Part shown: piece by piece, positions 1-64,000 of the stretch | How the letters are laid out: the number at the start of each line of letters is the position of its first letter | How positions within the stretch are numbered: the first letter of the stretch is position 1 | Assembly: GCA_035650475.1 (NCBI GenBank) | Contig: DASRHP010000012.1 | Span: 236,059-300,058, forward strand | Source: Candidatus Binataceae bacterium | GTDB taxonomy: Bacteria; Desulfobacterota; Binatia; Binatales; Binataceae | DNA length: 64,000 nt | Direction: 5' to 3' | Notes under the pieces: model-generated | What the model saw: the letters and a program-made list of their open reading frames with translations, nothing else | Told to the model about the DNA's origin: nothing | Databases searched by the model: none | Program-made: the position numbers and the translations under genes

Positions 1-395
1 GCGGCGACGTGGCGCACGACTTCGTAGGTATAGGGCAGCGGCACGAGGTCGTGCAAATTGCGTCCACCGGTGCCGGTCCAGCACAGATGGTCGGAAATCC
101 AGGCCGGCGCAAACCGCCGCGCCGTATCGCGCAACGCCTCGAGGTAGGCACGGTTGAGCGGGTCGGTCGAGCCGATCGACAAACTCACGCCATGCATCAC
201 GATCGGGTAGCGCGCGCGCACGCCTTCGAGCACCTCCAGCGCGCGCCCGCCCTTGACCATGAAGTTCTCCGAGATGACCTCGAACCAGTCGATCGGCGGG
301 TGAGGCTGCGATGCGTCCGGGTCGAGCACTTGCGCATAGTGGGGCCGGCGCAGGCCGACACCGAAGCCCAGCGGTGCGAACGCGGAGCGCTTCAT
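1..395 (-). CDS. DUF692 / MNIO-family multinuclear iron oxidase, probable bufferin maturase (partial, runs off the left edge)
   Basis: The first 131 codons of a minus-strand gene are visible from the ATG at 393-395. A GGAG seven bases upstream supports this start. The fragment carries family landmarks of DUF692 (MbnB, TglH, BufB): GVGLRRPHY at residues 12-20, DWFEVISENF at 36-45, HGVSLSIG at 68-75, SDHLCW at 101-106 and HDLVPLPYT at 115-123. His68, His103 and Glu43 lie where iron ligands of the family fall. Known family members use mixed-valent iron to rewrite cysteine residues of peptide precursors. The gene starts 61 bases after a Cys-rich secreted peptide on the same strand, the normal order of bufferin operons. 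The rest of the operon (a BufC-like partner and others) would lie beyond the left edge. Confidence 0.88.
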   Translation of the reverse strand, partial: MKRSAFAPLGFGVGLRRPHYAQVLDPDASQPHPPIDWFEVISENFMVKGGRALEVLEGVRARYPIVMHGVSLSIGSTDPLNRAYLEALRDTARRFAPAWISDHLCWTGTGGRNLHDLVPLPYTYEVVRHVA

Positions 396-456
396 CGCCA
401 GACTCCGCGAGGCGGCGCGCCGCGCACAACATCGCCGCCGCGCGCCCCGCGCAAGC

Positions 457-741
457 TCACGACTTCTTCTCAGGCGGCGCGGGATGGCCGCCCTTGTCAG
501 TGCACTCCTTGACCGACGCCGTCGTTACCCATCCCTTGCCTTTGCACGAGTTTTGTCCCATGCAGGAGTTGGTCGCGCTCGCGCACGAGCTCTGCCCCTT
601 GCAGCTGTTGCCACCGATACACTTGACCTGGCTCGCGCTCGACCCGCTGCTAGACCCGTTCTCGGCGAATGTCGGATTAGCTAGGAACATCGCGCCGACC
701 GCCGCCGCCAACACCGCGCCGGTGAGTGTCTTGCCGTTCAT
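457..741 (-). CDS. Bufferin-type (BufA-like) Cys-rich periplasmic metallophore precursor
   Basis: This 94-residue peptide starts at the ATG at 739-741 behind GAGGAG. Residues 1-26 form a Sec signal peptide (Lys near the start, an Ala/Val/Leu core, cleavage after TFA). The mature part has six cysteines (41, 47, 53, 60, 66, 80) in a repeated pattern: CIGGNSCKGQ, then CMGQNSCKGKGW. This pattern is typical of BufA precursors, which keep the signal peptide as leader and have core cysteines modified by a DUF692 enzyme so that the product binds copper in the periplasm. The maturase gene follows directly. An upstream in-frame extension to about 933 exists but lacks the signal-peptide logic. The metal and the exact modification are inferred from the family. 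Confidence 0.82.
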   Translation of the reverse strand: MNGKTLTGAVLAAAVGAMFLANPTFAENGSSSGSSASQVKCIGGNSCKGQSSCASATNSCMGQNSCKGKGWVTTASVKECTDKGGHPAPPEKKS

Positions 742-860
742 CCGTGGTCTCCTCTTCTGTTCTGCCGCGGGTCCGCGTCGCTGCGGTTCCCGCCGCGCCC
801 GCTGCTTTGACCAATCCAAAGGCTCGGCGTGTGGAACCGAGGCCGGCCTCGTACGCGTTG

Positions 861-887
861 AACACCCTGAGATATGGCGAGCGTTCC
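861..887 (-). promoter_or_regulatory. Candidate ECF-type promoter of the bufferin operon
   Basis: Reading on the minus strand, GGAAC (887-883) is followed after 17 bases by GTGTT (865-861), a layout compatible with ECF promoters. It lies about 120 bases upstream of the precursor start. A second GGAAC-type motif precedes the divergent sigma gene. This rests on short motifs in a GC-rich region and is tentative. Confidence 0.3.
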
Positions 888-1044
888 TTGCCGCCTGACC
901 GGCGCGCTCCGCTCCCCCTGACAGGCAAAGCATAGGCCTGCCGATGGACCGGGTGTCAATAACACGCAGCCTCTCCCGCCTGTGTTGCGCGACAGCCTGC
1001 AGCCGCTTGCGGTCGCAGAAATCGGCGCGCGCTCGTGAGGTTGG

Positions 1045-1072
1045 GGGAACTTTTCCGCCGCATAGGCGATTT
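1045..1072 (+). promoter_or_regulatory. Candidate autoregulated ECF-type promoter upstream of the sigma factor
   Basis: GGGAACTTTT at 1045-1054 matches the usual -35 of ECF-dependent promoters. The expected -10 falls near CGATTTA at 1067-1073, about 16 bases on. Transcription would then begin shortly before the sigma-factor start at 1112. The -35 is good and the -10 is weak. Confidence 0.4.
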
Positions 1073-1111
1073 ACTCAGCGGCCGATGCTATATGTTGGTG
1101 CTCCGTTGGAT

Positions 1112-1687
1112 ATGGGGGAAAAAGGGGGCACCGGAAGAGAAAAGCGCGCGCTCTTCGAGCGCGAGGCGTTGGCTCACGTCGACGCCCTGTACTCGGCGGC
1201 GCTGCGCCTTGCGCGCAATCCCGACGACGCCCGCGACCTGTTGCAGGAGACCGTGCTGCGCGCCTACCGCTTCTTCCATCAGTACACCCCGGGCACCAAC
1301 TGCCGCGCGTGGCTGCTCACCATCCTGTACAACAACTTCCGCAACGGCTACCGCGGCGGCTCGCGCGAGATGCTCGCGGCAACCCCGGAGGACTTCGAGC
1401 GCGAGCTGGAGGGAGCCAGCATGCGCGCTGACCGAGCCGCCGACAATCCCGAGGCGCTGCTCGCCGAGCAGATCCTCGACCATGAGGTGGCGGCCGCGCT
1501 CGACGCGCTGCCCGCCGACTTTCGCACGGTCCTGATCCTGGTCGACGTCCAGGAGCTCAACTACCAGGAGGCCGCGCAGGTGCTCGGATGCCCGATCGGC
1601 ACCGTCAAGTCGCGGGTTTCGCGCGGGCGCCAGATGATGCGCAATGCGCTGGCGGCATTCGCCCGCAAGCGCGGGATCACCCGGTGA
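1112..1687 (+). CDS. ECF-family RNA polymerase sigma factor
   Basis: The predicted product is 191 residues from the ATG at 1112 (in-frame starts at 1085 and 944 only add poorly conserved residues, and 1085 lies almost on the predicted promoter). Region 2 contains NPDDARDLLQETVLRAY and the GTNCRAWLLTILYNNFRN stretch typical of sigma-E/SigH-like ECFs. Region 4 ends with the helix-turn-helix YQEAAQVLGCPIGTVKSRV. The next gene, 37 bases on, encodes a membrane anti-sigma factor. The divergent bufferin operon and shared GGAAC motifs suggest that this sigma drives it, as SigF does for the related gig operon of Caulobacter. The regulatory link is inferred. Confidence 0.92.
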   Translation: MGEKGGTGREKRALFEREALAHVDALYSAALRLARNPDDARDLLQETVLRAYRFFHQYTPGTNCRAWLLTILYNNFRNGYRGGSREMLAATPEDFERELEGASMRADRAADNPEALLAEQILDHEVAAALDALPADFRTVLILVDVQELNYQEAAQVLGCPIGTVKSRVSRGRQMMRNALAAFARKRGITR

Positions 1688-1727
1688 GCCGGATGCAGTC
1701 GGGGCCGTGTTGCGTGTATAAGGCTTG

Positions 1728-2618
1728 GTGAAAGCCGTGAACTGCGAGGAGTACATTGCTAACTGCCTCTCAGCCCACGCCGATGGCGAGCTGACGCCCG
1801 AGGAGGAGCGTGCGGTTGCCGACCATCTCGGCCACGGGGTCGACGACGGATGCGCCGCGTGCCGCACGCGCCTTGCCGAGGAGCGCCTGCTTAAGGCGCT
1901 GATCCGCCGCCACGGCGCGGCCCAAGCGCCCGAGGAGCTGCGCGCTCGGCTGAGCGCCGCGCTCGACGGTCTCGATCGCGAAGCCGGGGCGCGGCGCTCC
2001 GACGGGGGTGCGCGCGGCGGCGCAGTCGTGCGCGAGCTGCGCCGGCCGTGGGTTTGGGTGCCACTGGCCGCGGCGGCCGCGATCCTCGTCGCGCTGTTCA
2101 TCGGCAGCTTGCCCGGGGTGCGTCAAATGAGCGCCCCCGCGCTCAGCGGGGTCAGCTCGATGGTGGCGAGTGCGGCGTTTGACCAGGCGGTGGGCGCCTT
2201 CGACGGCTTCCAGGGCGGCTTTCGTCCCAACGTGCCGTCCTCTTCGCTCGCCGCGGTCGCCGCCGCCTACGGCGCAGCCGAGATGCCCGACCAGATGTGG
2301 GACCTTACACAAGCCGGCTACTCGCTCGCCGGCGGACGGCTCGATCGCCTGCCCGACGGAAGTCCAGTGACCTACACGCTGTACCGCGGTCCGAAGGGCG
2401 ACCTTCTGTGCACCCGCTACAAGGCGAACAATTTCAGCTTCCCGCCCGGCGCCGTCGCTGAACATCACGGCCATCGCTTCTACAGCTACAAGGGCTACAG
2501 TCTCTGCCTGACGATCTCGCGCGAGGGGCGCTTCATCTGCGTGCTGACGGCGAGGGAGCCGATGGAGCAATTCGAGCGGGACATTTCGATGGCGCGGGCG
2601 TTCACGCTCAGAAAGTAA
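1728..2618 (+). CDS. Transmembrane anti-sigma factor with a ZAS-like N-terminus and periplasmic domain
   Basis: The N-terminal 50 residues resemble the zinc anti-sigma fold: NCEEYIANCLSAHADGEL, then His-Leu-Gly-His and Cys-Ala-Ala-Cys, with a longer than usual gap between His and the first Cys. A single hydrophobic segment (WVWVPLAAAAAILVALFIGS, roughly residues 108-127) follows. About 165 residues then face the periplasm. This outer part contains three cysteines and an EHHGHRFY stretch, which could bind a metal. Start choice is uncertain (TTG 1725, GTG 1728, GTG 1737); AAGG at 1720 favours 1725/1728. It should hold the upstream ECF factor inactive until a periplasmic signal arrives. Confidence 0.78.
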   Translation: MKAVNCEEYIANCLSAHADGELTPEEERAVADHLGHGVDDGCAACRTRLAEERLLKALIRRHGAAQAPEELRARLSAALDGLDREAGARRSDGGARGGAVVRELRRPWVWVPLAAAAAILVALFIGSLPGVRQMSAPALSGVSSMVASAAFDQAVGAFDGFQGGFRPNVPSSSLAAVAAAYGAAEMPDQMWDLTQAGYSLAGGRLDRLPDGSPVTYTLYRGPKGDLLCTRYKANNFSFPPGAVAEHHGHRFYSYKGYSLCLTISREGRFICVLTAREPMEQFERDISMARAFTLRK

Positions 2619-2627
2619 GCGCGCGCG

Positions 2628-3533
2628 ATGGCGGGGGTGCCGAGGGCGGGCTCGCGCACCGCGCTGTTCTCGATCGCCGCGGGCCTGGCCCTGATGTTCC
2701 TGGTTGGCCCGCTGCTCAAGCTCGTCCTGGGCGCGGACCCTCACGCGCTGGCGCGCGTTCGGCGACCGCACGGTCCTCGACGCAATCGGGCTCAGCGTGA
2801 TGGCAGCGACGTGGGCAACCGTGCTGGTACGATCGTCGGCACACCGCTGGGCTTTTTGCTCGCGCGGCGGGACTTCTCGGGCAGGACGATCGTCGAGGCA
2901 CTGACCGATCTGCCGGTTGTCGCGCCCCATCGAATCGCGGGGGTCGCCCTGCTATTCGTCTTCGGCCGGCGCTTCTTCGTCGGCCGCGCCTTCGAACTGT
3001 TCGGTGTCCACTTCGGCGGTGCGGTGCTGGGGATCGTGATCGCGATGTTGTTCGTCAGCGCGCCGTTTCTGATCAACGCCGCGCGCGACGGCTTCCGCGC
3101 CGTGGACCCGCGCCTGGAAAGCGTCGCGCGCACGCTCGGACGCGGACCGTGGGCGGCGTTCTTCGGCGTGACGCTCCCGCTTGCGCGCGGGGCGCTGGTC
3201 TCAGGAGCGGTGACGATGTGGGCGCGGGCGCTTTCCGAGTTCGGCGCGATGGTGGTGCTCGCCTGCTATCCGATGACCGCGCCGGTGCTGATCTACGACC
3301 GCTTTGAGGGCTACGGGCTGAGCGCGGCGCAGCCGGTGGCGGCGGCGGTGGTAATCATCGCGCTAATCTTGTTCGCCGCGCTCCGCACCTCAACCTGCGC
3401 CAGGCCGCGGGCTGAAGAGAAACCGGACCACAGACCCAGGCTGGTGATTGCGCCACGCGGTCAAGCACGGACTGGGTGCTTTATGACGGTCGCTTCGAGT
3501 GTTAATCTCTACGGGAGTCAAGGCGCGTCTTGA
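2628..3533 (+). CDS. Tungstate/molybdate ABC transporter permease, WtpB-like, with two compensating frameshifts
   Basis: The C-terminal two thirds match WtpB/ModB permeases: TIVGTPLGFLLARRDFSG, LPVVAPHRIAGVALLFVFGR, and the EAA-type loop DPRLESVARTLGRGPWAAFF followed by TLPLARGALVSGA. Residues read in this frame between about 2749 and 2828 (VRRPHGPRRNR...) look non-native. The +1 frame there encodes WRAFGDRTVLDAIGLSVMAA, as the family requires. One extra base near 2748 and one missing base near 2828 explain this. No binding protein or ATPase gene is adjacent. The gene is either decaying or carries two sequence errors. The last 50 or so residues after ALR are unlike the family and overlap the next reading frame. 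Confidence 0.7.
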   Translation: MAGVPRAGSRTALFSIAAGLALMFLVGPLLKLVLGADPHALARVRRPHGPRRNRAQRDGSDVGNRAGTIVGTPLGFLLARRDFSGRTIVEALTDLPVVAPHRIAGVALLFVFGRRFFVGRAFELFGVHFGGAVLGIVIAMLFVSAPFLINAARDGFRAVDPRLESVARTLGRGPWAAFFGVTLPLARGALVSGAVTMWARALSEFGAMVVLACYPMTAPVLIYDRFEGYGLSAAQPVAAAVVIIALILFAALRTSTCARPRAEEKPDHRPRLVIAPRGQARTGCFMTVASSVNLYGSQGAS

Positions 3534-3549
3534 CAAACTTGATCATCTT

Positions 3550-5163
3550 ATGACTGCGGCAGAGCAGGTAGGTCTCGAAACCTCAAGGGCGAAGTGGAGC
3601 CGCATCTCCCTGTTCCGCTATTCGCCCGCCCTGGTCCTGGTCGTCATTGCCATCGCCAACTCGATGCGCGTGGCGGACCCGGATATGTGGGGCCACATCC
3701 GCTACGGCCAGGCCGTTCTTCGCCTGCGCCAGCTTGTCCTTTATGATCCGTATTCCTATTCGGTGCCCGGCCATCTCTGGCTCAGCCACGAATGGCTCAC
3801 CGAGGTGATCCTGGCGGCGCTCTACAACCATTGGGGAGTGTTCGGGCTGGACCTGATGAAGCTTGCGTGCGCAGCGGTGGCGATCATCTTCGTCGCCGCG
3901 GCGCTCGCGCAAACAGGTGCGTCCACGCGCGTCCAGTTCGCAACCCTGATCGCCGCCGCGGTGCTACTCAAGCCGCAGATTCAATATCGTCCGCAGTCGT
4001 TCACCTTCGCGCTGCTCGCGGTTCTTGTCTTCTTGCTCGCGCGCGACACCTATCGGCGAAGGGGCGGGCTCTGGCTTGCGATTCCAATCATGGCGCTGTG
4101 GGCGAACCTGCATGGCGGATTCATCATGGGAATCGCGTCGCTCGGGGTGTACGGCGCAGTTTCGGGAGCGCAGGACTTCTTTGCCGGCCGCGGCGCCGCG
4201 CGGGGGATGAAGCTTGCGGCGCTGACGGCCGCCGCCACGCTTGCCACGCTGGCGACCCCGTACGGAATTGACACCTGGTACACGGTGATCCACGCCCTAC
4301 GCAACCCATACACGCGGCTGGTTATCCAGGACTGGCTGCCGCTTGGGCCGGCGATGCTTGCGCACTGGGCGCACGGCGGCTTCGTCTCGAATTATGAAAT
4401 CGCGGCGCTGCTGATGGCCGGCACGGTGATTTTCTGGAGCCTGACGATCGAACCCGACGACCTTGCGCTGGCCGCGGTGGCGGCCCTGATGAGCATCTCG
4501 GCCGTCCTCTCGGTTCGTAACTTGCCGATCGCCGGGATCGCGGTGGCGGCGCCGTTCGCGCGCCATCTGGAAGCGGCGCTCCGTCGTTGGCGCGGCAAAG
4601 CCGCTGAGCGCAAGGAGGCGCCCGGATGGGCCTGGTGGCTGAATCAGGGTGTGCTGGCCGCGCTTTCGGTCTTACTGTTCGTCCACAGCGGGCTGTTCAC
4701 GAGCCGGCTGGAGTCGGCCAATCCGCTGCCCTTCGGCGCCTGCGCCTTCATGGACGAGCACGATCTGAAGGGCAACATCCTGAACGACTTCGCGTGGGGA
4801 CAATTTCTGATCTGGCAGGAGCCGCAATCGAGAGTTTTTATCGACGGCCGCTACGACACCCTCTATCCGTTCGAGCTGATCCGTGACTATATCCGCTTCA
4901 ACTTTGATCAGCCCGGCGGCGACTTCGTGTTGACGAAGTTCCCAACGCAATTCGTGCTTATCTCTCCGCGCTCGCTCTCGCGCAAGCTGATGGACGCGAG
5001 GCCTGACTGGAAGCTGATCTACCGGGACAACGTCGCGAGGCTTTATGCGCGCGCGGACTCTGCCGCCGCACGTCTGTTTGCCGCGCCGGTGCGCGGCCAC
5101 GAAGCCATCGATGACCGCATCGTCATGACCGCGGACGCCGTGCGTCCGGCACCGCAGGGCTGA
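3550..5163 (+). CDS. Polytopic membrane protein of unknown function (GT-C-like architecture)
   Basis: This 537-residue protein has about ten hydrophobic segments. A DPDMWGHIRYGQAVL motif follows the first one and a soluble C-terminal domain (about residues 400-537) contains FIDGRYDTLYPFELI. The acidic DPD motif in the first extracytoplasmic loop recalls GT-C glycosyltransferases of the PMT/ArnT type, and I recognise the general family of uncharacterised DPD(M/L)W membrane proteins. No substrate can be named. The ATG at 3550 has a weak ribosome site. An in-frame start at 3499 would overlap the preceding gene. Confidence 0.65.
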   Translation: MTAAEQVGLETSRAKWSRISLFRYSPALVLVVIAIANSMRVADPDMWGHIRYGQAVLRLRQLVLYDPYSYSVPGHLWLSHEWLTEVILAALYNHWGVFGLDLMKLACAAVAIIFVAAALAQTGASTRVQFATLIAAAVLLKPQIQYRPQSFTFALLAVLVFLLARDTYRRRGGLWLAIPIMALWANLHGGFIMGIASLGVYGAVSGAQDFFAGRGAARGMKLAALTAAATLATLATPYGIDTWYTVIHALRNPYTRLVIQDWLPLGPAMLAHWAHGGFVSNYEIAALLMAGTVIFWSLTIEPDDLALAAVAALMSISAVLSVRNLPIAGIAVAAPFARHLEAALRRWRGKAAERKEAPGWAWWLNQGVLAALSVLLFVHSGLFTSRLESANPLPFGACAFMDEHDLKGNILNDFAWGQFLIWQEPQSRVFIDGRYDTLYPFELIRDYIRFNFDQPGGDFVLTKFPTQFVLISPRSLSRKLMDARPDWKLIYRDNVARLYARADSAAARLFAAPVRGHEAIDDRIVMTADAVRPAPQG

Positions 5164-5217
5164 TTCTCACCCGCGACGGTCCGCCTGGTTATCGCCGGCA
5201 CGGGCGTTCTCAGCGCC

Positions 5218-6684
5218 CTAGTGCGCCGGGGGGCCGTCGGCGGCCTCGAACAGGCGCAGTTGATGTGGCCCGCGGTTGGCCGGGATCTCTACCGGATAGC
5301 GTCCGGTGAAGCAGGCGTCGCAAAAGCCTTCGCGCGCGCCGTTGCTGAGGAACGAGTACAGCCCGTCCCAGCTCAGATAGGCGAGCGAGTCGGCCGTGAT
5401 GAAGTTGCGGATTTCTTCGACCGAATGGCTGGAGGCAAGCAGCTCCTCGCTGGTCGGGGTGTCGATCCCGTAGAAGCAGGAATGCGTGGTGGGCGGCGCC
5501 GCGATCCGCATATGCACCTCGCGTGCGCCCGCCTGCCGTAGCATCGGGATCACTTTGCGCAAGGTGGTCCCGCGCACCAGCGAGTCCTCGACCAGCACCA
5601 CGCGCTTGCCGCGCAGAAGCTCGGTCACCGGGTTGAACTTGATCTTGACCCCGAAGTGGCGGATCGACTGGCGCGGCTCGATGAAGGTGCGGCCGACGTA
5701 ATGGCTGCGCACCAGGCCCATCTCGAACGGCAGCCCCGACTCCTCGGCGTAACCGAGCGCGGCGGCGTTGCCCGAGTCGGGCACCGGCACCACGATGTCG
5801 GCGTCGGCGGGCGCTTCGCGGGCGAGCGCGCGCCCCTGCATCTTGCGCACCTGGTAAACGTTGCGCCCGAAGAGCAGGCTGTCGGGGCGCGCGAAATAGA
5901 CATACTCGAAGATGCAGCGGCGGGTCGGCGCGACGGCGAACGGACGCGTCGAACGCACGCCGTCCTCGTCGATGATGACCATTTCGCCGGGCTCGATCTC
6001 GCGGACGTAATCGGCGCGCACCAGATCCAGCGCGCAGGTCTCGGAGGCCACGATCGTCGCGTCGTTGAGCGAACCCAGCACCAGCGGGCGGAAGCCGAAG
6101 GGGTCGCGCACGGCAACCATCTGGTGCTGCGACAGCACGAGCAGCGAGTAGGCGCCGCGCACCTGGACCAGCGCCGCCGCCACCCGCTCGGCCAGCGTCG
6201 GCGCGCGCGAGCCGGCGATCAGATGCATGATCACTTCGCTATCGGAGGAGGACTGGAAGAGCGAGCCGCCGGCTTCCAGCTGCTCGCGCAGCTGGGCGAA
6301 GTTGACCAGGTTACCGTTGTGCGCCAGTGCAAGCCCGCCGTCGGCGTACTCGACAACCAGCGGCTGGCAGTTCTTCAGCGTGGTCGAGCCGGTGGTCGAA
6401 TAGCGGTTATGGCCGATCGCGGAGGTGCCTTCGAGACGACTGATCACTTCGCCGCTGAAGATGTCGGCGACCAGGCCCATCCCGCGATGCGAGATGAGGG
6501 CCTTGCCGTTGGAGGAGACGATGCCGGCGGATTCCTGCCCGCGATGCTGGAGCGCGTAGAGGCCCAGGTAGGCCAGATTGGCGGCTTCGGGGTGGCCGAA
6601 GACGCCGAAGACGCCGCACTCTTCGTGGAAGGCGTCGAGCCTGGACTCCTCGCGCGCGATCTCTACCGAGAGCTCTTCATCCAT
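5218..6684 (-). CDS. purF: Amidophosphoribosyltransferase (glutamine PRPP amidotransferase), 4Fe-4S type
   Basis: PurF makes phosphoribosylamine from PRPP and glutamine, the first step of purine synthesis. The nucleophile is Cys23 in [10 protein letters not shown]. The 22 residues before it form a propeptide that must be removed. The glutaminase domain carries [18 protein letters not shown] and AHNGNL. The phosphoribosyl domain carries the PRPP loop [13 protein letters not shown] at about 362-374. Cys257, Cys403, Cys455 and Cys458 match the four ligands of the Bacillus-type Fe-S cluster. The length of 488 residues is normal. It is the last gene of the pur operon and its ATG overlaps the purL stop (ATGGATGA). 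Confidence 0.97.
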
Positions 6685-8950
6685 TGGCGGCCAGCCTCCG
6701 CTCGATCGCCAGCTCGTGGATCCGCTTCAAGGCGTGCACTTCTTCGTCGAGCACCGTCGCGAAATTCCGGATCACCAGCCGTGGCTTCTCGGATACCCGG
6801 CCGATCTCGGTCACGCCGATTCCTGCACCCTTGAATATCGCGCGCAGCTTCTCCACGTCGCCCATCGCGGCGGACAGCACTACGGTCGAGCAACCTTCGC
6901 CAAAAAACACCGCCGCCTCATCACCGTCCGGCATCCGGTCAATTTCCGCGCCCACGACGCCGTCGGGATTGAAGCAGCATTCCGCCAGCGCGACCGCCAG
7001 CCCGCCCTCCGCAATGTCGTGCGCCGATCTTATCAACCCGGCTTCTGCGGCGGCAACCAAGGCGTCGATAAGCGCCCGCTCGCGGGCTAGATTGAGCGGC
7101 GCCAGCACGCAGGCGTCCTCGGCGCGGCCAACGCCGAACAGGTAGGCATATTCGCTGGCAGCGAGCCTCGGCTGCGCGGTCTGCACCACGATTATCGCGT
7201 CGCCTGGAAATCTGAAGAATTGCTTTAACCGACGTGAGGCGTCCTCAAGGAGCCCCAGCATCGCGATCGTCGGCGTTGGCGGAATCGCGCGCCCTTCAGT
7301 CTCATTGTAGAAGCTAACGTTGCCGCTGACGACTGGCGTCCCGAGCGCGATTGCCGCGTCGCGGATTCCCTCGACTCCGCGGACGAACTGCCACATGATC
7401 TCGGGCCGTTCGGGATTGCCGTAATTGAGACAGTTGGTGAGTCCGATCGGTCGTGCGCCGGCGCAGGCCACGTTGCGTGCCGCCTCGACCACAGTCGCCG
7501 CCGCGCCGGCGTAGGGGTCGAGCGCGCAGGCGCGCGGGTTGGAATCGACCTTGAGCGCGAGCGCGCGCCGCGTGCTCTTGATCCGCAGCACGGCCGCGTC
7601 GCTCCCCGGCCCCACCATCGTGTTGCTCTGCACCAGCGAGTCGTATTGCCGATAGACCCATCGCTTCGAGCCCACGTTGGGGCTGTCGAGCAGGCGGCGC
7701 AGTGCCTCGGCGGGCGCGGGGGGCGTCACCGTAACCTGAACGGATGCTTTAAACTCCGATTTTGCCGGCGGTGAAGCGGGACGGTCGTACATCGGCGCCT
7801 CGTCGGCCAGCGCACCGACCGGAATATCGGCTACCAGTACGCCGCGCCAGCGCGCGCGCCAGCGCCGGTCGCCGGTTATCCTCCCGACCACCACCGCATG
7901 CAGGTCCCAGCGTGCGAAGACCTCCATCAGCTCGGCCTCGCGCCCCGCCGCGGCCACCAGCAGCATCCGCTCCTGCGACTCCGAGAGCAGGATCTCGTAC
8001 GGCGTCAGGCCCGCCTCGCGCAGGGGCACGCGCTCGAGCTCTAGCTCGATCCCCACGCCGCCGCGCGCCGCCATCTCGCTCGACGACGAGGTAAGCCCGG
8101 CCGCTCCCATGTCCTGGATCGCGACGATCGCGCCGGTGCGCATGGCCTCCAGGCACGCCTCGATGAGCAGCTTCTCGGTGAACGGGTCGCCGACCTGGAC
8201 CGTCGGTCGCTTGGAGTCGCTGCTGGCGTCGAACTCGGCGGAGGCGAGCAGGCTTGCGCCGTGGATCCCGTCGCGCCCGGTCGCCGAGCCGACATAGATC
8301 ACGGGATTGCCGACCCCGCGCGCCCGCGCGCTCTGCAACTCGCCGCGCCGCGCAAGCCCCAGGCAGAAGGCGTTGACCAGGATATTGGCGTTGTAAGCCT
8401 TGTCGAACATCACCTCGCCGGCGACGGTCGGAACGCCGACGCAGTTGCCGTAGCCGCCGATACCGCCGACTACGCCGCCCAGAAGATAGCGCGTGCGCGG
8501 ATGGTCGAGGGCGCCGAACTTCAGCGAATCCATGCTCGCCACCGGCCGCGCGCCCATCGTGAAGATGTCGCGCAGGATTCCGCCGACGCCGGTCGCCGCA
8601 CCCTGGTGCGGCTCGACGAAGGAAGGATGGTTGTGGCTTTCGATCTTGAAGACGGCGACCCAACCCTCGCCTATGTCGAGCGCGCCGGCGTTCTCGCCCG
8701 GGCCGCCGACCACTCGCTCGCCCGCCCGCGGCAGCATCGCCAGATGGCGGCGCGAGGATTTGTACGAGCAATGCTCCGACCACATCACCGAGAACACGCC
8801 AAGCTCGGTGAAGGTCGGCGTGCGGCCCAGTCGCCGCTCGATCGCGCGGTACTCGTCGTCGCTGAGGCCGTGCGCGCGCGCCTGTTCGAGCCCGACGGCG
8901 GGCTCGCCGGGCAGCGCGACCGGCGTTTCGGTGCGGCCTGCTGCGCTCAT
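6677..8950 (-). CDS. purL: Phosphoribosylformylglycinamidine synthase, small PurL subunit
   Basis: This 757-residue ATP-dependent synthetase converts FGAR and ammonia to FGAM. It is the small form that works with separate PurQ and PurS, both encoded just upstream. Landmarks are [13 protein letters not shown] (catalytic His60), a [13 protein letters not shown] region, [24 protein letters not shown] and, in the second half, [17 protein letters not shown] chose the ATG at 8948-8950 because family similarity begins there and it sits 31 bases after purQ. A longer in-frame extension runs through the purQ end and is not credible. Confidence 0.97.
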
Positions 8951-8981
8951 AGCGGTCTCGCGGCGCTCGTCCCCACCGGGC

Positions 8982-9671
8982 TCATTGGACGCTCTCGACG
9001 ATCGAGCGAAAAATTTTGAGTCCGTCTTCGCCGCCGAGCTCGGCCTCGACCGCATGCTCGGGATGCGGCATCAGGCCGAAGACGTTAAAGCGCTCATTGG
9101 CGACGCCGGCGATCGCGTGGATCGAGCCGTTGGGATTGGCCGCCTCGCTCTCGCGGCCCGCGGCGTCGGTATAGCGCAGGAGCACCTGTCCACGCTCTTC
9201 CATCGCGCGCAGTTCTTCGCCGGGCGCGACGTACAGCCCCTCGCCATGCTTTATCGGCAGGCACAGGACCTCGCCTTGGCGCGCGGCGCGCGTAAACGGT
9301 GTGGCCGCGTTCTCGACGCGGACGTGGACGCGCTCGCAGATGAACGAGAGCGAGCGGTTGCGGGTGAGCGCGCCGGGCAGCAGATGCGCCTCGCAAAGGA
9401 TCTGGAAGCCGTTGCAGATTCCCAGCACCAGGCCGCCGTCCTCGGCGAAGCGCACGACGCTCCGCATAATCGGCGCGAAGCGCGCAAGTGCGCCGCAGCG
9501 CAGGTAGTCGCCGTAGCTGAACCCGCCGGGCAGGACCACGCAATCCACGCCGTCCAGCGAGGTGTCTTTGTGCCAGAGCGCGCGCGCCTCCTGGCCCATC
9601 ACGGCGCCCAACGCCCACAGCGCGTCGGCGTCGTCAAGCGAGCCTGGAAAACGGACGACTCCCCACCTCAT
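8982..9671 (-). CDS. purQ: Phosphoribosylformylglycinamidine synthase, glutaminase subunit PurQ
   Basis: This 229-residue class I glutamine amidotransferase feeds ammonia to Pur[17 protein letters not shown] and [14 protein letters not shown] give the oxyanion strand and nucleophile Cys86. MPHPEHAVE near the C-terminus supplies the His-Glu pair. The ATG at 9669-9671 follows a GGAGG ribosome site. A longer upstream extension would run antisense-like through purS and is rejected. Confidence 0.97.
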
Positions 9672-9750
9672 TTTCCCAGCATTTCCTCCGTCCTCAGCCG
9701 GCCGGCGATGCCGTCGATTTGCCTCTGGGATCCGTGCTCGGCAGCAGCGG

Positions 9751-9993
9751 TCACGACTCGACCTCGAAGGTGAAGTCCTCGATGAGCGGATTGGCGAGCA
9801 GTTGCTCGCACATCCGGCGCGCGGTCGCGCGCGCCTGCTCGGCGTCGGCCGCGTCGAGTTCGAGCGTGATATAGCGGCCGACGCGCACCGCGCCGACACC
9901 GCTGAAGCCGAGGCTGCGGAGCGACTGTTCGACGGCGCGCCCCTGGGGATCGAGGATCCCCTTGCGCGGCGTCACGAAGACCTTGACCAGCAA
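9751..9993 (-). CDS. purS: Phosphoribosylformylglycinamidine synthase subunit PurS (TTG start)
   Basis: This 80-residue subunit bridges PurQ and PurL. VFVTPRKGILDPQGRAV at the N-terminus, LGF near residue 29, VRVGRYITLEL and the C-terminal NPLIEDFTFEVE are typical of the family. The start appears to be TTG at 9991-9993, since alignment begins at that residue and no ATG or GTG is better placed. A 79-base spacer separates it from purQ. Confidence 0.93.
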   Translation of the reverse strand: MLVKVFVTPRKGILDPQGRAVEQSLRSLGFSGVGAVRVGRYITLELDAADAEQARATARRMCEQLLANPLIEDFTFEVES

Positions 9994-10051
9994 CTGAGTT
10001 AACCTGCGCGCGGCGTGAGATGTTTCTGATGCAACTTCGCAAAGTTCCGGC

Positions 10052-10125
10052 CGTCATTCCGCGCGAAGCGAAGAACCCCGCGGCCGCACTCTTTGCGGCC
10101 GCGGCGACGGGTTTCCAGGGAAGGC
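10052..10125. repeat. Interspersed repeat-like element with a strong hairpin between purS and purC
   Basis: The sequence begins CGTCATTCCGCGCGAAGCG, which resembles a dispersed repeat class common in environmental genomes (read through, it gives IPREAKNP-like peptides). It contains a perfect 11-bp stem, CCGCGGCCGCA at 10078-10088 with its complement at 10094-10104, and a 5-base loop. No T-run follows on either strand, so it is not an obvious terminator. It sits inside the pur operon, in the 274-base purC-purS gap. Confidence 0.5.
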
Positions 10126-10267
10126 GAAAAAATCACGCGGTGCAAAGATGCCGCGCCGGCTCCGCTCGCAGGCCTGCTTCGACCAGGCTGACGGACGCTG
10201 CGGCGGAGCAAATTGCTAATGGGACACCGTACCCGCCTAAAAGCCGCGTGTTGGCCCACCGTTCGGC

Positions 10268-10984
10268 TCAATGCGACACCCGGCGCAGCATCTCCTGGTA
10301 GGCGTCCTCGACGCCGCCGAGGTCGCGCCGAAAGCGGTCTTTGTCCAGCTTTTCGCGGGTCTTTTTGTCCCAGAAGCGACAGGTGTCGGGACAGATCTCG
10401 TCGCCCAGCAGGATCCTGCCCCGATGGCGGCCGAACTCCAGCTTGAAATCGACCAGGATGACGCCGCGCTCGTCGAGGAAGCGGCTGAGCACGTCGTTGA
10501 CCTTAAGCGCCATCGTGCGAATGGTCTCGATCTCGGCCTCGGTCGCCCATCCGAAAAGCACCGCGTGTTCGGCGTAGATCAGCGGGTCGTCGAGCGCATC
10601 GGACTTGTAGTAGTACTCGACGATCGGGTGTCGTAGGACCTCGCCCTCTTCGCGTCCCAACCGCTTGGCCATCGAGCCGGCGACGATGTTGCGCACGACG
10701 GTCTCGACCGGGATTATCTGGAGCCGCCGACACAGCATCTCGCGCTCGTTTATCCGGCGCACGAAGTGGGTGGGGACGCCGTTGCGCTCGAGCAGGGTGA
10801 AGAACAACTCCGACATGGCGTTGTTGACCACGCCCTTGTCCTCGATCGTGCCGCGCTTCTTGGCATTGAAGGCGGTGGCGTCGTCTTTGAAGTAGGCGAT
10901 CACCAGACCGGGGTCGGCGGTGGCGTACAGCTTCTTCGCCTTGCCCTCATAGAACATCTCGAGCTTCTGCAGCGCGTCGTCCAC
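10268..10984 (-). CDS. purC: Phosphoribosylaminoimidazole-succinocarboxamide synthase (SAICAR synthetase)
   Basis: This 238-residue enzyme ligates aspartate to CAIR using [12 protein letters not shown] at the N-terminus, [12 protein letters not shown], the [13 protein letters not shown] segment and [13 protein letters not shown] with [13 protein letters not shown] are standard for the bacterial single-domain form. The start is GTG at 10982-10984 behind a good GGAGG seven bases away. Gene order purB-purC-purS-purQ-purL-purF on one strand supports its place in the operon. Confidence 0.97.
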
Positions 10985-11102
10985 GATGGGGCCTCCGTTA
11001 GTGAATTATAACCATTGAACTAGCCGACGTGCGCGCCGGCCACAAACCTTGCGCGCTGCCCTTTTTTCACAGGACCACGCGCTTATACACAACAGCGCGT
11101 GT

Positions 11103-12524
11103 CTAGCCCTTGGATTTGTCGCCGGGGACGAAACGGTCAACCAGTTCGGACGCCAATCCAAGGTAACTTGCCGGGGTCAGCCGCTCAAGCCGCGCCCGCG
11201 CGTCGGGAGGCAGGTCGAGTCCGGCGATAAAGCGGCGCATCGTTTCGCGATCGATCGCGCGCCCGCGGGTCAGCTCCTTGAGCCGCTCGTAGGGGTCGGG
11301 CAGCCCGTGGCGGCGCATCACAGTCTGGACCGCTTCTGCCAGCACCTCCCATGCGCCATCGGCCTCCAGGTCGGCGGCAATCCGCGCTTGGTTGAGTTCG
11401 ACCCGCTCCAGGCCGCGGCGCAGCGAGTCGAGCGCGATCATCAGGTGCCCGAAGGCAGTGCCGAAGGCGCGCATCGCGGTACTGTCGCTCAGATCTCGCT
11501 GCCATCGCGAGACCGGCAGCTTGGCCGCCAGATGCTGGAAGAGCGCGCTCGCGAGGCCAACGTTGCCCTCGCAGTTCTCGAAGTCGATCGGGTTGACCTT
11601 GTGCGGCATCACCGACGAGCCGACCTCGCCCTTGACCGCGCGCTGGTCGAAGTAGCCGAGGGCGATATAGCCCCACATGTCGCGGGCGAAGTCGAGCAGG
11701 ATCGTGTCGATGCGCACCGCCGTGTCGAACAGCTCGGCGACGAAGTCGTGGCTTTCGATCTGGGTCGTCAGCGGGTTCCACACCAGCCCCATCGACTCGA
11801 CGAACCGGCGCGAGACCTCGAGCCAGTCCACCTCCGGGCAGGCAGCGCGATGGGCGCCGAAGCTGCCGACAGCGCCGTTGAACTTGCCCAGGTACTCCTG
11901 GCGGCGGAGAAGGCGCAGCTGGCGTTCGAGCCGCGCGGCGAAGACCGCCAGCTCCTTGCCCATCGTGGTCGGCGTCGCCGGCTGGCCGTGAGTGCGCGCG
12001 ATCATCGCCACGGCGCGCCATCGCCGCGCCATCGCCGCGATCGTCGCAATCGTCGCCTCCAGCGCGGGCGCCAGCTCGCGCTCGCAGAACTCCTTGAGCA
12101 TCAGCGCGTAGGCGAGGTTGTTGATGTCCTCCGAGGTGCAGGCGAAATGCACCATCCCGGGCGGCACCATGAGCCCGGCGGCGGCGAAGCGTTCGTTGAG
12201 AAAATACTCGACCGCCTTGACGTCGTGGTTGGTCGTGCGCTCGAGCTCCTTGACCCGGCGTGCTCCCTCAAGCGTGAAGTCCTCGTAGAGCGCGCGCAGA
12301 CGGCCTGCCGTATCGGCGTGGAGCGCAAATCCAAGCTCAGGAATCGCAGCCAGCTCGATCAGCCACTCGATCTCGACCCGCACCCGGTAACGAATCAGCG
12401 CAAACTCGCTGAAGTAGGTGCTGAGCGTGCGCGTGCGCGCGCGGTAGCGGCCGTCGATCGGCGTGACCGCGGTCAGCGCGGCGTCGCTTTCGCTTTCCTT
12501 CATGCTCATCCGCGAATCGGGCAC
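11103..12524 (-). CDS. purB: Adenosylosuccinate lyase, E. coli-type (adenylosuccinate lyase)
   Basis: PurB cleaves SAICAR and adenylosuccinate, releasing fumarate. ALTAVTPIDGRYRAR at the N-terminus, TSEDINNLAYALML, ARTHGQPATPTTMGKE and the flexible catalytic loop SSVMPHKVNPIDFENCEGN identify the longer E. coli-like subclass. The 473-residue length fits. Three starts are possible: GTG 12524, ATG 12509 and ATG 12503. GTG 12524 lies right behind AGAGGGA. The gene lies 26 bases after dut. Confidence 0.96.
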   Translation of the reverse strand: MPDSRMSMKESESDAALTAVTPIDGRYRARTRTLSTYFSEFALIRYRVRVEIEWLIELAAIPELGFALHADTAGRLRALYEDFTLEGARRVKELERTTNHDVKAVEYFLNERFAAAGLMVPPGMVHFACTSEDINNLAYALMLKEFCERELAPALEATIATIAAMARRWRAVAMIARTHGQPATPTTMGKELAVFAARLERQLRLLRRQEYLGKFNGAVGSFGAHRAACPEVDWLEVSRRFVESMGLVWNPLTTQIESHDFVAELFDTAVRIDTILLDFARDMWGYIALGYFDQRAVKGEVGSSVMPHKVNPIDFENCEGNVGLASALFQHLAAKLPVSRWQRDLSDSTAMRAFGTAFGHLMIALDSLRRGLERVELNQARIAADLEADGAWEVLAEAVQTVMRRHGLPDPYERLKELTRGRAIDRETMRRFIAGLDLPPDARARLERLTPASYLGLASELVDRFVPGDKSKG

Positions 12525-12550
12525 GTCCCTCTGTGCGGAACGCGCTGCAT

Positions 12551-12994
12551 CTATCTTCCAGTATGCCCGAAGCCGCCGTTGCCGCGCGAACTTGGTTCGA
12601 GCTCGGTGACTTCGACTATTTCGGCACGAGCGACCGGCGCGATGACGAGCTGGGCGATCCGGTCGCCGGGGCGGACGACGACTGGGGCCTCGCCGAGATT
12701 TACAAGTATCACTTTAATTTCACCCCGATAGTCGGCGTCGATCGTGCCGGGTGAATTGACCAGCGCAAGGCCCTCGGCGAGCGCCCGTCCGCTGCGCGCG
12801 CGCACCTGTCCCTCGAAGCCGGGCGGGATTTCCAGCGCGATCCCGGTCGGCACCGCCGCCCGCGCACGCGGCGCAAGGGTAAGTGGGGCGTCCAGGTCGG
12901 CAACAAGGTCCATCCCTGCGGCGTGCGCACTATGGTAGCGCGGCAGCGCGGCTGAGCCGGGCCGCAGCCGCTGGACCTTGAGTCGGAGGTTCAT
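12551..12994 (-). CDS. dut: Deoxyuridine 5'-triphosphate nucleotidohydrolase (dUTPase)
   Basis: This 147-residue trimeric dUTPase hydrolyses dUTP to dUMP and pyrophosphate. The five family motifs are present: AGMDLVAD (27-33), [10 protein letters not shown] (68-76), [14 protein letters not shown] (80-93, including the uracil-binding segment and Asp86/Asp88), GDRIAQLVI and the C-terminal [10 protein letters not shown] arm. The ATG at 12992-12994 lies just before the conserved start of the fold. It is the first gene of the minus-strand operon that continues into purB. Confidence 0.96.
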
Positions 12995-13162
12995 CGGCAC
13001 GAATTTGACGCCATCACTTAAGCCGCATCCGTAGCCGAGTTGCAACGCAAGCCGCTCGAATCATTCACAGGCGCTTGCAAGGCACGGGAGACTGATGCTG
13101 CGACGGCCGCGAATTTGTCCGCAGGCGCCAGCGGCTGACCGTCGTCAGCGAATCCCGCCCAG

Positions 13163-13308
13163 TTGGGCCCGAAACTCCGGCCCAAATGCGCGTGCGTTGC
13201 GGTGAATCCTTACGTCGCCCCGGCGGCCGACGCGCGTTAGCGTTAAACAGATCGGCGATCCCGCCGTCGGCATGCTGCCCGACGGCGCTCGCCCCGTCGG
13301 GATCGCCG
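13163..13308 (+). promoter_or_regulatory. Structured leader upstream of the NHL protein gene with mutually exclusive hairpins
   Basis: A simple hairpin pairs TTGGGCC (13163-13169) with GGCCCAA (13179-13185). Nearer the gene, CGGCGATCCC (13253-13262) pairs perfectly with GGGATCGCCG (13299-13308) and encloses an 8-bp hairpin (13263-13270 with 13279-13286). The segment 13278-13285 can pair instead with 13294-13301. The outer stem ends inside the CGGAG ribosome site, ten bases before the start codon. It may control translation, but GC-rich DNA makes hairpins easily. The rest of the 12995-13317 gap shows nothing else. Confidence 0.35.
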
Positions 13309-13317
13309 GAGTTCGCA

Positions 13318-16300
13318 ATGGCGATTCGCTCGCGCACACGCCGCGCGGCAAGCATCGCGACCGTAGCCGCGCTGGCCGCGATCGCAATTGCCGCCGTGCT
13401 GCGCGCCGCCGGCGGTACCGCCGCCGACCATGAGTTTGGCCAGACCAACTTCGTCAACAGCGCAGCCAATTTTGCCGACGCACGCGGCCTCAATTCGCCA
13501 ACGGCGGTCGCAATCGATCCGGTCGGCGGCGAGGTTTACGTCGCTGACACCGGCAACAACCGGGTGCTGGGATGGAAGGGCGTGGCCGAGTTCGCGAACA
13601 ACCAGCCCGCCGATCTCGTGATCGGCCAGGCCGACTTCAGTTCCTATTACTGCAACCGGACGGCCGGCGTGCTGTGGAACAACGGTCTGGCCGCCGCGCC
13701 CGCGCAAAACACGCTGTGCACACCGCAGGGCGTCGCGGTTGACGGCGCGCGCAACCTCTACGTCGGCGACACTGGCAACAATCGGACGTTGGTATTCAGC
13801 AATCCGTTCGCGTCGCTGCCCGGACAGAACTCGAATTTCGATGCGGCAATCGTGTTCGGTCAGGGCGCCGCAGGGTCGCAATTCACAACCAACGCCGCCG
13901 CCGTCGGGGCGACCGCGCTGGCCGCACCCGAGGGCGTGGCGGTGGATGCCGCCGGCAACCTGTTCGTCGCCGACACCGGCAACAACCGTTTCGTCGAGTA
14001 CTTCGATCCGCTCGGCGCGGCCAACTCCGACGGCACGGGCGACGTGACGGCCGACTTGGTCTTCGGCCAGCCCGACATGAGCGGCGCGCTTTGCAACCAA
14101 GGCGGCGGCGTCGGCGCGCAGACCGTATGCGTCGCACACGGCTTCGGGGTCGGCGTCGCGGTTGACAGCCACGGCAATCTCTACGCCGCGGATACCGGCA
14201 ACGGGCGCGTGGTCGAGTATAACGGGCCGTTCGACGCCGGCGGCGGCTTCGCCGACGATCCGCCAGCTTCGCTCGTCTTCAACTCGTTCGCGGCCTTCTC
14301 GCTTGCCGGAGTAGCGGTCGATCCGCTCAACAGCCTGTATGCGGCTTCCAACGGGGTCGTCTCGCAATTCAAGGAGTTCAACAATCCGCCCACCAACACC
14401 AGCGCCAACGCGAAGATTGGCCCGCAGTTGAGCATCGCCAATTCCGCCGGGCTGAGTCAGATCCTCGGCCTTGCTGCCGACAGCGCAGGCAACCTCTACG
14501 TCGCCGACGCCGACAACCATCGCGTTTTGGAGTACTACTCGCCCGGCAACGGCGCGCCCGAACCGCCCGGCTTTGCAGGCGATGCCGTACCCGACCAGAT
14601 GCTCGGACAAATCAACTTCGGCAGCACGGCAGTCAACTTCGTTGACGCGCAAGGGCTCGCGCAGCCGGCGGCGGTCGCTATCGACGCCAGCACCGGGGTC
14701 GATCCGAATCATGTTTACGTGCTCGACGTAGTGAACAACCGGGTGCTCGGATGGAAGGCGCTAAGCGAACTGGTTGCCAATCAGCCGGCCGACCTCGTCG
14801 TCGGGCAGCCGGACTTCTTCGGCTCCGGATGCAACCAGGCGCAGACCAGCGGCGGCGGCGCGCCAGGCGCACAGACGCTCTGCCTTGCGGGCACGTCGGG
14901 CGGCGCAGGCGGAATCGCAGTGGACAGTGCGGGCGACCTGTTCGTCGCCGACACGGGCAACAACCGGGTGGTCGAATTCCCGTCGCCTTTTACGACCCTT
15001 GCGACCAGCGGGCGACAGAGCGATTTCAGCGCCTCGAGCGTATTCGGACAGGCCGGCAGCTTCACCAGCGCCCTGTGCAATCTCAGCGCGAGCCCCGCTT
15101 CCCCGTCCAAGGGCGGTTTATGTGCGCCGACCGGCGTCGCGCTCGACCTCGCGGGCAATCTCTACGTCGCCGACGCCGGCAACAGCCGCGTACTTGAATT
15201 CGCGCCCGACGCAAACGGTTCGTTCGGCCCCACGCCGATGCCGACCGCGGTCATCGGCCAGGCCGGTTCTTATGTGACCCGGACCTGTGCCGACGGCGCA
15301 GTCGCCAGCCCCACGCCCCGGCCGACGCCCGGGCCGGGCAATCTGTGCGGCAACGAGAGTACGCCGAGCCTCGGTGTGGCCGCCGACCCACTGGGCAATC
15401 TCTACGTCGCCGATTCCTACAACAACCGCGTGCTCGAGTTCACCGCCGCGACGCCGGGGAACTTCGGCAGCAATCCGGCCGCAAGCCTCGTCTTCGGCCA
15501 GGGTGCCAGCGGAGCGAACTTCACCTCGAATGTCTGCGGCGCCGACGCATCGAGCCTGTGCCTGCCCTCGGGAGTTGCGATCGACGAGGCGGGCAACGTG
15601 TACATCGCCGACCTCAACAACAGCCGCGTGCTTGAATACGACCAGCCCGGAGAGCCGGCATCCAACGTCGTTGCCAATCGCGTATTCGGACAGCGCAATC
15701 TGAGCACTTCCGGATGTAACGCCGGCGAGGCCGGTGTGGCGGCAAGCGCGGCCAGCCTGTGCTTCGCTGCGAGCGCCGCCGCCGACGCGCAAGGCCATCT
15801 TTATATCGCCGACAGTGCCAACAACCGGGTGCTGGAGTACGACCAGCCACTGGCGCCGACGCCCACTCCCACCCCAACGCCGACGCCCACTCCCGACCCG
15901 ACACCCACGCCGGCGCCGACGCCCAGCCCGACGCCTACGCGGGTGCCCAAGTGGCTGCACTTCGGTCCGACTCCGCTATGGTTTCCCAACACGGTCTTCG
16001 GCGTGACCGGCGCCACCAGCGTACCGCTGCATGTGTATCTGAAGGATCCTGCGACCGCACCGACCTTCCCGATTACGCTGGAGGGCACGGTCTTCGGCGG
16101 GGCCAATCCGGGCGACTTTGCGCTTGCGGGGACGGATTGTCCCGCGGTGCTGAGCCCGGGCCTTCAATGTTCACTTAGCCTCACCTTCCGGCCGGGCGCT
16201 TTGGGGCTGCGGCGCGCCAATCTCAAAGTTTTCGACAACGCGGGCAACGATCCGCAGATTTTCTACCTGCGCGGCTACGGTGTGCGCGGCAGCCTGCGAC

Positions 16301-16620
16301 TCTCCACTACCGCTATCTACTTCGGCAAGGTCGGCAGAGGAGAGGTGAGCCAAAGCAAGGACCTTGTACTGACCAATCCAAACAAGGCCGCGTTGGATAT
16401 AAGCAAGGTGACCGTGTTCACTACTTCGGCCGTGGCGCTCGATCAGTTTGCCAAGGTCGCCGACGGATGCACCGGAATACTCGACGCGGGCGCGCAGTGC
16501 ACGGTTAGCGTGGCCTTCGACCCGACCCGCCTCGGTGTGCTCACCGGCGAAATCCGCATCCGCGACGACGCCCGCAACAGCCCGCAGAGCGTCTATCTGC
16601 AAGGGACCGGAATCAAATGA
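13318..16620 (+). CDS. Large secreted NHL-repeat protein with two duplicated six-bladed propellers, TP-rich linker and two choice-of-anchor-D-like domains
   Basis: This 1100-residue exported protein has a signal sequence at residues 1-36 (TRRAASIATVAALAAIAIAA core). I count twelve NHL-type blades of the form VAVDxxGNLYVADTGNNRVxE, with one degenerate (blade 5). Blades 1 and 7 begin with matching text (NNRVLGWKG and NNRVLGWKA, then NQPADLV(I/V)GQ), so a six-blade unit was duplicated. Blades are joined by GQxxF segments. A Thr-Pro linker follows at about 847-874. Two immunoglobulin-like domains of the ASPM/SPD-2/Hydin (choice-of-anchor D) type end the protein, with cysteine pairs such as CPAVLSPGLQC and CTGILDAGAQC. 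ATG 13318 follows CGGAG. Function is likely surface binding; the ligand is unknown. Confidence 0.88.
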   Translation: MAIRSRTRRAASIATVAALAAIAIAAVLRAAGGTAADHEFGQTNFVNSAANFADARGLNSPTAVAIDPVGGEVYVADTGNNRVLGWKGVAEFANNQPADLVIGQADFSSYYCNRTAGVLWNNGLAAAPAQNTLCTPQGVAVDGARNLYVGDTGNNRTLVFSNPFASLPGQNSNFDAAIVFGQGAAGSQFTTNAAAVGATALAAPEGVAVDAAGNLFVADTGNNRFVEYFDPLGAANSDGTGDVTADLVFGQPDMSGALCNQGGGVGAQTVCVAHGFGVGVAVDSHGNLYAADTGNGRVVEYNGPFDAGGGFADDPPASLVFNSFAAFSLAGVAVDPLNSLYAASNGVVSQFKEFNNPPTNTSANAKIGPQLSIANSAGLSQILGLAADSAGNLYVADADNHRVLEYYSPGNGAPEPPGFAGDAVPDQMLGQINFGSTAVNFVDAQGLAQPAAVAIDASTGVDPNHVYVLDVVNNRVLGWKALSELVANQPADLVVGQPDFFGSGCNQAQTSGGGAPGAQTLCLAGTSGGAGGIAVDSAGDLFVADTGNNRVVEFPSPFTTLATSGRQSDFSASSVFGQAGSFTSALCNLSASPASPSKGGLCAPTGVALDLAGNLYVADAGNSRVLEFAPDANGSFGPTPMPTAVIGQAGSYVTRTCADGAVASPTPRPTPGPGNLCGNESTPSLGVAADPLGNLYVADSYNNRVLEFTAATPGNFGSNPAASLVFGQGASGANFTSNVCGADASSLCLPSGVAIDEAGNVYIADLNNSRVLEYDQPGEPASNVVANRVFGQRNLSTSGCNAGEAGVAASAASLCFAASAAADAQGHLYIADSANNRVLEYDQPLAPTPTPTPTPTPTPDPTPTPAPTPSPTPTRVPKWLHFGPTPLWFPNTVFGVTGATSVPLHVYLKDPATAPTFPITLEGTVFGGANPGDFALAGTDCPAVLSPGLQCSLSLTFRPGALGLRRANLKVFDNAGNDPQIFYLRGYGVRGSLRLSTTAIYFGKVGRGEVSQSKDLVLTNPNKAALDISKVTVFTTSAVALDQFAKVADGCTGILDAGAQCTVSVAFDPTRLGVLTGEIRIRDDARNSPQSVYLQGTGIK
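15854..15939 (+). repeat. Hexamer-based coding microsatellite encoding a Thr-Pro linker
   Basis: Imperfect repeats of CCGACG/CCCACT-type hexamers encode alternating Thr-Pro with Ala, Asp and Ser variants between the propellers and the C-terminal domains of the NHL protein. Repeat number could vary between strains by slippage in steps of six bases, which would keep the frame. Confidence 0.8.
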
Positions 16621-16643
16621 ACAATCGTGCGGTCGCGACGCCC

Positions 16644-17783
16644 TCAGAACGCCCAGTGGCCGCGGACGAACTCGCTCGTAAACATCCCCAGCCAGAGCAG
16701 CGACCATACGGTGATCGCGGTGTGCCAATGGCGGTTGCGCGCGAGGATCGCGATCAGGATAAACAGCGGGAACATCACCAGCAGATAGCGCGGCGCGCTG
16801 ATATCCCACGCCTGACTCGCGAACACCAGCCAGTTGAGCCCCATCCACGCCGCATACGATGGCCGCAGCAGGGCCGCCGCCGCGATCGTGCCCGCGAGTC
16901 CGACCGCGAGGTAGAACAGTATCTGCGTCCCAATCATCGCGGCGTCGTGCGGATTGTAAGTGTGCGCGACCCCGAGATTGACTGCGACTCCCTGCCACGG
17001 CGCGATCATCCGGTTGGACCAGTGCGCATACTCCAAATGCAGGAAGGCAAGCGGGTCGCCGGTCACGCGATAGTTGACCAGCATGTGCACGCCGAGGCCG
17101 AAGACCACCGCACCGGTCCATAGCCAGCGCCACTCCAAACGCCGCGTGCCCCACAACTCGGCGAGCGCTTCGACGCCCAGCGCCGGCATCAGGAGGATGC
17201 CGTTGGGACGCGCCATCGCGGCCAGCGCGCCCAGCCCGCCGGCCTCGACCCATCGCGCGCGCCGCGCGGCGAGAAAGGCGCCCGCGACCAGCGCGATAAA
17301 AAGGCTTTCGCTGTAGCCGACGTGCAGAAAATAGGAAGTCGGAAAGATGAAGAGAAACCAGACCGCGCGGCGCGCAAGTCGCGGCGGATAATCCAGCGCG
17401 AAAAGCCGCCCGAGCACAACGCCCGTGGCCACCGAGGCCACCGTCGAAATCAGCAGCGCGCATAGCACCGCGTCATGCACTACCGACGCCAGTGCACGGA
17501 TCAACATCGGGTAGAGCGGAAAGAACACCAGCGCCAGACGCGCGTCGCCGGCCGCGCCGTATCCGTGTTCGGCGATCAGCACGTATTGCGGCGCGTCCCA
17601 CCGGTTCCAGAGCGACAGCCAGTGGGCGAGCGACCCCAGGGGCTCGTCGTTGGTTATCTCAAAGGAGAGTGCGCCGAAGGCGAGCACCGCCGCCTTCACG
17701 ATCAGCACCATCGCGACGATCGACCAGTCCGATGCGTTGAGGCCGAGGATGGTGGGCGGGCGGCGGTCAGGCACGGGCGGCAT
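16644..17783 (-). CDS. PIG-V-like mannosyltransferase (GT-C membrane glycosyltransferase)
   Basis: This 379-residue polytopic protein has the PIG-V (GT76) landmarks: WNRWDAPQYVLIAEHGY at about 60-76 in the first large extracytoplasmic loop, VFFPLYPMLIRAL, FIFPTSYFLHVGYSESLF and ARPNGILLMPAL. These enzymes transfer mannose from a lipid-phosphate donor. The bacterial acceptor is unknown. ATG 17783 has a GGAG nine bases upstream; an in-frame TTG at 17804 is less likely. It converges with the NHL protein gene, leaving only 23 bases, so glycosylation of that Thr-rich protein is conceivable but unproven. Confidence 0.8.
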   Translation of the reverse strand: MPPVPDRRPPTILGLNASDWSIVAMVLIVKAAVLAFGALSFEITNDEPLGSLAHWLSLWNRWDAPQYVLIAEHGYGAAGDARLALVFFPLYPMLIRALASVVHDAVLCALLISTVASVATGVVLGRLFALDYPPRLARRAVWFLFIFPTSYFLHVGYSESLFIALVAGAFLAARRARWVEAGGLGALAAMARPNGILLMPALGVEALAELWGTRRLEWRWLWTGAVVFGLGVHMLVNYRVTGDPLAFLHLEYAHWSNRMIAPWQGVAVNLGVAHTYNPHDAAMIGTQILFYLAVGLAGTIAAAALLRPSYAAWMGLNWLVFASQAWDISAPRYLLVMFPLFILIAILARNRHWHTAITVWSLLWLGMFTSEFVRGHWAF

Positions 17784-18211
17784 CGCGCGGCGCTCCGGAG
17801 CCAAGAGGCTAGGGAAATCGGGAGCCCGCGCGCAAGCTGACGGCTATTTCGCGTCGCGGCGTTCCAGCGCATCGAGTTTGTGGCCGCAACGTCAATTTGC
17901 TGTTGCCCGAGCTCTCGCGCATGGGAGAACATTGCAGAGTGTTTTCGCGGGCCGTGCGTTCCATCGCGCTGAGAGGATGAGTTAGCGATGTGTGCGCGTC
18001 CGCACAACCCCGTCCGCCTGCTCAGCCGACCGGCTCATCGGCCGAGTCGGTGACGGCGGTTTCGGCGATGTCGTTCCCAACGGGGTCGTGACGAAGCCCG
18101 CTCCGGTGCCGACCCTCGGATTGCCGCTCGATCTCGGCTCGTTCACGCGCACGTGAGCAAGGGCCCGGCCGAGCAAGGCTATGAAGATCGCCGCGCGCCG
18201 CTCGAAGCTGA
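17784..18211. other. 428-base gap without a recognisable gene
   Basis: The gap lies between the 3' end of the M16 peptidase gene and the start of the PIG-V-like gene, both on the minus strand. I see no convincing coding frame, tRNA or terminator with a T-run. The promoter of the PIG-V-like gene is expected here but no clear -35/-10 pair stands out. Confidence 0.5.
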
Positions 18212-19474
18212 TTACTTCAGCGCGGAGAAGACGTCGGCGCCGAATTGGCGCCCCTTGAGATCGCCCAGCAGCACCATCGCCATCCGCCCGGGCTCGAACG
18301 AGCGCGCCGCCAACTCGACGAGCTGGTCGTTGGTGACCTGGTCGATGCCGCGCGCGAGCTCCTCGATCGGAACCTCGCGCCCGAAGTAGATCTCGTTGCG
18401 CGCCAGCCGATTCATCCGACTTTCCGTCGATTCCATCCCGAGCAGCATGTTGCCCTTGAGCTGGCTCTTGGCGCGCTCGAGTTCGGCGCGGCTCAGGCCG
18501 TCGCGCACGAGCTTGCCGATCTCGCTGAGGGTGACCTCGATGACCTCGTCGATCCATTCCGGGTTGGTGCCGGCGTAGATCGCGAAGTAGCCGCAGTCGA
18601 GGTACGACGACATGAAGGAGTAGATGCTGTAAACGCGGCCGCGCCGTTCGCGCACCTCCTGGAACAGGCGCGAGGACATCCCGCCGCCGAGCGCGGTGTT
18701 GAGCACGTAGCTCGCGTAGCGCAGCGGCGAGGCCTGGCTGATGCCGGGTCCGCCGATGCAGAGATGGGTTTGCTCGAGGTCCTTGTGGTGGTTGATGACC
18801 ACCATCCGCTCGGCCGGCGGGCTGGTCGGCTCGGGACGGCCGTCGCCGGTGATCCCGCCGAACAGGCGCGCGCATTGCTCGACCAGCCGTTCGTGATCGA
18901 CCATCCCCGCCGCCGCGATAAACACGCGCCCGGCGCGATAGCGCTCGGCCATGAACGACAACAGCAGCTCGCGGTTGATCGCGTTGACAGTGGCGACCGA
19001 ACCGAAGATCGGCAGTGCCAGCGGATGGCCCTCCCAGAACTTGAGGTTGAAGAGGTCGTGGATGAAGTCGTCGGGCGTGTCCTCGGCCTGCGAGATCTCC
19101 TGGAGCACGACCTGGCGCTCGCGGTCGATTTCGGCGGGGTCGAAGACCGAGTCGAGGAAGAGGTCGGCGAGCAGCTCGGTTGCCATCGCGAGGTCCTCGC
19201 CGAGCACCTTGGCGTAGTAGCAGGTGTACTCCTTGCCGGTGAACGCGTTGAGCACGCCGCCGACCGCGTCGATTTCCTCGGCGATCTGTGCCGCGGTGCG
19301 CGTGCGCGTGCCCTTGAAGAGCAGGTGTTCGATGAAGTGGGAGACCCCGTTCTCGGCCGCGACTTCGTAGCGCGAGCCGTTCTCGACCCAGATGCCGAGG
19401 GTGGTCGAGACCACCGAGGGCATCGGCTCGCTCAGCACGCGCAGGCCGTTGGGCAGGACGCTTTTGCGAATCAT
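18212..19474 (-). CDS. M16-family zinc peptidase (processing-peptidase-like)
   Basis: This 420-residue single-unit M16B peptidase has the inverted zinc motif HFIEH (His46, Glu49, His50) and a distal Glu in the QVVLQEISQAEDTPDD region. GIWVENGSRYE, FKGTRTRTA and LGGGMSSRLFQEVRERRG are family landmarks. The gene follows pnp by 17 bases on the same strand, a linkage also seen in Bacillus and many deltaproteobacteria (pnp-mlpA/ymxG). It probably degrades peptides or processes protein N-termini in the cytoplasm; no signal peptide is present. Confidence 0.93.
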   Translation of the reverse strand: MIRKSVLPNGLRVLSEPMPSVVSTTLGIWVENGSRYEVAAENGVSHFIEHLLFKGTRTRTAAQIAEEIDAVGGVLNAFTGKEYTCYYAKVLGEDLAMATELLADLFLDSVFDPAEIDRERQVVLQEISQAEDTPDDFIHDLFNLKFWEGHPLALPIFGSVATVNAINRELLLSFMAERYRAGRVFIAAAGMVDHERLVEQCARLFGGITGDGRPEPTSPPAERMVVINHHKDLEQTHLCIGGPGISQASPLRYASYVLNTALGGGMSSRLFQEVRERRGRVYSIYSFMSSYLDCGYFAIYAGTNPEWIDEVIEVTLSEIGKLVRDGLSRAELERAKSQLKGNMLLGMESTESRMNRLARNEIYFGREVPIEELARGIDQVTNDQLVELAARSFEPGRMAMVLLGDLKGRQFGADVFSALK

Positions 19475-19491
19475 CGCACGCGGCGGCGGGC

Positions 19492-21588
19492 CTATTGGGC
19501 CTTCTGCGCCAGCTCCTCCTGCGCCTCGCGCAGCGAGAGCCGGATCTTGCCGTCGCGTCCGACCTCGAGCACCTTGACCATGATCTCGTCGCCCTCGTGG
19601 ATCACGTCTTCCACCTTGCGCACGCGCTGGTTGGAGAGCTGCGAGATATGGAGCAGGCCGTCGGTGCCGGGGAGGATTTCGACGAAGGCACCGAACTCGA
19701 CGATCTTGCGCACCTTGCCCTTGTAAATGCGGCCGACCTCGGGCTCGGAGGTGAGCGCCTGGATCGACGCGATCGCCTTCTCGATCGCGGTGCCGTCGGC
19801 CGAGGCGATGACCACGGTGCCGTCGTCCTCGATGTCGATCTTGCAGCCGGTCTCCTCGACCAGCGCGCGGATCACCTTGCCGCCGGGGCCGATGACGTCG
19901 CGGATCTTGTCGGGCTTGATGTGGATGGTGACGATGCGTGGGGCGTACATCGAGACTTCGGTGCGCGGCGATTGCAGCGCCTTCTCCATCACCCCAAGCA
20001 CGAACAGCCGCGCGTCGCGCGCCTGATGGAGCGCCTGGCGCATCACCTCGCGCGTGATCCCGCCGACCTTGTTGTCCATCTGGATGGCGGTGACCCCGGT
20101 GGCGGTGCCGGCGACCTTGAAGTCCATGTCGCCCAGGTGGTCCTCGTCGCCAAGGATGTCGGTCAGCACGCGGACCTGCTCGCCCTCCTTGACCAGGCCC
20201 ATCGCGATTCCCGCCACCGCCGCGCGCACCGGCACCCCGGCGTCCATCAGTGCCAGACTGCCGCCGCACACCGTCGCCATCGACGAGCTGCCGTTGGACT
20301 CCAGCACTTCGGAGACCACGCGGATGGTGTAGGGGAACTCCTCCTCGGGCGGCAGCACCGGCAGCAGCGCGCGCTCGGCGAGCGCGCCGTGGCCGATCTC
20401 GCGGCGCGAGGGGCCGCGCAGGAACTTGACCTCGCCGGTGCTGAAGGGCGGGAAGTTGTAATGGAGCATGAACTTCTTGTAGCGCTCGCCCATCAGCGCA
20501 TCGATCTTCTGCTCGTCGGCGCTGGTGCCGAGGGTGACCGTCGCCAGCACCTGGGTCTCGCCGCGGGTGAACATCGCCGAGCCATGGGTGCGCGGCAGCA
20601 TCTGGACCTGCGCCGCCAGCGGGCGGATCTCGGTCGAACTGCGGTCGTCGACGCGTCTGTCCTGCTCGATAATCGCCTTGCGCACGCGGTCGCGGATCAC
20701 CTTGTCGCAGGCCTCAGTCAGCTCGCCCGCGCGCTCGGGAAAGCGTTCGCCAAGCTCGGCGACAACCTTGTCGGCGAGTGCGCGCAGCGCGCTGCTGCGC
20801 TCCTTCTTGCTGCCGGCGCTGAGCGCGGCCTCGAGCTCGGGCGCCATCCGCTGGCGCACCGCCTCGAGCAGCGCGGCGTCGATCGTCTTGGGGGTGAACG
20901 GGCGCTTGGGCTTGCCCGCCAGTCGGCGCAGCTCGCTCTGGAGCTCGAAGATAGGATTGAGCGCCTCGTGCGCGGTGAACAGCGCTTCGAGCACCGACTC
21001 TTCGTCAACGATCTGCGCGCCGCCTTCGAGCATCACGATCGAGTCGGGCTTGGCCGCGACCACCATCGAAACGTCGCTGCGCTCCAGATCGCTGAGCGTC
21101 GGGTTGGCAACCAGCTTGCCGTCGATCCGGCCCATCCGCACCGCCGCCACCGGCCCGTTGTGCGGGATGTCGGAAACCTCCAGCGCGGCCGAGGTCGCGA
21201 TCAGCGAGAGCATGTCGGGGTCGTTGTCGCGGTCGGCGGAGAGCACCGTGACGATGATCTGGGTTTCCTTGTCGTAACCCTTGGGAAACAACGGGCGCAT
21301 CGCGCGGTCGATCAGGCGCGAGGTCAGGATCTCCTTCTCCGAGGGGCGCCCCTCGCGCTTGAAGAAGCCGCCAGGAATCTTGCCCGCGGCGAAGGTCCGC
21401 TCCTGGTAATCGACGGTCAGCGGAAGGAAGTCAATGTTGGGCCGGCTCTCATGCGCCGAAACCACCGTCGCCAGCACCACGGTCTCGCCGTATTGCGCCA
21501 GGACCGCGCCGTGCGCCTGCTTGGCGACGCGTCCGGTCTCCAGCGACAGCCGGCGGCCGGAAAATTCAATCTCGAGTTTTCGATACAT
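19492..21588 (-). CDS. pnp: Polyribonucleotide nucleotidyltransferase (PNPase)
   Basis: PNPase degrades RNA 3' to 5' by phosphorolysis. The 698-residue protein has two RNase PH domains (FFKREGRPSEKEILTSRLID in the first; MGERYKKFMLHYNFPPFSTGE and GDMDFKVAGT in the second), then a KH domain around IRDVIGPGGKVIRALVEETG, and a C-terminal S1 domain (YKGKVRKIVEFGAFVE, LHISQLSNQRV). The start at ATG 21588 begins MYRKLEIEFSGR, where the family begins. rpsO lies 137 bases upstream, the standard rpsO-pnp order. Confidence 0.97.
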   Translation of the reverse strand: MYRKLEIEFSGRRLSLETGRVAKQAHGAVLAQYGETVVLATVVSAHESRPNIDFLPLTVDYQERTFAAGKIPGGFFKREGRPSEKEILTSRLIDRAMRPLFPKGYDKETQIIVTVLSADRDNDPDMLSLIATSAALEVSDIPHNGPVAAVRMGRIDGKLVANPTLSDLERSDVSMVVAAKPDSIVMLEGGAQIVDEESVLEALFTAHEALNPIFELQSELRRLAGKPKRPFTPKTIDAALLEAVRQRMAPELEAALSAGSKKERSSALRALADKVVAELGERFPERAGELTEACDKVIRDRVRKAIIEQDRRVDDRSSTEIRPLAAQVQMLPRTHGSAMFTRGETQVLATVTLGTSADEQKIDALMGERYKKFMLHYNFPPFSTGEVKFLRGPSRREIGHGALAERALLPVLPPEEEFPYTIRVVSEVLESNGSSSMATVCGGSLALMDAGVPVRAAVAGIAMGLVKEGEQVRVLTDILGDEDHLGDMDFKVAGTATGVTAIQMDNKVGGITREVMRQALHQARDARLFVLGVMEKALQSPRTEVSMYAPRIVTIHIKPDKIRDVIGPGGKVIRALVEETGCKIDIEDDGTVVIASADGTAIEKAIASIQALTSEPEVGRIYKGKVRKIVEFGAFVEILPGTDGLLHISQLSNQRVRKVEDVIHEGDEIMVKVLEVGRDGKIRLSLREAQEELAQKAQ

Positions 21589-21725
21589 CGGGTTCTTCAC
21601 ACCTGAGGGAGGAAGGAGGGCCGATCCGCTTGCGCCACGCCGGCGCTGATGGGCGCCTTGTCGGGGCCGGCCCCCGCCGGCCCGCGCCCGCCGCACCGCC
21701 TGCGCGGCGCGGCCAAGCTGGCGGC

Positions 21726-21995
21726 CTACCTCCGGATGCCGAGCCGCTCGATCAGCGCCTTGTAGCGCGCGAGGTCGCGCGAGCGCAGGTAGTCCAGAAG
21801 CCGACGGCGCTTGCCGACCAGGCGCAAAAGTCCCCGGCGCGAATGATGGTCTTTCGCGTGAGTCTTCAGATGGTCGGTGAGCTGATCGATCCGCGCGCTG
21901 AACAGGGCGACCTGAACTTCAGGCGAACCGCTGTCGGAGTTGGACCGAGCGTGAGTCTGGACTATTTCCCGCTTGCGAACGGCTGCGAGAGGCAT
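21726..21995 (-). CDS. rpsO: 30S ribosomal protein S15
   Basis: This 89-residue protein binds 16S rRNA at the central three-way junction. [17 protein letters not shown], the [15 protein letters not shown] segment and [18 protein letters not shown] are diagnostic. The ATG is at 21993-21995. Transcription continues toward pnp. In other bacteria S15 represses its own translation; the leader (21996-22158) was not resolved here. Confidence 0.97.
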
Positions 21996-22158
21996 CAGGA
22001 GCTCTTACTTTCCCTTTTCCTTTTAGTTAACCGAGGACTCTAACAGAGGGTGCGCAGCAGGTAAAGGCGGCCCGTCCGAACACGGCTTATCCGGCAATTT
22101 TGCGCTGAAGCGCCGGCTGACGCCCGCTCCGCTTCGACTTTTCGTCGCTCGCCTCAGC

Positions 22159-23997
22159 CTATCTTGTCATCACCGGCAGGACGATATGCGAGGGGTGTGC
22201 CGCCGCATGATGGACCGTGTTGTCGGCGACCACCATCGCGCCCGGCTCGCCCAGCGCGCCGCCGGTGTTGGGGTTTACGTCGAAGCGCGGAAAGTTCGAC
22301 GACGAGATGTCGAGCCGGATCCGATGCCCGCGGGCGAACAGGTTGCTTATCGGATAGAAGGGGATGCTGACCTCGTAAATTTCGCCCGGCGTCATCGGCT
22401 GCGGGTCGGTCCACGAGTTGCGAAAACGCATCCGGATGATCGAATCGGTCAGGTTGAGCGCGTAGCCATCGGGATAGTCGGCACTCGGCGGATACAGATC
22501 GATCAACTTGGCGGTAAAGTCAGTGTCGCGCGCCGACGACGACACCCACAGCTTGACCAGCGGCGAGCCGGTGACCTCCAGCGACTCGGCCAGCGGCTCC
22601 GAGACGAAGACCATGACGTCCGGCCGCGCGGCCAGCGGCAGCGACTCGCCTGCCGCAAGCGGAAAACGCGCGCGCTGGTCGAAGCCGCCGGGCGGCATGA
22701 ACTCGAAGCCCACCGAGATACATCCGCCGACCGTCGGCACCGGATCACGCGGGTCATAGCGAAACGTGCTCGCGCCGCCGTCTTCCTCAGGTGTCCGCGG
22801 CGCCAGCGCGCCGCCCCGATGGAGATACCACGGGGTCTCGCGCACGCCCGCCGGCGGCCATTGCGACTCCAAGCGCCATCGCCCACCGTGGTCGATTCGT
22901 CCGCTCAGCCCCAGGACGTCGTAAAGCTTGCGCCCGCTGCCGCCGCCCATCACGAAAATCCGCACCGCCGGCTGGTCGGCGACGCCCGTGTCGAGTCCCT
23001 TGAGCCACTGGTCGAACCATCGCAGACGCATCCCGTTGTAATGTTCGAGCGCGGCGGGGCCAAAGCTCGCCTCGCCGGCGAAGTCCTCGTCGGCGCGCAC
23101 GCCGTGCGTCCATGGCCCCATCACGAGCCGTTGCGGCGAGCGCTTGAGCCTGCTGAGGGCGGCAAAGTTCTCGACCGTGGCGCGCGCGTAGGAGTCGTAC
23201 CAGGCGCCGAAATAGACCGTCGGGACGTCGGCGTGCTCGGCGTAGTACTGGTCGATCGCGTAGCCGCGCTGGCGCCAGTACTCGTCGTAGGCGGCGCGCG
23301 TCTGGAGGTCAATCACCCACTGCTCGTAAGTCGGCAGCAAGCGCAGCGGCGACGCTCCGCGCTTGAGCGGCAGGCGGCGGAGCCACTGCCCCAGATTGAG
23401 CCGCGCTTCGAGCAGCGCCTGGCGCAGCGCCGGATTGGCGCGCGCCTCGGGGCTGGTGACCGCCATGTGGAAGGCGTAGATGAGGAAGCGCTGTTCGAGC
23501 GCGCCGTTATGGCGCATCGAACAAGCGTAGTAGTTCGACGGCCCCTCGGTGACGAACATCGCGGCCAGATGCGGCGGGTTGAGCGTCGCCGCGGCGCTCT
23601 GCACCGCGCCCATGTACGAAGTTCCCATCGTGCCAACCTTGCCGGTGCACCACGGCTCGGCAGCCGCCCACTCGATCGTGTCGTAGCCGTCGGGCGCCTC
23701 GCGCGCGAAGGGATACCAATCGCCCTCCGAGCCACCGCGCCCGCGCACGTCCTGGATCAACACGACGTAGCCGTGCTCAGCGAAGAAGCGGGAATGGACG
23801 ACGAAGCGCGGCGTTGCCTTGTCGTAGGGCGTGCGCTCGATCAGGACCGGGAAGCGTCCGGGTGCGGGCGCGCCTTCGAGCGCTGGGCGGTAGATGTCGG
23901 TCGCCAGCCGCGTACCGTCCCGCATCGCGACCATCACGTCGCGCTCGACCACGACCTCGAACCGATGCTCAGAGCCTTGCCGACCGAGTTTCGTCAT
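22159..23997 (-). CDS. CocE/NonD-family hydrolase (X-Pro dipeptidyl-peptidase-like)
   Basis: This 612-residue alpha/beta hydrolase begins with a VVVERDVMVAMRDGTRLATD strand pair typical of CocE. RTPYDK and IQDVRGRGGSEG (oxyanion region) precede the nucleophile motif GTSYMGAVQ with Ser127. A C-terminal jelly-roll domain (about residues 370-612) contains the SSNFPRFDVNPNTGG motif. The family cleaves esters or amides of varied acyl compounds; no substrate can be assigned. No signal peptide is visible. ATG 23997 follows GGAGGG. Confidence 0.92.
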   Translation of the reverse strand: MTKLGRQGSEHRFEVVVERDVMVAMRDGTRLATDIYRPALEGAPAPGRFPVLIERTPYDKATPRFVVHSRFFAEHGYVVLIQDVRGRGGSEGDWYPFAREAPDGYDTIEWAAAEPWCTGKVGTMGTSYMGAVQSAAATLNPPHLAAMFVTEGPSNYYACSMRHNGALEQRFLIYAFHMAVTSPEARANPALRQALLEARLNLGQWLRRLPLKRGASPLRLLPTYEQWVIDLQTRAAYDEYWRQRGYAIDQYYAEHADVPTVYFGAWYDSYARATVENFAALSRLKRSPQRLVMGPWTHGVRADEDFAGEASFGPAALEHYNGMRLRWFDQWLKGLDTGVADQPAVRIFVMGGGSGRKLYDVLGLSGRIDHGGRWRLESQWPPAGVRETPWYLHRGGALAPRTPEEDGGASTFRYDPRDPVPTVGGCISVGFEFMPPGGFDQRARFPLAAGESLPLAARPDVMVFVSEPLAESLEVTGSPLVKLWVSSSARDTDFTAKLIDLYPPSADYPDGYALNLTDSIIRMRFRNSWTDPQPMTPGEIYEVSIPFYPISNLFARGHRIRLDISSSNFPRFDVNPNTGGALGEPGAMVVADNTVHHAAAHPSHIVLPVMTR

Positions 23998-24165
23998 CAG
24001 GCGCCCTCCTGGCTGGCGGGCAGGTTACTACAAGGGCAGGGCGATGCGTGATTGCGCCGGGCGGGACTCTGGGGTCTCAATATGAGCAGCCCCCGGACCC
24101 GAAGGCGGCGCGAATCCCTGGCCCGCCGGCGATGGCTGTCGGCCCGATTATTTCCCGCCGGCGGC

Positions 24166-24254
24166 TTGAAGGGCGGGATTAGCCGATGTTAGGCTAGGAC
24201 CTTCAAACTCCTTGCTCCCCTGCGGGGGCTGGTAGTCCATAAGGAGGCGGCCGC
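24166..24254 (+). promoter_or_regulatory. rpsF leader: candidate promoter and ribosome-site-sequestering structure
   Basis: CTCCTT (24208-24213) can pair with the Shine-Dalgarno AAGGAG (24241-24246), enclosing a small CCCC/GGGG hairpin (24217-24227) and a 12-base asymmetric bulge on the 3' side. This resembles ribosomal-protein leaders that sense S6:S18, but I cannot confirm the specific consensus. A weak promoter may lie at TTGAAG (24166-24171) with TAGGCT (24190-24195). Confidence 0.4.
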
Positions 24255-24794
24255 GTGCGGCGCTACGAGACCATTTTTATTCTGCGCCCGGACTTGGGCG
24301 AAGCGCAGTCCAAGGACAGCATCAAACGTTTCGAGGGCATCGTTGCCAGCGGCGGCGGCGAACTGCTCGAGACCGACGAGTGGGGCTTTCGCGAGCTCGC
24401 CTACCGAATCCGCAATGAGCGGCGCGGCTATTACGTGCGCCTCGATTATGCTGGCGACGGCAACGTGATGAACGAGCTCGAGCGCAACCTCAAGCTCTCG
24501 GACGCCGTGCTGCGCTATCTCTCGGTGCTGGTCGATCCCGAGGTCGATACGGCCAAGGTGCGCGCCGACATCGAAGCCCGCCGCCATCGCGCTGCCGAGG
24601 CCAAGGCCGCGGCCGAAGCCCGCGCAGCCGCAGCCGCCGCTTCGCACGCTGCGGCGGCCGAACATGCAGCCGCAGGCCAAGGCGCTGAGAAGGGCGAGGC
24701 GGCGGCCACGGCGGAATCGGAGGAGCCGGCCGCAGAGGACGGCGGCGCTGCCGCGGCCGAGGCGAGTTCCTCGGGTGGGCCAAAACAGGATTGA
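24255..24794 (+). CDS. rpsF: 30S ribosomal protein S6, with a long Ala/Glu-rich C-terminal tail
   Basis: Residues 1-96 are the S6 fold (YETIFILRPDLGEAQ, DEWGFRELAYRI, RGYYVRLDYAG, ERNLKLSDAVLRYL). S6 binds 16S rRNA with S18, encoded two genes downstream. A tail of about 80 residues follows, made almost entirely of Ala, Glu and Gly, likely helical then disordered. The start is GTG 24255 behind AAGGAGG. The last 20 bases overlap the next gene. Confidence 0.96.
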   Translation: MRRYETIFILRPDLGEAQSKDSIKRFEGIVASGGGELLETDEWGFRELAYRIRNERRGYYVRLDYAGDGNVMNELERNLKLSDAVLRYLSVLVDPEVDTAKVRADIEARRHRAAEAKAAAEARAAAAAASHAAAAEHAAAGQGAEKGEAAATAESEEPAAEDGGAAAAEASSSGGPKQD

Positions 24795-25077
24795 GCTGAC
24801 CGGCAGGGTGGCTTCGGCGCCCGAGCTACGGACCGCCCCAAGCGGGATGCCGGTGATGAGATTCGAAGTGGAGTGCGGTGACGGACGTGAGCGGCTGCGG
24901 CTGGCAGTGGTGATGGCGGGGGCGCAAGCGCGCGAGCTAGGCGCGCGCCTGCGCACGGGCTCGCTGGTGAGGATTACCGGCGCGTTGCGTGAGACGCGCG
25001 CTCATGCGGGGGCGGCGCGCTGGGCGGTCGGCGTCGAGGTCGTCGCCAGCGGGATAGCCGAGGTCGGCGCCGCCTAG
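24775..25077 (+). CDS. PriB/single-strand-binding-like OB-fold protein
   Basis: This 100-residue protein starts at GTG 24775 inside the rpsF tail. [33 protein letters not shown] and a strand-rich [17 protein letters not shown] form a primosomal replication protein N (PriB) like OB fold. PriB normally lies between rpsF and rpsR in proteobacteria, and this gene has exactly that position. It lacks the acidic SSB tail. A longer in-frame extension within rpsF is Arg-rich shadow sequence. Confidence 0.85.
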
Positions 25078-25120
25078 GCGGCGCATTCGAAAAACTGGAA
25101 GCGATACGGCAGGGTCGAAG

Positions 25121-25471
25121 ATGGCCGATGAAGAAAAGGTAAACCAGGCTGCCGAGCAGCACGGCGGCCATGAGCACGCGCGCGGACCGCGCCAGGGCGG
25201 ACGCGCTGAGGGCGAGCGTCCCAGCGAAGGGCGTGGGGGCGCGCGCCGGCGTCCGGGCGGCCGGCGCAAGGTATGCCGCTTCTGCGCCGACAAGGGGCTG
25301 AAGGTGGACTACAAGGACGTCCGCACGCTCCAGAACTTTATTACCGAGGGCGGCAAGATCGTGCCCAGCCGCACCTCGGGCAACTGTGCGCGCCATCAGC
25401 GGCAGCTCGCGGTGGCGATCAAGCGCGCGCGTGTGATCGCGCTGCTGCCGTTCTCCACGCTGGGAGTCTGA
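25121..25471 (+). CDS. rpsR: 30S ribosomal protein S18 with extended N-terminus
   Basis: The conserved core runs from [17 protein letters not shown] through [15 protein letters not shown] and [21 protein letters not shown]. Two cysteines (CRFC) may form part of a zinc site seen in Cys-containing S18 forms. About 45 extra N-terminal residues rich in Gly, Arg and Glu precede the core. The ATG at 25121 is the only good start; it lies 43 bases after the priB-like gene. Confidence 0.96.
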
Positions 25472-25479
25472 AGGCGGAA

Positions 25480-26451
25480 GTGATCCGCGGGGTTGAAATC
25501 GCAAGGCTGGTGGTCGCGACGGTGCGCGCCGCCTTTCTGGCGGCCGCGCTTTATCTCGCCGCCGCGCTGATACCCGTGGCTGGCGCGATCGCGGCGCTCT
25601 TTGCGCCCGCGCCGATCTTGCTCTACGCGGTGGGGACGGACGGCGCGCGCTGGCGCGCGGGAGTGGCGATCGTTGTCGCCGCGGTCGCGGCGGGCGCGCT
25701 CGGCGGATGGGCCGCCGCGCTCGGCTACGTCGTGAGCTTCGGGCTGGCGACGGCCGTGATGTGCGACATGCTCGAGCGGCGCAAGCCCTTTGAGAGGATC
25801 GTACTGGTCACCGCCGCGCTTACGCTGGCGGCCGGCGTGATCACTGCGTTTGCGATTGCGGGCTCGGTGGAGGGGTTGGCGGCCAACGTGCACAGCGCGC
25901 TGGCCAACGGAATCGCGCGCGGGCGCGATTTCTACAAGGTGCTTGGGATGGAAACCGGGCTGGGGCGCGAGGCCGAAGCCTCGATGGTCGAGGCGACGAT
26001 GCGGTTGACGCCGGCGCTGGTCGCGCTAGTTGCGGGCTTCGGCGCGCTGCTCAACCTGGGCGCGTTCTGGCGGTTGGGAGGCCAGCGGCGGTTGAGCTAC
26101 TCGCTCTTCGGCGACCTCGCGCGTTGGTCGGCGCCCGAGTGGCTCATCTGGGTGCTGCTGGCGACCGGCTTCGCGATGTTCGTGCCGATGCCGGCGCTAG
26201 CGGTGGTGGCGCTCGACGCTTTCGCCTGCGTAGCGGCAGTGTACTTCTGCCAGGGGCTGGCGATCGTGGCCTTCTATTTCAAGGCGCTCACGATACCGCC
26301 GTGGGTCAGGGGGCTGATCTACTTTGTTATAATCGTGCAGCCGGTGCTGGCGGCGCTGGTCTGCGCGGGCGGCATCTTCGACTTGTGGATCGACTTTCGG
26401 CGGCTGCGGCCGCCGCGCCGCGAGGCCGGCAGCTTCGGCGATTTTTTCTAA
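25480..26451 (+). CDS. DUF2232-family membrane protein (YybS-like)
   Basis: This 323-residue protein has about eight hydrophobic helices. The GTG at 25480 lies nine bases after the rpsR stop, behind AAGGCGGAA. Family context is strong: DUF2232 proteins sit between rpsR and rplI in many deltaproteobacteria and Firmicutes. Landmarks are FAPAPILLYAVG near residue 37 and a C-terminal FYFKALTIPPWVRGLIYF. The function is unknown; its place suggests a link to ribosome supply or membrane homeostasis. Confidence 0.88.
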   Translation: MIRGVEIARLVVATVRAAFLAAALYLAAALIPVAGAIAALFAPAPILLYAVGTDGARWRAGVAIVVAAVAAGALGGWAAALGYVVSFGLATAVMCDMLERRKPFERIVLVTAALTLAAGVITAFAIAGSVEGLAANVHSALANGIARGRDFYKVLGMETGLGREAEASMVEATMRLTPALVALVAGFGALLNLGAFWRLGGQRRLSYSLFGDLARWSAPEWLIWVLLATGFAMFVPMPALAVVALDAFACVAAVYFCQGLAIVAFYFKALTIPPWVRGLIYFVIIVQPVLAALVCAGGIFDLWIDFRRLRPPRREAGSFGDFF

Positions 26452-26481
26452 GCGCCCGCAGTAGCGCCAGCGTATAAACTT

Positions 26482-26934
26482 ATGAACGTGCAAGTGATTC
26501 TCAACGAGGACGTGCCCAACCTGGGGCGCACCGGCGACGTGGTCAAAGTGCGCGCCGGCTACGCGCGCAATTTTCTGCTGCCGCGCCGCCTGGCCGTCGA
26601 GGCCAATCCCAAGAACCTGCGCGCCTTCGAGCATCAGAAGCGCCTGGCGATGCTGCGGCGCGAGGCCAAAAGGACCGACGCGCTCAAGCTCAAAGAGCGC
26701 CTCGAAGCGCTCAGCCTGACCATCAGCGCCAACGCCGGCGAGGAGGGCAAGCTCTTCGGCTCGGTCACCAATATCGACATCGAACGCGCCCTGCGCGAGC
26801 GCGGCTTCGATATCGAGCGGCGCAAGATAGTGCTGCCGGAGCCGATCAAACAGCTCGGCGAGGTAACAGTAGTGGTGAGGCTCGATGCGGAGGTCGAAGC
26901 CGGCCTGAAACTGACGGTGGCGGCGGCCCAATAA
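26482..26934 (+). CDS. rplI: 50S ribosomal protein L9
   Basis: This 150-residue L9 has an N-terminal domain with VQVILNEDVPNLGRTGDVV and GYARNFLLPRRLA, a central connecting helix (about 40-75) and a C-terminal domain with EGKLFGSVTNIDIERAL and IKQLGEVTVVVRL. It binds 23S rRNA at the base of the L1 stalk. It closes the rpsF operon and follows the DUF2232 gene by 30 bases. Confidence 0.97.
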   Translation: MNVQVILNEDVPNLGRTGDVVKVRAGYARNFLLPRRLAVEANPKNLRAFEHQKRLAMLRREAKRTDALKLKERLEALSLTISANAGEEGKLFGSVTNIDIERALRERGFDIERRKIVLPEPIKQLGEVTVVVRLDAEVEAGLKLTVAAAQ

Positions 26935-26947
26935 ACCTGTCCGGGGA

Positions 26948-27586
26948 ATGATGAAACTCTACGACTTCCTGCCTTGTCCCTTCGGCCAGAAGGTCCGGAT
27001 CGTGCTGGCGGAAAAGGCCCTCAGCTACGAGCTGGTCCAGGTGGACCTCGCCCAGGGCGAACAGCGGCGCCCGGAGTTTTTGCGCCTCAACCCGTTCGGC
27101 CGGGTCCCGGTGCTGGTTGACGAAGACACCACGGTCTACGACTCGACCATAATCATCGAGTACCTCGACGACGAATATCCGGAACCGCCGATGCTGCCGG
27201 CGATCGGCTCCAGCGCACTGCGCGCGCGTGCGCGTATGTTCGAGGACTTCGCCGACACCTCGTTCACGCCGCAGATGGGGCAGCTGATGGCCGAGATGGC
27301 GCGGCCCGAGGCCGAGCGCGATCAGGCGCGTCTCCAACGCCTGCATCGCTCGATCGAGCGGGTGTTCGACTACCTCAACTACGAGCTTAACGGACAGCAG
27401 TTTCTGGCGGGCGAGTTCTCGATCGCCGACATCGGCTTCGCACCGCGGATGCTGGTGGTAACGCAGCTCGGGCTCGACGCGAGCGCCAACCGTCCGAATC
27501 TGGACGCGTGGCTCAAGCGTCTGATGGAGCGGCCGAGCGTCCAGAGCCTCCAAGGCGTCACGATTCAACCGCTGGCCGGAGTCTAG
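26948..27586 (+). CDS. Glutathione S-transferase-family protein (SspA-like)
   Basis: This 212-residue thioredoxin-fold/helical protein has an N-terminal LYDFLPCPFGQKVRIVL with a CPxG active-site-like motif, the cis-Pro segment FGRVPVLVDEDTTVYDSTII, and a C-terminal GST helical domain (about 90-205) including NGQQFLAGEFSIADIGFAP. It lies 13 bases after rplI. It could be a glutathione transferase or a stringent-starvation-like RNA-polymerase partner; sequence alone does not decide. The start is ATG 26948 or 26951. Confidence 0.88.
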   Translation: MMKLYDFLPCPFGQKVRIVLAEKALSYELVQVDLAQGEQRRPEFLRLNPFGRVPVLVDEDTTVYDSTIIIEYLDDEYPEPPMLPAIGSSALRARARMFEDFADTSFTPQMGQLMAEMARPEAERDQARLQRLHRSIERVFDYLNYELNGQQFLAGEFSIADIGFAPRMLVVTQLGLDASANRPNLDAWLKRLMERPSVQSLQGVTIQPLAGV

Positions 27587-27613
27587 GCCGCGAAGACGCC
27601 TGAAAATGCGCAA

Positions 27614-27638
27614 GCGCGCCGCCCATCGGGCGGCGCGC
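27614..27638. terminator. Strong hairpin between convergent genes, probable bidirectional terminator
   Basis: GCGCGCCGCCC (27614-27624) pairs perfectly with GGGCGGCGCGC (27628-27638) across a 3-base loop. It follows the GST gene by 27 bases and precedes the end of a minus-strand gene. The downstream side reads CTGCTTTCGGG, so the T-run is weak. Confidence 0.6.
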
Positions 27639-27697
27639 CTGCTTTCGGGTTACGAATGCCGAGGCGGTAGCCTTAATCTACTCGATTGTCTGCCGCA

Positions 27698-28000
27698 TTA
27701 GTAGCGGGCTTCGGTCTCGGCCGCGGCTTCCTCCTCGTCGGCGCGGCTGTAGGCCACGTTGGCCGTTCGGAAGACCAGCTTGGCGGCAAAGAGCTTGTTG
27801 CCCAGGCGTCCTTGTGGCTTCAACATCCCGCCGTGGCGCCGGCAGCGCGGACAGGCGATAGTGCCGCTAAGGAGCGAGGCGTTATCTGGGGTGATTCGCA
27901 GGTCAAACGTGGACCCGCATCCGGGGTTCTGGCAAACAGTGCGATACACAATACCCGGCCGTTCGCTGGTGTTGGGTTCTCGGTTCAGTTCGGTTTGCAT
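27698..28000 (-). CDS. Small zinc-ribbon protein of unknown function
   Basis: This 100-residue protein has four cysteines in two pairs: CQNPGC (23-28) and CPRC (50-53), consistent with a zinc ribbon. The region between is strand-like (TFDLRITPDN) and the C-terminus is acidic (DEEEAAAETEARY). The ATG at 27998-28000 has an almost perfect AGGAGGTGG ribosome site, which suggests high expression. I do not recognise a named family. It stands alone, convergent with the GST gene. Confidence 0.75.
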   Translation of the reverse strand: MQTELNREPNTSERPGIVYRTVCQNPGCGSTFDLRITPDNASLLSGTIACPRCRRHGGMLKPQGRLGNKLFAAKLVFRTANVAYSRADEEEAAAETEARY

Positions 28001-28383
28001 CGCGCCACCTCCTGGCCTGGCTTTTCAAGGGCTGTCCTCGGCCATGCGTTCGATTAGACGTAAATTCTTGGGCGAGGTTTCAAGCAAGCGATATGCCGGG
28101 GCGGGGTTCGACGGTCGATTGCGAGCGCAAATTGGCGAAATTTGAGCTAAATCGAGCATTTGCCCTACTTTCGCTAAGTGACGGCTTGGGGTGATGTTTC
28201 CCCATAGTGTGGAATTTTTTGCAACATCCTGTCGGCACACCTGCCAATCAATCTGAGCAGGCTGCGATCTGCAGCGGGCTCCATCGTCGCAACTTTACGG
28301 CTTTTCCACGTCACTTATATTAGGATTTGACGATCGCGCCGTGATTTTGCCGTTGCCGGCGCGCTAACCAAGGGCGAGGCGCG
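28001..28383. promoter_or_regulatory. 383-base AT-richer divergent spacer with a candidate glgC promoter
   Basis: This stretch is visibly less GC-rich than its surroundings. A candidate promoter for glgC is TTTACG (28294-28299), 16 bases, then TATATT (28316-28321). A 71-codon minus-strand open frame at 28025-28240 has no family resemblance and I do not call it. Confidence 0.4.
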
Positions 28384-29619
28384 ATGAGGACGCTTGCGAT
28401 GGTGATGGCGGGGGGCTTGGGGAGCAGGCTGCATCCGCTGACCCGTGACAGGGCCAAGCCGGCGGTTCCCTTCGGCGGGAAATACCGAATCATCGATTTT
28501 GTTCTGTCCAATCTCGTCAATTCGCGAATTTACGCGATTTATGTCCTCGTCCAGTGGCGCTCGCAGTCGCTTATCGAGCATCTCAAAGACGGATGGCAGT
28601 TCGGCGGACTGATAACCGACCAGTTCGTCACTCCGGTTCCTGCGCAGATGCGGATGGGGGAGAGCTGGTACCAGGGAACCGCCGACGCGATCTTTCAGAA
28701 TCTCAATCTGCTGGACGATTTCCGTCCCGATCTCGTGGCCGTGTTTGGCGCCGACCACATCTACCGGATGGACATCCAGCAGATGATCGAGTTCCACGTC
28801 GAGCGCAAGGCCGCGGTCAGCGTCGCTACCATCCCAGTGCCGGTCGGGGAGGCCCACCAGTTCGGCATCCTCGAGGTGGACTCCGGGATGCGCGTGCGCA
28901 GCTTCGAGGAGAAGCCGATGCGCCCGCGCCAGCTCCCCGGCGCTCCCGGCCGATGTCTCGCCTCGATGGGCAATTACCTGTTCGAGCCCGACGTGTTGCG
29001 CCGGGCGCTTGCCGAGGACGCCGCGATGGCGTCGAGCCATCACGACTTCGGCCACGACCTCATCCCGCGCCTGATCGAACGAGTGCCCGTTTTCGCCTAC
29101 AACTTCATGACCAACCGCATCCATGGTGACTCCGAGGTCAACCTGAGCTACTGGCGCGACGTCGGCACGATCGACGCCTACTACGAGGCCAACCTCGATT
29201 TGCGCGACGCGCGGCCCCACCTCAACCTCTATAACCCGCGCTGGCCGCTGCGCACGGCGTACTACGACCAGCCGCCGGCGAAGTTTGTCTTCGACGAGAA
29301 CGGCCGCCGCGGCCAAGCCCTGCACTCGGTCGTCTCCGAAGGCTCCATCGTTTCAGGCGGGACAGTGCGCAATTCGATCCTCGGCCGCTCAGTGTTCGTC
29401 CACTCATGGGCGGCGGTTGAAGATTCGGTGCTGATGGACTGGGTCGAGGTGGGCCGCGGCGCGCGCGTCCGCCGCGCGATTATCGACAAGAACGTTTATA
29501 TCCCCGAGGGCGACCAGATCGGCTACGACCTCGCCCGCGACCGCGAGCGTTTCCACGTGACCGACTCGGGCTTGGTCGTGATCCCCAAGGGCCCCAAGCG
29601 CGAGCGACAGGGCCTGTGA
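28384..29619 (+). CDS. glgC: Glucose-1-phosphate adenylyltransferase (ADP-glucose pyrophosphorylase)
   Basis: GlgC makes ADP-glucose from glucose-1-phosphate and ATP for glycogen synthesis. MAGGLGSRLHPLTRDRAKPAVPFGGKY contains the nucleotide loop, with further motifs DFVLSNLVNS, WYQGTADAIFQN, FGADHIYRMD and VGTIDAYYEANLDL. A C-terminal left-handed beta-helix begins near residue 300 (SIVSGGTVRNSILGRSVFV). The 411-residue length is standard. The next gene overlaps it by four bases (GTGA), suggesting co-translation. Confidence 0.96.
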   Translation: MRTLAMVMAGGLGSRLHPLTRDRAKPAVPFGGKYRIIDFVLSNLVNSRIYAIYVLVQWRSQSLIEHLKDGWQFGGLITDQFVTPVPAQMRMGESWYQGTADAIFQNLNLLDDFRPDLVAVFGADHIYRMDIQQMIEFHVERKAAVSVATIPVPVGEAHQFGILEVDSGMRVRSFEEKPMRPRQLPGAPGRCLASMGNYLFEPDVLRRALAEDAAMASSHHDFGHDLIPRLIERVPVFAYNFMTNRIHGDSEVNLSYWRDVGTIDAYYEANLDLRDARPHLNLYNPRWPLRTAYYDQPPAKFVFDENGRRGQALHSVVSEGSIVSGGTVRNSILGRSVFVHSWAAVEDSVLMDWVEVGRGARVRRAIIDKNVYIPEGDQIGYDLARDRERFHVTDSGLVVIPKGPKRERQGL

Positions 29620-30752
29620 GCCGACTGGTGCGCGCTCCGATGGCCAGCGAGGTTTCAACTGTGGCCGGCTCCGCCGATGCAACCGCGCGCACCGGCGAAG
29701 CCAGCGCGCCGGGCGATCGCGCCGCCCGCGAAAGCGGCGCGCTAAAGACGGCGCGCTCCACGCCGGGCGCGCGTCCGCCGCTAGCGGGACTCAAGCTCGA
29801 CTTCAAAAGCCGCGCGCTCTTTCATCTGATGCGTGCGGCGATGCACGCGCTCAGCCTGTTGCCGGACTTCATCCTGTATCCGCTGGGGGTGGCCGGCGGA
29901 TGGCTGGGTTACCTCCTGGACCGCCGCCACGTACGGGTCGGGATGGCCAATCTGGCGATAGCTTTTCCCGAGCGCGACGAGCTTGAGCGCCGGCGCATCC
30001 TGCGCGCCTCCTACATCAATCTCGGCCGCAGCGCGGCCGAGTACGTCCGCCTCGGCGGCTTCTTCTACCGTCGCCTCGCCCGGCGCGTGACCTACGACCG
30101 TCTGGATTACTGGGATGAGGTCGCGCGCCGCTATCCCGGCCGCGGCATTGTCGTCCTGACCGCCCATTTCGGTAATTTCGAGCTGTTGCCCTCCGCCCAC
30201 GCCATCCTCGGCCATCAGATAACCCTGGTTCATCACACCCAGCGCTTCCTTGCCGGCGACGCGCTGATGACCTGGGTGCGCGAGCGGGCCGGGGTCGAGA
30301 TCGTGCGCAAGCATTCGGCCGCGCGCGCCGTGCTCAAGACGCTCGGCGACGGGCGGCTGGTCGGCGTGCCTTTCGACCAGAACGCCAAGCGCGGCGAGGC
30401 GATCTTCGTGCCGTTCTTTGGCGAGCCTGCGGCAACCTCGCGCACGCTGGCGCGGGTGGTGCGGACATCGGGTGCACTGGTGGCGCCGGTCTTCATCGTG
30501 CGCCAGCCCGGCGGCCGCAGCCATCGCATCGTTATTCAGGACCTGATCCCGCTCGCCGAAAGCGGCGACGCCGAGGCCGACGTCGAGGAGAACACGCGGC
30601 GCTTCGTGGGCGCGATCGAGGCGATGGTGCGTCGCTACCCGGAGCAGTTCCTGTGGACGCATCGGCGCTACCGCACGCGCCCGCGCGGGATGGCGCCGGT
30701 GTACGACCAGCCGCGCCGCCACCGCCGCTCGCGCGCGCCGCAATCTGATTGA
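29616..30752 (+). CDS. LpxL/HtrB-family lipid A (or related) acyltransferase
   Basis: The 378-residue protein starts with about 60 residues of low-complexity Ala/Thr/Arg sequence, then the acyltransferase core. The catalytic HX4E motif is in LTAHFGNFELL, followed by VGVPFDQNAKRGEAIFVPFFG and the C-terminal RYPEQFLWTHRRYRTRP. LpxL-type enzymes add secondary acyl chains to lipid A at the inner membrane; a hydrophobic segment precedes the core (LSLLPDFILYPLGVAGGWLG). The start is GTG 29616, overlapping glgC; GTG/ATG codons slightly downstream would trim the odd N-terminus. Confidence 0.9.
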   Translation: MSRLVRAPMASEVSTVAGSADATARTGEASAPGDRAARESGALKTARSTPGARPPLAGLKLDFKSRALFHLMRAAMHALSLLPDFILYPLGVAGGWLGYLLDRRHVRVGMANLAIAFPERDELERRRILRASYINLGRSAAEYVRLGGFFYRRLARRVTYDRLDYWDEVARRYPGRGIVVLTAHFGNFELLPSAHAILGHQITLVHHTQRFLAGDALMTWVRERAGVEIVRKHSAARAVLKTLGDGRLVGVPFDQNAKRGEAIFVPFFGEPAATSRTLARVVRTSGALVAPVFIVRQPGGRSHRIVIQDLIPLAESGDAEADVEENTRRFVGAIEAMVRRYPEQFLWTHRRYRTRPRGMAPVYDQPRRHRRSRAPQSD

Positions 30753-30830
30753 CCCGCTTGGGTCGGGCCGCTCTTGTGTGCGGAACTCTCCGGCATCGCC
30801 CGCGGTTTCCATGATGCCGGGGGGTAATCG

Positions 30831-32036
30831 ATGAGCTTCGAATCAACCGCACTTCCGCGGGCGGCCGCGACGCCCGCGCCGCTGGTTTCCGCGACCGGCG
30901 TCGCGCGCCTCCCGCACAACGCTGGCGCAGCGCGCCCGGCCTCGGCGCCGGCCGCCGAGGCGCCGGTGATCCTGGCCGCGGCGACCGCGCTTCCGCCCAA
31001 TCCCGTCGATCAGCGCGAACTCGCAGAGCTGCTCCGCGGGCTCTGGAGCGCGCAATACGGGGAACCGCGCCGATGGCGCTCGACCTTCGACCAGATCCAG
31101 CGCTCGGTGCGGATCGACCGCCGCTACCTTGCGCTGCCAATCGGCGAATATCCCGCGCTCGACTCCTTCGCCAAGACCAACACGGCGTGGGCGCGCGTGG
31201 CACCGCCACTGGGCGCGGCGGCCGCGTCGAGCGCCCTCGACGCGGCCGGCCTGACCGCGCGCGACGTCGATCACCTCTTCTTGGTCACCGGCACCGGAAT
31301 TGCCACGCCGAGTATCGACGCGCGGATCGTCAACCGCCTTGGGATGCGCGCCGACGTGCGGCGCACCCCGATCTTCGGCCTCGGATGCGCGGGCGGAGTC
31401 GCGGGCGTCGCGCGCGCCGCCGAGCTTCTGCGCGGCTTGCGCGACGATGTCGCGCTGGTTGTTTCGATCGAACTGTGCTCGCTCACCCTGCAACGCGACG
31501 ACGCCACGGTCGCCAACGTAATCGCCTCGGCGCTGTTCGGCGACGGCGCGGCGGCAGTGGTGGTGGGCGGCGCGTCGCGCGGCGGGCGAGGGCAGGACGG
31601 CTTGCCGCGGGTGGTTGGAACGCGCGCAGTTTTCTATCCTGACAGCGAGCGGATGATGGGATGGGACGTCGTGGACGGCGGGCTCAGAATCGTGCTCTCG
31701 CCGGAGATTCCCGCGCTGGTGCGCGCGCATCTGGGGCGCGACGTCGACGCACTGCTCGCCGCGCACGGCCTTGAGCGCGGCGCAATCCGCCATTGGATCG
31801 CGCATACCGGCGGCAATCGCGTGCTCGAGGCGGTCGGCGCGGCGCTCGGGCTCGGCCCGTGCGCGCTTGCGCGCTCGTGGCGGCTGCTCGCGGCGACCGG
31901 CAACGTGTCGTCGGCCTCGGTGCTGTTTGTGCTGCGCGATCTGATGGGGTCGGGCGAGGCGCGCGCGGGCGAGTGGGGCGTGATGCTCGCGATGGGGCCC
32001 GGGTTCTGCGCCGAGCTGGCGCTGCTGCGGTGGTGA
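30831..32036 (+). CDS. Type III polyketide synthase (chalcone/stilbene synthase superfamily)
   Basis: This 401-residue protein has the full thiolase-fold triad: Cys186 in FGLGCAGGVAG, His325 in AHTGGNRV and Asn358 in ATGNVSSASV. About 45 Ala/Pro-rich residues precede the fold. Bacterial relatives (SrsA, BpsA, ArsB/C) extend fatty acyl starters with malonyl-CoA to give alkylresorcinols or alkylpyrones. The following methyltransferase overlaps this gene by four bases (GTGA), matching BpsAB and SrsAB pairs. The starter chain length and product cannot be read from sequence. Confidence 0.93.
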   Translation: MSFESTALPRAAATPAPLVSATGVARLPHNAGAARPASAPAAEAPVILAAATALPPNPVDQRELAELLRGLWSAQYGEPRRWRSTFDQIQRSVRIDRRYLALPIGEYPALDSFAKTNTAWARVAPPLGAAAASSALDAAGLTARDVDHLFLVTGTGIATPSIDARIVNRLGMRADVRRTPIFGLGCAGGVAGVARAAELLRGLRDDVALVVSIELCSLTLQRDDATVANVIASALFGDGAAAVVVGGASRGGRGQDGLPRVVGTRAVFYPDSERMMGWDVVDGGLRIVLSPEIPALVRAHLGRDVDALLAAHGLERGAIRHWIAHTGGNRVLEAVGAALGLGPCALARSWRLLAATGNVSSASVLFVLRDLMGSGEARAGEWGVMLAMGPGFCAELALLRW

Positions 32037-32680
32037 TTTCGCGCGGAGCCTTCCTTCTGATCCTGGGCGCGCTCGCCCTCGAGCGGCTGTTCGAGTTATG
32101 GCTCTCCGCGCGCAATGCGCGGCGCGCCTTCGCCGCAGGCGCGGTCGAGGCCGGAGGCGAGCATTACGCGGCGATGGCCGCATTCCATGCGCTCTTCATC
32201 CTTTCGGCGGCGGCAGAGGCAATCCTGTTCGACCGGCCGTTCCTCGGCCTATTCGGATGGGTTGCGTTGGCGCTCGCCCTGGCGGCGCAGGCGCTGCGCT
32301 ATTGGTGCGTGGCGACGCTCGGCCCGCGCTGGAACACGCGGATAATCGTATGGCCGGCGGCGGCGCCGGTGAGCGGCGGGCCCTACCGCCTCGTCCGCCA
32401 TCCCAACTACCTTGCCGTGATCGTCGAAATCGCCTGCGTGCCGATGATTCACGGATGCTGGCTGACGGCGGCCGTCTTTTCGGCGGGCAACGCCGCGCTG
32501 CTGATGCGGCGGATTCGCGCCGAGGAAGGGGCGCTCGGCCCGCGCTACGAACTCGCCTTCGCCGCCCGCCCGCGCCTGTTGCCTGCGATGCTTCGCGCCG
32601 GGCGCTGCGCGCCTAATCCTCCTGGTGAAACTCGTGGTACACGCCGGCCGCCAACTCGCGTCCGTCCGTGCCGTCGGTGA
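32033..32680 (+). CDS. Isoprenylcysteine carboxyl methyltransferase (ICMT)-family membrane methyltransferase, coupled to the type III PKS
   Basis: This 215-residue membrane protein has about four hydrophobic helices and the ICMT signature GPYRLVRHPNYLAVIVE, followed by a conserved RIRAEEGALG segment that binds S-adenosylmethionine. It starts at GTG 32033 within the PKS stop. In Bacillus BpsB and Streptomyces SrsB such proteins O-methylate alkylpyrones or alkylresorcinols, so the same role is likely here. The last 28 residues are not family-like and overlap a minus-strand gene by 68 bases. Confidence 0.88.
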   Translation: MISRGAFLLILGALALERLFELWLSARNARRAFAAGAVEAGGEHYAAMAAFHALFILSAAAEAILFDRPFLGLFGWVALALALAAQALRYWCVATLGPRWNTRIIVWPAAAPVSGGPYRLVRHPNYLAVIVEIACVPMIHGCWLTAAVFSAGNAALLMRRIRAEEGALGPRYELAFAARPRLLPAMLRAGRCAPNPPGETRGTRRPPTRVRPCRR

Positions 32681-33498
32681 TCAGATAGTTGTCGCACAGG
32701 TAGCCGGACCAATACTGGCCCGGATGGATAATGTCGCACGGGTGAGAAACGCCGACGATCGCGACTACGGCGTGATCGTCGGATAGCGCGTTTAAGGCCG
32801 CGGATTTGCCGGCGCCGGTCAGGCCGAAAACCTTCCCCGGCGTTCGCGTGCGGATCGCGCTGGTCACGCTCACCGACGCGAGCCCTTCGCCGAAAAGCTC
32901 CGGCCGCGCGGCGACCGCGCGGCGGATCTCTTCGCGGTCGATTTTCCATCCGCACACCCCCGGATGCATCCGGGCGGGCTCGGAGCGAGCCGCGTCGGGG
33001 GCGCCTTCGGCGACGATGGAGGCGAAAAGGCGAAGGCGTCCTCGCATATCCGTGCTCCGCGATCGGGCGGAGCGCCCGGGGAGAGATTCGGAAGCATCCA
33101 CTGCGCATCCACATACCTGCGGTAATTGTCCGGCAGCGCGAAGCGTGCATTCGCCACATAGTCGCGGATTTCACGTTGGGTACGCGGTTCGGCGGCATAG
33201 TCGCCAAGCTCGGCGTCAAACTGGAACAGGCCGCCGGCCGCGGAGTTGGCGCGCGCGGCCTCGCCGAGCGCGGCAGCGACCTGATGCAACGAATGGTCGC
33301 GCGGGTTTATCGGGACGCGCAGCCTGAGCGCACGCTCGGCGGTGGGGGGCCCTTGGGAGTCGGCGCGGCCACCACGGTCACGCCCACTGCGGCGGCTGTG
33401 CGCTCGCCCTGCGCGTCAGCAACCGGGATGCGGGCCGCAGTAATCGCGAACGCCGCCAGCGCGATGAGCAGGTGCGAGCGGATGCGTCGAGCGGCCAT
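32613..33498 (-). pseudogene. Secreted protein of unknown function, broken by two single-base frameshifts
   Basis: Three frames join into one 295-residue protein if one base is restored at each of two homopolymers. The first frame (33498 to about 33350) gives a signal peptide (RSHLLIALAAFAITAA, cleavage near ADA). Adding a C at the G6/C6 run at 33344-33349 leads into ERALRLRVPINPRD and VDAQWMLPNLSPG. Adding a T at the A4/T4 run at 33025-33028 leads into FFASIVAEGAPDAARSE, CGWKIDREEIRRAVAARPEL and the end GVYHEFHQED. The two corrections give a length divisible by three. No family is recognised. Assembly error or real decay are both possible. Confidence 0.6.
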
Positions 33499-33564
33499 AG
33501 GTAAAGGCTGCGACCGGAGACTTTAGCATCCCCTGCTCGTCGCTGCAGACGGCCGACGGCGACT

Positions 33565-34428
33565 CTAGGAGCGCTTGCCGGCCAGGCGCGGGAGCAGGGC
33601 GAGGATCGCGAGCGCCATCACCCACGCCGCGGCGCCGCTTATCAGGGCCGGATGCCCGTAGCCGATTATCCAGTGCGGCGGCGCGACCGCCGGCGCCCCG
33701 CTGTACGGCCATAGCTTGGCGCCAATCACCAGCCCCGCGTGCAAGCCCATCGAGAGGTAAACCGTGCCGGTGAGCAGGAACGCCTCGCCCAGGACCAGGC
33801 CGAGCAGGAAAAGCCCTGCCAGCGCCGGAAACGCGGCGGCCGGATGGAGCAGGTGGGCGAAGCTTGCGGCCAGGTTGTGCACGCCGGCGGCGGCGTCGAG
33901 ACGCTCGAGGTAGAAATGACCGGGTGCGCGCACCAGATGCGCCAGCGCGTAAATCGCGGAGCTCACGACCAGCGCGCCGGCGCGGCCGAAATCGTCGCAC
34001 ATTCCGCCCAGCAGCACGGCGCGAAAGAAGCCTTCCTCGATAATTGCGATCGCGATCGCGCCCGCGACGTACTTCGGCGTGCGCGCCAGCTCCGCCGCCG
34101 CGTCCGGGGCGGTGCGCGCACCGAACGCCGCGCCGAGCCCGAGCAGGATCGCGATTACCACGGCGGCGACTGCAATTCCGCGCAGCACCTGGCCCACATG
34201 GCCGAGCGGGCGGGCGAAGCCGCGCCCAAGCAGCGCACCCAGCCGCAGCTCGCGCGCCCACCACCACAGCATCAGCGCAACCGTCACCATTACCGTGCGG
34301 TCGAAGATTCGCGGAAACGGGAATCGGAAGCCGGCGGCGCCCACCGCGAGCGCGGCGAAGGGCGCGATCGCGACGGCCAGCGCGGCCGCGATCACGAACG
34401 CGACGGCTAATCTCAGCGTGAACGGCAT
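33565..34428 (-). CDS. CPBP-family intramembrane metalloprotease (CAAX protease-like)
   Basis: This 287-residue protein with about eight transmembrane helices has the EExxxR motif at IIEEGFFRAVLLGG (Glu131, Glu132, Arg136). Conserved histidines follow in ALAHLV and SMGLHAGLVIG. These are the Abi/CAAX-protease metal sites. Bacterial members cleave membrane peptides or act in maturation and immunity; the target is unknown. It lies upstream of the broken secreted-protein gene on the same strand (66-base gap). Confidence 0.92.
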   Translation of the reverse strand: MPFTLRLAVAFVIAAALAVAIAPFAALAVGAAGFRFPFPRIFDRTVMVTVALMLWWWARELRLGALLGRGFARPLGHVGQVLRGIAVAAVVIAILLGLGAAFGARTAPDAAAELARTPKYVAGAIAIAIIEEGFFRAVLLGGMCDDFGRAGALVVSSAIYALAHLVRAPGHFYLERLDAAAGVHNLAASFAHLLHPAAAFPALAGLFLLGLVLGEAFLLTGTVYLSMGLHAGLVIGAKLWPYSGAPAVAPPHWIIGYGHPALISGAAAWVMALAILALLPRLAGKRS

Positions 34429-34549
34429 CGTCGGCTGCGCGTGCGCCGCCGAAAGCGGCGCAGCGTCCCCGAAGCGATATCGGTTGCAAGCGCGCGGCGC
34501 AAGCGGTGATTATGAGGCGGCTTCCACAGCCATGGCGGAGGGTCGCGCG

Positions 34550-35329
34550 ATGGAACTCGGACTCAAGGGCAGAGTTGCGCTGATAACGGGCGCGAGCATG
34601 GGAATCGGCGAAGCGACCGCGTACGAGTTGGCAGGCGAGGGCTGCGACCTGGCGCTCTGCTCGCGCCATCCGGAGCAGCTCGCGCCGGTGCGCGAGCGGG
34701 CCGTGGCCCGGGGCGTGCGATGTATCGCCGTGAAGTGCGACATCCGCCAGCCCGCCGAGATCGCCGCGCTGGTCGACGAGATCGGGCGCACGTTCGGCCG
34801 CCTCGATATCCTGGTCAACAACGCGGGCGCCGCGACTCATGGAACTTTCGCCTCGCTCACCGACGAGCAGCTGCTTGCCGACTACGAGCTGAAGATTCTC
34901 GGCCAGATCCGATGCACGCGGGCGGCGCTGCCACTGCTCGCGAAGAGCGCGGCGCCGCGGGTGATCAACGTCAACGCGATTGCAGGCCGCGTGGTGATTC
35001 CGGGCCTGTTCGCCACCACCACTCATCGCGCCTCCTGCTACGCGCTGAGCAAGGCGCTCGCCTGGGAGCTGGCGGAGAAGAAGATCCTGGTCAACTCGGT
35101 CAATATCGGGCTGGTCCACACCAACCAGATCGAGCGCGCGCACGCGCGGCGCGCGCCCGACGTGCCGCTGGAGAAGTTCATGGCGCAGGCGGCGCAGATC
35201 GTGCCGCTTAAGCGCTTCGGCGAGCCGCACGAGGTCTCCGGGTTGATCGCGTTCCTGGCCTCCGACCGCGCCAGCTTCATTACCGGCGCTTCGATCGACG
35301 TCGGCGGCGGCCAGGGCGCACACGTCTGA
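34550..35329 (+). CDS. Short-chain dehydrogenase/reductase with atypical active-site Ser position
   Basis: This 259-residue SDR has a Rossmann TGASMGIGEATA loop (14-24), NNAGAATHG (90-97) and YALSK (Tyr164, Lys168). The usual SS motif before the active Tyr reads VNAIAGR, so the catalytic Ser seems to be Ala143, with Thr and Ser residues nearby that might substitute. ATG 34550 has GGAGG eight bases upstream; ATG 34532 is less well placed. An acyl-CoA dehydrogenase follows after 47 bases, so an acyl-chain oxidation role is likely. Confidence 0.9.
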   Translation: MELGLKGRVALITGASMGIGEATAYELAGEGCDLALCSRHPEQLAPVRERAVARGVRCIAVKCDIRQPAEIAALVDEIGRTFGRLDILVNNAGAATHGTFASLTDEQLLADYELKILGQIRCTRAALPLLAKSAAPRVINVNAIAGRVVIPGLFATTTHRASCYALSKALAWELAEKKILVNSVNIGLVHTNQIERAHARRAPDVPLEKFMAQAAQIVPLKRFGEPHEVSGLIAFLASDRASFITGASIDVGGGQGAHV

Positions 35330-35376
35330 GGCGCGCGGCCGCAAACGCGCCGCCAGCCACAGGGGAGACGGAGACG

Positions 35377-36636
35377 ATGGCTATCGATTTCACTTTGAGC
35401 GACCAGCAGCGCGAGCTCCAGGCGCAGGCGCGCGCCTTCGCGCGCTCCGTGCTCGGCGGGGTGAGAAGCGCGATCGCGAAGATCGGCGATCCGGGCGAGC
35501 GTTTCTACGCGACGCGGCCGTTTTACCGCGAGATGGCGCGCGCCGGCTTCGCCAAATCGCTCATCCCGGCCGAGTACGGCGGGAGCGGGCTTTCCACGCT
35601 GGACCTTGCGCTCGCCGCCGAGGAGCTGGCCGCGGTTGACGTCAACGTTCCGACGACTCTGCTCGCGACCGGGCTCGGGCTGCAACCGGTGCTGCGCTAC
35701 GGCAACGAGGAGCAGCGCCGGCGCTTTTTGCCCGACTTTGTCGAAAACGGCGAGGACCGGCTGGCGGCGTTCGCCTTTACCGAAGTCACTGGCGGCGCCA
35801 ATTACGACTCGCCCGACCCTTCATCCGGCGTGCGCACCTTTGCCCGGCGCGACGGCGATCAGTGGGTAATCAGCGGGCACAAGCACTACACCACCAACGG
35901 CACCGGATGGGACGGCAAGGGCGCGCATCTTTACACCGTGATCTGCCGCACCGACCTCGGCAAGCCGCCGCAGGATTCGCTCGCGGTTATCGCGGTGCCC
36001 GGCAACAGCGAGGGCATCCGCATCGAGGGGATGATCGACACGCTCGGCCATCGCGCGGTCAGCTCGCCGCGTATCCGCTTCGACGAGGTGCGCGTGCCGG
36101 CGGCGAATATCCTCGGCCGGCCCGGCGACGGCGCCGCGATTATCTCGCGCTCGTTTGCGTGGACCGCGGCGCTGATCGGCGCGGCGTGCACGGGCGTGAT
36201 GCGCGCGGCGTTCGAGTGCGCGCTCGGCTTTGCGCGAGCCGACAAGCGCTCGGGGCCGGTGCCGGTGATCGAGTATCAGAACGTGGGCTACATGCTGGCC
36301 GACCTGAAGATGAGAATAGAGGCGGCGCGCTATCTCACCTGGAAGGCGTGCCATTACTTCGACAGCACCGGCGGCGCCGGCGAGGAGCTTCCGATCATCA
36401 CCAAGGTCTATTGTTCGGAGCTCGCGGTGCAGGTGGTGTACGACGCGATGCGGCTGGTCGGGATCGACAGCTACACCGACATGCAGCCGCTCGCCGGGCT
36501 GATGCAGGACGTGCTGGCGTTCCCGCTGTATGACGGCGGCAACATGGGCGTGCGGCGCCGCCAATTGCACGCGTTGTTCCGCCGTCCGGGGTACGATCCG
36601 ATGGCGGCGGCCGAGGGGCGTCCGCCGACGCGCTGA
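35377..36636 (+). CDS. Acyl-CoA dehydrogenase-family flavoprotein
   Basis: This 419-residue protein has the three-domain ACAD layout: helical FYREMARAGFAKSLIPAEYGG; the flavin strand region FAFTEVTGGANYD and SGHKHYTTNGTGWDG; and the C-terminal helices AFECALGFARADKRSG. At the place of the MCAD catalytic Glu (YEGT) it reads LYDGGN, an Asp386. An Asp can still act as base, so activity is likely but the substrate may be unusual. ATG 35377 follows GGGGAGACGGAG. It is paired with the upstream SDR. Confidence 0.92.
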   Translation: MAIDFTLSDQQRELQAQARAFARSVLGGVRSAIAKIGDPGERFYATRPFYREMARAGFAKSLIPAEYGGSGLSTLDLALAAEELAAVDVNVPTTLLATGLGLQPVLRYGNEEQRRRFLPDFVENGEDRLAAFAFTEVTGGANYDSPDPSSGVRTFARRDGDQWVISGHKHYTTNGTGWDGKGAHLYTVICRTDLGKPPQDSLAVIAVPGNSEGIRIEGMIDTLGHRAVSSPRIRFDEVRVPAANILGRPGDGAAIISRSFAWTAALIGAACTGVMRAAFECALGFARADKRSGPVPVIEYQNVGYMLADLKMRIEAARYLTWKACHYFDSTGGAGEELPIITKVYCSELAVQVVYDAMRLVGIDSYTDMQPLAGLMQDVLAFPLYDGGNMGVRRRQLHALFRRPGYDPMAAAEGRPPTR

Positions 36637-36777
36637 GTATCGTCGGGTCTGCCGCGGCTGCCGGCCGTCTCCCGCGCCCGGTTCATCATCGGGAATCCCG
36701 GTTCACTGTCTCAGGAATAGGGGTCTTGCCGCGCATCCAGCCCCTGCACGCGGCGAATTCGCAGACGCAAGGTTCGG

Positions 36778-37512
36778 TTAGCGCGCGCGTTCGGGAGGAC
36801 GCTGCGGCTCGAGCACGATTTCGGTCGGGCAGGCGCGCGCGGGCGCGCGCACGACCGCCATCATCGCCTCCGCCACGTCCTCCGGGCGGAGCATCAGCGC
36901 GCGGTCGAGATGCTTGCTGTGCGGGATGAGAGCGGTGTCCACCAGGCCGGGGATTATCACCGCGACCTTGATGTCGCTGGAACGTAGCTCCGCGAAGGCC
37001 GCGCGGCTGAATGCGATCAGGCCGGCCTTTGCCGCCGCATAGATCGCCTCGCCCGCCGGCGCGCGCAGCGCCGCATCCGAGGCGATATTGACGATTGCGC
37101 CGCCGCCCGCCCGGGCCATCTGTCCGGCGGCAAGGCGCGCAAGCGCGATCGGCGCGCGCAGGTTGACCGCGAGCATCCGATCCTGCGCCGCGCTCGAAAT
37201 TTTGCTCAGCGTCGTGCGCGGCGGCGCCCATCCCGCGTTGTTAACCAGCACGTCGAGCCGTCCGAAATGTTCGATCGCCGTGTCGAACAGGGTCTGCGGG
37301 GCGTGCTCCTCGGCGAGGTCAATCAGCACGATAAGCGAGCGCGCGGGAGCAAGTCCGGTCAGGCGGCGGGTCTCCTCCAGTTCGTCGCGCGAGCGCGCGG
37401 CAATGCACAGCGCAAAGCCCTCGCGCGCGAGCGCAACCGCGACCGCACGGCCGATTCCGCGGCCGGCACCGGTCACAATCGCGATCCGCTGTGGATGCTC
37501 CTCAACCGCCAT
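36778..37512 (-). CDS. Short-chain dehydrogenase/reductase
   Basis: This 244-residue SDR has the NAD(P) loop VTGAGRGIGRAVA (residues 14-26), NNAGWAPP and the complete Ser-Tyr-Lys site in IASDAALRAPAGEAIYAAAK. The basic arm AARSRDE after the second strand suggests NADP(H). It is divergent from phosphomannomutase and convergent with the acyl-CoA dehydrogenase. The substrate is unknown. Confidence 0.93.
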   Translation of the reverse strand: MAVEEHPQRIAIVTGAGRGIGRAVAVALAREGFALCIAARSRDELEETRRLTGLAPARSLIVLIDLAEEHAPQTLFDTAIEHFGRLDVLVNNAGWAPPRTTLSKISSAAQDRMLAVNLRAPIALARLAAGQMARAGGGAIVNIASDAALRAPAGEAIYAAAKAGLIAFSRAAFAELRSSDIKVAVIIPGLVDTALIPHSKHLDRALMLRPEDVAEAMMAVVRAPARACPTEIVLEPQRPPERAR

Positions 37513-37698
37513 CCGGGTTTGGCAATCTCGTGTGGGGTGCCGCGATCGTTTGCGTAAAGGGCGACCCGATCACGGTTAAACCCGCACGCTTGCGCATCCG
37601 CAGCTTGCACCATCGAGGCTGGTTCCACAAACTGATCCAAAGCACGGGGAACCGCCCACGATTGCGGAGGCACGCGGCAGGAGAGGCAGGACGCAGCG

Positions 37699-39054
37699 AT
37701 GAATCCACAGGTCTTTCGCGAATACGATATCCGGGGCGTGGTCGAGCGCGACTTCGACGACGCCTTCGTGACCGATCTCGGCCGCGCCTACGCCACCCTG
37801 CTCAAACGCGCGGGCAAGAGCACGGTGACTGTGGGCCGCGACTGTCGGCTCTCGTCGGACCGGCTGTTCGCGCTGTTCAGCGAGGGACTGCTGAAAAGCG
37901 GAATCAACGTGGTGGATATCGGCGTGGTGCCGACGCCGCTTTTATATTTCTCGGTGGCGCACTGGGGGATGGACGGCGGCGCGATGATCACCGGCAGCCA
38001 CAACGCCGCCGAGTACAACGGCTTCAAGCTCGGCGTGGGGCCGTCGACGATCTTCGGCGACGAGATCCAGGAAGTCCGGCGGATAATCGAGCGGCGCGAT
38101 TTCCCCGCCGCCGGCGCGCGCGGCGCGCTCAGCTCGCGCGCGGTGATTCCCGAGTACTGCGACTTCATCAAGCGCAACATCACGCTGCGCCCCGGGCTCA
38201 AGGTCGCAGTGGACGGCGGCAACGGATGCGGCGGCGCGGTCGCGGCGCCGCTGATGCGCGAGCTGGGGGTCGAGACGGTCGAGCTGTATATCGAGATGGA
38301 CGGGCGCTTCCCCAACCATCATCCCGACCCGACCGTCGAGGAGAACATGCGCGACCTGATCGCGGCGGTCAAAAGCTCCGGCGCGCGGCTGGGTATCGCC
38401 TACGACGGCGACGCCGACCGGGTCGGCGCGGTGAACGAGCAGGGGCGAATCGTGTGGGGCGACGAGCTGATGGTGGTGTTCTCGCGCGCGATCCTGCGCG
38501 AGCGGCCGGGCGCCGCCTTCATCGGCGACGTCAAATGTTCCAATCGCATGTACGACGACATCGCGCGCCACGGCGGCCGCCCGATCATGTGGAAGACCGG
38601 CCACTCGCTCATCAAGAGCAAGCTCAAGGAGGAGCACGCCGCGCTCGCAGGCGAGATGAGCGGGCACATGTTCTTCGCCGACCGCTACTACGGCTTCGAC
38701 GACGCAATTTACGCCTCCTTCCGCCTGCTCGAGATCGTCAGCCGCGAGGGGCGCGGGCTCGCGGAGCTGCTCGCCGACCTGCCCAAGAGCCACTTCACGC
38801 CGGAAATCCGGCTCGATTGCCCGGACGACCGCAAGTTCGAGATCGTGCGCAAGGCCGCCGAGTACTTCCGCGGCCGCTACGACGTGATTGATATCGACGG
38901 CGCGCGCGTCAACTTCCCCGGCGGATGGGGCCTGGTGCGCGCCTCCAACACCCAGCCGGCGCTGGTGATGCGTTTCGAAGCGCGCGACGAGAAGACACTC
39001 GGCGAGATCCGCGCGCTGTTCGAGAGCAAGCTCAAAGAACTGGGCGCGATGTGA
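37699..39054 (+). CDS. Phosphomannomutase/phosphoglucomutase (AlgC/ManB-like)
   Basis: This 451-residue alpha-D-phosphohexomutase interconverts hexose 6- and 1-phosphates. FREYDIRGVVE opens the fold. The phosphoserine is Ser100 in MITGSHNAAEYNGFK. The Mg site is YDGDADRVG. The sugar loop is AGEMSGHMFF and the phosphate loop is VRASNTQPALVMRFEA. Its stop overlaps the start of mannose-1-phosphate guanylyltransferase, so it probably supplies mannose-1-phosphate for GDP-mannose. Confidence 0.95.
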   Translation: MNPQVFREYDIRGVVERDFDDAFVTDLGRAYATLLKRAGKSTVTVGRDCRLSSDRLFALFSEGLLKSGINVVDIGVVPTPLLYFSVAHWGMDGGAMITGSHNAAEYNGFKLGVGPSTIFGDEIQEVRRIIERRDFPAAGARGALSSRAVIPEYCDFIKRNITLRPGLKVAVDGGNGCGGAVAAPLMRELGVETVELYIEMDGRFPNHHPDPTVEENMRDLIAAVKSSGARLGIAYDGDADRVGAVNEQGRIVWGDELMVVFSRAILRERPGAAFIGDVKCSNRMYDDIARHGGRPIMWKTGHSLIKSKLKEEHAALAGEMSGHMFFADRYYGFDDAIYASFRLLEIVSREGRGLAELLADLPKSHFTPEIRLDCPDDRKFEIVRKAAEYFRGRYDVIDIDGARVNFPGGWGLVRASNTQPALVMRFEARDEKTLGEIRALFESKLKELGAM

Positions 39055-40106
39055 GCGCGCGGCGCGCAGCGGCGCTGATCATCGCGGGCGGGCGCGGCAC
39101 GCGCTTCTGGCCCGAGAGCCGCGCGCGGCGGCCCAAGCCGCTGTTCTCGATCGACGGCCGCGCAACGCTGCTCGGCGAGACTATCGCGCGGCTCAAGCCG
39201 CTGATCGAGCGGCGCCAAATTTTCGTGCTGGTCCCCGTGGACCAGCGCGCGCTCTTCCGCAGCGCGCTGCGCGGACTCCTGCCGCCGGCCAATCTGATCG
39301 TCGAGCCCGAGGGGCGCGGCACCGCGGTAGCGATCGCTTACGGATGCGCCGTGATCGCCAATCGCTGCGGTGCCGGCGTTGTCGCGGTGATGCCGGCCGA
39401 CCATTACATCGCCCCCGCCGCCGGCTTTCGGCGCACGCTGGCCGACGCGATCGGACTTGCCGCCGCGCGCCGCGCGGTGGTGGTGATCGGCGTCGCGCCG
39501 ACGCGGGCCGAGCCCGGCTACGGCTACCAGCAGATCGGCCGGCGCGTCGGGCGTGGCTTCGAAGTCGAACGCTTCGTCGAGAAGCCGCCGCTGGCGCAGG
39601 CGCGCCGGATGGTCGCGTCGGGCAGGTTCCTGTGGAACGCCGGGATTTTCGTGATGGACACACGGGCGCTGGAGGCGGAACTCGACGAGCACGCCCCCGC
39701 GCTTGCCGGCGCGATGCGCGAGCTGGGCGGCGCCCGGCCGGCGGCCGTCGCGCGCATCTACCGACGGCTTCACTTCGACGCCTTCGACCGCGTGGTCGCC
39801 GAGAAGAGCCGCAACGTGCTCACGGTCAAGGCGCGCTTTGGATGGCACGATGTCGGGAGCTGGGAGGGACTGTGGCAGGCGGTGCGCGGGCGCGCCTCCA
39901 ACGTGCTCAAGGGCGAGGTGCTCGCGCTCGACTCCGAGGGCGTGCTGGCGCGTGCCGACCGGCGCCTGATGGTGCTGCTCGGGGTGAGGGACCTGGTGGC
40001 GGTCGATACCGGCGACGCGATCCTGATCGCCGGCCGCCAAAGCTCGCAGGAACTGCGCCGCGTCGTAGACGAACTCGCCCGCCGCGGCCTGCAGCGCTAC
40101 CTGTAG
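39051..40106 (+). CDS. Mannose-1-phosphate guanylyltransferase
   Basis: This 351-residue enzyme makes GDP-mannose. The GTP loop is IIAGGRGTRFWPESRARRPKP (20 residues of the family signature). GRGTAVAIAYG, VMPADHY, FVEKPP with FLWNAGIFVMD, and FGWHDVGSWEGLW are further landmarks. It is the monofunctional form without an isomerase domain. It starts at GTG 39051 inside the phosphomannomutase stop (GTGA). GDP-mannose would feed glycan pathways such as that of the PIG-V-like enzyme, via polyprenyl phosphate mannose. Confidence 0.94.
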   Translation: MSARRAAALIIAGGRGTRFWPESRARRPKPLFSIDGRATLLGETIARLKPLIERRQIFVLVPVDQRALFRSALRGLLPPANLIVEPEGRGTAVAIAYGCAVIANRCGAGVVAVMPADHYIAPAAGFRRTLADAIGLAAARRAVVVIGVAPTRAEPGYGYQQIGRRVGRGFEVERFVEKPPLAQARRMVASGRFLWNAGIFVMDTRALEAELDEHAPALAGAMRELGGARPAAVARIYRRLHFDAFDRVVAEKSRNVLTVKARFGWHDVGSWEGLWQAVRGRASNVLKGEVLALDSEGVLARADRRLMVLLGVRDLVAVDTGDAILIAGRQSSQELRRVVDELARRGLQRYL

Positions 40107-40198
40107 GCGTGACCTTGTACGGCGGCACGCGCGATCGGCTAGGATCGCCGCGCGCGGCCCGGCACGGCGATCAGCGGGCCGGCGGCGAGGTGAGTACG

Positions 40199-40732
40199 AT
40201 GCTCAAAGAGAGGCGGCGAATCGTAACCGCCATCGACGCCGACGGAAAATCGTACGTGGCAAGTGACGGGCCGTCGCCCAACCTCCGCGAGCACGGCGCG
40301 GGCGGCGCCGCCGAGCTGTGGGTGACCGACGCCACGCCCGCCGATAACCGGGCGGCGGGTGACCCCGCCACGCGCCCGGCGCGGCTCGAACCGCCCGCCG
40401 GCGGCAGCGTGTTCCGCTTCTTCATGGTCGCGCCCGAGAACAGGGCGCTCTCGGCCGAGGCGCAGGAGGCGATCGCGGCGGCGCGCTTTGCCGCGATGGG
40501 CGCCTCGCATTGCCGGGTCGATACTTCGCGCCATCCGAGCATGCACACCACACGCACCGTCGATTACATCATCCTGCTCTCAGGGCGGGTGACGCTGCTG
40601 CTCGACAAGGGCGAGGTCGATCTCGAGCCGTTCGACGTCGTGATCCAGCGCGGGACCAACCACGGATGGGTCAATCGGGGGACGGAGCCGGCCCTGCTGG
40701 CGGCGATCCTGATCGACGCCAGGCCGCTCTGA
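40199..40732 (+). CDS. Cupin-domain protein
   Basis: In this 177-residue protein the C-terminal half is a cupin: MHTTRTVDYIILLSGRVTLL carries motif 1 and PFDVVIQRGTNHGWVNRG carries motif 2, with His residues that could bind a metal. The N-terminal half (TAIDADGKSYVASDGPSP) is typical of a family of small proteins of unknown catalytic role. Starts at ATG 40199 or GTG 40190 are possible; GAGG favours 40199. It follows the guanylyltransferase by 92 bases. Confidence 0.85.
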   Translation: MLKERRRIVTAIDADGKSYVASDGPSPNLREHGAGGAAELWVTDATPADNRAAGDPATRPARLEPPAGGSVFRFFMVAPENRALSAEAQEAIAAARFAAMGASHCRVDTSRHPSMHTTRTVDYIILLSGRVTLLLDKGEVDLEPFDVVIQRGTNHGWVNRGTEPALLAAILIDARPL

Positions 40733-40758
40733 GAGTGGCGCTAGCGCGATCCGCGCTT

Positions 40759-41223
40759 TCAGTCGAGCGCCTGCGGATCGCAGCGCAGAACGAGCTCGCG
40801 CAAGCCGCCGAGGTTGCGGTCGTCTTCCAGCTCGATTGCGCGCAGGCGCGCGGCGAAGGCGGGATCGACGCGCTCCCATCGGAACACCAACTGGTTCATG
40901 TCGCCCAGTAATTCAAGCAGGAGCGCGAGGTCGGCCGACAGCCGCTGCCAGTTGTTCGAGCCTGCGGCGCCAGGCCGACGCGCCGGCTTCGCCCACGCGT
41001 GCCGCTCCCCAAGCATCAGGTCCAGCGCACGCGCGTGCCGCAGCTCCTGTTCGGCGATCGCGCGCAGCGCGTCCGCCATCGCAGGGTAGCCGCAGAGCGC
41101 GGCGTCGCGCGCGAGGCGCTCGGCGAGCTCGCGATGGCGTCCGGCAAGCTCGGCGAGTTCCCCCAGCAGTTTTTCTTCGGGTGATAGCGCGGAGCGGATT
41201 CGATCCAGGATTCCCATCCGCAT
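40759..41223 (-). CDS. Ferritin-like four-helix protein of unknown function
   Basis: This 154-residue, mostly helical protein has an EQELRHARALDLMLGE segment (an ExxH pair) and further Glu-rich helices (SPEEKLLGELAELAG, ELEDDRNLGGLREL). A second clear ExxH is missing, so a full diiron site is uncertain. The ATG at 41221-41223 is behind GAGGA. It lies 64 bases downstream of the metallopeptidase-like gene and may be co-transcribed. Confidence 0.6.
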   Translation of the reverse strand: MRMGILDRIRSALSPEEKLLGELAELAGRHRELAERLARDAALCGYPAMADALRAIAEQELRHARALDLMLGERHAWAKPARRPGAAGSNNWQRLSADLALLLELLGDMNQLVFRWERVDPAFAARLRAIELEDDRNLGGLRELVLRCDPQALD

Positions 41224-41287
41224 CAGGCGTCCTCTTTCGCCGAGGGACGATAATACACGGCCCGCGCCCGCGGCGCATCCGTCGGCC

Positions 41288-41842
41288 TTAATCGCCGCCG
41301 GTTTCGGCGGGCCACAGCGCGCGCACCAGGAACGACTCGCGCTTGAAGAAACCACGAGTATGGTACGAGTCGCCCAGCCGGAGCAGCGCATAGTCCAGGT
41401 AATGGCCAAGCTCGTGCATCAGCGTGCGCAGGAAGGTCTTGGGCTTGACCACGTCGTGGCGCTGCGCCGTGCGCATCCAGAGCACGATCCGCGGCGGACG
41501 GGAGAAGAAGATGCCGTGGAGCTCGCCGCGCGCGTTGCGCGGGCGCACGCCTTTGACCTGCAGCGGCACGCTGCGCACGTGCAGCAGGCGGCATAGCTCG
41601 GTGGCGAGGTTCTGCGCCGCGCGCTCGGTCGCCGCGAGCTGGCCAGCTTCGAGCGCCGCCAGCAGGGCGTCGGCCAGTGCGAGCGCGCTGGGGCTGGGCG
41701 CAAGCTCGAAGCGGTCGATCGCGTCGCTGCGCAGGTAAACCTGTTGGGCGCGGGGCGAGAGCCGGTAAAACCAGGCCGGCAGCTCGGCCTGCGCGCGGCG
41801 CGCGGCCGGCTCCTTCAATGGGCGCTTCGGCTCTCCTATCAT
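41288..41842 (-). CDS. SprT-like zinc metalloprotein/metallopeptidase
   Basis: This 184-residue protein has a central HELGHYLD motif (His143, Glu144, His147) after a strand IFFSRPPRIVLWM, as in minimal gluzincins and the SprT-like fold. The rest (LRLGDSYHTRGFFKRE) may supply a third ligand. No signal peptide is visible. It is divergent from the adenosine-specific kinase family gene. Confidence 0.72.
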   Translation of the reverse strand: MIGEPKRPLKEPAARRAQAELPAWFYRLSPRAQQVYLRSDAIDRFELAPSPSALALADALLAALEAGQLAATERAAQNLATELCRLLHVRSVPLQVKGVRPRNARGELHGIFFSRPPRIVLWMRTAQRHDVVKPKTFLRTLMHELGHYLDYALLRLGDSYHTRGFFKRESFLVRALWPAETGGD

Positions 41843-41887
41843 CGATCAACCGCCATACAAGAACGCATCGCAGGAGAACGCAAGCCT

Positions 41888-42370
41888 ATGGAACTGAGCG
41901 CGATCCCAGTCGCCAAGCCGGCCGACGCCAACGTCATCATCGGCCAGGCCCATTTCATCAAGACCGCCGAGGATCTCTACGAGGCGGTCGTCGCCGCGGT
42001 GCCCGGGGTGAAGTTCGGCGTCGCCTTCTGCGAGGCCTCTGGGCCCTGCCTCGTCCGCCACACCGGCACCGACGCCGAGCTGGAGGACGCGGCGGTGCGC
42101 GCGGCCGAAGCGATCGGTGCCGGGCACGTTTTCGTGATCATGCTTGGCAACGCGTTCCCGATAAACGTGCTCAACCAGGTCAAGGCGGTCGGCGAGGTGT
42201 GCACGATCTTTTGCGCCACCGCCAACGAGCTCCGCGTGATCGTCGCCGACGAGGGCGGCGCGCGCGGTGTGCTCGGTGTGATCGACGGCAGCGCGCCCAA
42301 GGGCGTCGAGGGCGAGCGCGAGCAGGAGGAGCGGCGGGCGCTGCTGCGCCGCTTCGGCTACAAGCATTAG
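41888..42370 (+). CDS. Adenosine-specific kinase family protein (DUF355)
   Basis: This 160-residue protein matches the PF04008 family throughout: IIGQAHFIKTAEDLYEAVV, GVKFGVAFCEASG, VRHTGTD, HVFVIMLGNAFPINVLNQVK, VCTIFCATANELRVIV and GVLGVIDGSAPKGVE. The family binds or phosphorylates adenosine in an archaeal member; the role in bacteria is unclear. The start is ATG 41888. Confidence 0.93.
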   Translation: MELSAIPVAKPADANVIIGQAHFIKTAEDLYEAVVAAVPGVKFGVAFCEASGPCLVRHTGTDAELEDAAVRAAEAIGAGHVFVIMLGNAFPINVLNQVKAVGEVCTIFCATANELRVIVADEGGARGVLGVIDGSAPKGVEGEREQEERRALLRRFGYKH

Positions 42371-42475
42371 GCCGCGGGTTCCCCGCGCCGCCATGTCGCT
42401 TTGCCGCGGGCCCGCGGGATATAGTTTAAGCCGCGCAGCTGGTCTGGGTCGGGACCGGCGCGCAAATGACGCGTG

Positions 42476-44929
42476 ATGAGCAGCGCACGCAGGCGGGGCC
42501 GGGCAGGCGCGGCGGGTGGATGGCTGCGCCGCACGCTTAGGCGGCTGGGGCCGCGGCGCATCGCGCTCGGCGGGCTCCTGCTGTGCGCCTTCGCCACGGG
42601 TTTCTATCTCGCCCAGCTCTACAGCGAAATCTCGGCGCTTATTCGACAACGCGAGGCCGCGCTGACCTCGGCGATCTACTCCGCGCCGCTGGTGATCGAG
42701 CGCGGCGACGACGTCGCCAAGCTCCATCTGCTCGACCGCCTCGACCATCTGAGCTACACCCGCGTCGCCAATCCGGCCCGCCCGGGCGAGTACGCGCTGA
42801 CCCCAGGGCGGATCACGATTTACCTGCGCAGCTTTCGCGAGGGACTGCGCGAGTACCCCGACGAACTGATTCATCTGAGCCTCGATGGCACCGTGGTCGA
42901 GCGCGTGGCCGACCCCTTCGGGACCGCGCTTGACGCCGCGGCGCTCGAACCCGAGGTGATCGGCAGGCTGCTGCCGGGGGCGCCCGCCGAGCGCGTCGAG
43001 GTGCATCTGGGCGAGCTGCCGCCCTACCTGACGCGCGGTCTGCTCGCGACCGAAGACCGCTACTTCTACTACCATCCCGGCTTCGACCCGATTCGGATGG
43101 TGGAGGCGGCGGTCGCGGACCTGCGCTCGCATCGCCTGCGCCAGGGCGCGAGCACGATCACCCAGCAGCTCGCCCGCACCTTCATCGATCGCCACGAGCG
43201 CACCTTCGCGCGCAAGCTGCGCGAACTGGCGGTCGCGCTCGTGATCGAGATGCGCCTCAGCAAGGATCAGATCCTCGAGCGGTACATCAACGACGTCCCG
43301 ATGGGCGAGTACGACGGCACGCCGATCACCGGGATGCCGCTGGCGGCGCGCTACTTCTTCAACAAAGACTTGCACGAGGTAACGCCGGCGGAGGCCGCGA
43401 CGCTGATCGGGATGATCCAGGCGCCGACGCTCTACGATCCCCGCCGCCATCCCGATGCCGCCCGCGCGCGCCGCGACGTCGTGCTCGCGATCATGCGCCG
43501 CGCCGGTGCCATCGACGCCGCGCAGTACGCCGCGGCCAGCGGCGCGCCGATCCAGCTCGCCAGCTCACCCGGTTTGCGCCGCGCGCCCTACTTCACCGAC
43601 TACGTAATCTCCGAGGTCGAACGCATCCCCGGCTTCGGCGGCAACCTGGCCGGGCTCAAAGTGTACACGACGCTCGACCCCGAGATGGAGCAGGAGGCGC
43701 AGGCGGCGGTCGAAGCCAACCTGGCGCGCCTGGAGCGCGCGCATCCGCGGCTGCGCCGCACGCGGCGCGCCGAGCGGCTGCAAGGCTCGCTGCTCGCGCT
43801 CGACGTGCGCACGGGCGCGATCCTGGCGATGGTCGGCGGGCGCGACTATGCGTCGAGCCAGTTCAACCGCGCGGTGCAGGCCGAGCGCCAGCCCGGCTCG
43901 GCCTTCAAGCCGATCGTCTATCTGAGCGCGCTCGATCCTTTGCGCTCGCCGCTGGGGCAGCCGGTGACGCTGGCCTCGCTGCTGCCCGACCGTCCGATGT
44001 CGTTCGGCGGATGGGCGCCGGCCAACTACGAGCGCAACTTTCAGGGCACGGTCACGGTAGTCGAGGCGCTCGCCGAGTCGCTCAACGTGCCGACCGCCTA
44101 CCTTGGCAGCCTGCTGCACCCGCCGACGATCGTGCGCACGGCGCACGAGATGGGCATCAACGAGGACCTCCCCGCCGTGCTGCCGATCTCGATCGGCGCC
44201 GCCGAAACCACCCTCATCGAGCTGACCGGCGCCTACCAGATTTTCGCAAGCGGCGGCGTTTCGCGCCCGCCCTACGCGCTGGAGGCGGTGTACGATGCGC
44301 ACGATCATCTGATCTACGAGCACAAGGCGCACGCGCTTAGACTCATCGATCCGCCGGTCGCCTACCTGATAACCGGCGCGCTCGAACAGGTGCTGCGATG
44401 GGGCACGGGCGCGGGCGCGGCGCGGATGGGGCTGGACTTTCCCGCGGCGGGCAAGACCGGCACCACCGACGACTATCGCGACGCCTACTTCGTCGGCTAC
44501 ACGCCGCGCGTCGTGTGCGGCGCGTGGGTCGGGTTCGATCGCCCGCAGAGCATCGGGATGACCGGCGCGGCGGCAGCGCTGCCCGCGTGGGTCAGCTTCA
44601 TGAGCGCGGTCACGCCGCGCACCGCTGCGCAGTTCAGGCCGCCGGCGGGGATCACGATGGCGACGATCGATCCGCAAAGCGGCGGGCTGGCGACGGCGAA
44701 CTGTCCGCGCGCGGTCGCACTGCCGTTTCTGAGCGGTACCGCGCCGACCCAGATGTGCCCGCTGCACGGCGGGGTCGCGCCCGCGCCGACGCTGGTTGCG
44801 GGTCCGGGCGCGGCGGCGCCGCCGGGCGCCGCGGGGATGGCAGGGGCGCCCGGAGCCGCGCCGACGCCTGCGACCAACGGTTTGTTAGGTTCGATCGGGA
44901 ATTTCTTCGGTTCGCTCTTCGGCCACTGA
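42476..44929 (+). CDS. Bifunctional penicillin-binding protein, class A (PBP1B-like)
   Basis: This 817-residue membrane-anchored peptidoglycan synthase has a transmembrane helix at about 28-48. A UB2H-like domain (about 60-160) suggests PBP1B with an outer-membrane partner. The glycosyltransferase domain has Glu193 in ATEDRYFYYH and QGASTITQQLART. The transpeptidase domain has nucleophile Ser475 in PGSAFKP, SLN near 540 and Lys660 in KTGTTDDY. The C-terminal 60 residues are Gly/Ala/Pro-rich. GTG 42473 and ATG 42476 are adjacent starts. Confidence 0.95.
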   Translation: MSSARRRGRAGAAGGWLRRTLRRLGPRRIALGGLLLCAFATGFYLAQLYSEISALIRQREAALTSAIYSAPLVIERGDDVAKLHLLDRLDHLSYTRVANPARPGEYALTPGRITIYLRSFREGLREYPDELIHLSLDGTVVERVADPFGTALDAAALEPEVIGRLLPGAPAERVEVHLGELPPYLTRGLLATEDRYFYYHPGFDPIRMVEAAVADLRSHRLRQGASTITQQLARTFIDRHERTFARKLRELAVALVIEMRLSKDQILERYINDVPMGEYDGTPITGMPLAARYFFNKDLHEVTPAEAATLIGMIQAPTLYDPRRHPDAARARRDVVLAIMRRAGAIDAAQYAAASGAPIQLASSPGLRRAPYFTDYVISEVERIPGFGGNLAGLKVYTTLDPEMEQEAQAAVEANLARLERAHPRLRRTRRAERLQGSLLALDVRTGAILAMVGGRDYASSQFNRAVQAERQPGSAFKPIVYLSALDPLRSPLGQPVTLASLLPDRPMSFGGWAPANYERNFQGTVTVVEALAESLNVPTAYLGSLLHPPTIVRTAHEMGINEDLPAVLPISIGAAETTLIELTGAYQIFASGGVSRPPYALEAVYDAHDHLIYEHKAHALRLIDPPVAYLITGALEQVLRWGTGAGAARMGLDFPAAGKTGTTDDYRDAYFVGYTPRVVCGAWVGFDRPQSIGMTGAAAALPAWVSFMSAVTPRTAAQFRPPAGITMATIDPQSGGLATANCPRAVALPFLSGTAPTQMCPLHGGVAPAPTLVAGPGAAAPPGAAGMAGAPGAAPTPATNGLLGSIGNFFGSLFGH

Positions 44930-45025
44930 GCGCGGCGCCGGTCGGGCGGCCACCGAATCGCTTCGCGTAGAACGACAGGTAGAGGACCCTCAGATTGCGG
45001 CGGCATAAGCGCCTTGTTTTGACGC

Positions 45026-45066
45026 CGTCCTGAGCGGAGCGAGTCCGCGAGCGGAGTCGAAGGATA
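45026..45066. repeat. Interspersed palindromic repeat-like element
   Basis: The sequence reads CGTCCTGAGCGGAGCGAG, a central palindrome TCCGCGAGCGGA, then GTCGAAGGATA. This matches a widely dispersed class in environmental genomes whose copies read CGTCCTGAGC...GTCGAAGGA. It lies in the 166-base gap between the convergent PBP and molybdoenzyme genes. A second, different repeat class occurs at 10052. Confidence 0.6.
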
Positions 45067-45095
45067 GACGCGCAGCGATTTTTGACGAGACGGCC

Positions 45096-46112
45096 TCACG
45101 CCGCCGCGGTGACGTCGAGGCTGAGCCGCGCCTGGGCGCTCTGGCCGGCGCTGGTGTCGGGATCGCTGGGCGGCTGCGCGCGTCCATCGCCGTCGACGGC
45201 GCGCACGCGCACCTTGTAATTTCCAGCGCGGCGCGGCGCGAAGCGGTACTTCCACACGCTCCAGATGTAAGCTGAGCGGCTCGGCGTAATTTCAGCGGTG
45301 TCCCACGTCGCGCCGTCGTCGGTCGAAACGTCGACCCGATGGACTCCCGACGGCCCCGCCAGCGCCCATCCCACCATCTCCACCGGCGCCGTCACCCTGG
45401 CGGCGGGCGCGACCAGGTTGAGCAAGCTGTAGCTGACCTGCGGATAGAAGAAGCCCGAGTTGATCTTGCGCCACGCGCTGTTACTCCATCCGCGCGCCTC
45501 CCAATAGCCGACGAACTCGCGATCGACGAATTCGATCTCGGTCAACCATTTGGGCTGCTTCATTCCGTACTTGCCCGGGATGAAGATGCGCAGGGGAAAG
45601 CCGTGGTCTGGCGGCAGCGCCTCGCCGTTCATCAGGTGGGGCAGGAAATTCTCCTCGCGCATCAGTTCGTCGAGCGGTATGCCGGTGGCGTAACCGTCGG
45701 CGCCGCGCAGCGCCGCGTATCCTGCCTTGCGCGAGGGGCGCGCGCGCTCGAGCAACGGCCTGAGCTTGGGCCCGACCCACAACGCATTGCCGATCGCGGT
45801 GCCGTTGGGCGGGTTGCCGATACACTCCAGCGTCAGCGTCTCGCTTATCGGCGGCAGCGACTTGACCGTTGCCAGGTCGAGCTCCAGCGGATTGGCGGCG
45901 AGGCCGTGAATCTTCAGCCGCCATCGGTTCGGATCCACGCGCGGCGTGGCCCCGTACGAGGTCACGTAAAAGTCCGCGTTGGGCGTAAGCCCGCCCCATC
46001 CGCCAGCCGGCGGCTTGGGCGCCTCGGCGGCGGCAAGCGCGCGCGCGGCGGCGGGCGCTCCGCCGAGCGCGATAGCGGCGCCCGCCAGTTTGACGAATTT
46101 CCGGCGATTCAT
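45096..46112 (-). CDS. Tat-exported molybdopterin oxidoreductase, sulfite oxidase-like
   Basis: This 338-residue protein starts with a twin-arginine signal (NRRKFVKLAGAAIALGG). The molybdopterin domain has the Mo-binding Cys97 in LTLECIGNPPNGTAIGNALW, with FPLRIFIPGKYGMKQPKW. A C-terminal immunoglobulin-like Mo-co dimerisation domain (about 230-335) is present, so it resembles sulfite oxidase more than MsrP. It should act in the periplasm on sulfite or another oxo-acceptor. No cytochrome partner is adjacent. Confidence 0.9.
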   Translation of the reverse strand: MNRRKFVKLAGAAIALGGAPAAARALAAAEAPKPPAGGWGGLTPNADFYVTSYGATPRVDPNRWRLKIHGLAANPLELDLATVKSLPPISETLTLECIGNPPNGTAIGNALWVGPKLRPLLERARPSRKAGYAALRGADGYATGIPLDELMREENFLPHLMNGEALPPDHGFPLRIFIPGKYGMKQPKWLTEIEFVDREFVGYWEARGWSNSAWRKINSGFFYPQVSYSLLNLVAPAARVTAPVEMVGWALAGPSGVHRVDVSTDDGATWDTAEITPSRSAYIWSVWKYRFAPRRAGNYKVRVRAVDGDGRAQPPSDPDTSAGQSAQARLSLDVTAAA

Positions 46113-46237
46113 TGTATGCGCACCTCATTGCGCGAGCGCCCCAGCAGTAGCGGGCGCGCGCTCGCGAACGCTCGGCTTGGCGGCGCCGCCGTTCGCTTAT
46201 ATTCAAACCGCGCGCGCGGCGGCGCGGTTCCGCTGCG

Positions 46238-47149
46238 CTAGACGTCGTCCGAATCGGCTGCGTCGTCTTCGGCCTCGAAGTCATCTTCATCGCTGCCCAA
46301 ATGCTCGGTCTCAGCCTCATGCGCCGGCACCGACGCCGTCGGTGCCGGGAGCGGCGCGCTCGCCGCGCGCGAAAGCGCGGCGAGCCGGCGGGCGACGATG
46401 ATGAAGCCCGAGTGCGCGACCATCCGATGCACCGGCCGCACGCTCATCCCCTTGACGTGCCAGTTGCGCAGCAGGGTCTCGAACGACTCGACCTCGCTGA
46501 AGCCGCCGTCGGCGTTGAGCGCCTCGACCGTGTCGTGGAGCTGGATCGCGGTCGGCACGTAGCACACCAGCACGCCGCCCGCGCGCAGCGCGCGCGCCGC
46601 CACGCCGAGCGCGCGGCGCGGCTCGGCGAGATCGAGGAAGAGCCGATCGACGCCGGTTTCGTCGAAGCCGGCGTAGAGATCGCGCAGTTTAAGCGTCCAG
46701 GTGGGCGCCTCGCCATAGAACGTCGCGACGTTGCGCCGCGCGGCGGCGGCGAAGTCCTCGCGCAGCTCGTAGGAGATCACGCGCCCCGCGGGGCCGACCG
46801 CGCGCAAAAGCGCGATCGTGAGCGCGCCCGCGCCGACGCCGCCCTCGATCACCGTTGCGCCCGGGAAAACGTCGCCCCACACCAGGAGCGGTCCGGTGTC
46901 TTTGGGGTAGATTACCTGGGCGCGGCGCGGCAGGTGCGGGATGAGGTCGGCGTAGGTCGGGCGCAGCACGAGGAAGGTCTCGCCGGAGCTGAACTTCACC
47001 CGCGAGCCTTCGTCCTGTCCGATCAGGGCGTCGGCGGCGAGTTCGCCGCGGATGGTGATCCGCGAGCCGGGGCGCAACAGTTTGAGATAGCGCCGCCCCT
47101 TGCGATCGATGAAGATGACAGGGTCGTTTTCTTTAAGCCGGGATTCCAA
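46238..47149 (-). CDS. trmI: tRNA (adenine58-N1)-methyltransferase (TrmI-like) with acidic tail
   Basis: This 303-residue protein has an N-terminal beta domain (DPVIFIDRKGRRYL) and an SAM-binding Rossmann domain with IEGGVGAGALTIALLRAVG, ISYELREDF and DLAEPRRALGV. The RNWHVKGMSVRPVHRMVAHSGFI stretch is typical of TrmI, which methylates A58 of tRNA. An acidic tail of about 27 residues (EDDFEAEDDAADSDDV at the end) is unusual. The start appears to be TTG at 47147-47149. Confidence 0.93.
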   Translation of the reverse strand: MESRLKENDPVIFIDRKGRRYLKLLRPGSRITIRGELAADALIGQDEGSRVKFSSGETFLVLRPTYADLIPHLPRRAQVIYPKDTGPLLVWGDVFPGATVIEGGVGAGALTIALLRAVGPAGRVISYELREDFAAAARRNVATFYGEAPTWTLKLRDLYAGFDETGVDRLFLDLAEPRRALGVAARALRAGGVLVCYVPTAIQLHDTVEALNADGGFSEVESFETLLRNWHVKGMSVRPVHRMVAHSGFIIVARRLAALSRAASAPLPAPTASVPAHEAETEHLGSDEDDFEAEDDAADSDDV

Positions 47150-47222
47150 GCGATCAACGCTTAAACGCTCGGCGCGTCCGGCGCAACCGCCGCCCGACGG
47201 CGGCGACGGCGGCCGGCGCGTA

Positions 47223-47252
47223 TTGACTGTGCGCTCCGGCGACGTTTACGTT
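47223..47252 (+). promoter_or_regulatory. Candidate sigma-70 promoter for the zinc-ribbon pair
   Basis: TTGACT (47223-47228) and TACGTT (47247-47252) are separated by 18 bases, about 150 bases before the first zinc-ribbon gene. The -35 is good, the -10 is poor. Confidence 0.35.
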
Positions 47253-47399
47253 AATAGCCGGGCCCGGCGCGCAGCGTGCGCTGGGCGGGGCACAGTGGGC
47301 AAGCCGGGCGCCAGGCGCATATCCGATTCCATCCGCACCGCATAGCGCGGCGGCGCGCTTTTCTCGAAATCCAGACAACCCTAAAGAGAGTCATCGGCC

Positions 47400-47573
47400 A
47401 TGGCTGAGAAGAAAGCGAAGACGGCGGAGAAGGGCCGCGACGCGGTCGCCTTCAAACACACCTGCCCGAGTTGCGGCGCAGAGAGCAAGGTGACGATGTT
47501 CGCGGGCTACGGGCGGCGCGGATTCTTCCTGGTGTGCGAGAAGAACTGCGGCTATATCGCGCGCACGCGCTAG
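47400..47573 (+). CDS. 57-residue zinc-ribbon protein of unknown function
   Basis: The gene is short. The translated product has a Lys-rich N-terminus (AEKKAKTAEKGRD), then CPSC (22-25) and CEKNC (46-50) flanking an aromatic GYGRRGFFLV strand, a typical zinc ribbon. The ATG at 47400 has AAAGAGAG upstream. The next gene, 14 bases on, also encodes a zinc-ribbon protein, so the two are probably a functional pair. It is not ribosomal protein L33 or L32 by motif. Confidence 0.75.
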   Translation: MAEKKAKTAEKGRDAVAFKHTCPSCGAESKVTMFAGYGRRGFFLVCEKNCGYIARTR

Positions 47574-47587
47574 CCAAGGGGGGAACG

Positions 47588-47929
47588 ATGGCGAGGACCC
47601 GCAAGAGCAAGACCACCAAGCGCGACCTCTACCCGAGCTTCGCCGACTCCACCGACGAGGCCGAGGAGGATGCGGATCTTCCCAAGGACGAAGCCGGCCG
47701 GCGTAAGATCAAGCGCCAGTACCAGGAATTGCTCGGCATCCGGATCGAGAAGCTCAAGGGGCGGATCCTCAACCGCGAGCGCATCAACAAGACCATCGAC
47801 GGCATCTACTTCATTTGCTTCAAATGCCTGAAGGTCTGCCACTCCCTCGACGACGGCCTGCTCGAAGATCCCAACAATCAGAACAATCTTTGCGCCAAGT
47901 GCGGCAAAGCGCGCAGCGCCGCCGCCTGA
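47588..47929 (+). CDS. 113-residue zinc-ribbon protein, partner of the preceding gene
   Basis: A basic N-terminus (RTRKSKTTKRD) is followed by an acidic stretch (DEAEEDADLPKDE), a helix (RRKIKRQYQELLGIRIEKLK) and a C-terminal zinc ribbon with CFKC (about 80-83) and CAKC (about 104-107). The ATG at 47588 follows AAGGGGGGAA. I know no family with this order. RNA, DNA or RNA-polymerase binding is plausible for zinc ribbons with basic arms but is not shown. Confidence 0.72.
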   Translation: MARTRKSKTTKRDLYPSFADSTDEAEEDADLPKDEAGRRKIKRQYQELLGIRIEKLKGRILNRERINKTIDGIYFICFKCLKVCHSLDDGLLEDPNNQNNLCAKCGKARSAAA

Positions 47930-48153
47930 GCGCGTGCCCTATGGCCGCTGCATAACGGAAGAGCGCCTCGCACTGGCGGGGCGTGATGGCGCGGCGGGGG
48001 CGGCTGTGCTTTTATTAAGCGGATCAAACCGCTAAATGTCGTGCCCGAACGGCGCGGCGCCGATGCGGGGCGCTCGCGCAACCGCCGGCCACCGCGGCTG
48101 CGGACCGGCGCGAGCGGAGGCGGAGCGGCCGCCGCAGGAGCCATAGGGGACCG

Positions 48154-49095
48154 ATGTCCTTTCAGCTGATACCTCCCGACGTCAACGTCGATTTCGTCGG
48201 CAAGCGCTATTTCTTCGTCGCGCTCTCGACCGCGATCAACATCGCCGCCATCGTGCTGTTATTCACGGTCGGCCTCAACTACGGAGTTGACTTCGTCGGC
48301 GGCAGCGTGGTGCAGCTGCAATTCAAGCAGGCCACCGACGGCAGCAAGATCCGCGACGCGCTGCGCCCGCTCGGCCTGGGCGAGGTCACCGTGCAGGACT
48401 TCGGCGCCGCCTCGCGCCATCAGTACCTTGTGCGCTTCGAGAAGGTCAAAAACATCGGCAACCTCGGCAAGGCGCTCGAAGCCCAGCTCGACAAGGCCTA
48501 CGGCACGGGCGAGGCGCAGGTGCTGCGGGTGGAGACGGTCGGCGCCAAGGTTGGGAGGGACTTGCGCCGCGACGGCTTCATGGCGGTGGTCTTCGCCACC
48601 ATCTTCATGGGCATCTTCATCGCAATCCAGTTCCGCAACGTGAGCTGGAGCTTCGGCGCGGGCGCGGTTATCGCGCTGATCCATGACGTGCTGGTGGTGA
48701 CCGGCGCGCTGGTCATCTCGCGCCTGGAATTCGACCTCACCACGCTGGCCGCGCTGCTCACGGTCATCGGCTATTCGGTTCACGACACCATCATCGTCTC
48801 CGACCGCATCCGCGAAGACGCGGCCAAGCGCCGGCGCGAGCCGATCGCCGAGATCATGAACCGCGCGATCAATGAAACGCTCTCGCGCACCATTCTGACC
48901 TCGGGCACCGCGATCGCGGTGCTGATCGCGCTGCTCGCCCTGGGCGGGCCGATCCTGCGTCCGCCCGCCTTCACCCTGCTCGTCGGCTTCATCACCGGCA
49001 CCTATTCGTCGATCTACATCGCGGGCCCGGTGGTGCTGTTCTGGGAGGGCAAGGGCAGCGCCAAAGGCAAGGGCGCAATCACGCGCGCCGCGTGA
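48154..49095 (+). CDS. secF: Protein translocase subunit SecF
   Basis: This 313-residue membrane protein has about six helices. GVDFVGGSVVQLQF in the first periplasmic region, VGAKVGRDLRRDG, and the RND-type core with ALIHDVLVVTGAL, GYSVHDTIIVSDRIRE and NETLSRTILTSG are diagnostic. SecF works with SecD to pull proteins out of the Sec channel using the proton gradient. No secD or yajC gene is adjacent: upstream are the zinc-ribbon genes. This orphan location is unusual. Confidence 0.95.
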   Translation: MSFQLIPPDVNVDFVGKRYFFVALSTAINIAAIVLLFTVGLNYGVDFVGGSVVQLQFKQATDGSKIRDALRPLGLGEVTVQDFGAASRHQYLVRFEKVKNIGNLGKALEAQLDKAYGTGEAQVLRVETVGAKVGRDLRRDGFMAVVFATIFMGIFIAIQFRNVSWSFGAGAVIALIHDVLVVTGALVISRLEFDLTTLAALLTVIGYSVHDTIIVSDRIREDAAKRRREPIAEIMNRAINETLSRTILTSGTAIAVLIALLALGGPILRPPAFTLLVGFITGTYSSIYIAGPVVLFWEGKGSAKGKGAITRAA

Positions 49096-49144
49096 AATTC
49101 ATCCCCGGGCCTTCGCCTCGCCCGCCAATGCTCGCCGGCGTTTC

Positions 49145-49498
49145 GTGAGCATCGAGTTCAATACCGCGCGCGGCCGCTGCCGCCTGACGCTTGCCGCGGC
49201 GCCCAAGCGCGACGGCGAGCAAACCACGCTGATGCTGGCCTACGAACGCGCCGACGGCCTGGAGCGCGTCGGCTTCGTGTGTGAAATAGCCGAGGGGTTG
49301 GCGCGCGCAGACGAGCCGGCGGACAGCGAGACGTTGCTCCGCAGCCTCGGGCCTTGGTTCGCGCGCGAATTCGAACAGGTGCGCGAGGCCGCGCTCAAAT
49401 CGATCCGCACCGAGCGCCGCCCGCTCGTCGTGCGCTTCGACCGCGAGCATCCGGGGCCGTTCAGCCGATCGGAAGGAGGGCGTGACGATGGCGATTGA
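49145..49498 (+). CDS. Conserved small protein of unknown function
   Basis: This 117-residue protein starts at GTG 49145. It is predicted alpha/beta with a strand-rich N-terminal part (IEFNTARGRCRLTLAAAPK, TTLMLAYERADGLERVG) and a helix (WFAREFEQVREAALKSI). It overlaps the following GNAT gene by 11 bases, which suggests translational coupling. I do not recognise a family. Confidence 0.6.
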   Translation: MSIEFNTARGRCRLTLAAAPKRDGEQTTLMLAYERADGLERVGFVCEIAEGLARADEPADSETLLRSLGPWFAREFEQVREAALKSIRTERRPLVVRFDREHPGPFSRSEGGRDDGD

Positions 49499-49976
49499 GA
49501 CGAGGCCCGCACGCGAGTCGGATATCCCGGAGATTGCCCGGCTGGTCGCGGCGATCGCGGCTTATCATGAGTCGATCGATCCCCGGGCGCGCTTCGACTG
49601 GGAGGAGATCCGCCAGGCTCCGGCGTGGCTTAAGACTGTGCTTGCCCGCGACCATCATGCGATCTGGGTCGCCGACATCGGCGACGGCCGGCTGGTCGGC
49701 TATCTGTGGGTGCGACTGAATCGCGATCATCAGGGCTACCTCCCGCGCGTGCGCGGCTACGTCAACCACGCCTACCTCGATGAGAACTGGCGCGGCAGGG
49801 GGCTGATGAAGCCGATGCTGGAGGCGGCGTACGACTGGTTCCTCTCCAAGGAGGTCACCGTGGTCACCCTGACCGTGCTCCATCGCAACTGGCTCGGCTC
49901 ATCGGCGTGGTACAAGCTCGGCTACGAGGACTGGCAACACGAGCGGCGAATCGAGCTCAAGCCGCGTTCGCGATAG
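49488..49976 (+). CDS. GNAT-family N-acetyltransferase
   Basis: This 162-residue acetyltransferase starts at ATG 49488 behind GGAGGG. The acetyl-CoA core is VNHAYLDENWRGRGLMKPML, with the later NWLGSSAWYKLGYED giving the second motif. The acceptor is unknown. It overlaps the preceding small gene and ends 223 bases before iscS. Confidence 0.9.
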   Translation: MAIETRPARESDIPEIARLVAAIAAYHESIDPRARFDWEEIRQAPAWLKTVLARDHHAIWVADIGDGRLVGYLWVRLNRDHQGYLPRVRGYVNHAYLDENWRGRGLMKPMLEAAYDWFLSKEVTVVTLTVLHRNWLGSSAWYKLGYEDWQHERRIELKPRSR

Positions 49977-50091
49977 GGCCCCGCGGCGGGGCATTTGCAG
50001 GGCGGCCTAACCTGTCGGTAAGTTTGTGAGCGAGCCGGCGTCCTGCGCTTATATCGGCGCGCAGAGGCGTGCGGCCGAGCTTATACCAGGT

Positions 50092-50120
50092 TTGACAGTC
50101 AGGAACTTAGGACCTATACT
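50092..50120 (+). promoter_or_regulatory. Near-consensus sigma-70 promoter of the isc operon
   Basis: TTGACA (50092-50097) and TATACT (50115-50120) are separated by exactly 17 bases, the best sigma-70 promoter in the window. The -10 region overlaps an imperfect dyad, ACTTAGG (50105-50111) with CTGTAAGT (50125-50132), a possible repressor site. A small CCCGT/ACGGG hairpin (about 50147-50162) follows in the untranslated leader of iscS. Confidence 0.75.
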
Positions 50121-50199
50121 CGACCCTGTAAGTCCACAATCTGGTTTCCCGTTGGGAGACGGGAGTAATTTGCACCACGAGCGCGAAGGTTTGGGAGCG

Positions 50200-51420
50200 A
50201 TGGTCAAGCTGCCGATATACATGGACAATCACGCGACCACCCCGGTCGATCCGCGGGTGCTCGACGCGATGCTGCCGTATTTTCGCGAGAAGTTCGGCAA
50301 CGCCGCCAGCCGCAACCACAGCTTCGGCTGGGAGGCCGAAGAAGCGGTGGACAAGGCGCGCGGCCAGGTTGCGGCCCTGATCAATGCCAAGCCCAAGGAG
50401 ATCATCTTCACCAGCGGCGCCACCGAGTCAGACAACGAGGCGATCAAGGGCGTCGTCGAGTTCTACAAGGACAAGGGCTCCCACGTAATCACCTGCGTTA
50501 CGGAGCACAAGGCGGTGCTCGACAGCTGCCGCGCACTGGAGCGCGCGGGCAAGGCCACGGTCACCTATCTGCCGGTGGACAAGTACGGGATGGTCGATCC
50601 CGACGCGGTGCGCAGAGCGATCACCGACAAGACCGTGCTGATCACGGTCATGTACGCCAATAACGAGATCGGCACGATCCATCCGGTCGCCGAGATCGGC
50701 CGTATCGCCAAGGAGCGGGGCATCATCTTCCACTGTGACGCGGTCCAGGCGGTGGGCAAGATCCCGGTCGATGTCGAGCGCGATGGCATCGATCTGCTGT
50801 CGATCTCCGCGCACAAGATCTACGGACCCAAAGGCGTCGGCGCGCTCTACGTGCGCTCCAAGGGGCCGCGCGTGAGGCTTACCCCGATAATCGACGGCGG
50901 CGGGCACGAGCGCGGGATGCGCTCGGGCACGCTCAACGTGCCGGGGATCGTCGGCCTGGGCGCGGCGTGCGAAATTGCCGGCGCCGAGATGGCGGAGGAG
51001 GCTGTGCGCGTGGGCGAGCTGCGCGACAAGCTCCAGGCGGGGCTGTTCGAGCGGCTCGACGAGATTTACCTCAACGGCCATCCCACCGAGCGTCTGCCGG
51101 GCAATCTCAACGTCAGCTTCGCCTACGTCGAGGGCGAGTCGCTGCTGATGGGAGTCAACGACGTCGCGGTCAGCTCGGGTTCGGCCTGCACCTCGGCGAC
51201 GCTGGAGCCGTCGTACGTGATCCGCGCGCTAGGAATCAACGAAGAGCTGGCGCACAGCTCGATCCGTTTCGGGTTGGGCCGCTTCAACACGGAAGAGGAG
51301 ATCGACTACGCCACCGAGCGGGTCGCGCGCGAGGTCAAGCGGCTGCGCGAGATGTCGCCGCTGTACGAGATGGCGCGCGAGGGAATCGACCTGAAATCCG
51401 TCAACTGGCGGGCACAATAG
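50200..51420 (+). CDS. iscS: Cysteine desulfurase IscS
   Basis: IscS supplies sulfur for Fe-S cluster assembly from cysteine with PLP. The protein is 406 residues from ATG 50200. [15 protein letters not shown] opens the fold, [15 protein letters not shown] and TEHKAVLD hold the cofactor, Lys206 in [10 protein letters not shown] binds PLP and Cys330 in SSGSACTS carries the persulfide. The [14 protein letters not shown] end is IscS/NifS-like. A longer in-frame extension to 50026 crosses the promoter and is rejected. Confidence 0.97.
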
Positions 51421-51440
51421 CTCGGGCGCAGGAGCAAGCC

Positions 51441-51857
51441 ATGGCTTATTCGAACAAGGTTCTCGACCACTACAACAACCCGCGCAATGTCGGGAGCTTC
51501 GCCAAGGACGAGCCCAACGTCGGCACCGGCATCGTCGGCGCTCCCGAGTGCGGCGACGTGATGAAGCTCCAACTGAAGATCAGCGAGGAGGGCGTGATCG
51601 AGGACGCCCGCTTCAAGACCTTCGGCTGCGGCAGCGCGATCGCCAGCTCCAGCTACGTCACCGAGCTGGTCAAGGGCAAGCGCATCGAGGAAGCGATGGC
51701 GATCAAGAACACCGCCATCGTCAAGGAGCTCAACCTGCCGCCGGTGAAGATTCACTGTTCGGTGCTGGCCGAGGATGCTATAAAGGCCGCGATCTCCGAC
51801 TGGCGCAAGCGCAAGGGCGCGGAGCCGGCGGTGCCGGCCAAGAGCGTCGAGGGTTGA
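51441..51857 (+). CDS. iscU: Fe-S cluster assembly scaffold IscU
   Basis: This 138-residue scaffold has Cys37 and Asp39 in APECGDVM, Cys63 in TFGCGSAIASSS, and His105-Cys106 in KIHCSVLAEDA, the full cluster site. LPPVK (99-103) is the motif recognised by HscA. An extra 10 residues at the C-terminus (EPAVPAKSVEG) are not conserved. ATG 51441 lies 20 bases after iscS, behind GGAG. Confidence 0.97.
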   Translation: MAYSNKVLDHYNNPRNVGSFAKDEPNVGTGIVGAPECGDVMKLQLKISEEGVIEDARFKTFGCGSAIASSSYVTELVKGKRIEEAMAIKNTAIVKELNLPPVKIHCSVLAEDAIKAAISDWRKRKGAEPAVPAKSVEG

Positions 51858-51888
51858 GGCGGGGGAGCGGACGGGGTTTGCGCGTGCG

Positions 51889-52203
51889 ATGATCTCGCTC
51901 TCGGAAAACGCGGTCGCCAAGATCAAGCAACTCGTTGCCGACAAGCCCGGGATGGGGCTGCGGGTCAAGGTGGTGGGCGGCGGATGCTCGGGGTTGCAGT
52001 ACCGGATGGAGCTGGACGGGGCCAAGGAGCGCGACAAGGTTTTCGAGCGCGACGGCGCGCAGTTGATCGTGGACAAAAAGAGCTTCTTGTACCTCAACGG
52101 CTCCGAACTCGATTACGCCGAGGAGCTGATGTCTTCGGGCTTCCGGGTGGTTAACCCCAACGCCAAGCGGACGTGCGGATGTGGCGAGTCGTTCGTCGTA
52201 TGA
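51889..52203 (+). CDS. iscA: A-type Fe-S carrier protein (IscA-like)
   Basis: This 104-residue protein has the three conserved cysteines: one in GGGCSGLQYRM and the pair in TCGCGESFVV at the C-terminus. A-type carriers deliver clusters to target enzymes. Position within the isc operon favours IscA over ErpA, although sequence alone does not separate them well. The start is ATG 51889. Confidence 0.95.
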   Translation: MISLSENAVAKIKQLVADKPGMGLRVKVVGGGCSGLQYRMELDGAKERDKVFERDGAQLIVDKKSFLYLNGSELDYAEELMSSGFRVVNPNAKRTCGCGESFVV

Positions 52204-52233
52204 GCGAGCCCGGGTGGGAGTCAAGGCGCAGTA

Positions 52234-52878
52234 ATGGTGCAGTGCCCGTCATGCGCGCGGCGATGCGAGCCGCGCTTGACCTGCCCCGCTTGCGGGGCCC
52301 CGCTCGGCGTTGAGCTCGACTGCTTCGCCGCGCTCGGCCTGCCGCGCAAGCTCACCCTCGATCCGCACGCGCTCGAACGGATCTATCACGAGGCGGGTCG
52401 GCAGATTCATCCCGACCGCTTCGCCGCCGCGCCACCGGCACTGCGCCGGGCGAGCCTCAACAGCACGGCGCTGCTCACGCGCAGCTATCGCACGCTACGC
52501 GATCCGGTCGCGCGCGGGCGCTATTGGCTGGAGCTGATGGGCGAGAAGTTGGCGGAGAACAACAAGCAGGTGCCGTTGGATTTGGCCGAACTGGTGTTCG
52601 AAGTACAGGAGCAGCTCGGTGAGCTGCGCGAGAAAACCAACGGTGTCGGCGCGCGAGTCGCCGTTTCGGTCAGGGAACGGCGCGCCGAACTGGGGGAATC
52701 GCTGCGAAGGGCGCGGGCGGAGCTGGAGCGCAACTTCGCGCGCTGGGATGGAGGAGAGGGAGAGCGGGGGGACTTGGTCCGGGAGCTTAAGGACATTCTG
52801 TCGAGGATCGCTTATCTGACAACACTTACCCGCGACGTCGACCGCGCGCTGGAAAGCGCCGCGCCGGCCGCCCACTGA
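52234..52878 (+). CDS. hscB: Co-chaperone HscB with N-terminal zinc ribbon
   Basis: This 214-residue J-protein docks IscU on HscA. The HPD motif is in QIHPDRFAA. The C-terminal helical domain (about 105-205) binds IscU. The first 22 residues hold CPSC and CPAC pairs (Cys4, 7, 17, 20), a zinc-ribbon addition also known in eukaryotic HSCB but absent in E. coli. The gene follows iscA by 30 bases. Confidence 0.94.
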
Positions 52879-52943
52879 GTCACCCCAACAGAGCACCCGA
52901 TATGCCGCCGTCGGCGGCGGCACAAAGCGCACAGAGCGGAACA

Positions 52944-54806
52944 ATGTCCCGCATTTTCGGTATCGACCTCGGAACCACCAACAGCCTCATCGCGGTTATG
53001 GAGGCTGAGCGCCCGCGGATTATCGCCGACCCGCAATCGGGCAACCCGCTGCTCCCGTCGGTGGTCGCGCTGGCCCCCACGGGCGAGGTCTTCGTGGGCG
53101 AACGCGCGATCGAGATGGAGGCGCACCTCGGCGAAGAGCGCGATGGCCGGATCCACGCCGTCGGCTTCGGCGCCGGCGGAGCCGGCGCGGTGATCCGTTC
53201 GGTCAAGCGCTACATGGGGCTGGGCGGCGACGAGGTGGCCGCCGAGGACCGCCATCGCTACAGCTTCGCCGACTTCTCCGGACCTGTGGTGCGCTTCCGC
53301 GTCGGCGCGCGCACCTTCACGCCCTCGCAGATTTCGGCGGAGATCCTGCGCGCGCTCAAGGCGCGCGCCGAGGCCGCGCTCGGCGAGACGGTCGAGCGCG
53401 TCGTGATCACGGTCCCCGCCTACTTTAACGACGGCCAGCGCCAGGCCACCAAGGACGCCGGGCGGCTCGCCGGACTGGAGGTCGTGCGCCTGGTCAACGA
53501 ACCCACCGCCGCCTCGCTGGCCTACGGGCTCCAGGCGAAGGCCGAGGGCAAGGTCGCGGTTTACGACCTCGGCGGCGGCACTTTCGACATTTCGATTCTC
53601 AACATCAAGGGCGGCATCTTCGAAGTGCTCGCGACCAATGGCGACACCCATCTGGGCGGCGACGACTTCGACCGCATCCTGCTGGAGCTGCTGCTCGAAG
53701 AGCTGCCGGCCGAGATGCGGACCGACCGCCACGTGTGGAACAGTGCGCGGCTCGCAGCCGAGGCGGCCAAGCGCCGGCTAAGCGACGAGCAGCGCATCGA
53801 GATCATGCTGCGACTGCCCGGTCGTGAAATCCGCAAATCGCTGAGCCGTGCCGAATTCGAGCGGATGGCGACGGGTCTGGTGGAGCGCACGCTTGAGCGC
53901 TGCCGGATGGCGCTCGACGACGCCAAGCTGCGGCCCGCTGAGATCGACGCCGTGGTGCTGGTCGGCGGCGCGACGCGCGCGCCGATGGTGCGCCGGCAAG
54001 TGGCGGAGCTGTTCGGGTGCGAGCCGCTGTGCTCGCTTGACCCCGAACTGGTGGTGGCGATGGGCGCGGCGGTGCAGGCGGGCGTGCTGATGGGCGCGCG
54101 CGGCGACATGCTGCTGCTCGACGTGGTGCCGCTCTCGCTGGGGATCGAGACGATGGGGGGCGTAATGGAGCGGCTCATCCATCGCAACACCACCATCCCG
54201 ACCAGCGTCACCGAAATGTTCACCACCGCGGTGGACGATCAGACACACGTCGATATCCACGTGCTCCAGGGCGAGCGCGAGCTGGCGCAGGACTGCCGTT
54301 CGCTGGCGCGCTTCAAGCTCGGCCCGATCGCACCGCAGCCAGCCGGTGTCCCGCGCATCGAGGTCAGCTTCCTCATCGACGCTAACGGGATCCTCAACGT
54401 CACCGCGCGCGACCAGCGCACTGGGCGCGAGCACTCGGTTGACGTAAAGCCGAGCTACGGGCTGACCGACGAGGAGATCGAGCGGATGCTCGAGGAGTCC
54501 ATCGACCTTGGAGAGCAGGACTTGGAGCGCCGGATGCTGATCGCGGCGCGCAACGATGCCCGTCAGTTGCTGACCGCGCTGCGCAAGCAGCTCAGCGAGT
54601 ACGGCTTTCTGATCGAGGCCCAGGAGCGGGCGAGCGTGGAGGAGACGGCGGTTCGGCTGGAGGCGGCCGTAGATGGCACGGATCGTGCTTTACTGGTTGG
54701 CCTGGTTGACGAGCTCAACCGGCTGACGACGCCGTTTGCCGAGCGAATCATGGATCATGCGATCCGTGAAGCGCTCGAGAAGAAATCGGTGGAGGAGGTG
54801 TCTTAG
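52944..54806 (+). CDS. hscA: Fe-S assembly Hsp70 chaperone HscA
   Basis: This 620-residue Hsp70 has the phosphate loop [48 protein letters not shown] and [20 protein letters not shown], then [13 protein letters not shown]. The substrate domain follows from about residue 385 with [17 protein letters not shown]. It starts at ATG 52944; an in-frame upstream start reads into the promoter-proximal region. The order with hscB is the standard one. Confidence 0.96.
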
Positions 54807-54863
54807 CCTCGCAAAGCGCGGATTTGCGGGCTTTTGACGCATTTTGCGAAGGGGAGGGAGCGC

Positions 54864-55082
54864 ATGGGGCTCAAGTGGGATCAGGCCGAGGACATCGCTG
54901 AAGTCCTGAGCGAAAACCATCCGGGGATTAACCCACTTCAGGTCCGTTTTACGGATTTGCGACAGTGGGTTGTAGATTTGGATGAATTTGACGACGACCC
55001 GGGCGCTTCGAATGAGGCCAAACTGGAGGCGATCCAAATGGCCTGGAACGAAATTTACGAGGAAAACAACGAAGACGAATAG
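54864..55082 (+). CDS. iscX: Fe-S assembly protein IscX
   Basis: This 72-residue acidic protein matches IscX: LKWDQAEDIAEVLSENHPG, RFTDLRQWVVDLDEFDDD and AIQMAWNEIYEEN. IscX binds IscS and tunes the rate of cluster assembly. It starts at ATG 54864 behind GGGGAGGGAG. It is 57 bases after hscA; no ferredoxin gene is present. Confidence 0.95.
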   Translation: MGLKWDQAEDIAEVLSENHPGINPLQVRFTDLRQWVVDLDEFDDDPGASNEAKLEAIQMAWNEIYEENNEDE

Positions 55083-55148
55083 CTGCTGTAACGAATCCGC
55101 TGAATAAGGCGTCATACCATGGCGTCTGCTGAAAAGGAGGGAAGCGGG

Positions 55149-55733
55149 GTGGGAGCGCAAGATCTGGTGCGACAGGAAGAAAACATCAAAATGCAGGAAA
55201 AGGAAACCCTCGACGAGAAGCTGCCCGGGCTGTTCGAGCCCGACACCCTCTTGCCGATCCAGTACTTCGAGGCGATGCGCCGCAAGCATCTGCTCGAGGG
55301 CGAGAAGCGCCTGGTGCTGAGTGTCCTCGAGGATGCGATTGAGTGCTTCATGAAGTGCATCGACTCGTCCACCAACAAGGGCCAGCGCCTGTTCCGCGAC
55401 GCCGAGGAGTGGATCAACCTCGAAGACAAGAAGTGGGTCTTCTCCTTCGACAACGTCTGCGAGATGCTCGATATCAATCCTGAGTACATGCGCCGCGGCT
55501 TACGCCAGTGGAAGGAGCGCAGGCTCGTGGCCATCGAGCGCGCGCGCATCGCGCGCGCCGAGGCGGCCGCCGCCGCTGCGCTCGCCGAGCAGGCGACGCC
55601 AGAGCCCGCACCGGTGATGGCACCCAAGCCTGTCGCCGCCGCTGCCAAGCCGGTGGTGGGCCGCCCGGTGCAGCGCAAGCGCGAGACGCCGGCCGCGGGA
55701 CGCCGGGCCAGGCTGCGTAAGGCGCGCGCCTAG
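55149..55733 (+). CDS. Conserved protein of unknown function, possibly DNA-binding
   Basis: This 194-residue protein starts at GTG 55149, eight bases after a near-perfect AAGGAGG; an ATG at 55119 has no ribosome site. The conserved core is KRLVLSVLEDAIECFMK, then LFRDAEEWI and FSFDNVCEMLDINPEYMRRGLRQW, a helix-turn-helix-like stretch common to an uncharacterised deltaproteobacterial family. The C-terminus is Ala/Pro/Arg-rich (RKRETPAAGRRARLRKARA). It sits at the end of the isc cluster. Confidence 0.72.
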   Translation: MGAQDLVRQEENIKMQEKETLDEKLPGLFEPDTLLPIQYFEAMRRKHLLEGEKRLVLSVLEDAIECFMKCIDSSTNKGQRLFRDAEEWINLEDKKWVFSFDNVCEMLDINPEYMRRGLRQWKERRLVAIERARIARAEAAAAAALAEQATPEPAPVMAPKPVAAAAKPVVGRPVQRKRETPAAGRRARLRKARA

Positions 55734-55989
55734 GGGGAGCGCTTTCGGCGCCCAGGCGCCGACGGTCCTGACGCGCTCCGCCCACGCGCCCAAAGGGTGG
55801 AGCGCGCGTCGCCCGCTTTCCTTCAATAGCGCCCAGAGCCGGCGCGCGCGAGTGGCTATCGCAGCCGCTCGCGCGCCCGCGTCGTATTCCGGCGCTTTGG
55901 CATTCTTCATTAGTGTGCCATAGCTCGAAAGCCAGCCCTTGTCCGACGCGCGGAGCAGCGCACGTTGGATTCCGCCCAGGAGGGAACCG

Positions 55990-57231
55990 ATGGCTGTCTC
56001 GACGAAGACCGTAACCGTCACCACCGCCGACGGCGGCAAGTTCGCAGCTTACCTGGCTTTGCCGGAAAGCGGCGGCGGGCCGGGGCTGGTCCTGCTCCAG
56101 GAAATTCTGGGCGTCAACCGCCATATCCGCGAGCTCGCCTGTCGCTACGCCGAGGAGGGCTACGTCACGATCGCGCCGGACCTGTTCTGGCGGATCGAGC
56201 CCGGCGTCGATCTGGGCTATACGGAGGCCGAGCTCAAGCGCGCCTTCGATCTCTACGCGCGTTTCGACGCCGATCAGGCGGTGAAGGACATCGCTGACAC
56301 GCTCGCCGCGCTGCGCTCGCTGTCCGAGTGCAACGGCAAGGCGGCGGTACTGGGCTTTTGCCTGGGTGGCATGCTCGCCTATCTAACGGCGGCGCGATGC
56401 AACGTCGAGGCGGCGGTGAGCTACTACGGCGTGGGAATCGAAAAACGTCTGGGCGAGGCGCGCGCCGTGCGCTGCCCGCTAGTGATGCATTTCGGCGAGG
56501 CCGACGAGTACGTGCCGGCCGCCGCGCGCGCGGCGGTCGCCGAGGCATTTTCCGAGCGCGACGAAACCGAGATCTACACCTACACGGGTGCCGGCCACGG
56601 CTTCAACAATCCGGTGCGCCCCAACTACGACCGCTTCGCCGCCTCGCTCGCGCATTCGCGCACGCTGGGAGTGCTGCGGCGCGCGATCGGCCCGCGCTTC
56701 GATTTGAGCGCGCTGTGGGAGCGGCATGCGGATCTGGAATTCAAGTACCGCGATGCCGACGCGACGATGGCGACGATGGTGGAGCGGCCGTACGTGAATC
56801 ACGTGCCGACGATGACCGGCGGCATTGGCCGCCAGGAACTCCATCGCTTCTACAAGCACCACTTCATTTCCAGGCTTCCCAAGGACACCAGGATTGTTCC
56901 GATCTCGCGCACCGTGGGTCCCGATCGGCTGGTGGACGAGATCCTGCTGTGCTTCACCCACGACACCGAGGTCGATTTTCTCCTCCCCGGTGTCGCGCCC
57001 ACCGGCAAGTACGTCGAGATCCCGACCGTCGCGATCGTGCAGTTTCGCGGCGACAAGCTCGTTCACGAGCATATCCACTGGGACCAGGCGACCGCGCTGG
57101 TCCAACTCGGCCTCCTCGATCCCAAAGGGCTGCCCGTCGCCGGTCACGAGACGGTTGAAAAACTGTGTGACGAAAGCCACCCTTCGAACACTCTGATGGA
57201 GCGCTGGAAGGAGAGCGAGGGAAAAGGCTGA
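55990..57231 (+). CDS. Dienelactone hydrolase fused to a SnoaL-like (NTF2-fold) domain
   Basis: This is a 413-residue fusion. Residues 1-235 are a dienelactone hydrolase domain with Glu38 in LLQEILGVN, nucleophile Cys124 in LGFCLGGMLA, Asp172 in GEADEYVP and His203 in GAGHGFNNP, the complete catalytic set. Residues about 250-400 are an NTF2-like/SnoaL domain (ELHRFYKHHFISRLP, VDEILLCFTHDTEVDFLLPG). DLH opens lactones in aromatic degradation; the second domain may bind a ring product. ATG 55990 follows CAGGAGG. Confidence 0.88.
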   Translation: MAVSTKTVTVTTADGGKFAAYLALPESGGGPGLVLLQEILGVNRHIRELACRYAEEGYVTIAPDLFWRIEPGVDLGYTEAELKRAFDLYARFDADQAVKDIADTLAALRSLSECNGKAAVLGFCLGGMLAYLTAARCNVEAAVSYYGVGIEKRLGEARAVRCPLVMHFGEADEYVPAAARAAVAEAFSERDETEIYTYTGAGHGFNNPVRPNYDRFAASLAHSRTLGVLRRAIGPRFDLSALWERHADLEFKYRDADATMATMVERPYVNHVPTMTGGIGRQELHRFYKHHFISRLPKDTRIVPISRTVGPDRLVDEILLCFTHDTEVDFLLPGVAPTGKYVEIPTVAIVQFRGDKLVHEHIHWDQATALVQLGLLDPKGLPVAGHETVEKLCDESHPSNTLMERWKESEGKG

Positions 57232-57301
57232 TACTTCAAGGCTCGTCGCGCGTTGTAACCGCGAAGTTTTCCCTGCGTCTTTGAAAAGTGGAGAGACCCC
57301 T

Positions 57302-57673
57302 ATGGACGCAGGAAACGTTGGGCGAAACTTCGCGGACGGGCATTCGGTCGAGGCGAAGAGGCCGAGGATGCGATGGTACGGCGCGGCAGTCCTGGCCTTG
57401 GCGACCGCGCTTTCGCTCGCCGGGTGCTACGGGCCGCCGCTGAGCGCGCGCGAGAAGGGTACGCTTATCGGCGGCGCAGCCGGGTTGGGCGGCGGCGCAC
57501 TGGTCGGCTCTGCGATGGGCGCGCCAGCCGAAGGGGCGGTCGTCGGCGGATTGCTCGGTGCGGGCAGCGGCTATCTGATCGGCAATCAGATGGAGATGCG
57601 CAACCGCGGCTACTGGGGCGGCGGTGGATGGGGCGGCGGTGGATGGGGCCGCTGGGATGACGACGACGACTGA
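57302..57673 (+). CDS. Glycine-zipper lipoprotein
   Basis: This 123-residue protein has a lipobox LSLAGC (Cys43 in the long form). A glycine zipper follows (GTLIGGAAGLGGGALVGSAMG, then GGLLGAGSGYLIG), as in YMGG/OmpA-associated lipoproteins, and the end is Trp/Gly-rich and then five Asp residues. A shorter start at ATG 57368 gives a more typical signal peptide (RWYGAAVLALATALS); ATG 57302 has GGAGAG. It is likely outer-membrane-anchored. Confidence 0.8.
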   Translation: MDAGNVGRNFADGHSVEAKRPRMRWYGAAVLALATALSLAGCYGPPLSAREKGTLIGGAAGLGGGALVGSAMGAPAEGAVVGGLLGAGSGYLIGNQMEMRNRGYWGGGGWGGGGWGRWDDDDD

Positions 57674-57720
57674 GCACCGCGGCGCACGCTTATCGCGGCC
57701 GCGCGGGCGGCGATGAATCG

Positions 57721-58596
57721 CTAGCCCGAGTGGGGCGCGCCGTCGCCGTCGCGATGGTTGGCGCGGCGCGCCGCGCGCAGCGCAAGCCGCATCATTGCCG
57801 GGATAAAATCCGGCCGCGGCAGGCGTGGATCGAACGCCGCCATCCAGCGCTCGTTCTCGGCCAGACACACCTCGGCAAATCGCGCGAAGCTCAGATCGCT
57901 GCCGCAAATCCGTGCCGGCGCCTGGATCACGAAGTCGTCGGCCTTGTCCTGCACGCCGCCCGCCACCATCCGGATCGCCGTATGCATACGGCCCAACGCC
58001 TGTATCGCTACCGCCGCCGCCCGGCGCATCATGAACCACGGCCGCACGTAGGCGGGCAGTCTGCGCCCGGTGTAGGCGGCCCAGTTGTGGAAAAAGAAGA
58101 TGTGGCGCGCCTCCTCGGCGATCAGGCCCTCGAAGATCTCGATCAGCGAAGGCGGAAAGAAACGCGCGTCGGCGGCGAGCTTGAACAGACCGAAGGCGAA
58201 GAAGATGTCGAACACTTCACCATAGCCCATCCGCATGAAGCCCCATTCAGGATCACGCGGCGCGTACGGCGCCGGCTCGGGCACCTCGATTCCGTAATGC
58301 TCCATCAGGCACTCGAAGAGCGCGGCATGGCGCTCCTCCTCGTAGGCCTGGATCGCGATCGCCTCGCGGACTGTGGCGTCGCGCTCGGCCTCGACCATCA
58401 GACGGATGCGCCGGGTGGCGATGCGCTCGGTGGTGAGCGCCTCGTTCCAGAACGGCATCGCGCGCACCCGCGCGAGGTCGTCGGCTTCGAGTTCCGGCCA
58501 TCGCACGTCGCGCGCCTCATAGCTTCGAAAGGTGTCGACGAACTGCTGACACATCAGATCCCGATGTTCGCTGCTGCCCAAACGCAGGTCTGCCAT
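57721..58596 (-). CDS. Ferritin-like diiron protein
   Basis: This 291-residue helical protein has two ExxH motifs, E87ERH90 in AYEEERHAALFE and E162ARH165 in IAEEARHIFFFHNW, typical of ferritin-like diiron oxidases. The helix order resembles small diiron N-oxygenase-like or aldehyde-deformylating relatives. No named enzyme is assured. It is divergent from the rhodanese gene. Confidence 0.8.
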   Translation of the reverse strand: MADLRLGSSEHRDLMCQQFVDTFRSYEARDVRWPELEADDLARVRAMPFWNEALTTERIATRRIRLMVEAERDATVREAIAIQAYEEERHAALFECLMEHYGIEVPEPAPYAPRDPEWGFMRMGYGEVFDIFFAFGLFKLAADARFFPPSLIEIFEGLIAEEARHIFFFHNWAAYTGRRLPAYVRPWFMMRRAAAVAIQALGRMHTAIRMVAGGVQDKADDFVIQAPARICGSDLSFARFAEVCLAENERWMAAFDPRLPRPDFIPAMMRLALRAARRANHRDGDGAPHSG

Positions 58597-58873
58597 ACGG
58601 ATTCAAGCTTCGGTTTCTGAACATGAATGACGACTTTTTCAGATTAGCCGTGGCCGCCGTTTCAATGAAGCGTTTTTTTAGCCGCAATTCATTCGGTTAC
58701 TGCTTGCAGGCAGCAAGGGGCTTTGTAGCTTGCACAGATCGATTCGAATAGCCGCAATTTCGCGCAGATTTGAACACCGTGGCCCATCGCCGCGCGTGCA
58801 AGCGGCGCGCCTGTTGCCGCCGATACGTCGCGGCCTACAATGGCTCGATCGATGATCCGCCGGAGGAACGACG

Positions 58874-59284
58874 ATGCCGCGCAGGCTGAAAAAGACGGTC
58901 AACGAACTGGTGGCCGAAGCTGAAACGGAAATTCAGACAATCGACGCGCAGCAGGCGCTCAAGCTCAGGGACAATCCCAATGTAGTGCTGGTGGACCTTC
59001 GCGACATCCGTGAGTTGCAGCGCGACGGCCGCGTGCCCGGCGCCTTCCACGCGCCGCGCGGGATGCTGGAGTTCTGGGTTGATCCGGAGAGCCCCTACTA
59101 CAAGGAAATCTTCGGTTCGGGCAAGCGTTTCATCTTTTTCTGCGCGGGCGGACTCCGCTCGGCGTTGGCGACGCAGACGGTGCAGCGGATGGGCCTGGAG
59201 CCGGTCTGCCACATCCGCGGCGGCTTTCGCGCATGGAAGGATGCCGGCGGTCCGGTCGAGATGCCCGAGAAAAAGCCGGCGTGA
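58874..59284 (+). CDS. Rhodanese-like sulfurtransferase
   Basis: This 136-residue single rhodanese domain has active-site Cys90 in FIFFCAGGLRSALA, with DLRDIRELQRDGRVPGAFHAP and GGFRAWKDAGGPV. It transfers sulfane sulfur, possibly to a thiol. The 277-base upstream region (58597-58873) is AT-richer but shows no clear promoter. The start is ATG 58874 with GGAGGAA. Confidence 0.92.
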   Translation: MPRRLKKTVNELVAEAETEIQTIDAQQALKLRDNPNVVLVDLRDIRELQRDGRVPGAFHAPRGMLEFWVDPESPYYKEIFGSGKRFIFFCAGGLRSALATQTVQRMGLEPVCHIRGGFRAWKDAGGPVEMPEKKPA

Positions 59285-59320
59285 TCGGGGGCGGCGCGGA
59301 CGCCGGCGCTCGCCGTTAAT

Positions 59321-59926
59321 CTACGGATTTTGGTCGAGCTGGCGGCGCAGCAACTCGATCATCCGCTGCGCGATGACTTTGGGTGGATCGCCGCCTGGAC
59401 GATACCAGACGTGTGACCAGTTAAGCCCGCCGAACAGCAGCAGACGCAAATAGCGGCGGTCGGCGCCGGCGGGTAGCGGCAGCGCCTCGATGAGAGCGCG
59501 GAAACGCGACTCGTAACGATCGCGCAGGGCGAGCAGGCGATCGGCCACGGCCGGCGCCTCCTGCGGCAGCACGCGAATCATCACCTGCGTGTAATCGCTG
59601 AGTTCGAGCAGCGCCTCCAAGTGTGCGGCGCATCCGGCCTCCAACCGCGTCCACGGATCGCTGGCGCTCACGACCGCGGCCTCGACCCGCGCCGCTATAT
59701 GACGCAGCCCCTGCTCGTACACCGCCAGGAGCATCTCGTCCTTCGACGGAAAGTGGTAATAGATCGAGCCCGACAGCATCCGCACCTCGCGCGCAATGTC
59801 GCGCATTGAGGTCGCGTGATAGCCGCGCTCGCGGAAGAGCCGCGCTGCCGCGTCGAGCAGCTGCTGGCGGCGATTGTCCTGGCGAGGTGCGCGCTGGGCG
59901 GCGTTGGGGGAACTGGGAGCGGCCAT
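59321..59926 (-). CDS. TetR-family transcriptional regulator
   Basis: This 201-residue regulator has the HTH LLDAAARLFRERGYHATSM with MRDIAREVRMLSGSIYYHFPSK. Its C-terminal half is a ligand-binding helical domain. It is 52 bases downstream of the diiron oxidase gene on the same strand. A dyad operator at 61059-61072 overlaps the promoter of that gene, which points to autoregulation. It starts at ATG 59926 behind AGGA; a longer extension is not TetR-like. Confidence 0.93.
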   Translation of the reverse strand: MAAPSSPNAAQRAPRQDNRRQQLLDAAARLFRERGYHATSMRDIAREVRMLSGSIYYHFPSKDEMLLAVYEQGLRHIAARVEAAVVSASDPWTRLEAGCAAHLEALLELSDYTQVMIRVLPQEAPAVADRLLALRDRYESRFRALIEALPLPAGADRRYLRLLLFGGLNWSHVWYRPGGDPPKVIAQRMIELLRRQLDQNP

Positions 59927-59978
59927 CGGTCCTGGGGACAAACTTACCCGATGCCCGCGCCCTTTCCCATAGCCGCGC

Positions 59979-61007
59979 TCAGGCTGAAGCGGCCGCGGCG
60001 GCCTGGCCGTAGGTGCGGCCGTCGGCATTGGGGTCGAATCCCAGCGAGGCAAGGTGCGATTTGATGCGTTCGCTTAACAGACCGACCTTGGCCATGTTGC
60101 CGACGACTTGCTGATGCATCTCGCGGCGGAAGAGCTGGCGGAATAAGGCCTGCTCCGTGCCCTTGGCCGCCTCGACTCGGTAACGCTTGATCCCCTCGAT
60201 CTCGGAGGGGCTGAACCCCACCTTCTCGTAGACCTCGGTGGGGAACTGGCCGGTGAGCACGAGCTTGAGCGCTTCCTTGGAGAAGTCCTCGACCTCGTTG
60301 CGCTCGGCCTCGGTGAGCTGAGCGATCTGCTCGGGCAGGCTGAGCACGCCGAAGCCCATGTGGCGCGACTCGTCGGACAGGATGCGGCGGCAGACCTCGC
60401 GCAGCAGCGGGTCCTGCGAGCTCTCAGCGAGCATGCGGAAGAGCGAAACGGCGAGCGTCTCGGCGACGAGCTGGAGGCCAATGGTCTTGATGTACCACTT
60501 GCCACATCCGATGAGCTGGTCGAAGAGCTCCTTGAGATTGGCGGTCATCGGATAGATGCGGTCGCCGAGCTTCTCCTTGAGGTAGCGCGAGAGGACCTCG
60601 CTGTGGCGCGCCTCGTCAACCACCTGGGTGGCCATGAAAAATTTCGAGTCGGTCGTCGGCACCATCTGCACGAGCTGGCTGCACGCGAGCGCCGCGCCGG
60701 CTTCGCCGTGCAGCAGCTGCGAGAGCCGCCACGCGGAGAATTCGATGTTGAGTTCGTTGCGCCGGCGCACATCGAGCTTGTCCCAGTAGGAGCTGCCGTA
60801 GGCATCAATCAGGCCATCGTGGAAGACGCCGCGCTCGAGATCGACCTGCATGTCCCACGGGATGTCGCGGGAGACGTTCCACTGGTCGCGCTTGGCGTTC
60901 TCATACAGCCTGCGCATGTCAGGCGCGTGAACGTCGTAGTCGCGCTCGTAGACGGTTTCGGTGAGGCTCGTGATGGTGTGGCGGGTGGGGCTATACATCT
61001 CGGCCAT
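59979..61007 (-). CDS. Large diiron (ribonucleotide-reductase-like fold) oxidase
   Basis: This 342-residue four-helix-bundle protein carries a full diiron set: Glu102 (HGEAGAALA), Glu132/His135 (DEARHSEV), Glu183 (VAETLAVSLF) and Glu213/His216 (DESRHMGFG). That spacing is R2/AurF-like. The reaction is unknown; families of this kind make N-oxides, hydrocarbons or hydroxylated lipids. It has a near-consensus promoter and a TetR operator upstream, and the TetR gene follows it in the same operon. Confidence 0.88.
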   Translation of the reverse strand: MAEMYSPTRHTITSLTETVYERDYDVHAPDMRRLYENAKRDQWNVSRDIPWDMQVDLERGVFHDGLIDAYGSSYWDKLDVRRRNELNIEFSAWRLSQLLHGEAGAALACSQLVQMVPTTDSKFFMATQVVDEARHSEVLSRYLKEKLGDRIYPMTANLKELFDQLIGCGKWYIKTIGLQLVAETLAVSLFRMLAESSQDPLLREVCRRILSDESRHMGFGVLSLPEQIAQLTEAERNEVEDFSKEALKLVLTGQFPTEVYEKVGFSPSEIEGIKRYRVEAAKGTEQALFRQLFRREMHQQVVGNMAKVGLLSERIKSHLASLGFDPNADGRTYGQAAAAASA

Positions 61008-61058
61008 CGTCTCGCTCCTTCCGGATACGGGTGCGCGGCGGCATTCCGATCCTTAAAA

Positions 61059-61104
61059 CAAACGCTCGCTTGCTTTTATAAGATCCGTTGCCCGCGAGTG
61101 TCAA
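61059..61104 (-). promoter_or_regulatory. Promoter with overlapping TetR-type operator for the diiron-TetR operon
   Basis: On the minus strand TTGACA (61104-61099) and TATAAA (61080-61075) are separated by 18 bases. Immediately downstream, the dyad CAAACGCTCGCTTG (plus strand 61059-61072) has five of six matching half-site pairs around a CT centre, overlapping the expected start point. The operator lies about 51 bases before the diiron start codon. The downstream TetR is the likely ligand-responsive repressor. Confidence 0.65.
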
Positions 61105-61256
61105 GAGTCGAAATACAAGTTTCGCGTCCTCCGAGGCAAACACCCCGCGTTTGCTACCAAATAAAGTTCCGCGAGCGCTAACCGCGCGTCGCAAACGCGG
61201 CGCTCGCCTTCCACTTGGGCGGGACGCCGGCCCCACGGAGAGCGAATGCCATTCGG

Positions 61257-62036
61257 CTAGCGGCCGGTGAATTTCGCCTCGCGCCTTTCGAGAAAAGCGC
61301 CCAGCCCCTCTTTGCGATCCTCGGTCGCATAGAGCAGCGCCATCGCCTGTCGCTCGGCCTCGATTCCGGTCTTGAGGCTGCCGTTCTGCGCGATATCGAC
61401 CAGCAGCTTGGCGCAACGCAGGCTGGTCGGCGGCTGCTTGAGCAGCCGGCGCGCCCACTGGGTTGCGACCTCCAGCGCCTGTCCCGCCGGCGCAACCTCG
61501 TTGACCAGGCCGTAGCGTAGCGCCTGTTCGGCCGTCAGCGGATCGCCGGTGTAGATCATCTGCTTGGCGATGGCCGCCGGCAGCATCCGCGGCAGCCGCT
61601 GGGTGCCGCCCGCGCCCGGTAGGAGCCCGATCTTGATCTCGGGCACGCCGATCGTCGCGTCTTCGGCTATCACGCGCAGGTCGCAGCACAGCGAGATCTC
61701 GCATCCGCCGCCGTAGGCGATGCCGTTGATCGCGGCGATGGTGGTGCGGTCGAGGTCCTCGATCGCATTAAAGGTGGTCTGCACGCCCTCGATGAAGCTC
61801 ATGAAGTCCACCGGGCCGGCGATCTTGGACATCGCGGCGATATCGGCGCCAGCGCAGAACGCGCGGCCGTTGCCGGTGAAAATCACTATTCGCACGGCGG
61901 CGTCGGCGCGCACCGCGGCGACCAGCTTGCGCAAATCGGCGATCATCTCGGGGCTGATCGCGTTGAGCTTGTTCGGACGGTTGAGCCGCACCGTCGCGAT
62001 CCCGTCTGCGCATTCGTATTGCAGCGTCTCGTACAT
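61257..62036 (-). CDS. Enoyl-CoA hydratase/isomerase-family protein
   Basis: This 259-residue crotonase has the oxyanion hole segments AFCAGADIAAM and NGIAYGGGCEISL, and PEIKIGLLPGAGGTQRL with the second Glu. Two Glu residues near 111 and 134 fit a hydratase. ATG 62036 is preferred over GTG 62039. It lies 61 bases downstream of a BadH-like SDR, so a beta-oxidation or alicyclic-acid pathway is plausible. Confidence 0.93.
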   Translation of the reverse strand: MYETLQYECADGIATVRLNRPNKLNAISPEMIADLRKLVAAVRADAAVRIVIFTGNGRAFCAGADIAAMSKIAGPVDFMSFIEGVQTTFNAIEDLDRTTIAAINGIAYGGGCEISLCCDLRVIAEDATIGVPEIKIGLLPGAGGTQRLPRMLPAAIAKQMIYTGDPLTAEQALRYGLVNEVAPAGQALEVATQWARRLLKQPPTSLRCAKLLVDIAQNGSLKTGIEAERQAMALLYATEDRKEGLGAFLERREAKFTGR

Positions 62037-62097
62037 CACTTCACTTCCTCCTGATTGCTTCTCGGTCGTGAGCGCGCGGCCGCCGCCGCGCGCGCCT

Positions 62098-62844
62098 CTA
62101 GATCATTGTCAAGCCGCCGCTGACCGACAGCGCCTGGCCGGTTATGTAGGAAGCGTCGTCGGAGGCGAGGAAGGCGACCGCGGCGGCGATGTCGGCGGGC
62201 TCGGCGATCCGCCGCAGCGGCACCGCACGCTTGAGCGCCTCGTGCAGCTTGGGATTGAGCGCGGCCAGCTCCTGGAGCATCGGCGTGTTGGTCGGGCCCG
62301 GGCATACGCAGTTGACCGTGATGTTGTTGCGCGCCATCTCGCGCGCGAGCGTCTTGCTGAACGCGATCACGCCGCCCTTGGCGCCCGAGTACACCGCCTC
62401 GCCGGTCGAGCCCACGCGCCCGGCATCCGAGCTGATCGATACGATCCGGCCGCGCCCGCGTGCGATCATCGAGTCGAGCACCGCGCGACAGCAGTTGAGC
62501 GGCCCGCGGTAATCGATCGCGATTATCTTGTCCCAGGTCTCCTCGCTGTTCTGGACGAACGGTTCGGCCTTGTCCCATCCGGCGTTGTTGACCAGGATGT
62601 CGATCGGCCCAAGGCGGCGCTCCGCCTCGGCGACCGCCGCGCGCACGCTGGCGAGCTTGGCGACGTCGATCGCGACGGCGATCGCGCCCCGGCCGATCTC
62701 GGCCGCCGCGGCGGCGGCGCCGCCCGGGTCGAGGTCGGCCAGCGCGACCTTGCATCCTTCCTCCGCCAGGCGCTCGGCGATCGCCCTGCCGATCCCGCGC
62801 GCGGCGCCGGTGACGAACGCGACCTTGCCGCTGAGTCCGCGCAT
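62098..62844 (-). CDS. Short-chain dehydrogenase, BadH-like (2-hydroxycyclohexanecarboxyl-CoA dehydrogenase subclass)
   Basis: This 248-residue SDR has VTGAARGIGRAIAE, NNAGWDKAEPF and SISSDAGRVGSTGEAVYSGAK (Ser-Tyr-Lys), then VNCVCPGPTNT and SVSGGLTM. The GWDKAEPF, GSTGEAVY and LSVSGGLTM segments match BadH of Rhodopseudomonas better than FabG. A 3-hydroxyacyl-CoA role cannot be excluded. It is the first gene of the pair with the enoyl-CoA hydratase. Confidence 0.88.
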   Translation of the reverse strand: MRGLSGKVAFVTGAARGIGRAIAERLAEEGCKVALADLDPGGAAAAAAEIGRGAIAVAIDVAKLASVRAAVAEAERRLGPIDILVNNAGWDKAEPFVQNSEETWDKIIAIDYRGPLNCCRAVLDSMIARGRGRIVSISSDAGRVGSTGEAVYSGAKGGVIAFSKTLAREMARNNITVNCVCPGPTNTPMLQELAALNPKLHEALKRAVPLRRIAEPADIAAAVAFLASDDASYITGQALSVSGGLTMI

Positions 62845-62997
62845 GATGTCTCTCCTTACCGTCGAAAGCGTCGCGCTCTCGCGCGCGCGGCGCGATTATA
62901 GACCCCACAAGCCGCGGGCGGGAAAGCCGCGCGACTGTGCGGACGTGGCAAACTTTGCTAGGAGAGGGCCGTAAAGCCCGCACGCGGAGGTCCCACG

Positions 62998-64000
62998 ATG
63001 ATCAAGGCCATCGACGGTGACAGCCATTTCATGGAGCCGCTCGATCTCTTCGAGCGCTACATCGATCCCGCCTTCCGCGAACGCACGGTGAGGCTGGTGC
63101 GCGAGCCCGAGACCGGCAAGGCTGCGATGATCGGCGACGGCAAGGTGCTCAAGCTGCGCGACGTGGACCAGGTGATGGGCATCCTGACCGGCTACGGCGA
63201 GAAGGAGCAGGGACTCAACATCGGCAACTTCGACCGCTACCGCGGCTACAGCGAGCAGTGGCAGGACATGCAGGCGCGCGTGCGCTTCCTCGACGAGGAG
63301 GGCTTCGAGAAGCAGGTGCTCTATCCCAGTCTCGGGATCATCTGGGAGGGCGAGATCGAAGACCCGGCGCTGGCCGACGCGCTCTGCCGCGCGTACAACA
63401 CATGGGCCTTCGAGCTGGTCGCCGCGCACAAGGACCGCCTGTTCCCCGCCGCCCACATCTCGATCCGCGATGCCGCGCTCGCGGTGCGCGAGATGGAGCG
63501 GGTCGCCGGGCTCGGCGCGCGCACGATCTTCGTCTCCTCCGCGCCGGTGCGCGGCCACAGTTTCGGCCATCCCGAGTTCGATCCGATCTGGGCCGCGGCC
63601 GAGGCGATGGACCTCTCGGTCGGCATCCACCTCGTTTCCCATCGGCACTACACTGGCAGCGCGTGGTACCGCGACCCGAAGCCGGGCCTGATGTACTTCA
63701 CGATGAACATCATCCAGGACCCGCGGATGGCGCTGACCACGATGGTAGTGGACGGGGTGTTCGAGCGCTTTCCAAAGCTGCGGGTGGCCACGATCGAGGC
63801 GATGGTCGGATGGGTGGGCGAATGGATCGAGCGGCTCGACTACCGCTACAGGTACATGGGCCACACCTCGCAGATGAAGCGGACGGCCGAGGAGTACTTC
63901 CATCGCAACATCTGGGTGAGCGCCGATCCCGAGGAACGGATGTTCCCCTACATCGTGCAGTTTGCCGGCGACGAGCGCTTCTTCATCGGCTCCGATTATC
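62998..64000 (+). CDS. Amidohydrolase-2 family (PF04909) metal-dependent hydrolase, cut by the right edge
   Basis: The visible 334 residues start at ATG 62998 behind GGAGG. The frame stays open to the last base, so the C-terminus lies outside the window. IDGDSHFMEPLDLF carries the metal-binding region, GIHLVSHRHYTGSA the second His cluster, and IEAMVGWVGEWIERLDY a later conserved segment. SADPEERMFPYIVQF and FIGSDY near the edge hold the last Asp. The family decarboxylates or hydrolyses aromatic and lactone substrates; no substrate is clear. Confidence 0.9.
   Translation, partial: MIKAIDGDSHFMEPLDLFERYIDPAFRERTVRLVREPETGKAAMIGDGKVLKLRDVDQVMGILTGYGEKEQGLNIGNFDRYRGYSEQWQDMQARVRFLDEEGFEKQVLYPSLGIIWEGEIEDPALADALCRAYNTWAFELVAAHKDRLFPAAHISIRDAALAVREMERVAGLGARTIFVSSAPVRGHSFGHPEFDPIWAAAEAMDLSVGIHLVSHRHYTGSAWYRDPKPGLMYFTMNIIQDPRMALTTMVVDGVFERFPKLRVATIEAMVGWVGEWIERLDYRYRYMGHTSQMKRTAEEYFHRNIWVSADPEERMFPYIVQFAGDERFFIGSDY

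Follow-up and report, generated by a model that had tools for sequence, protein, structure and literature searches.

A conserved palindrome, very probably a TetR operator, at the promoter of a predicted diiron oxygenase gene and its downstream regulator gene

In the 64-kb stretch of DNA from an uncultured soil-type bacterium analysed here (the window), a gene for a predicted ferritin-like diiron oxygenase is followed on the same strand by a TetR-family regulator gene, and a palindrome just after the promoter of the diiron gene is very probably the operator of this regulator, as judged by comparison of orthologous loci. The 16-bp palindrome was present in all 13 orthologous promoters with this TetR gene downstream and in none of the 50 others. 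We regard it as moderately probable that the two genes form, as a whole, an autoregulated pair of a TetR and an O2-activating diiron oxygenase that responds to a CoA-linked or acid ligand. The original prediction, which was made from the letters of the window, had placed a TetR gene 3' of a diiron gene, and both open reading frames were found with their Pfam domains. The features of the locus are as follows.

59321-59926, minus strand: TetR-family regulator gene, 201 amino acids (ATG at 59926, stop at 59321; Pfam TetR_N and TetR_C_24)
59979-61007, minus strand: predicted diiron oxygenase gene (ferritin-like), 342 amino acids (open reading frame, Pfam AurF, six ligands and AlphaFold2 fold)
61015-61020, minus strand: Shine-Dalgarno sequence AAGGAG, 7 bases 5' of the diiron ATG, read from the sequence
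61056-61071, no strand assigned: putative operator, a 16-bp imperfect palindrome, AAGCGAGCGTTTGTTT in the minus-strand reading (promoter alignment and matrix)
61059-61072, no strand assigned: 14-bp dyad CAAGCGAGCGTTTG of the original prediction, which overlaps the conserved operator but is out of register with it
61075-61080, minus strand: -10 element TATAAA, read directly and aligned with -10-like sequences in relatives
61099-61104, minus strand: -35 element TTGACA, read directly, with an 18-base spacer to the -10

In the mechanism that we propose, a TetR dimer would sit on the 16-bp palindrome three bases after the -10, covering the expected transcription start, and would block transcription of the diiron oxygenase gene, acting by repression rather than activation. 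As tetR follows the diiron stop on the same strand at a distance of 52 bp, the TetR probably represses itself too, and the two genes would be co-transcribed. A small ligand would release the TetR, most likely the compound on which the enzyme acts, as a CoA thioester or as the free acid. The enzyme itself would be a soluble protein of the AurF/R2lox fold whose diiron site, of the 2-His/4-Glu type, activates O2 for the oxidation of an organic acid or acyl-CoA, by hydroxylation, desaturation or in some other way.

Promoter and operator across orthologous loci

The promoter TTGACA-18-TATAAA could be read directly where it had been predicted, and it was missing from the output of the promoter scanner because the scanner demands T as the sixth base of the -10. 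For the 14-bp dyad that had been claimed right after the -10, the existence of a dyad stood and the register did not, the conserved unit being the 16-mer listed above. The corresponding pattern, CAARCGNNCGYTTG, which was written from that very site, had its sole mismatch-free match in the 64 kb at the dyad itself; at two mismatches it had 12 matches in the window as compared with a mean of 17.6 in shuffled sequence. Since such near matches are no commoner than chance, the window alone is no proof of the dyad, and the proof is supplied by the comparison. The 14-bp register was dropped, as the relatives place the conserved palindrome in the other one.

In the alignment of the 13 TetR-linked promoters the conserved element is AAGCAAGCGTTTGTTT-like, and the family consensus of the 16-bp palindrome is AARCAARCGYTTGYTT. 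The window copy, which is located at G000:C12:297114-297129 in genome coordinates and separated from the -10 by three bases, is one position off this consensus, with five of its eight pairs complementary. The flanking promoter DNA is mostly unconserved except for the -35 and -10 region; 12 of the 13 promoters have TTGACA at a distance of 24-31 bases before the operator, and the thirteenth has TTTACA. The TetR-linked promoters scored 21.4-27.5 with a matrix built from the sites (13/13), while the others scored at most 11.1 (0/50 reached 20). As this matrix was trained on the 13 sites, leave-one-out gives the fair figure for them: each site then came first in its own locus, with scores of 19.3-27.2, and a matrix from the other 12 sites ranked the window 16-mer first of all positions in the 64 kb (20.8, with the next at 12.8). 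The count of 13 and 50 leaves aside seven of the 73 sequences that are under 49% identity and three with short upstream DNA, and a TetR-linked copy in G020 without upstream DNA stands outside the 13. Six of the 50 other loci have less than 800 bp downstream, so that a TetR gene could lie out of sight there, and the 13 promoters, all from a single bacterial family, are not independent of each other. A palindrome at the regulator's own or an adjacent promoter, as expected for TetR regulators, was present in the first set and absent from the second. The original prediction had been made to depend on the presence of the dyad upstream of homologous operons, and it was found wherever the TetR gene follows and was absent elsewhere; such phylogenetic footprinting gives good support to the predicted TetR control through a dyad right after the -10.

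The regulator gene and the site also seem to be gained or lost as a unit. The host family has 11 TetR-less rows among the 66 of the enzyme tree, and these make up two separate groups, one of eight rows (L019, L021-L026 and L052, the last on a long branch whose exact place is unsure) and one of three (L017, L018 and L020), which is nested in a clade with 11 TetR-linked rows (support 99/99 for the clade and 88/77 for the exact place inside it). Since both groups are also without the site, the TetR gene and the operator have changed jointly on two or more occasions; these two joint changes are our own reading of the tree, as the label count of the program compared other groups. Both states occur in genome G037, where the TetR-linked copy (L011) has the site and the copy that lacks a TetR gene (L052) does not.

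A related palindrome accompanies a relative of the regulator next to a different gene. In genome G115, a TetR with 50% identity has a cupin gene (Cupin_7) in front of it instead of a diiron gene, and the cupin promoter has TATACT followed by CAACCAAGCGGTTGGTTG, with the palindrome AACCAAGCGGTTGGTT 86 bases before the cupin ATG. The matrix score of 18.7 is the top of this 3.6-kb locus, where two other places reach 16.5 and 16.2, and when the 400 bp upstream were shuffled base by base 5000 times, two of the shuffles reached it. It therefore seems to be the TetR, and not the diiron gene, that the palindrome accompanies. It is very improbable that the palindrome belongs to another regulator or is an idle promoter feature, linked to the TetR by shared ancestry only, for although all 13 sites come from one family and a promoter may be passed on along with the genes behind it, the 16-mer is conserved where the flanking DNA mostly is not, TetR and site are jointly absent in two separate groups, and both are found at the unrelated cupin gene.

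Two loci carry a weaker second palindrome, CGAGCGCTTG, about 110 (L034) and about 80 bases (L038) upstream of the enzyme gene; it overlaps the -35 TTGACA and is possibly a second operator. In the Rokubacterial orthologues L056, L065 and L088, a divergent TetR gene of another type lies right upstream of the enzyme gene, and the cluster table places one beside the enzyme gene in L063 as well. Near these divergent genes a good palindrome, GAGTTCAGCTTCTGAACTC, was found in L056 only, after the promoter. TetR control may thus have arisen more than once.

Targets, neighbours and possible ligand of the regulator

The TetR scored 73.6 bits for TetR_N (cut-off 24) and 57.3 bits for TetR_C_24. At an identity of at least 59% it was present in 14 of 116 genomes, the own genome included, all from the same family, and it adjoins the enzyme gene in every one of these 14; beyond them, the 116 genomes gave the 50% relative in G115 and other matches at 30-35%. 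Among 395 genomes drawn from the phylum, a match at E <= 1e-28 was found in four, each of which belongs to the window's family. The closest named relatives of the host genome are MAGs filed as Candidatus Binataceae, Deltaproteobacteria or Proteobacteria.

The host's own genome (3.8 Mb) has no good second copy of the predicted operator: pattern AARCNARCGYTTGYTT had one mismatch-free place, the window operator, and at one mismatch three further places, as compared with four matches of the reversed control. A search for a regulon in 41 genomes of the family found the 13-base core about as common as the control. The simplest reading is that the TetR would be a local regulator with one evident target. 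One local target is compatible with the substrate as the inducer, and also with the product or a generic acyl-CoA in this role; that the inducer is the substrate of the enzyme, as originally supposed, is a fair guess.

Several neighbourhoods bear on the nature of the substrate. Acetyl-CoA hydrolase/transferase genes adjoin the enzyme gene downstream in L045, L048, L049, L050 and L090 and upstream in L087, and family III CoA-transferase genes are near it in L046, L047 and L081, the neighbours in L045 and L049 being identified by sequence cluster only; all these stand beside TetR-less relatives, not beside TetR-linked genes. The upstream neighbours in the window are genes for an enoyl-CoA hydratase and a short-chain dehydrogenase (Pfam), and among TetR-linked loci the hydratase is directly upstream in the window's genus only. 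Among distant relatives of the enzyme, one from Streptomyces (30%) is located among AMP-binding, acyl-carrier and thioesterase genes, and one from Rhodococcus adjoins a ferredoxin gene. Other loci have unrelated neighbours, e.g., cytochrome oxidase genes in L052. The solved sequence relatives of the TetR in the PDB include DarR (E 5.1e-32 in a profile search), KstR2 (chain 4w97, E 3.3e-17) and a FadR-type "Fatty acid metabolism regulator protein". Taken together, the CoA-transferase neighbours and these relatives hint at a CoA-linked acid, or more broadly at an acyl or CoA-linked compound, as the substrate, and they give no more than a hint.

It is possible, if clearly less probable than the mechanism proposed above, that the TetR senses a general signal, such as a long-chain acyl-CoA or a membrane-lipid cue, and not the substrate of the enzyme, with the regulation otherwise as described. 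DesT and FadR, which are fatty-acid TetRs, would be the model. DarR and the "Fatty acid metabolism regulator protein" among the closest solved relatives, as well as FasR and FadR among the NCBIfam matches (far below the cut-off), would suit such a signal, and the pairing of a TetR relative with a cupin gene leaves room for a ligand other than the diiron substrate; but a general lipid regulator is expected to have several targets, while the site is not repeated, its counts in the own genome and the 41 family genomes being about those of the reversed-pattern control. A literature search for DesT operator papers found none; DesT has a table entry in the accessible part of PMC13176608.

On the reading of a locally acting TetR that responds to the enzyme's own compound, we tentatively suggest that the enzyme may be one of a so far unstudied subfamily of AurF-fold oxygenases, stand-alone and of the 2-His/4-Glu type, in Binatota, Rokubacteria and Chloroflexota, which would oxidise a CoA-linked organic acid and would be paired with a one-target TetR that senses this substrate. 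If this is true, the TetR would be a natural substrate sensor and could be used for finding the substrate. Proteins of this fold are common and many are without a known substrate; a regulator that apparently has one enzyme to serve, and whose operator is placed to the base, would let the substrate be sought directly by a reporter-based inducer screen, with no need to cultivate the organism. The accessible text of the Binatota genome paper (PMC8262859) has TetR once and diiron and AurF nowhere, and among titles and the beginnings of abstracts we found no paper on such a TetR-diiron pair, which is no proof of absence.

Three further genes of the window were noted. A rhodanese-domain gene (58874-59284, plus strand) is convergent with tetR and is found in 11 of the 14 TetR-linked loci, so the neighbourhood is partly conserved. 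The gene at 57721-58596 (minus strand) encodes another small protein, in which an ExxRH-type motif occurs twice (as EEERH and as EEARH) and which is likely a ferritin-like diiron protein; it scored 17.4 bits for AurF, under the cut-off, and had no match in NCBIfam. At 55939-57231 (plus strand), a dienelactone-hydrolase domain (DLH, 152.1 bits) is followed in frame by a SnoaL-like stretch (SnoaL_2, 23.1 bits, below the cut-off of 27), an apparent fusion.

Fold and ligand set of the enzyme

The six diiron ligands that had been assigned to the enzyme (Glu102, Glu132/His135, Glu183 and Glu213/His216) were right at every residue and are invariant in 56 of 56 aligned proteins, as are D131 and D212 beside them. 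The alignment consists of the window protein and 55 of the 73 locus sequences, after identical proteins were merged and L076, which has an internal stop, was excluded. The arrangement E...ExxH...E...ExxH in a predicted helical bundle is that of ferritin-like diiron oxidases and oxygenases. The window protein scored 57.3 bits for the Pfam family AurF (cut-off 29.6) and 31.5 bits for Phenol_Hydrox (cut-off 24.4); AurF was matched by all 56 members at E up to 0.001, and 39 of them additionally matched the methane/phenol hydroxylase family. An AlphaFold2 model from the 56-row alignment had a mean pLDDT of 89, and its comparison with solved structures gave Z scores of 22.7 for CmlI, 22.6 for AurF and 22.0 for R2lox, which are tied within 1. 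By predicted fold and ligand set, the enzyme would work as a ferritin-like diiron oxygenase.

In the accessible part of PMC12101540, the AurF-type N-oxygenase has seven ligands, with HxxDExxH as its second motif, and the 3-His/4-carboxylate site is described as largely unique to N-oxygenases, most diiron hydroxylases being of the 2-His/4-carboxylate type. By this motif AurF's extra His would fall three residues before D212, at position 209. There 52 of the 56 proteins have Ile, the other 4 have Val and none has His, so that the enzyme is not an AurF-type N-oxygenase by its ligand set. The comparison with AurF that the original prediction called for thus holds for the fold and fails for the seventh ligand. 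A 2-His/4-Glu hydroxylase, desaturase or oxidase appears likelier than an N-oxygenase. That the enzyme is nevertheless an AurF/CmlI-type N-oxygenase on an aryl or alkyl amine is very improbable: the AurF match above the Pfam cut-off and the place of CmlI and AurF at the top of the fold list point that way, but R2lox ties with both, the third His is replaced in all members, 39 of the 56 also match the hydroxylase family, and of the neighbouring genes run against Pfam none looked amine-related.

We likewise consider it very improbable that the enzyme is an R2lox- or ribonucleotide-reductase-like radical or oxidase protein, perhaps with Mn/Fe, and not a small-molecule oxygenase. The tie of R2lox structures with AurF in Z and the weak pick-up of R2lox and R2 sequences by the enzyme profile would fit such a protein, but the NCBIfam R2lox score is 32.2 bits against a cut-off of 194. 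By spacing alone, positions 178 and 105 may be the places of the Tyr-Val cross-link of R2lox. At position 178, five residues ahead of E183, 41 of the 56 proteins have Leu, 10 have Thr, 5 have Glu and none has Tyr, and position 105 is Ala in 56 of 56.

The enzyme had zero matches in phage records. Six plasmid records have relatives at 28-34% identity, which are too distant for assignment of a function; four of these plasmid regions were opened, two of them with gene tables. A contig filed as Klebsiella pneumoniae (L055) has an enzyme that is 57% identical to that of the window and most like those of Binatota, and it is probably a mis-binned or mislabelled metagenome contig.

Comparison with known systems

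KstR2, the TetR repressor of steroid-ring catabolism, is a sequence relative of the TetR (4w97, see above), and its published 14-bp palindrome, given as AnCAAGnnCTTGnT in the accessible part of PMC3068626, resembles the operator consensus found here; the site of L016 fits it exactly, and the window site departs at two of its fixed positions. The KstR2-3 signature, [ED]-[DE]-[RM]-N-[RK]-[QE]-Q-R-K in the accessible part of PMC13176608, was absent from the TetR sequence when compared by eye. KstR2 also has a regulon, whereas the TetR here has one evident local target. Since the signature is lacking, the TetR is not KstR2, nothing about its ligand follows from KstR2, and there is no ground to presume a steroid. 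The DarR- and FadR-type regulators are the best solved sequence relatives, with at most about a third of the positions alike.

On the side of the enzyme, the arylamine N-oxygenases AurF and CmlI (PF11583) have the same fold (Z 22.6-22.7 over 266-286 residues), the DExxH motif twice and the Pfam family match in common with it, and they differ in the seventh ligand, a His at the place of residue 209, and in sequence, with 14-15% identity. The bacterial multicomponent hydroxylases differ by their partner subunit, none of which was seen among the window neighbours given to Pfam, and R2lox differs in that the enzyme stays far under the equivalog cut-off of its NCBIfam family. R2lox and the multicomponent hydroxylases share with the enzyme the six-ligand 2-His/4-carboxylate type, to which R2lox adds the similar fold (Z 22.0) and the hydroxylases the Phenol_Hydrox match above cut-off. 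The pairing of a TetR with an enzyme gene is itself of a known kind, and its regulatory logic is ordinary.
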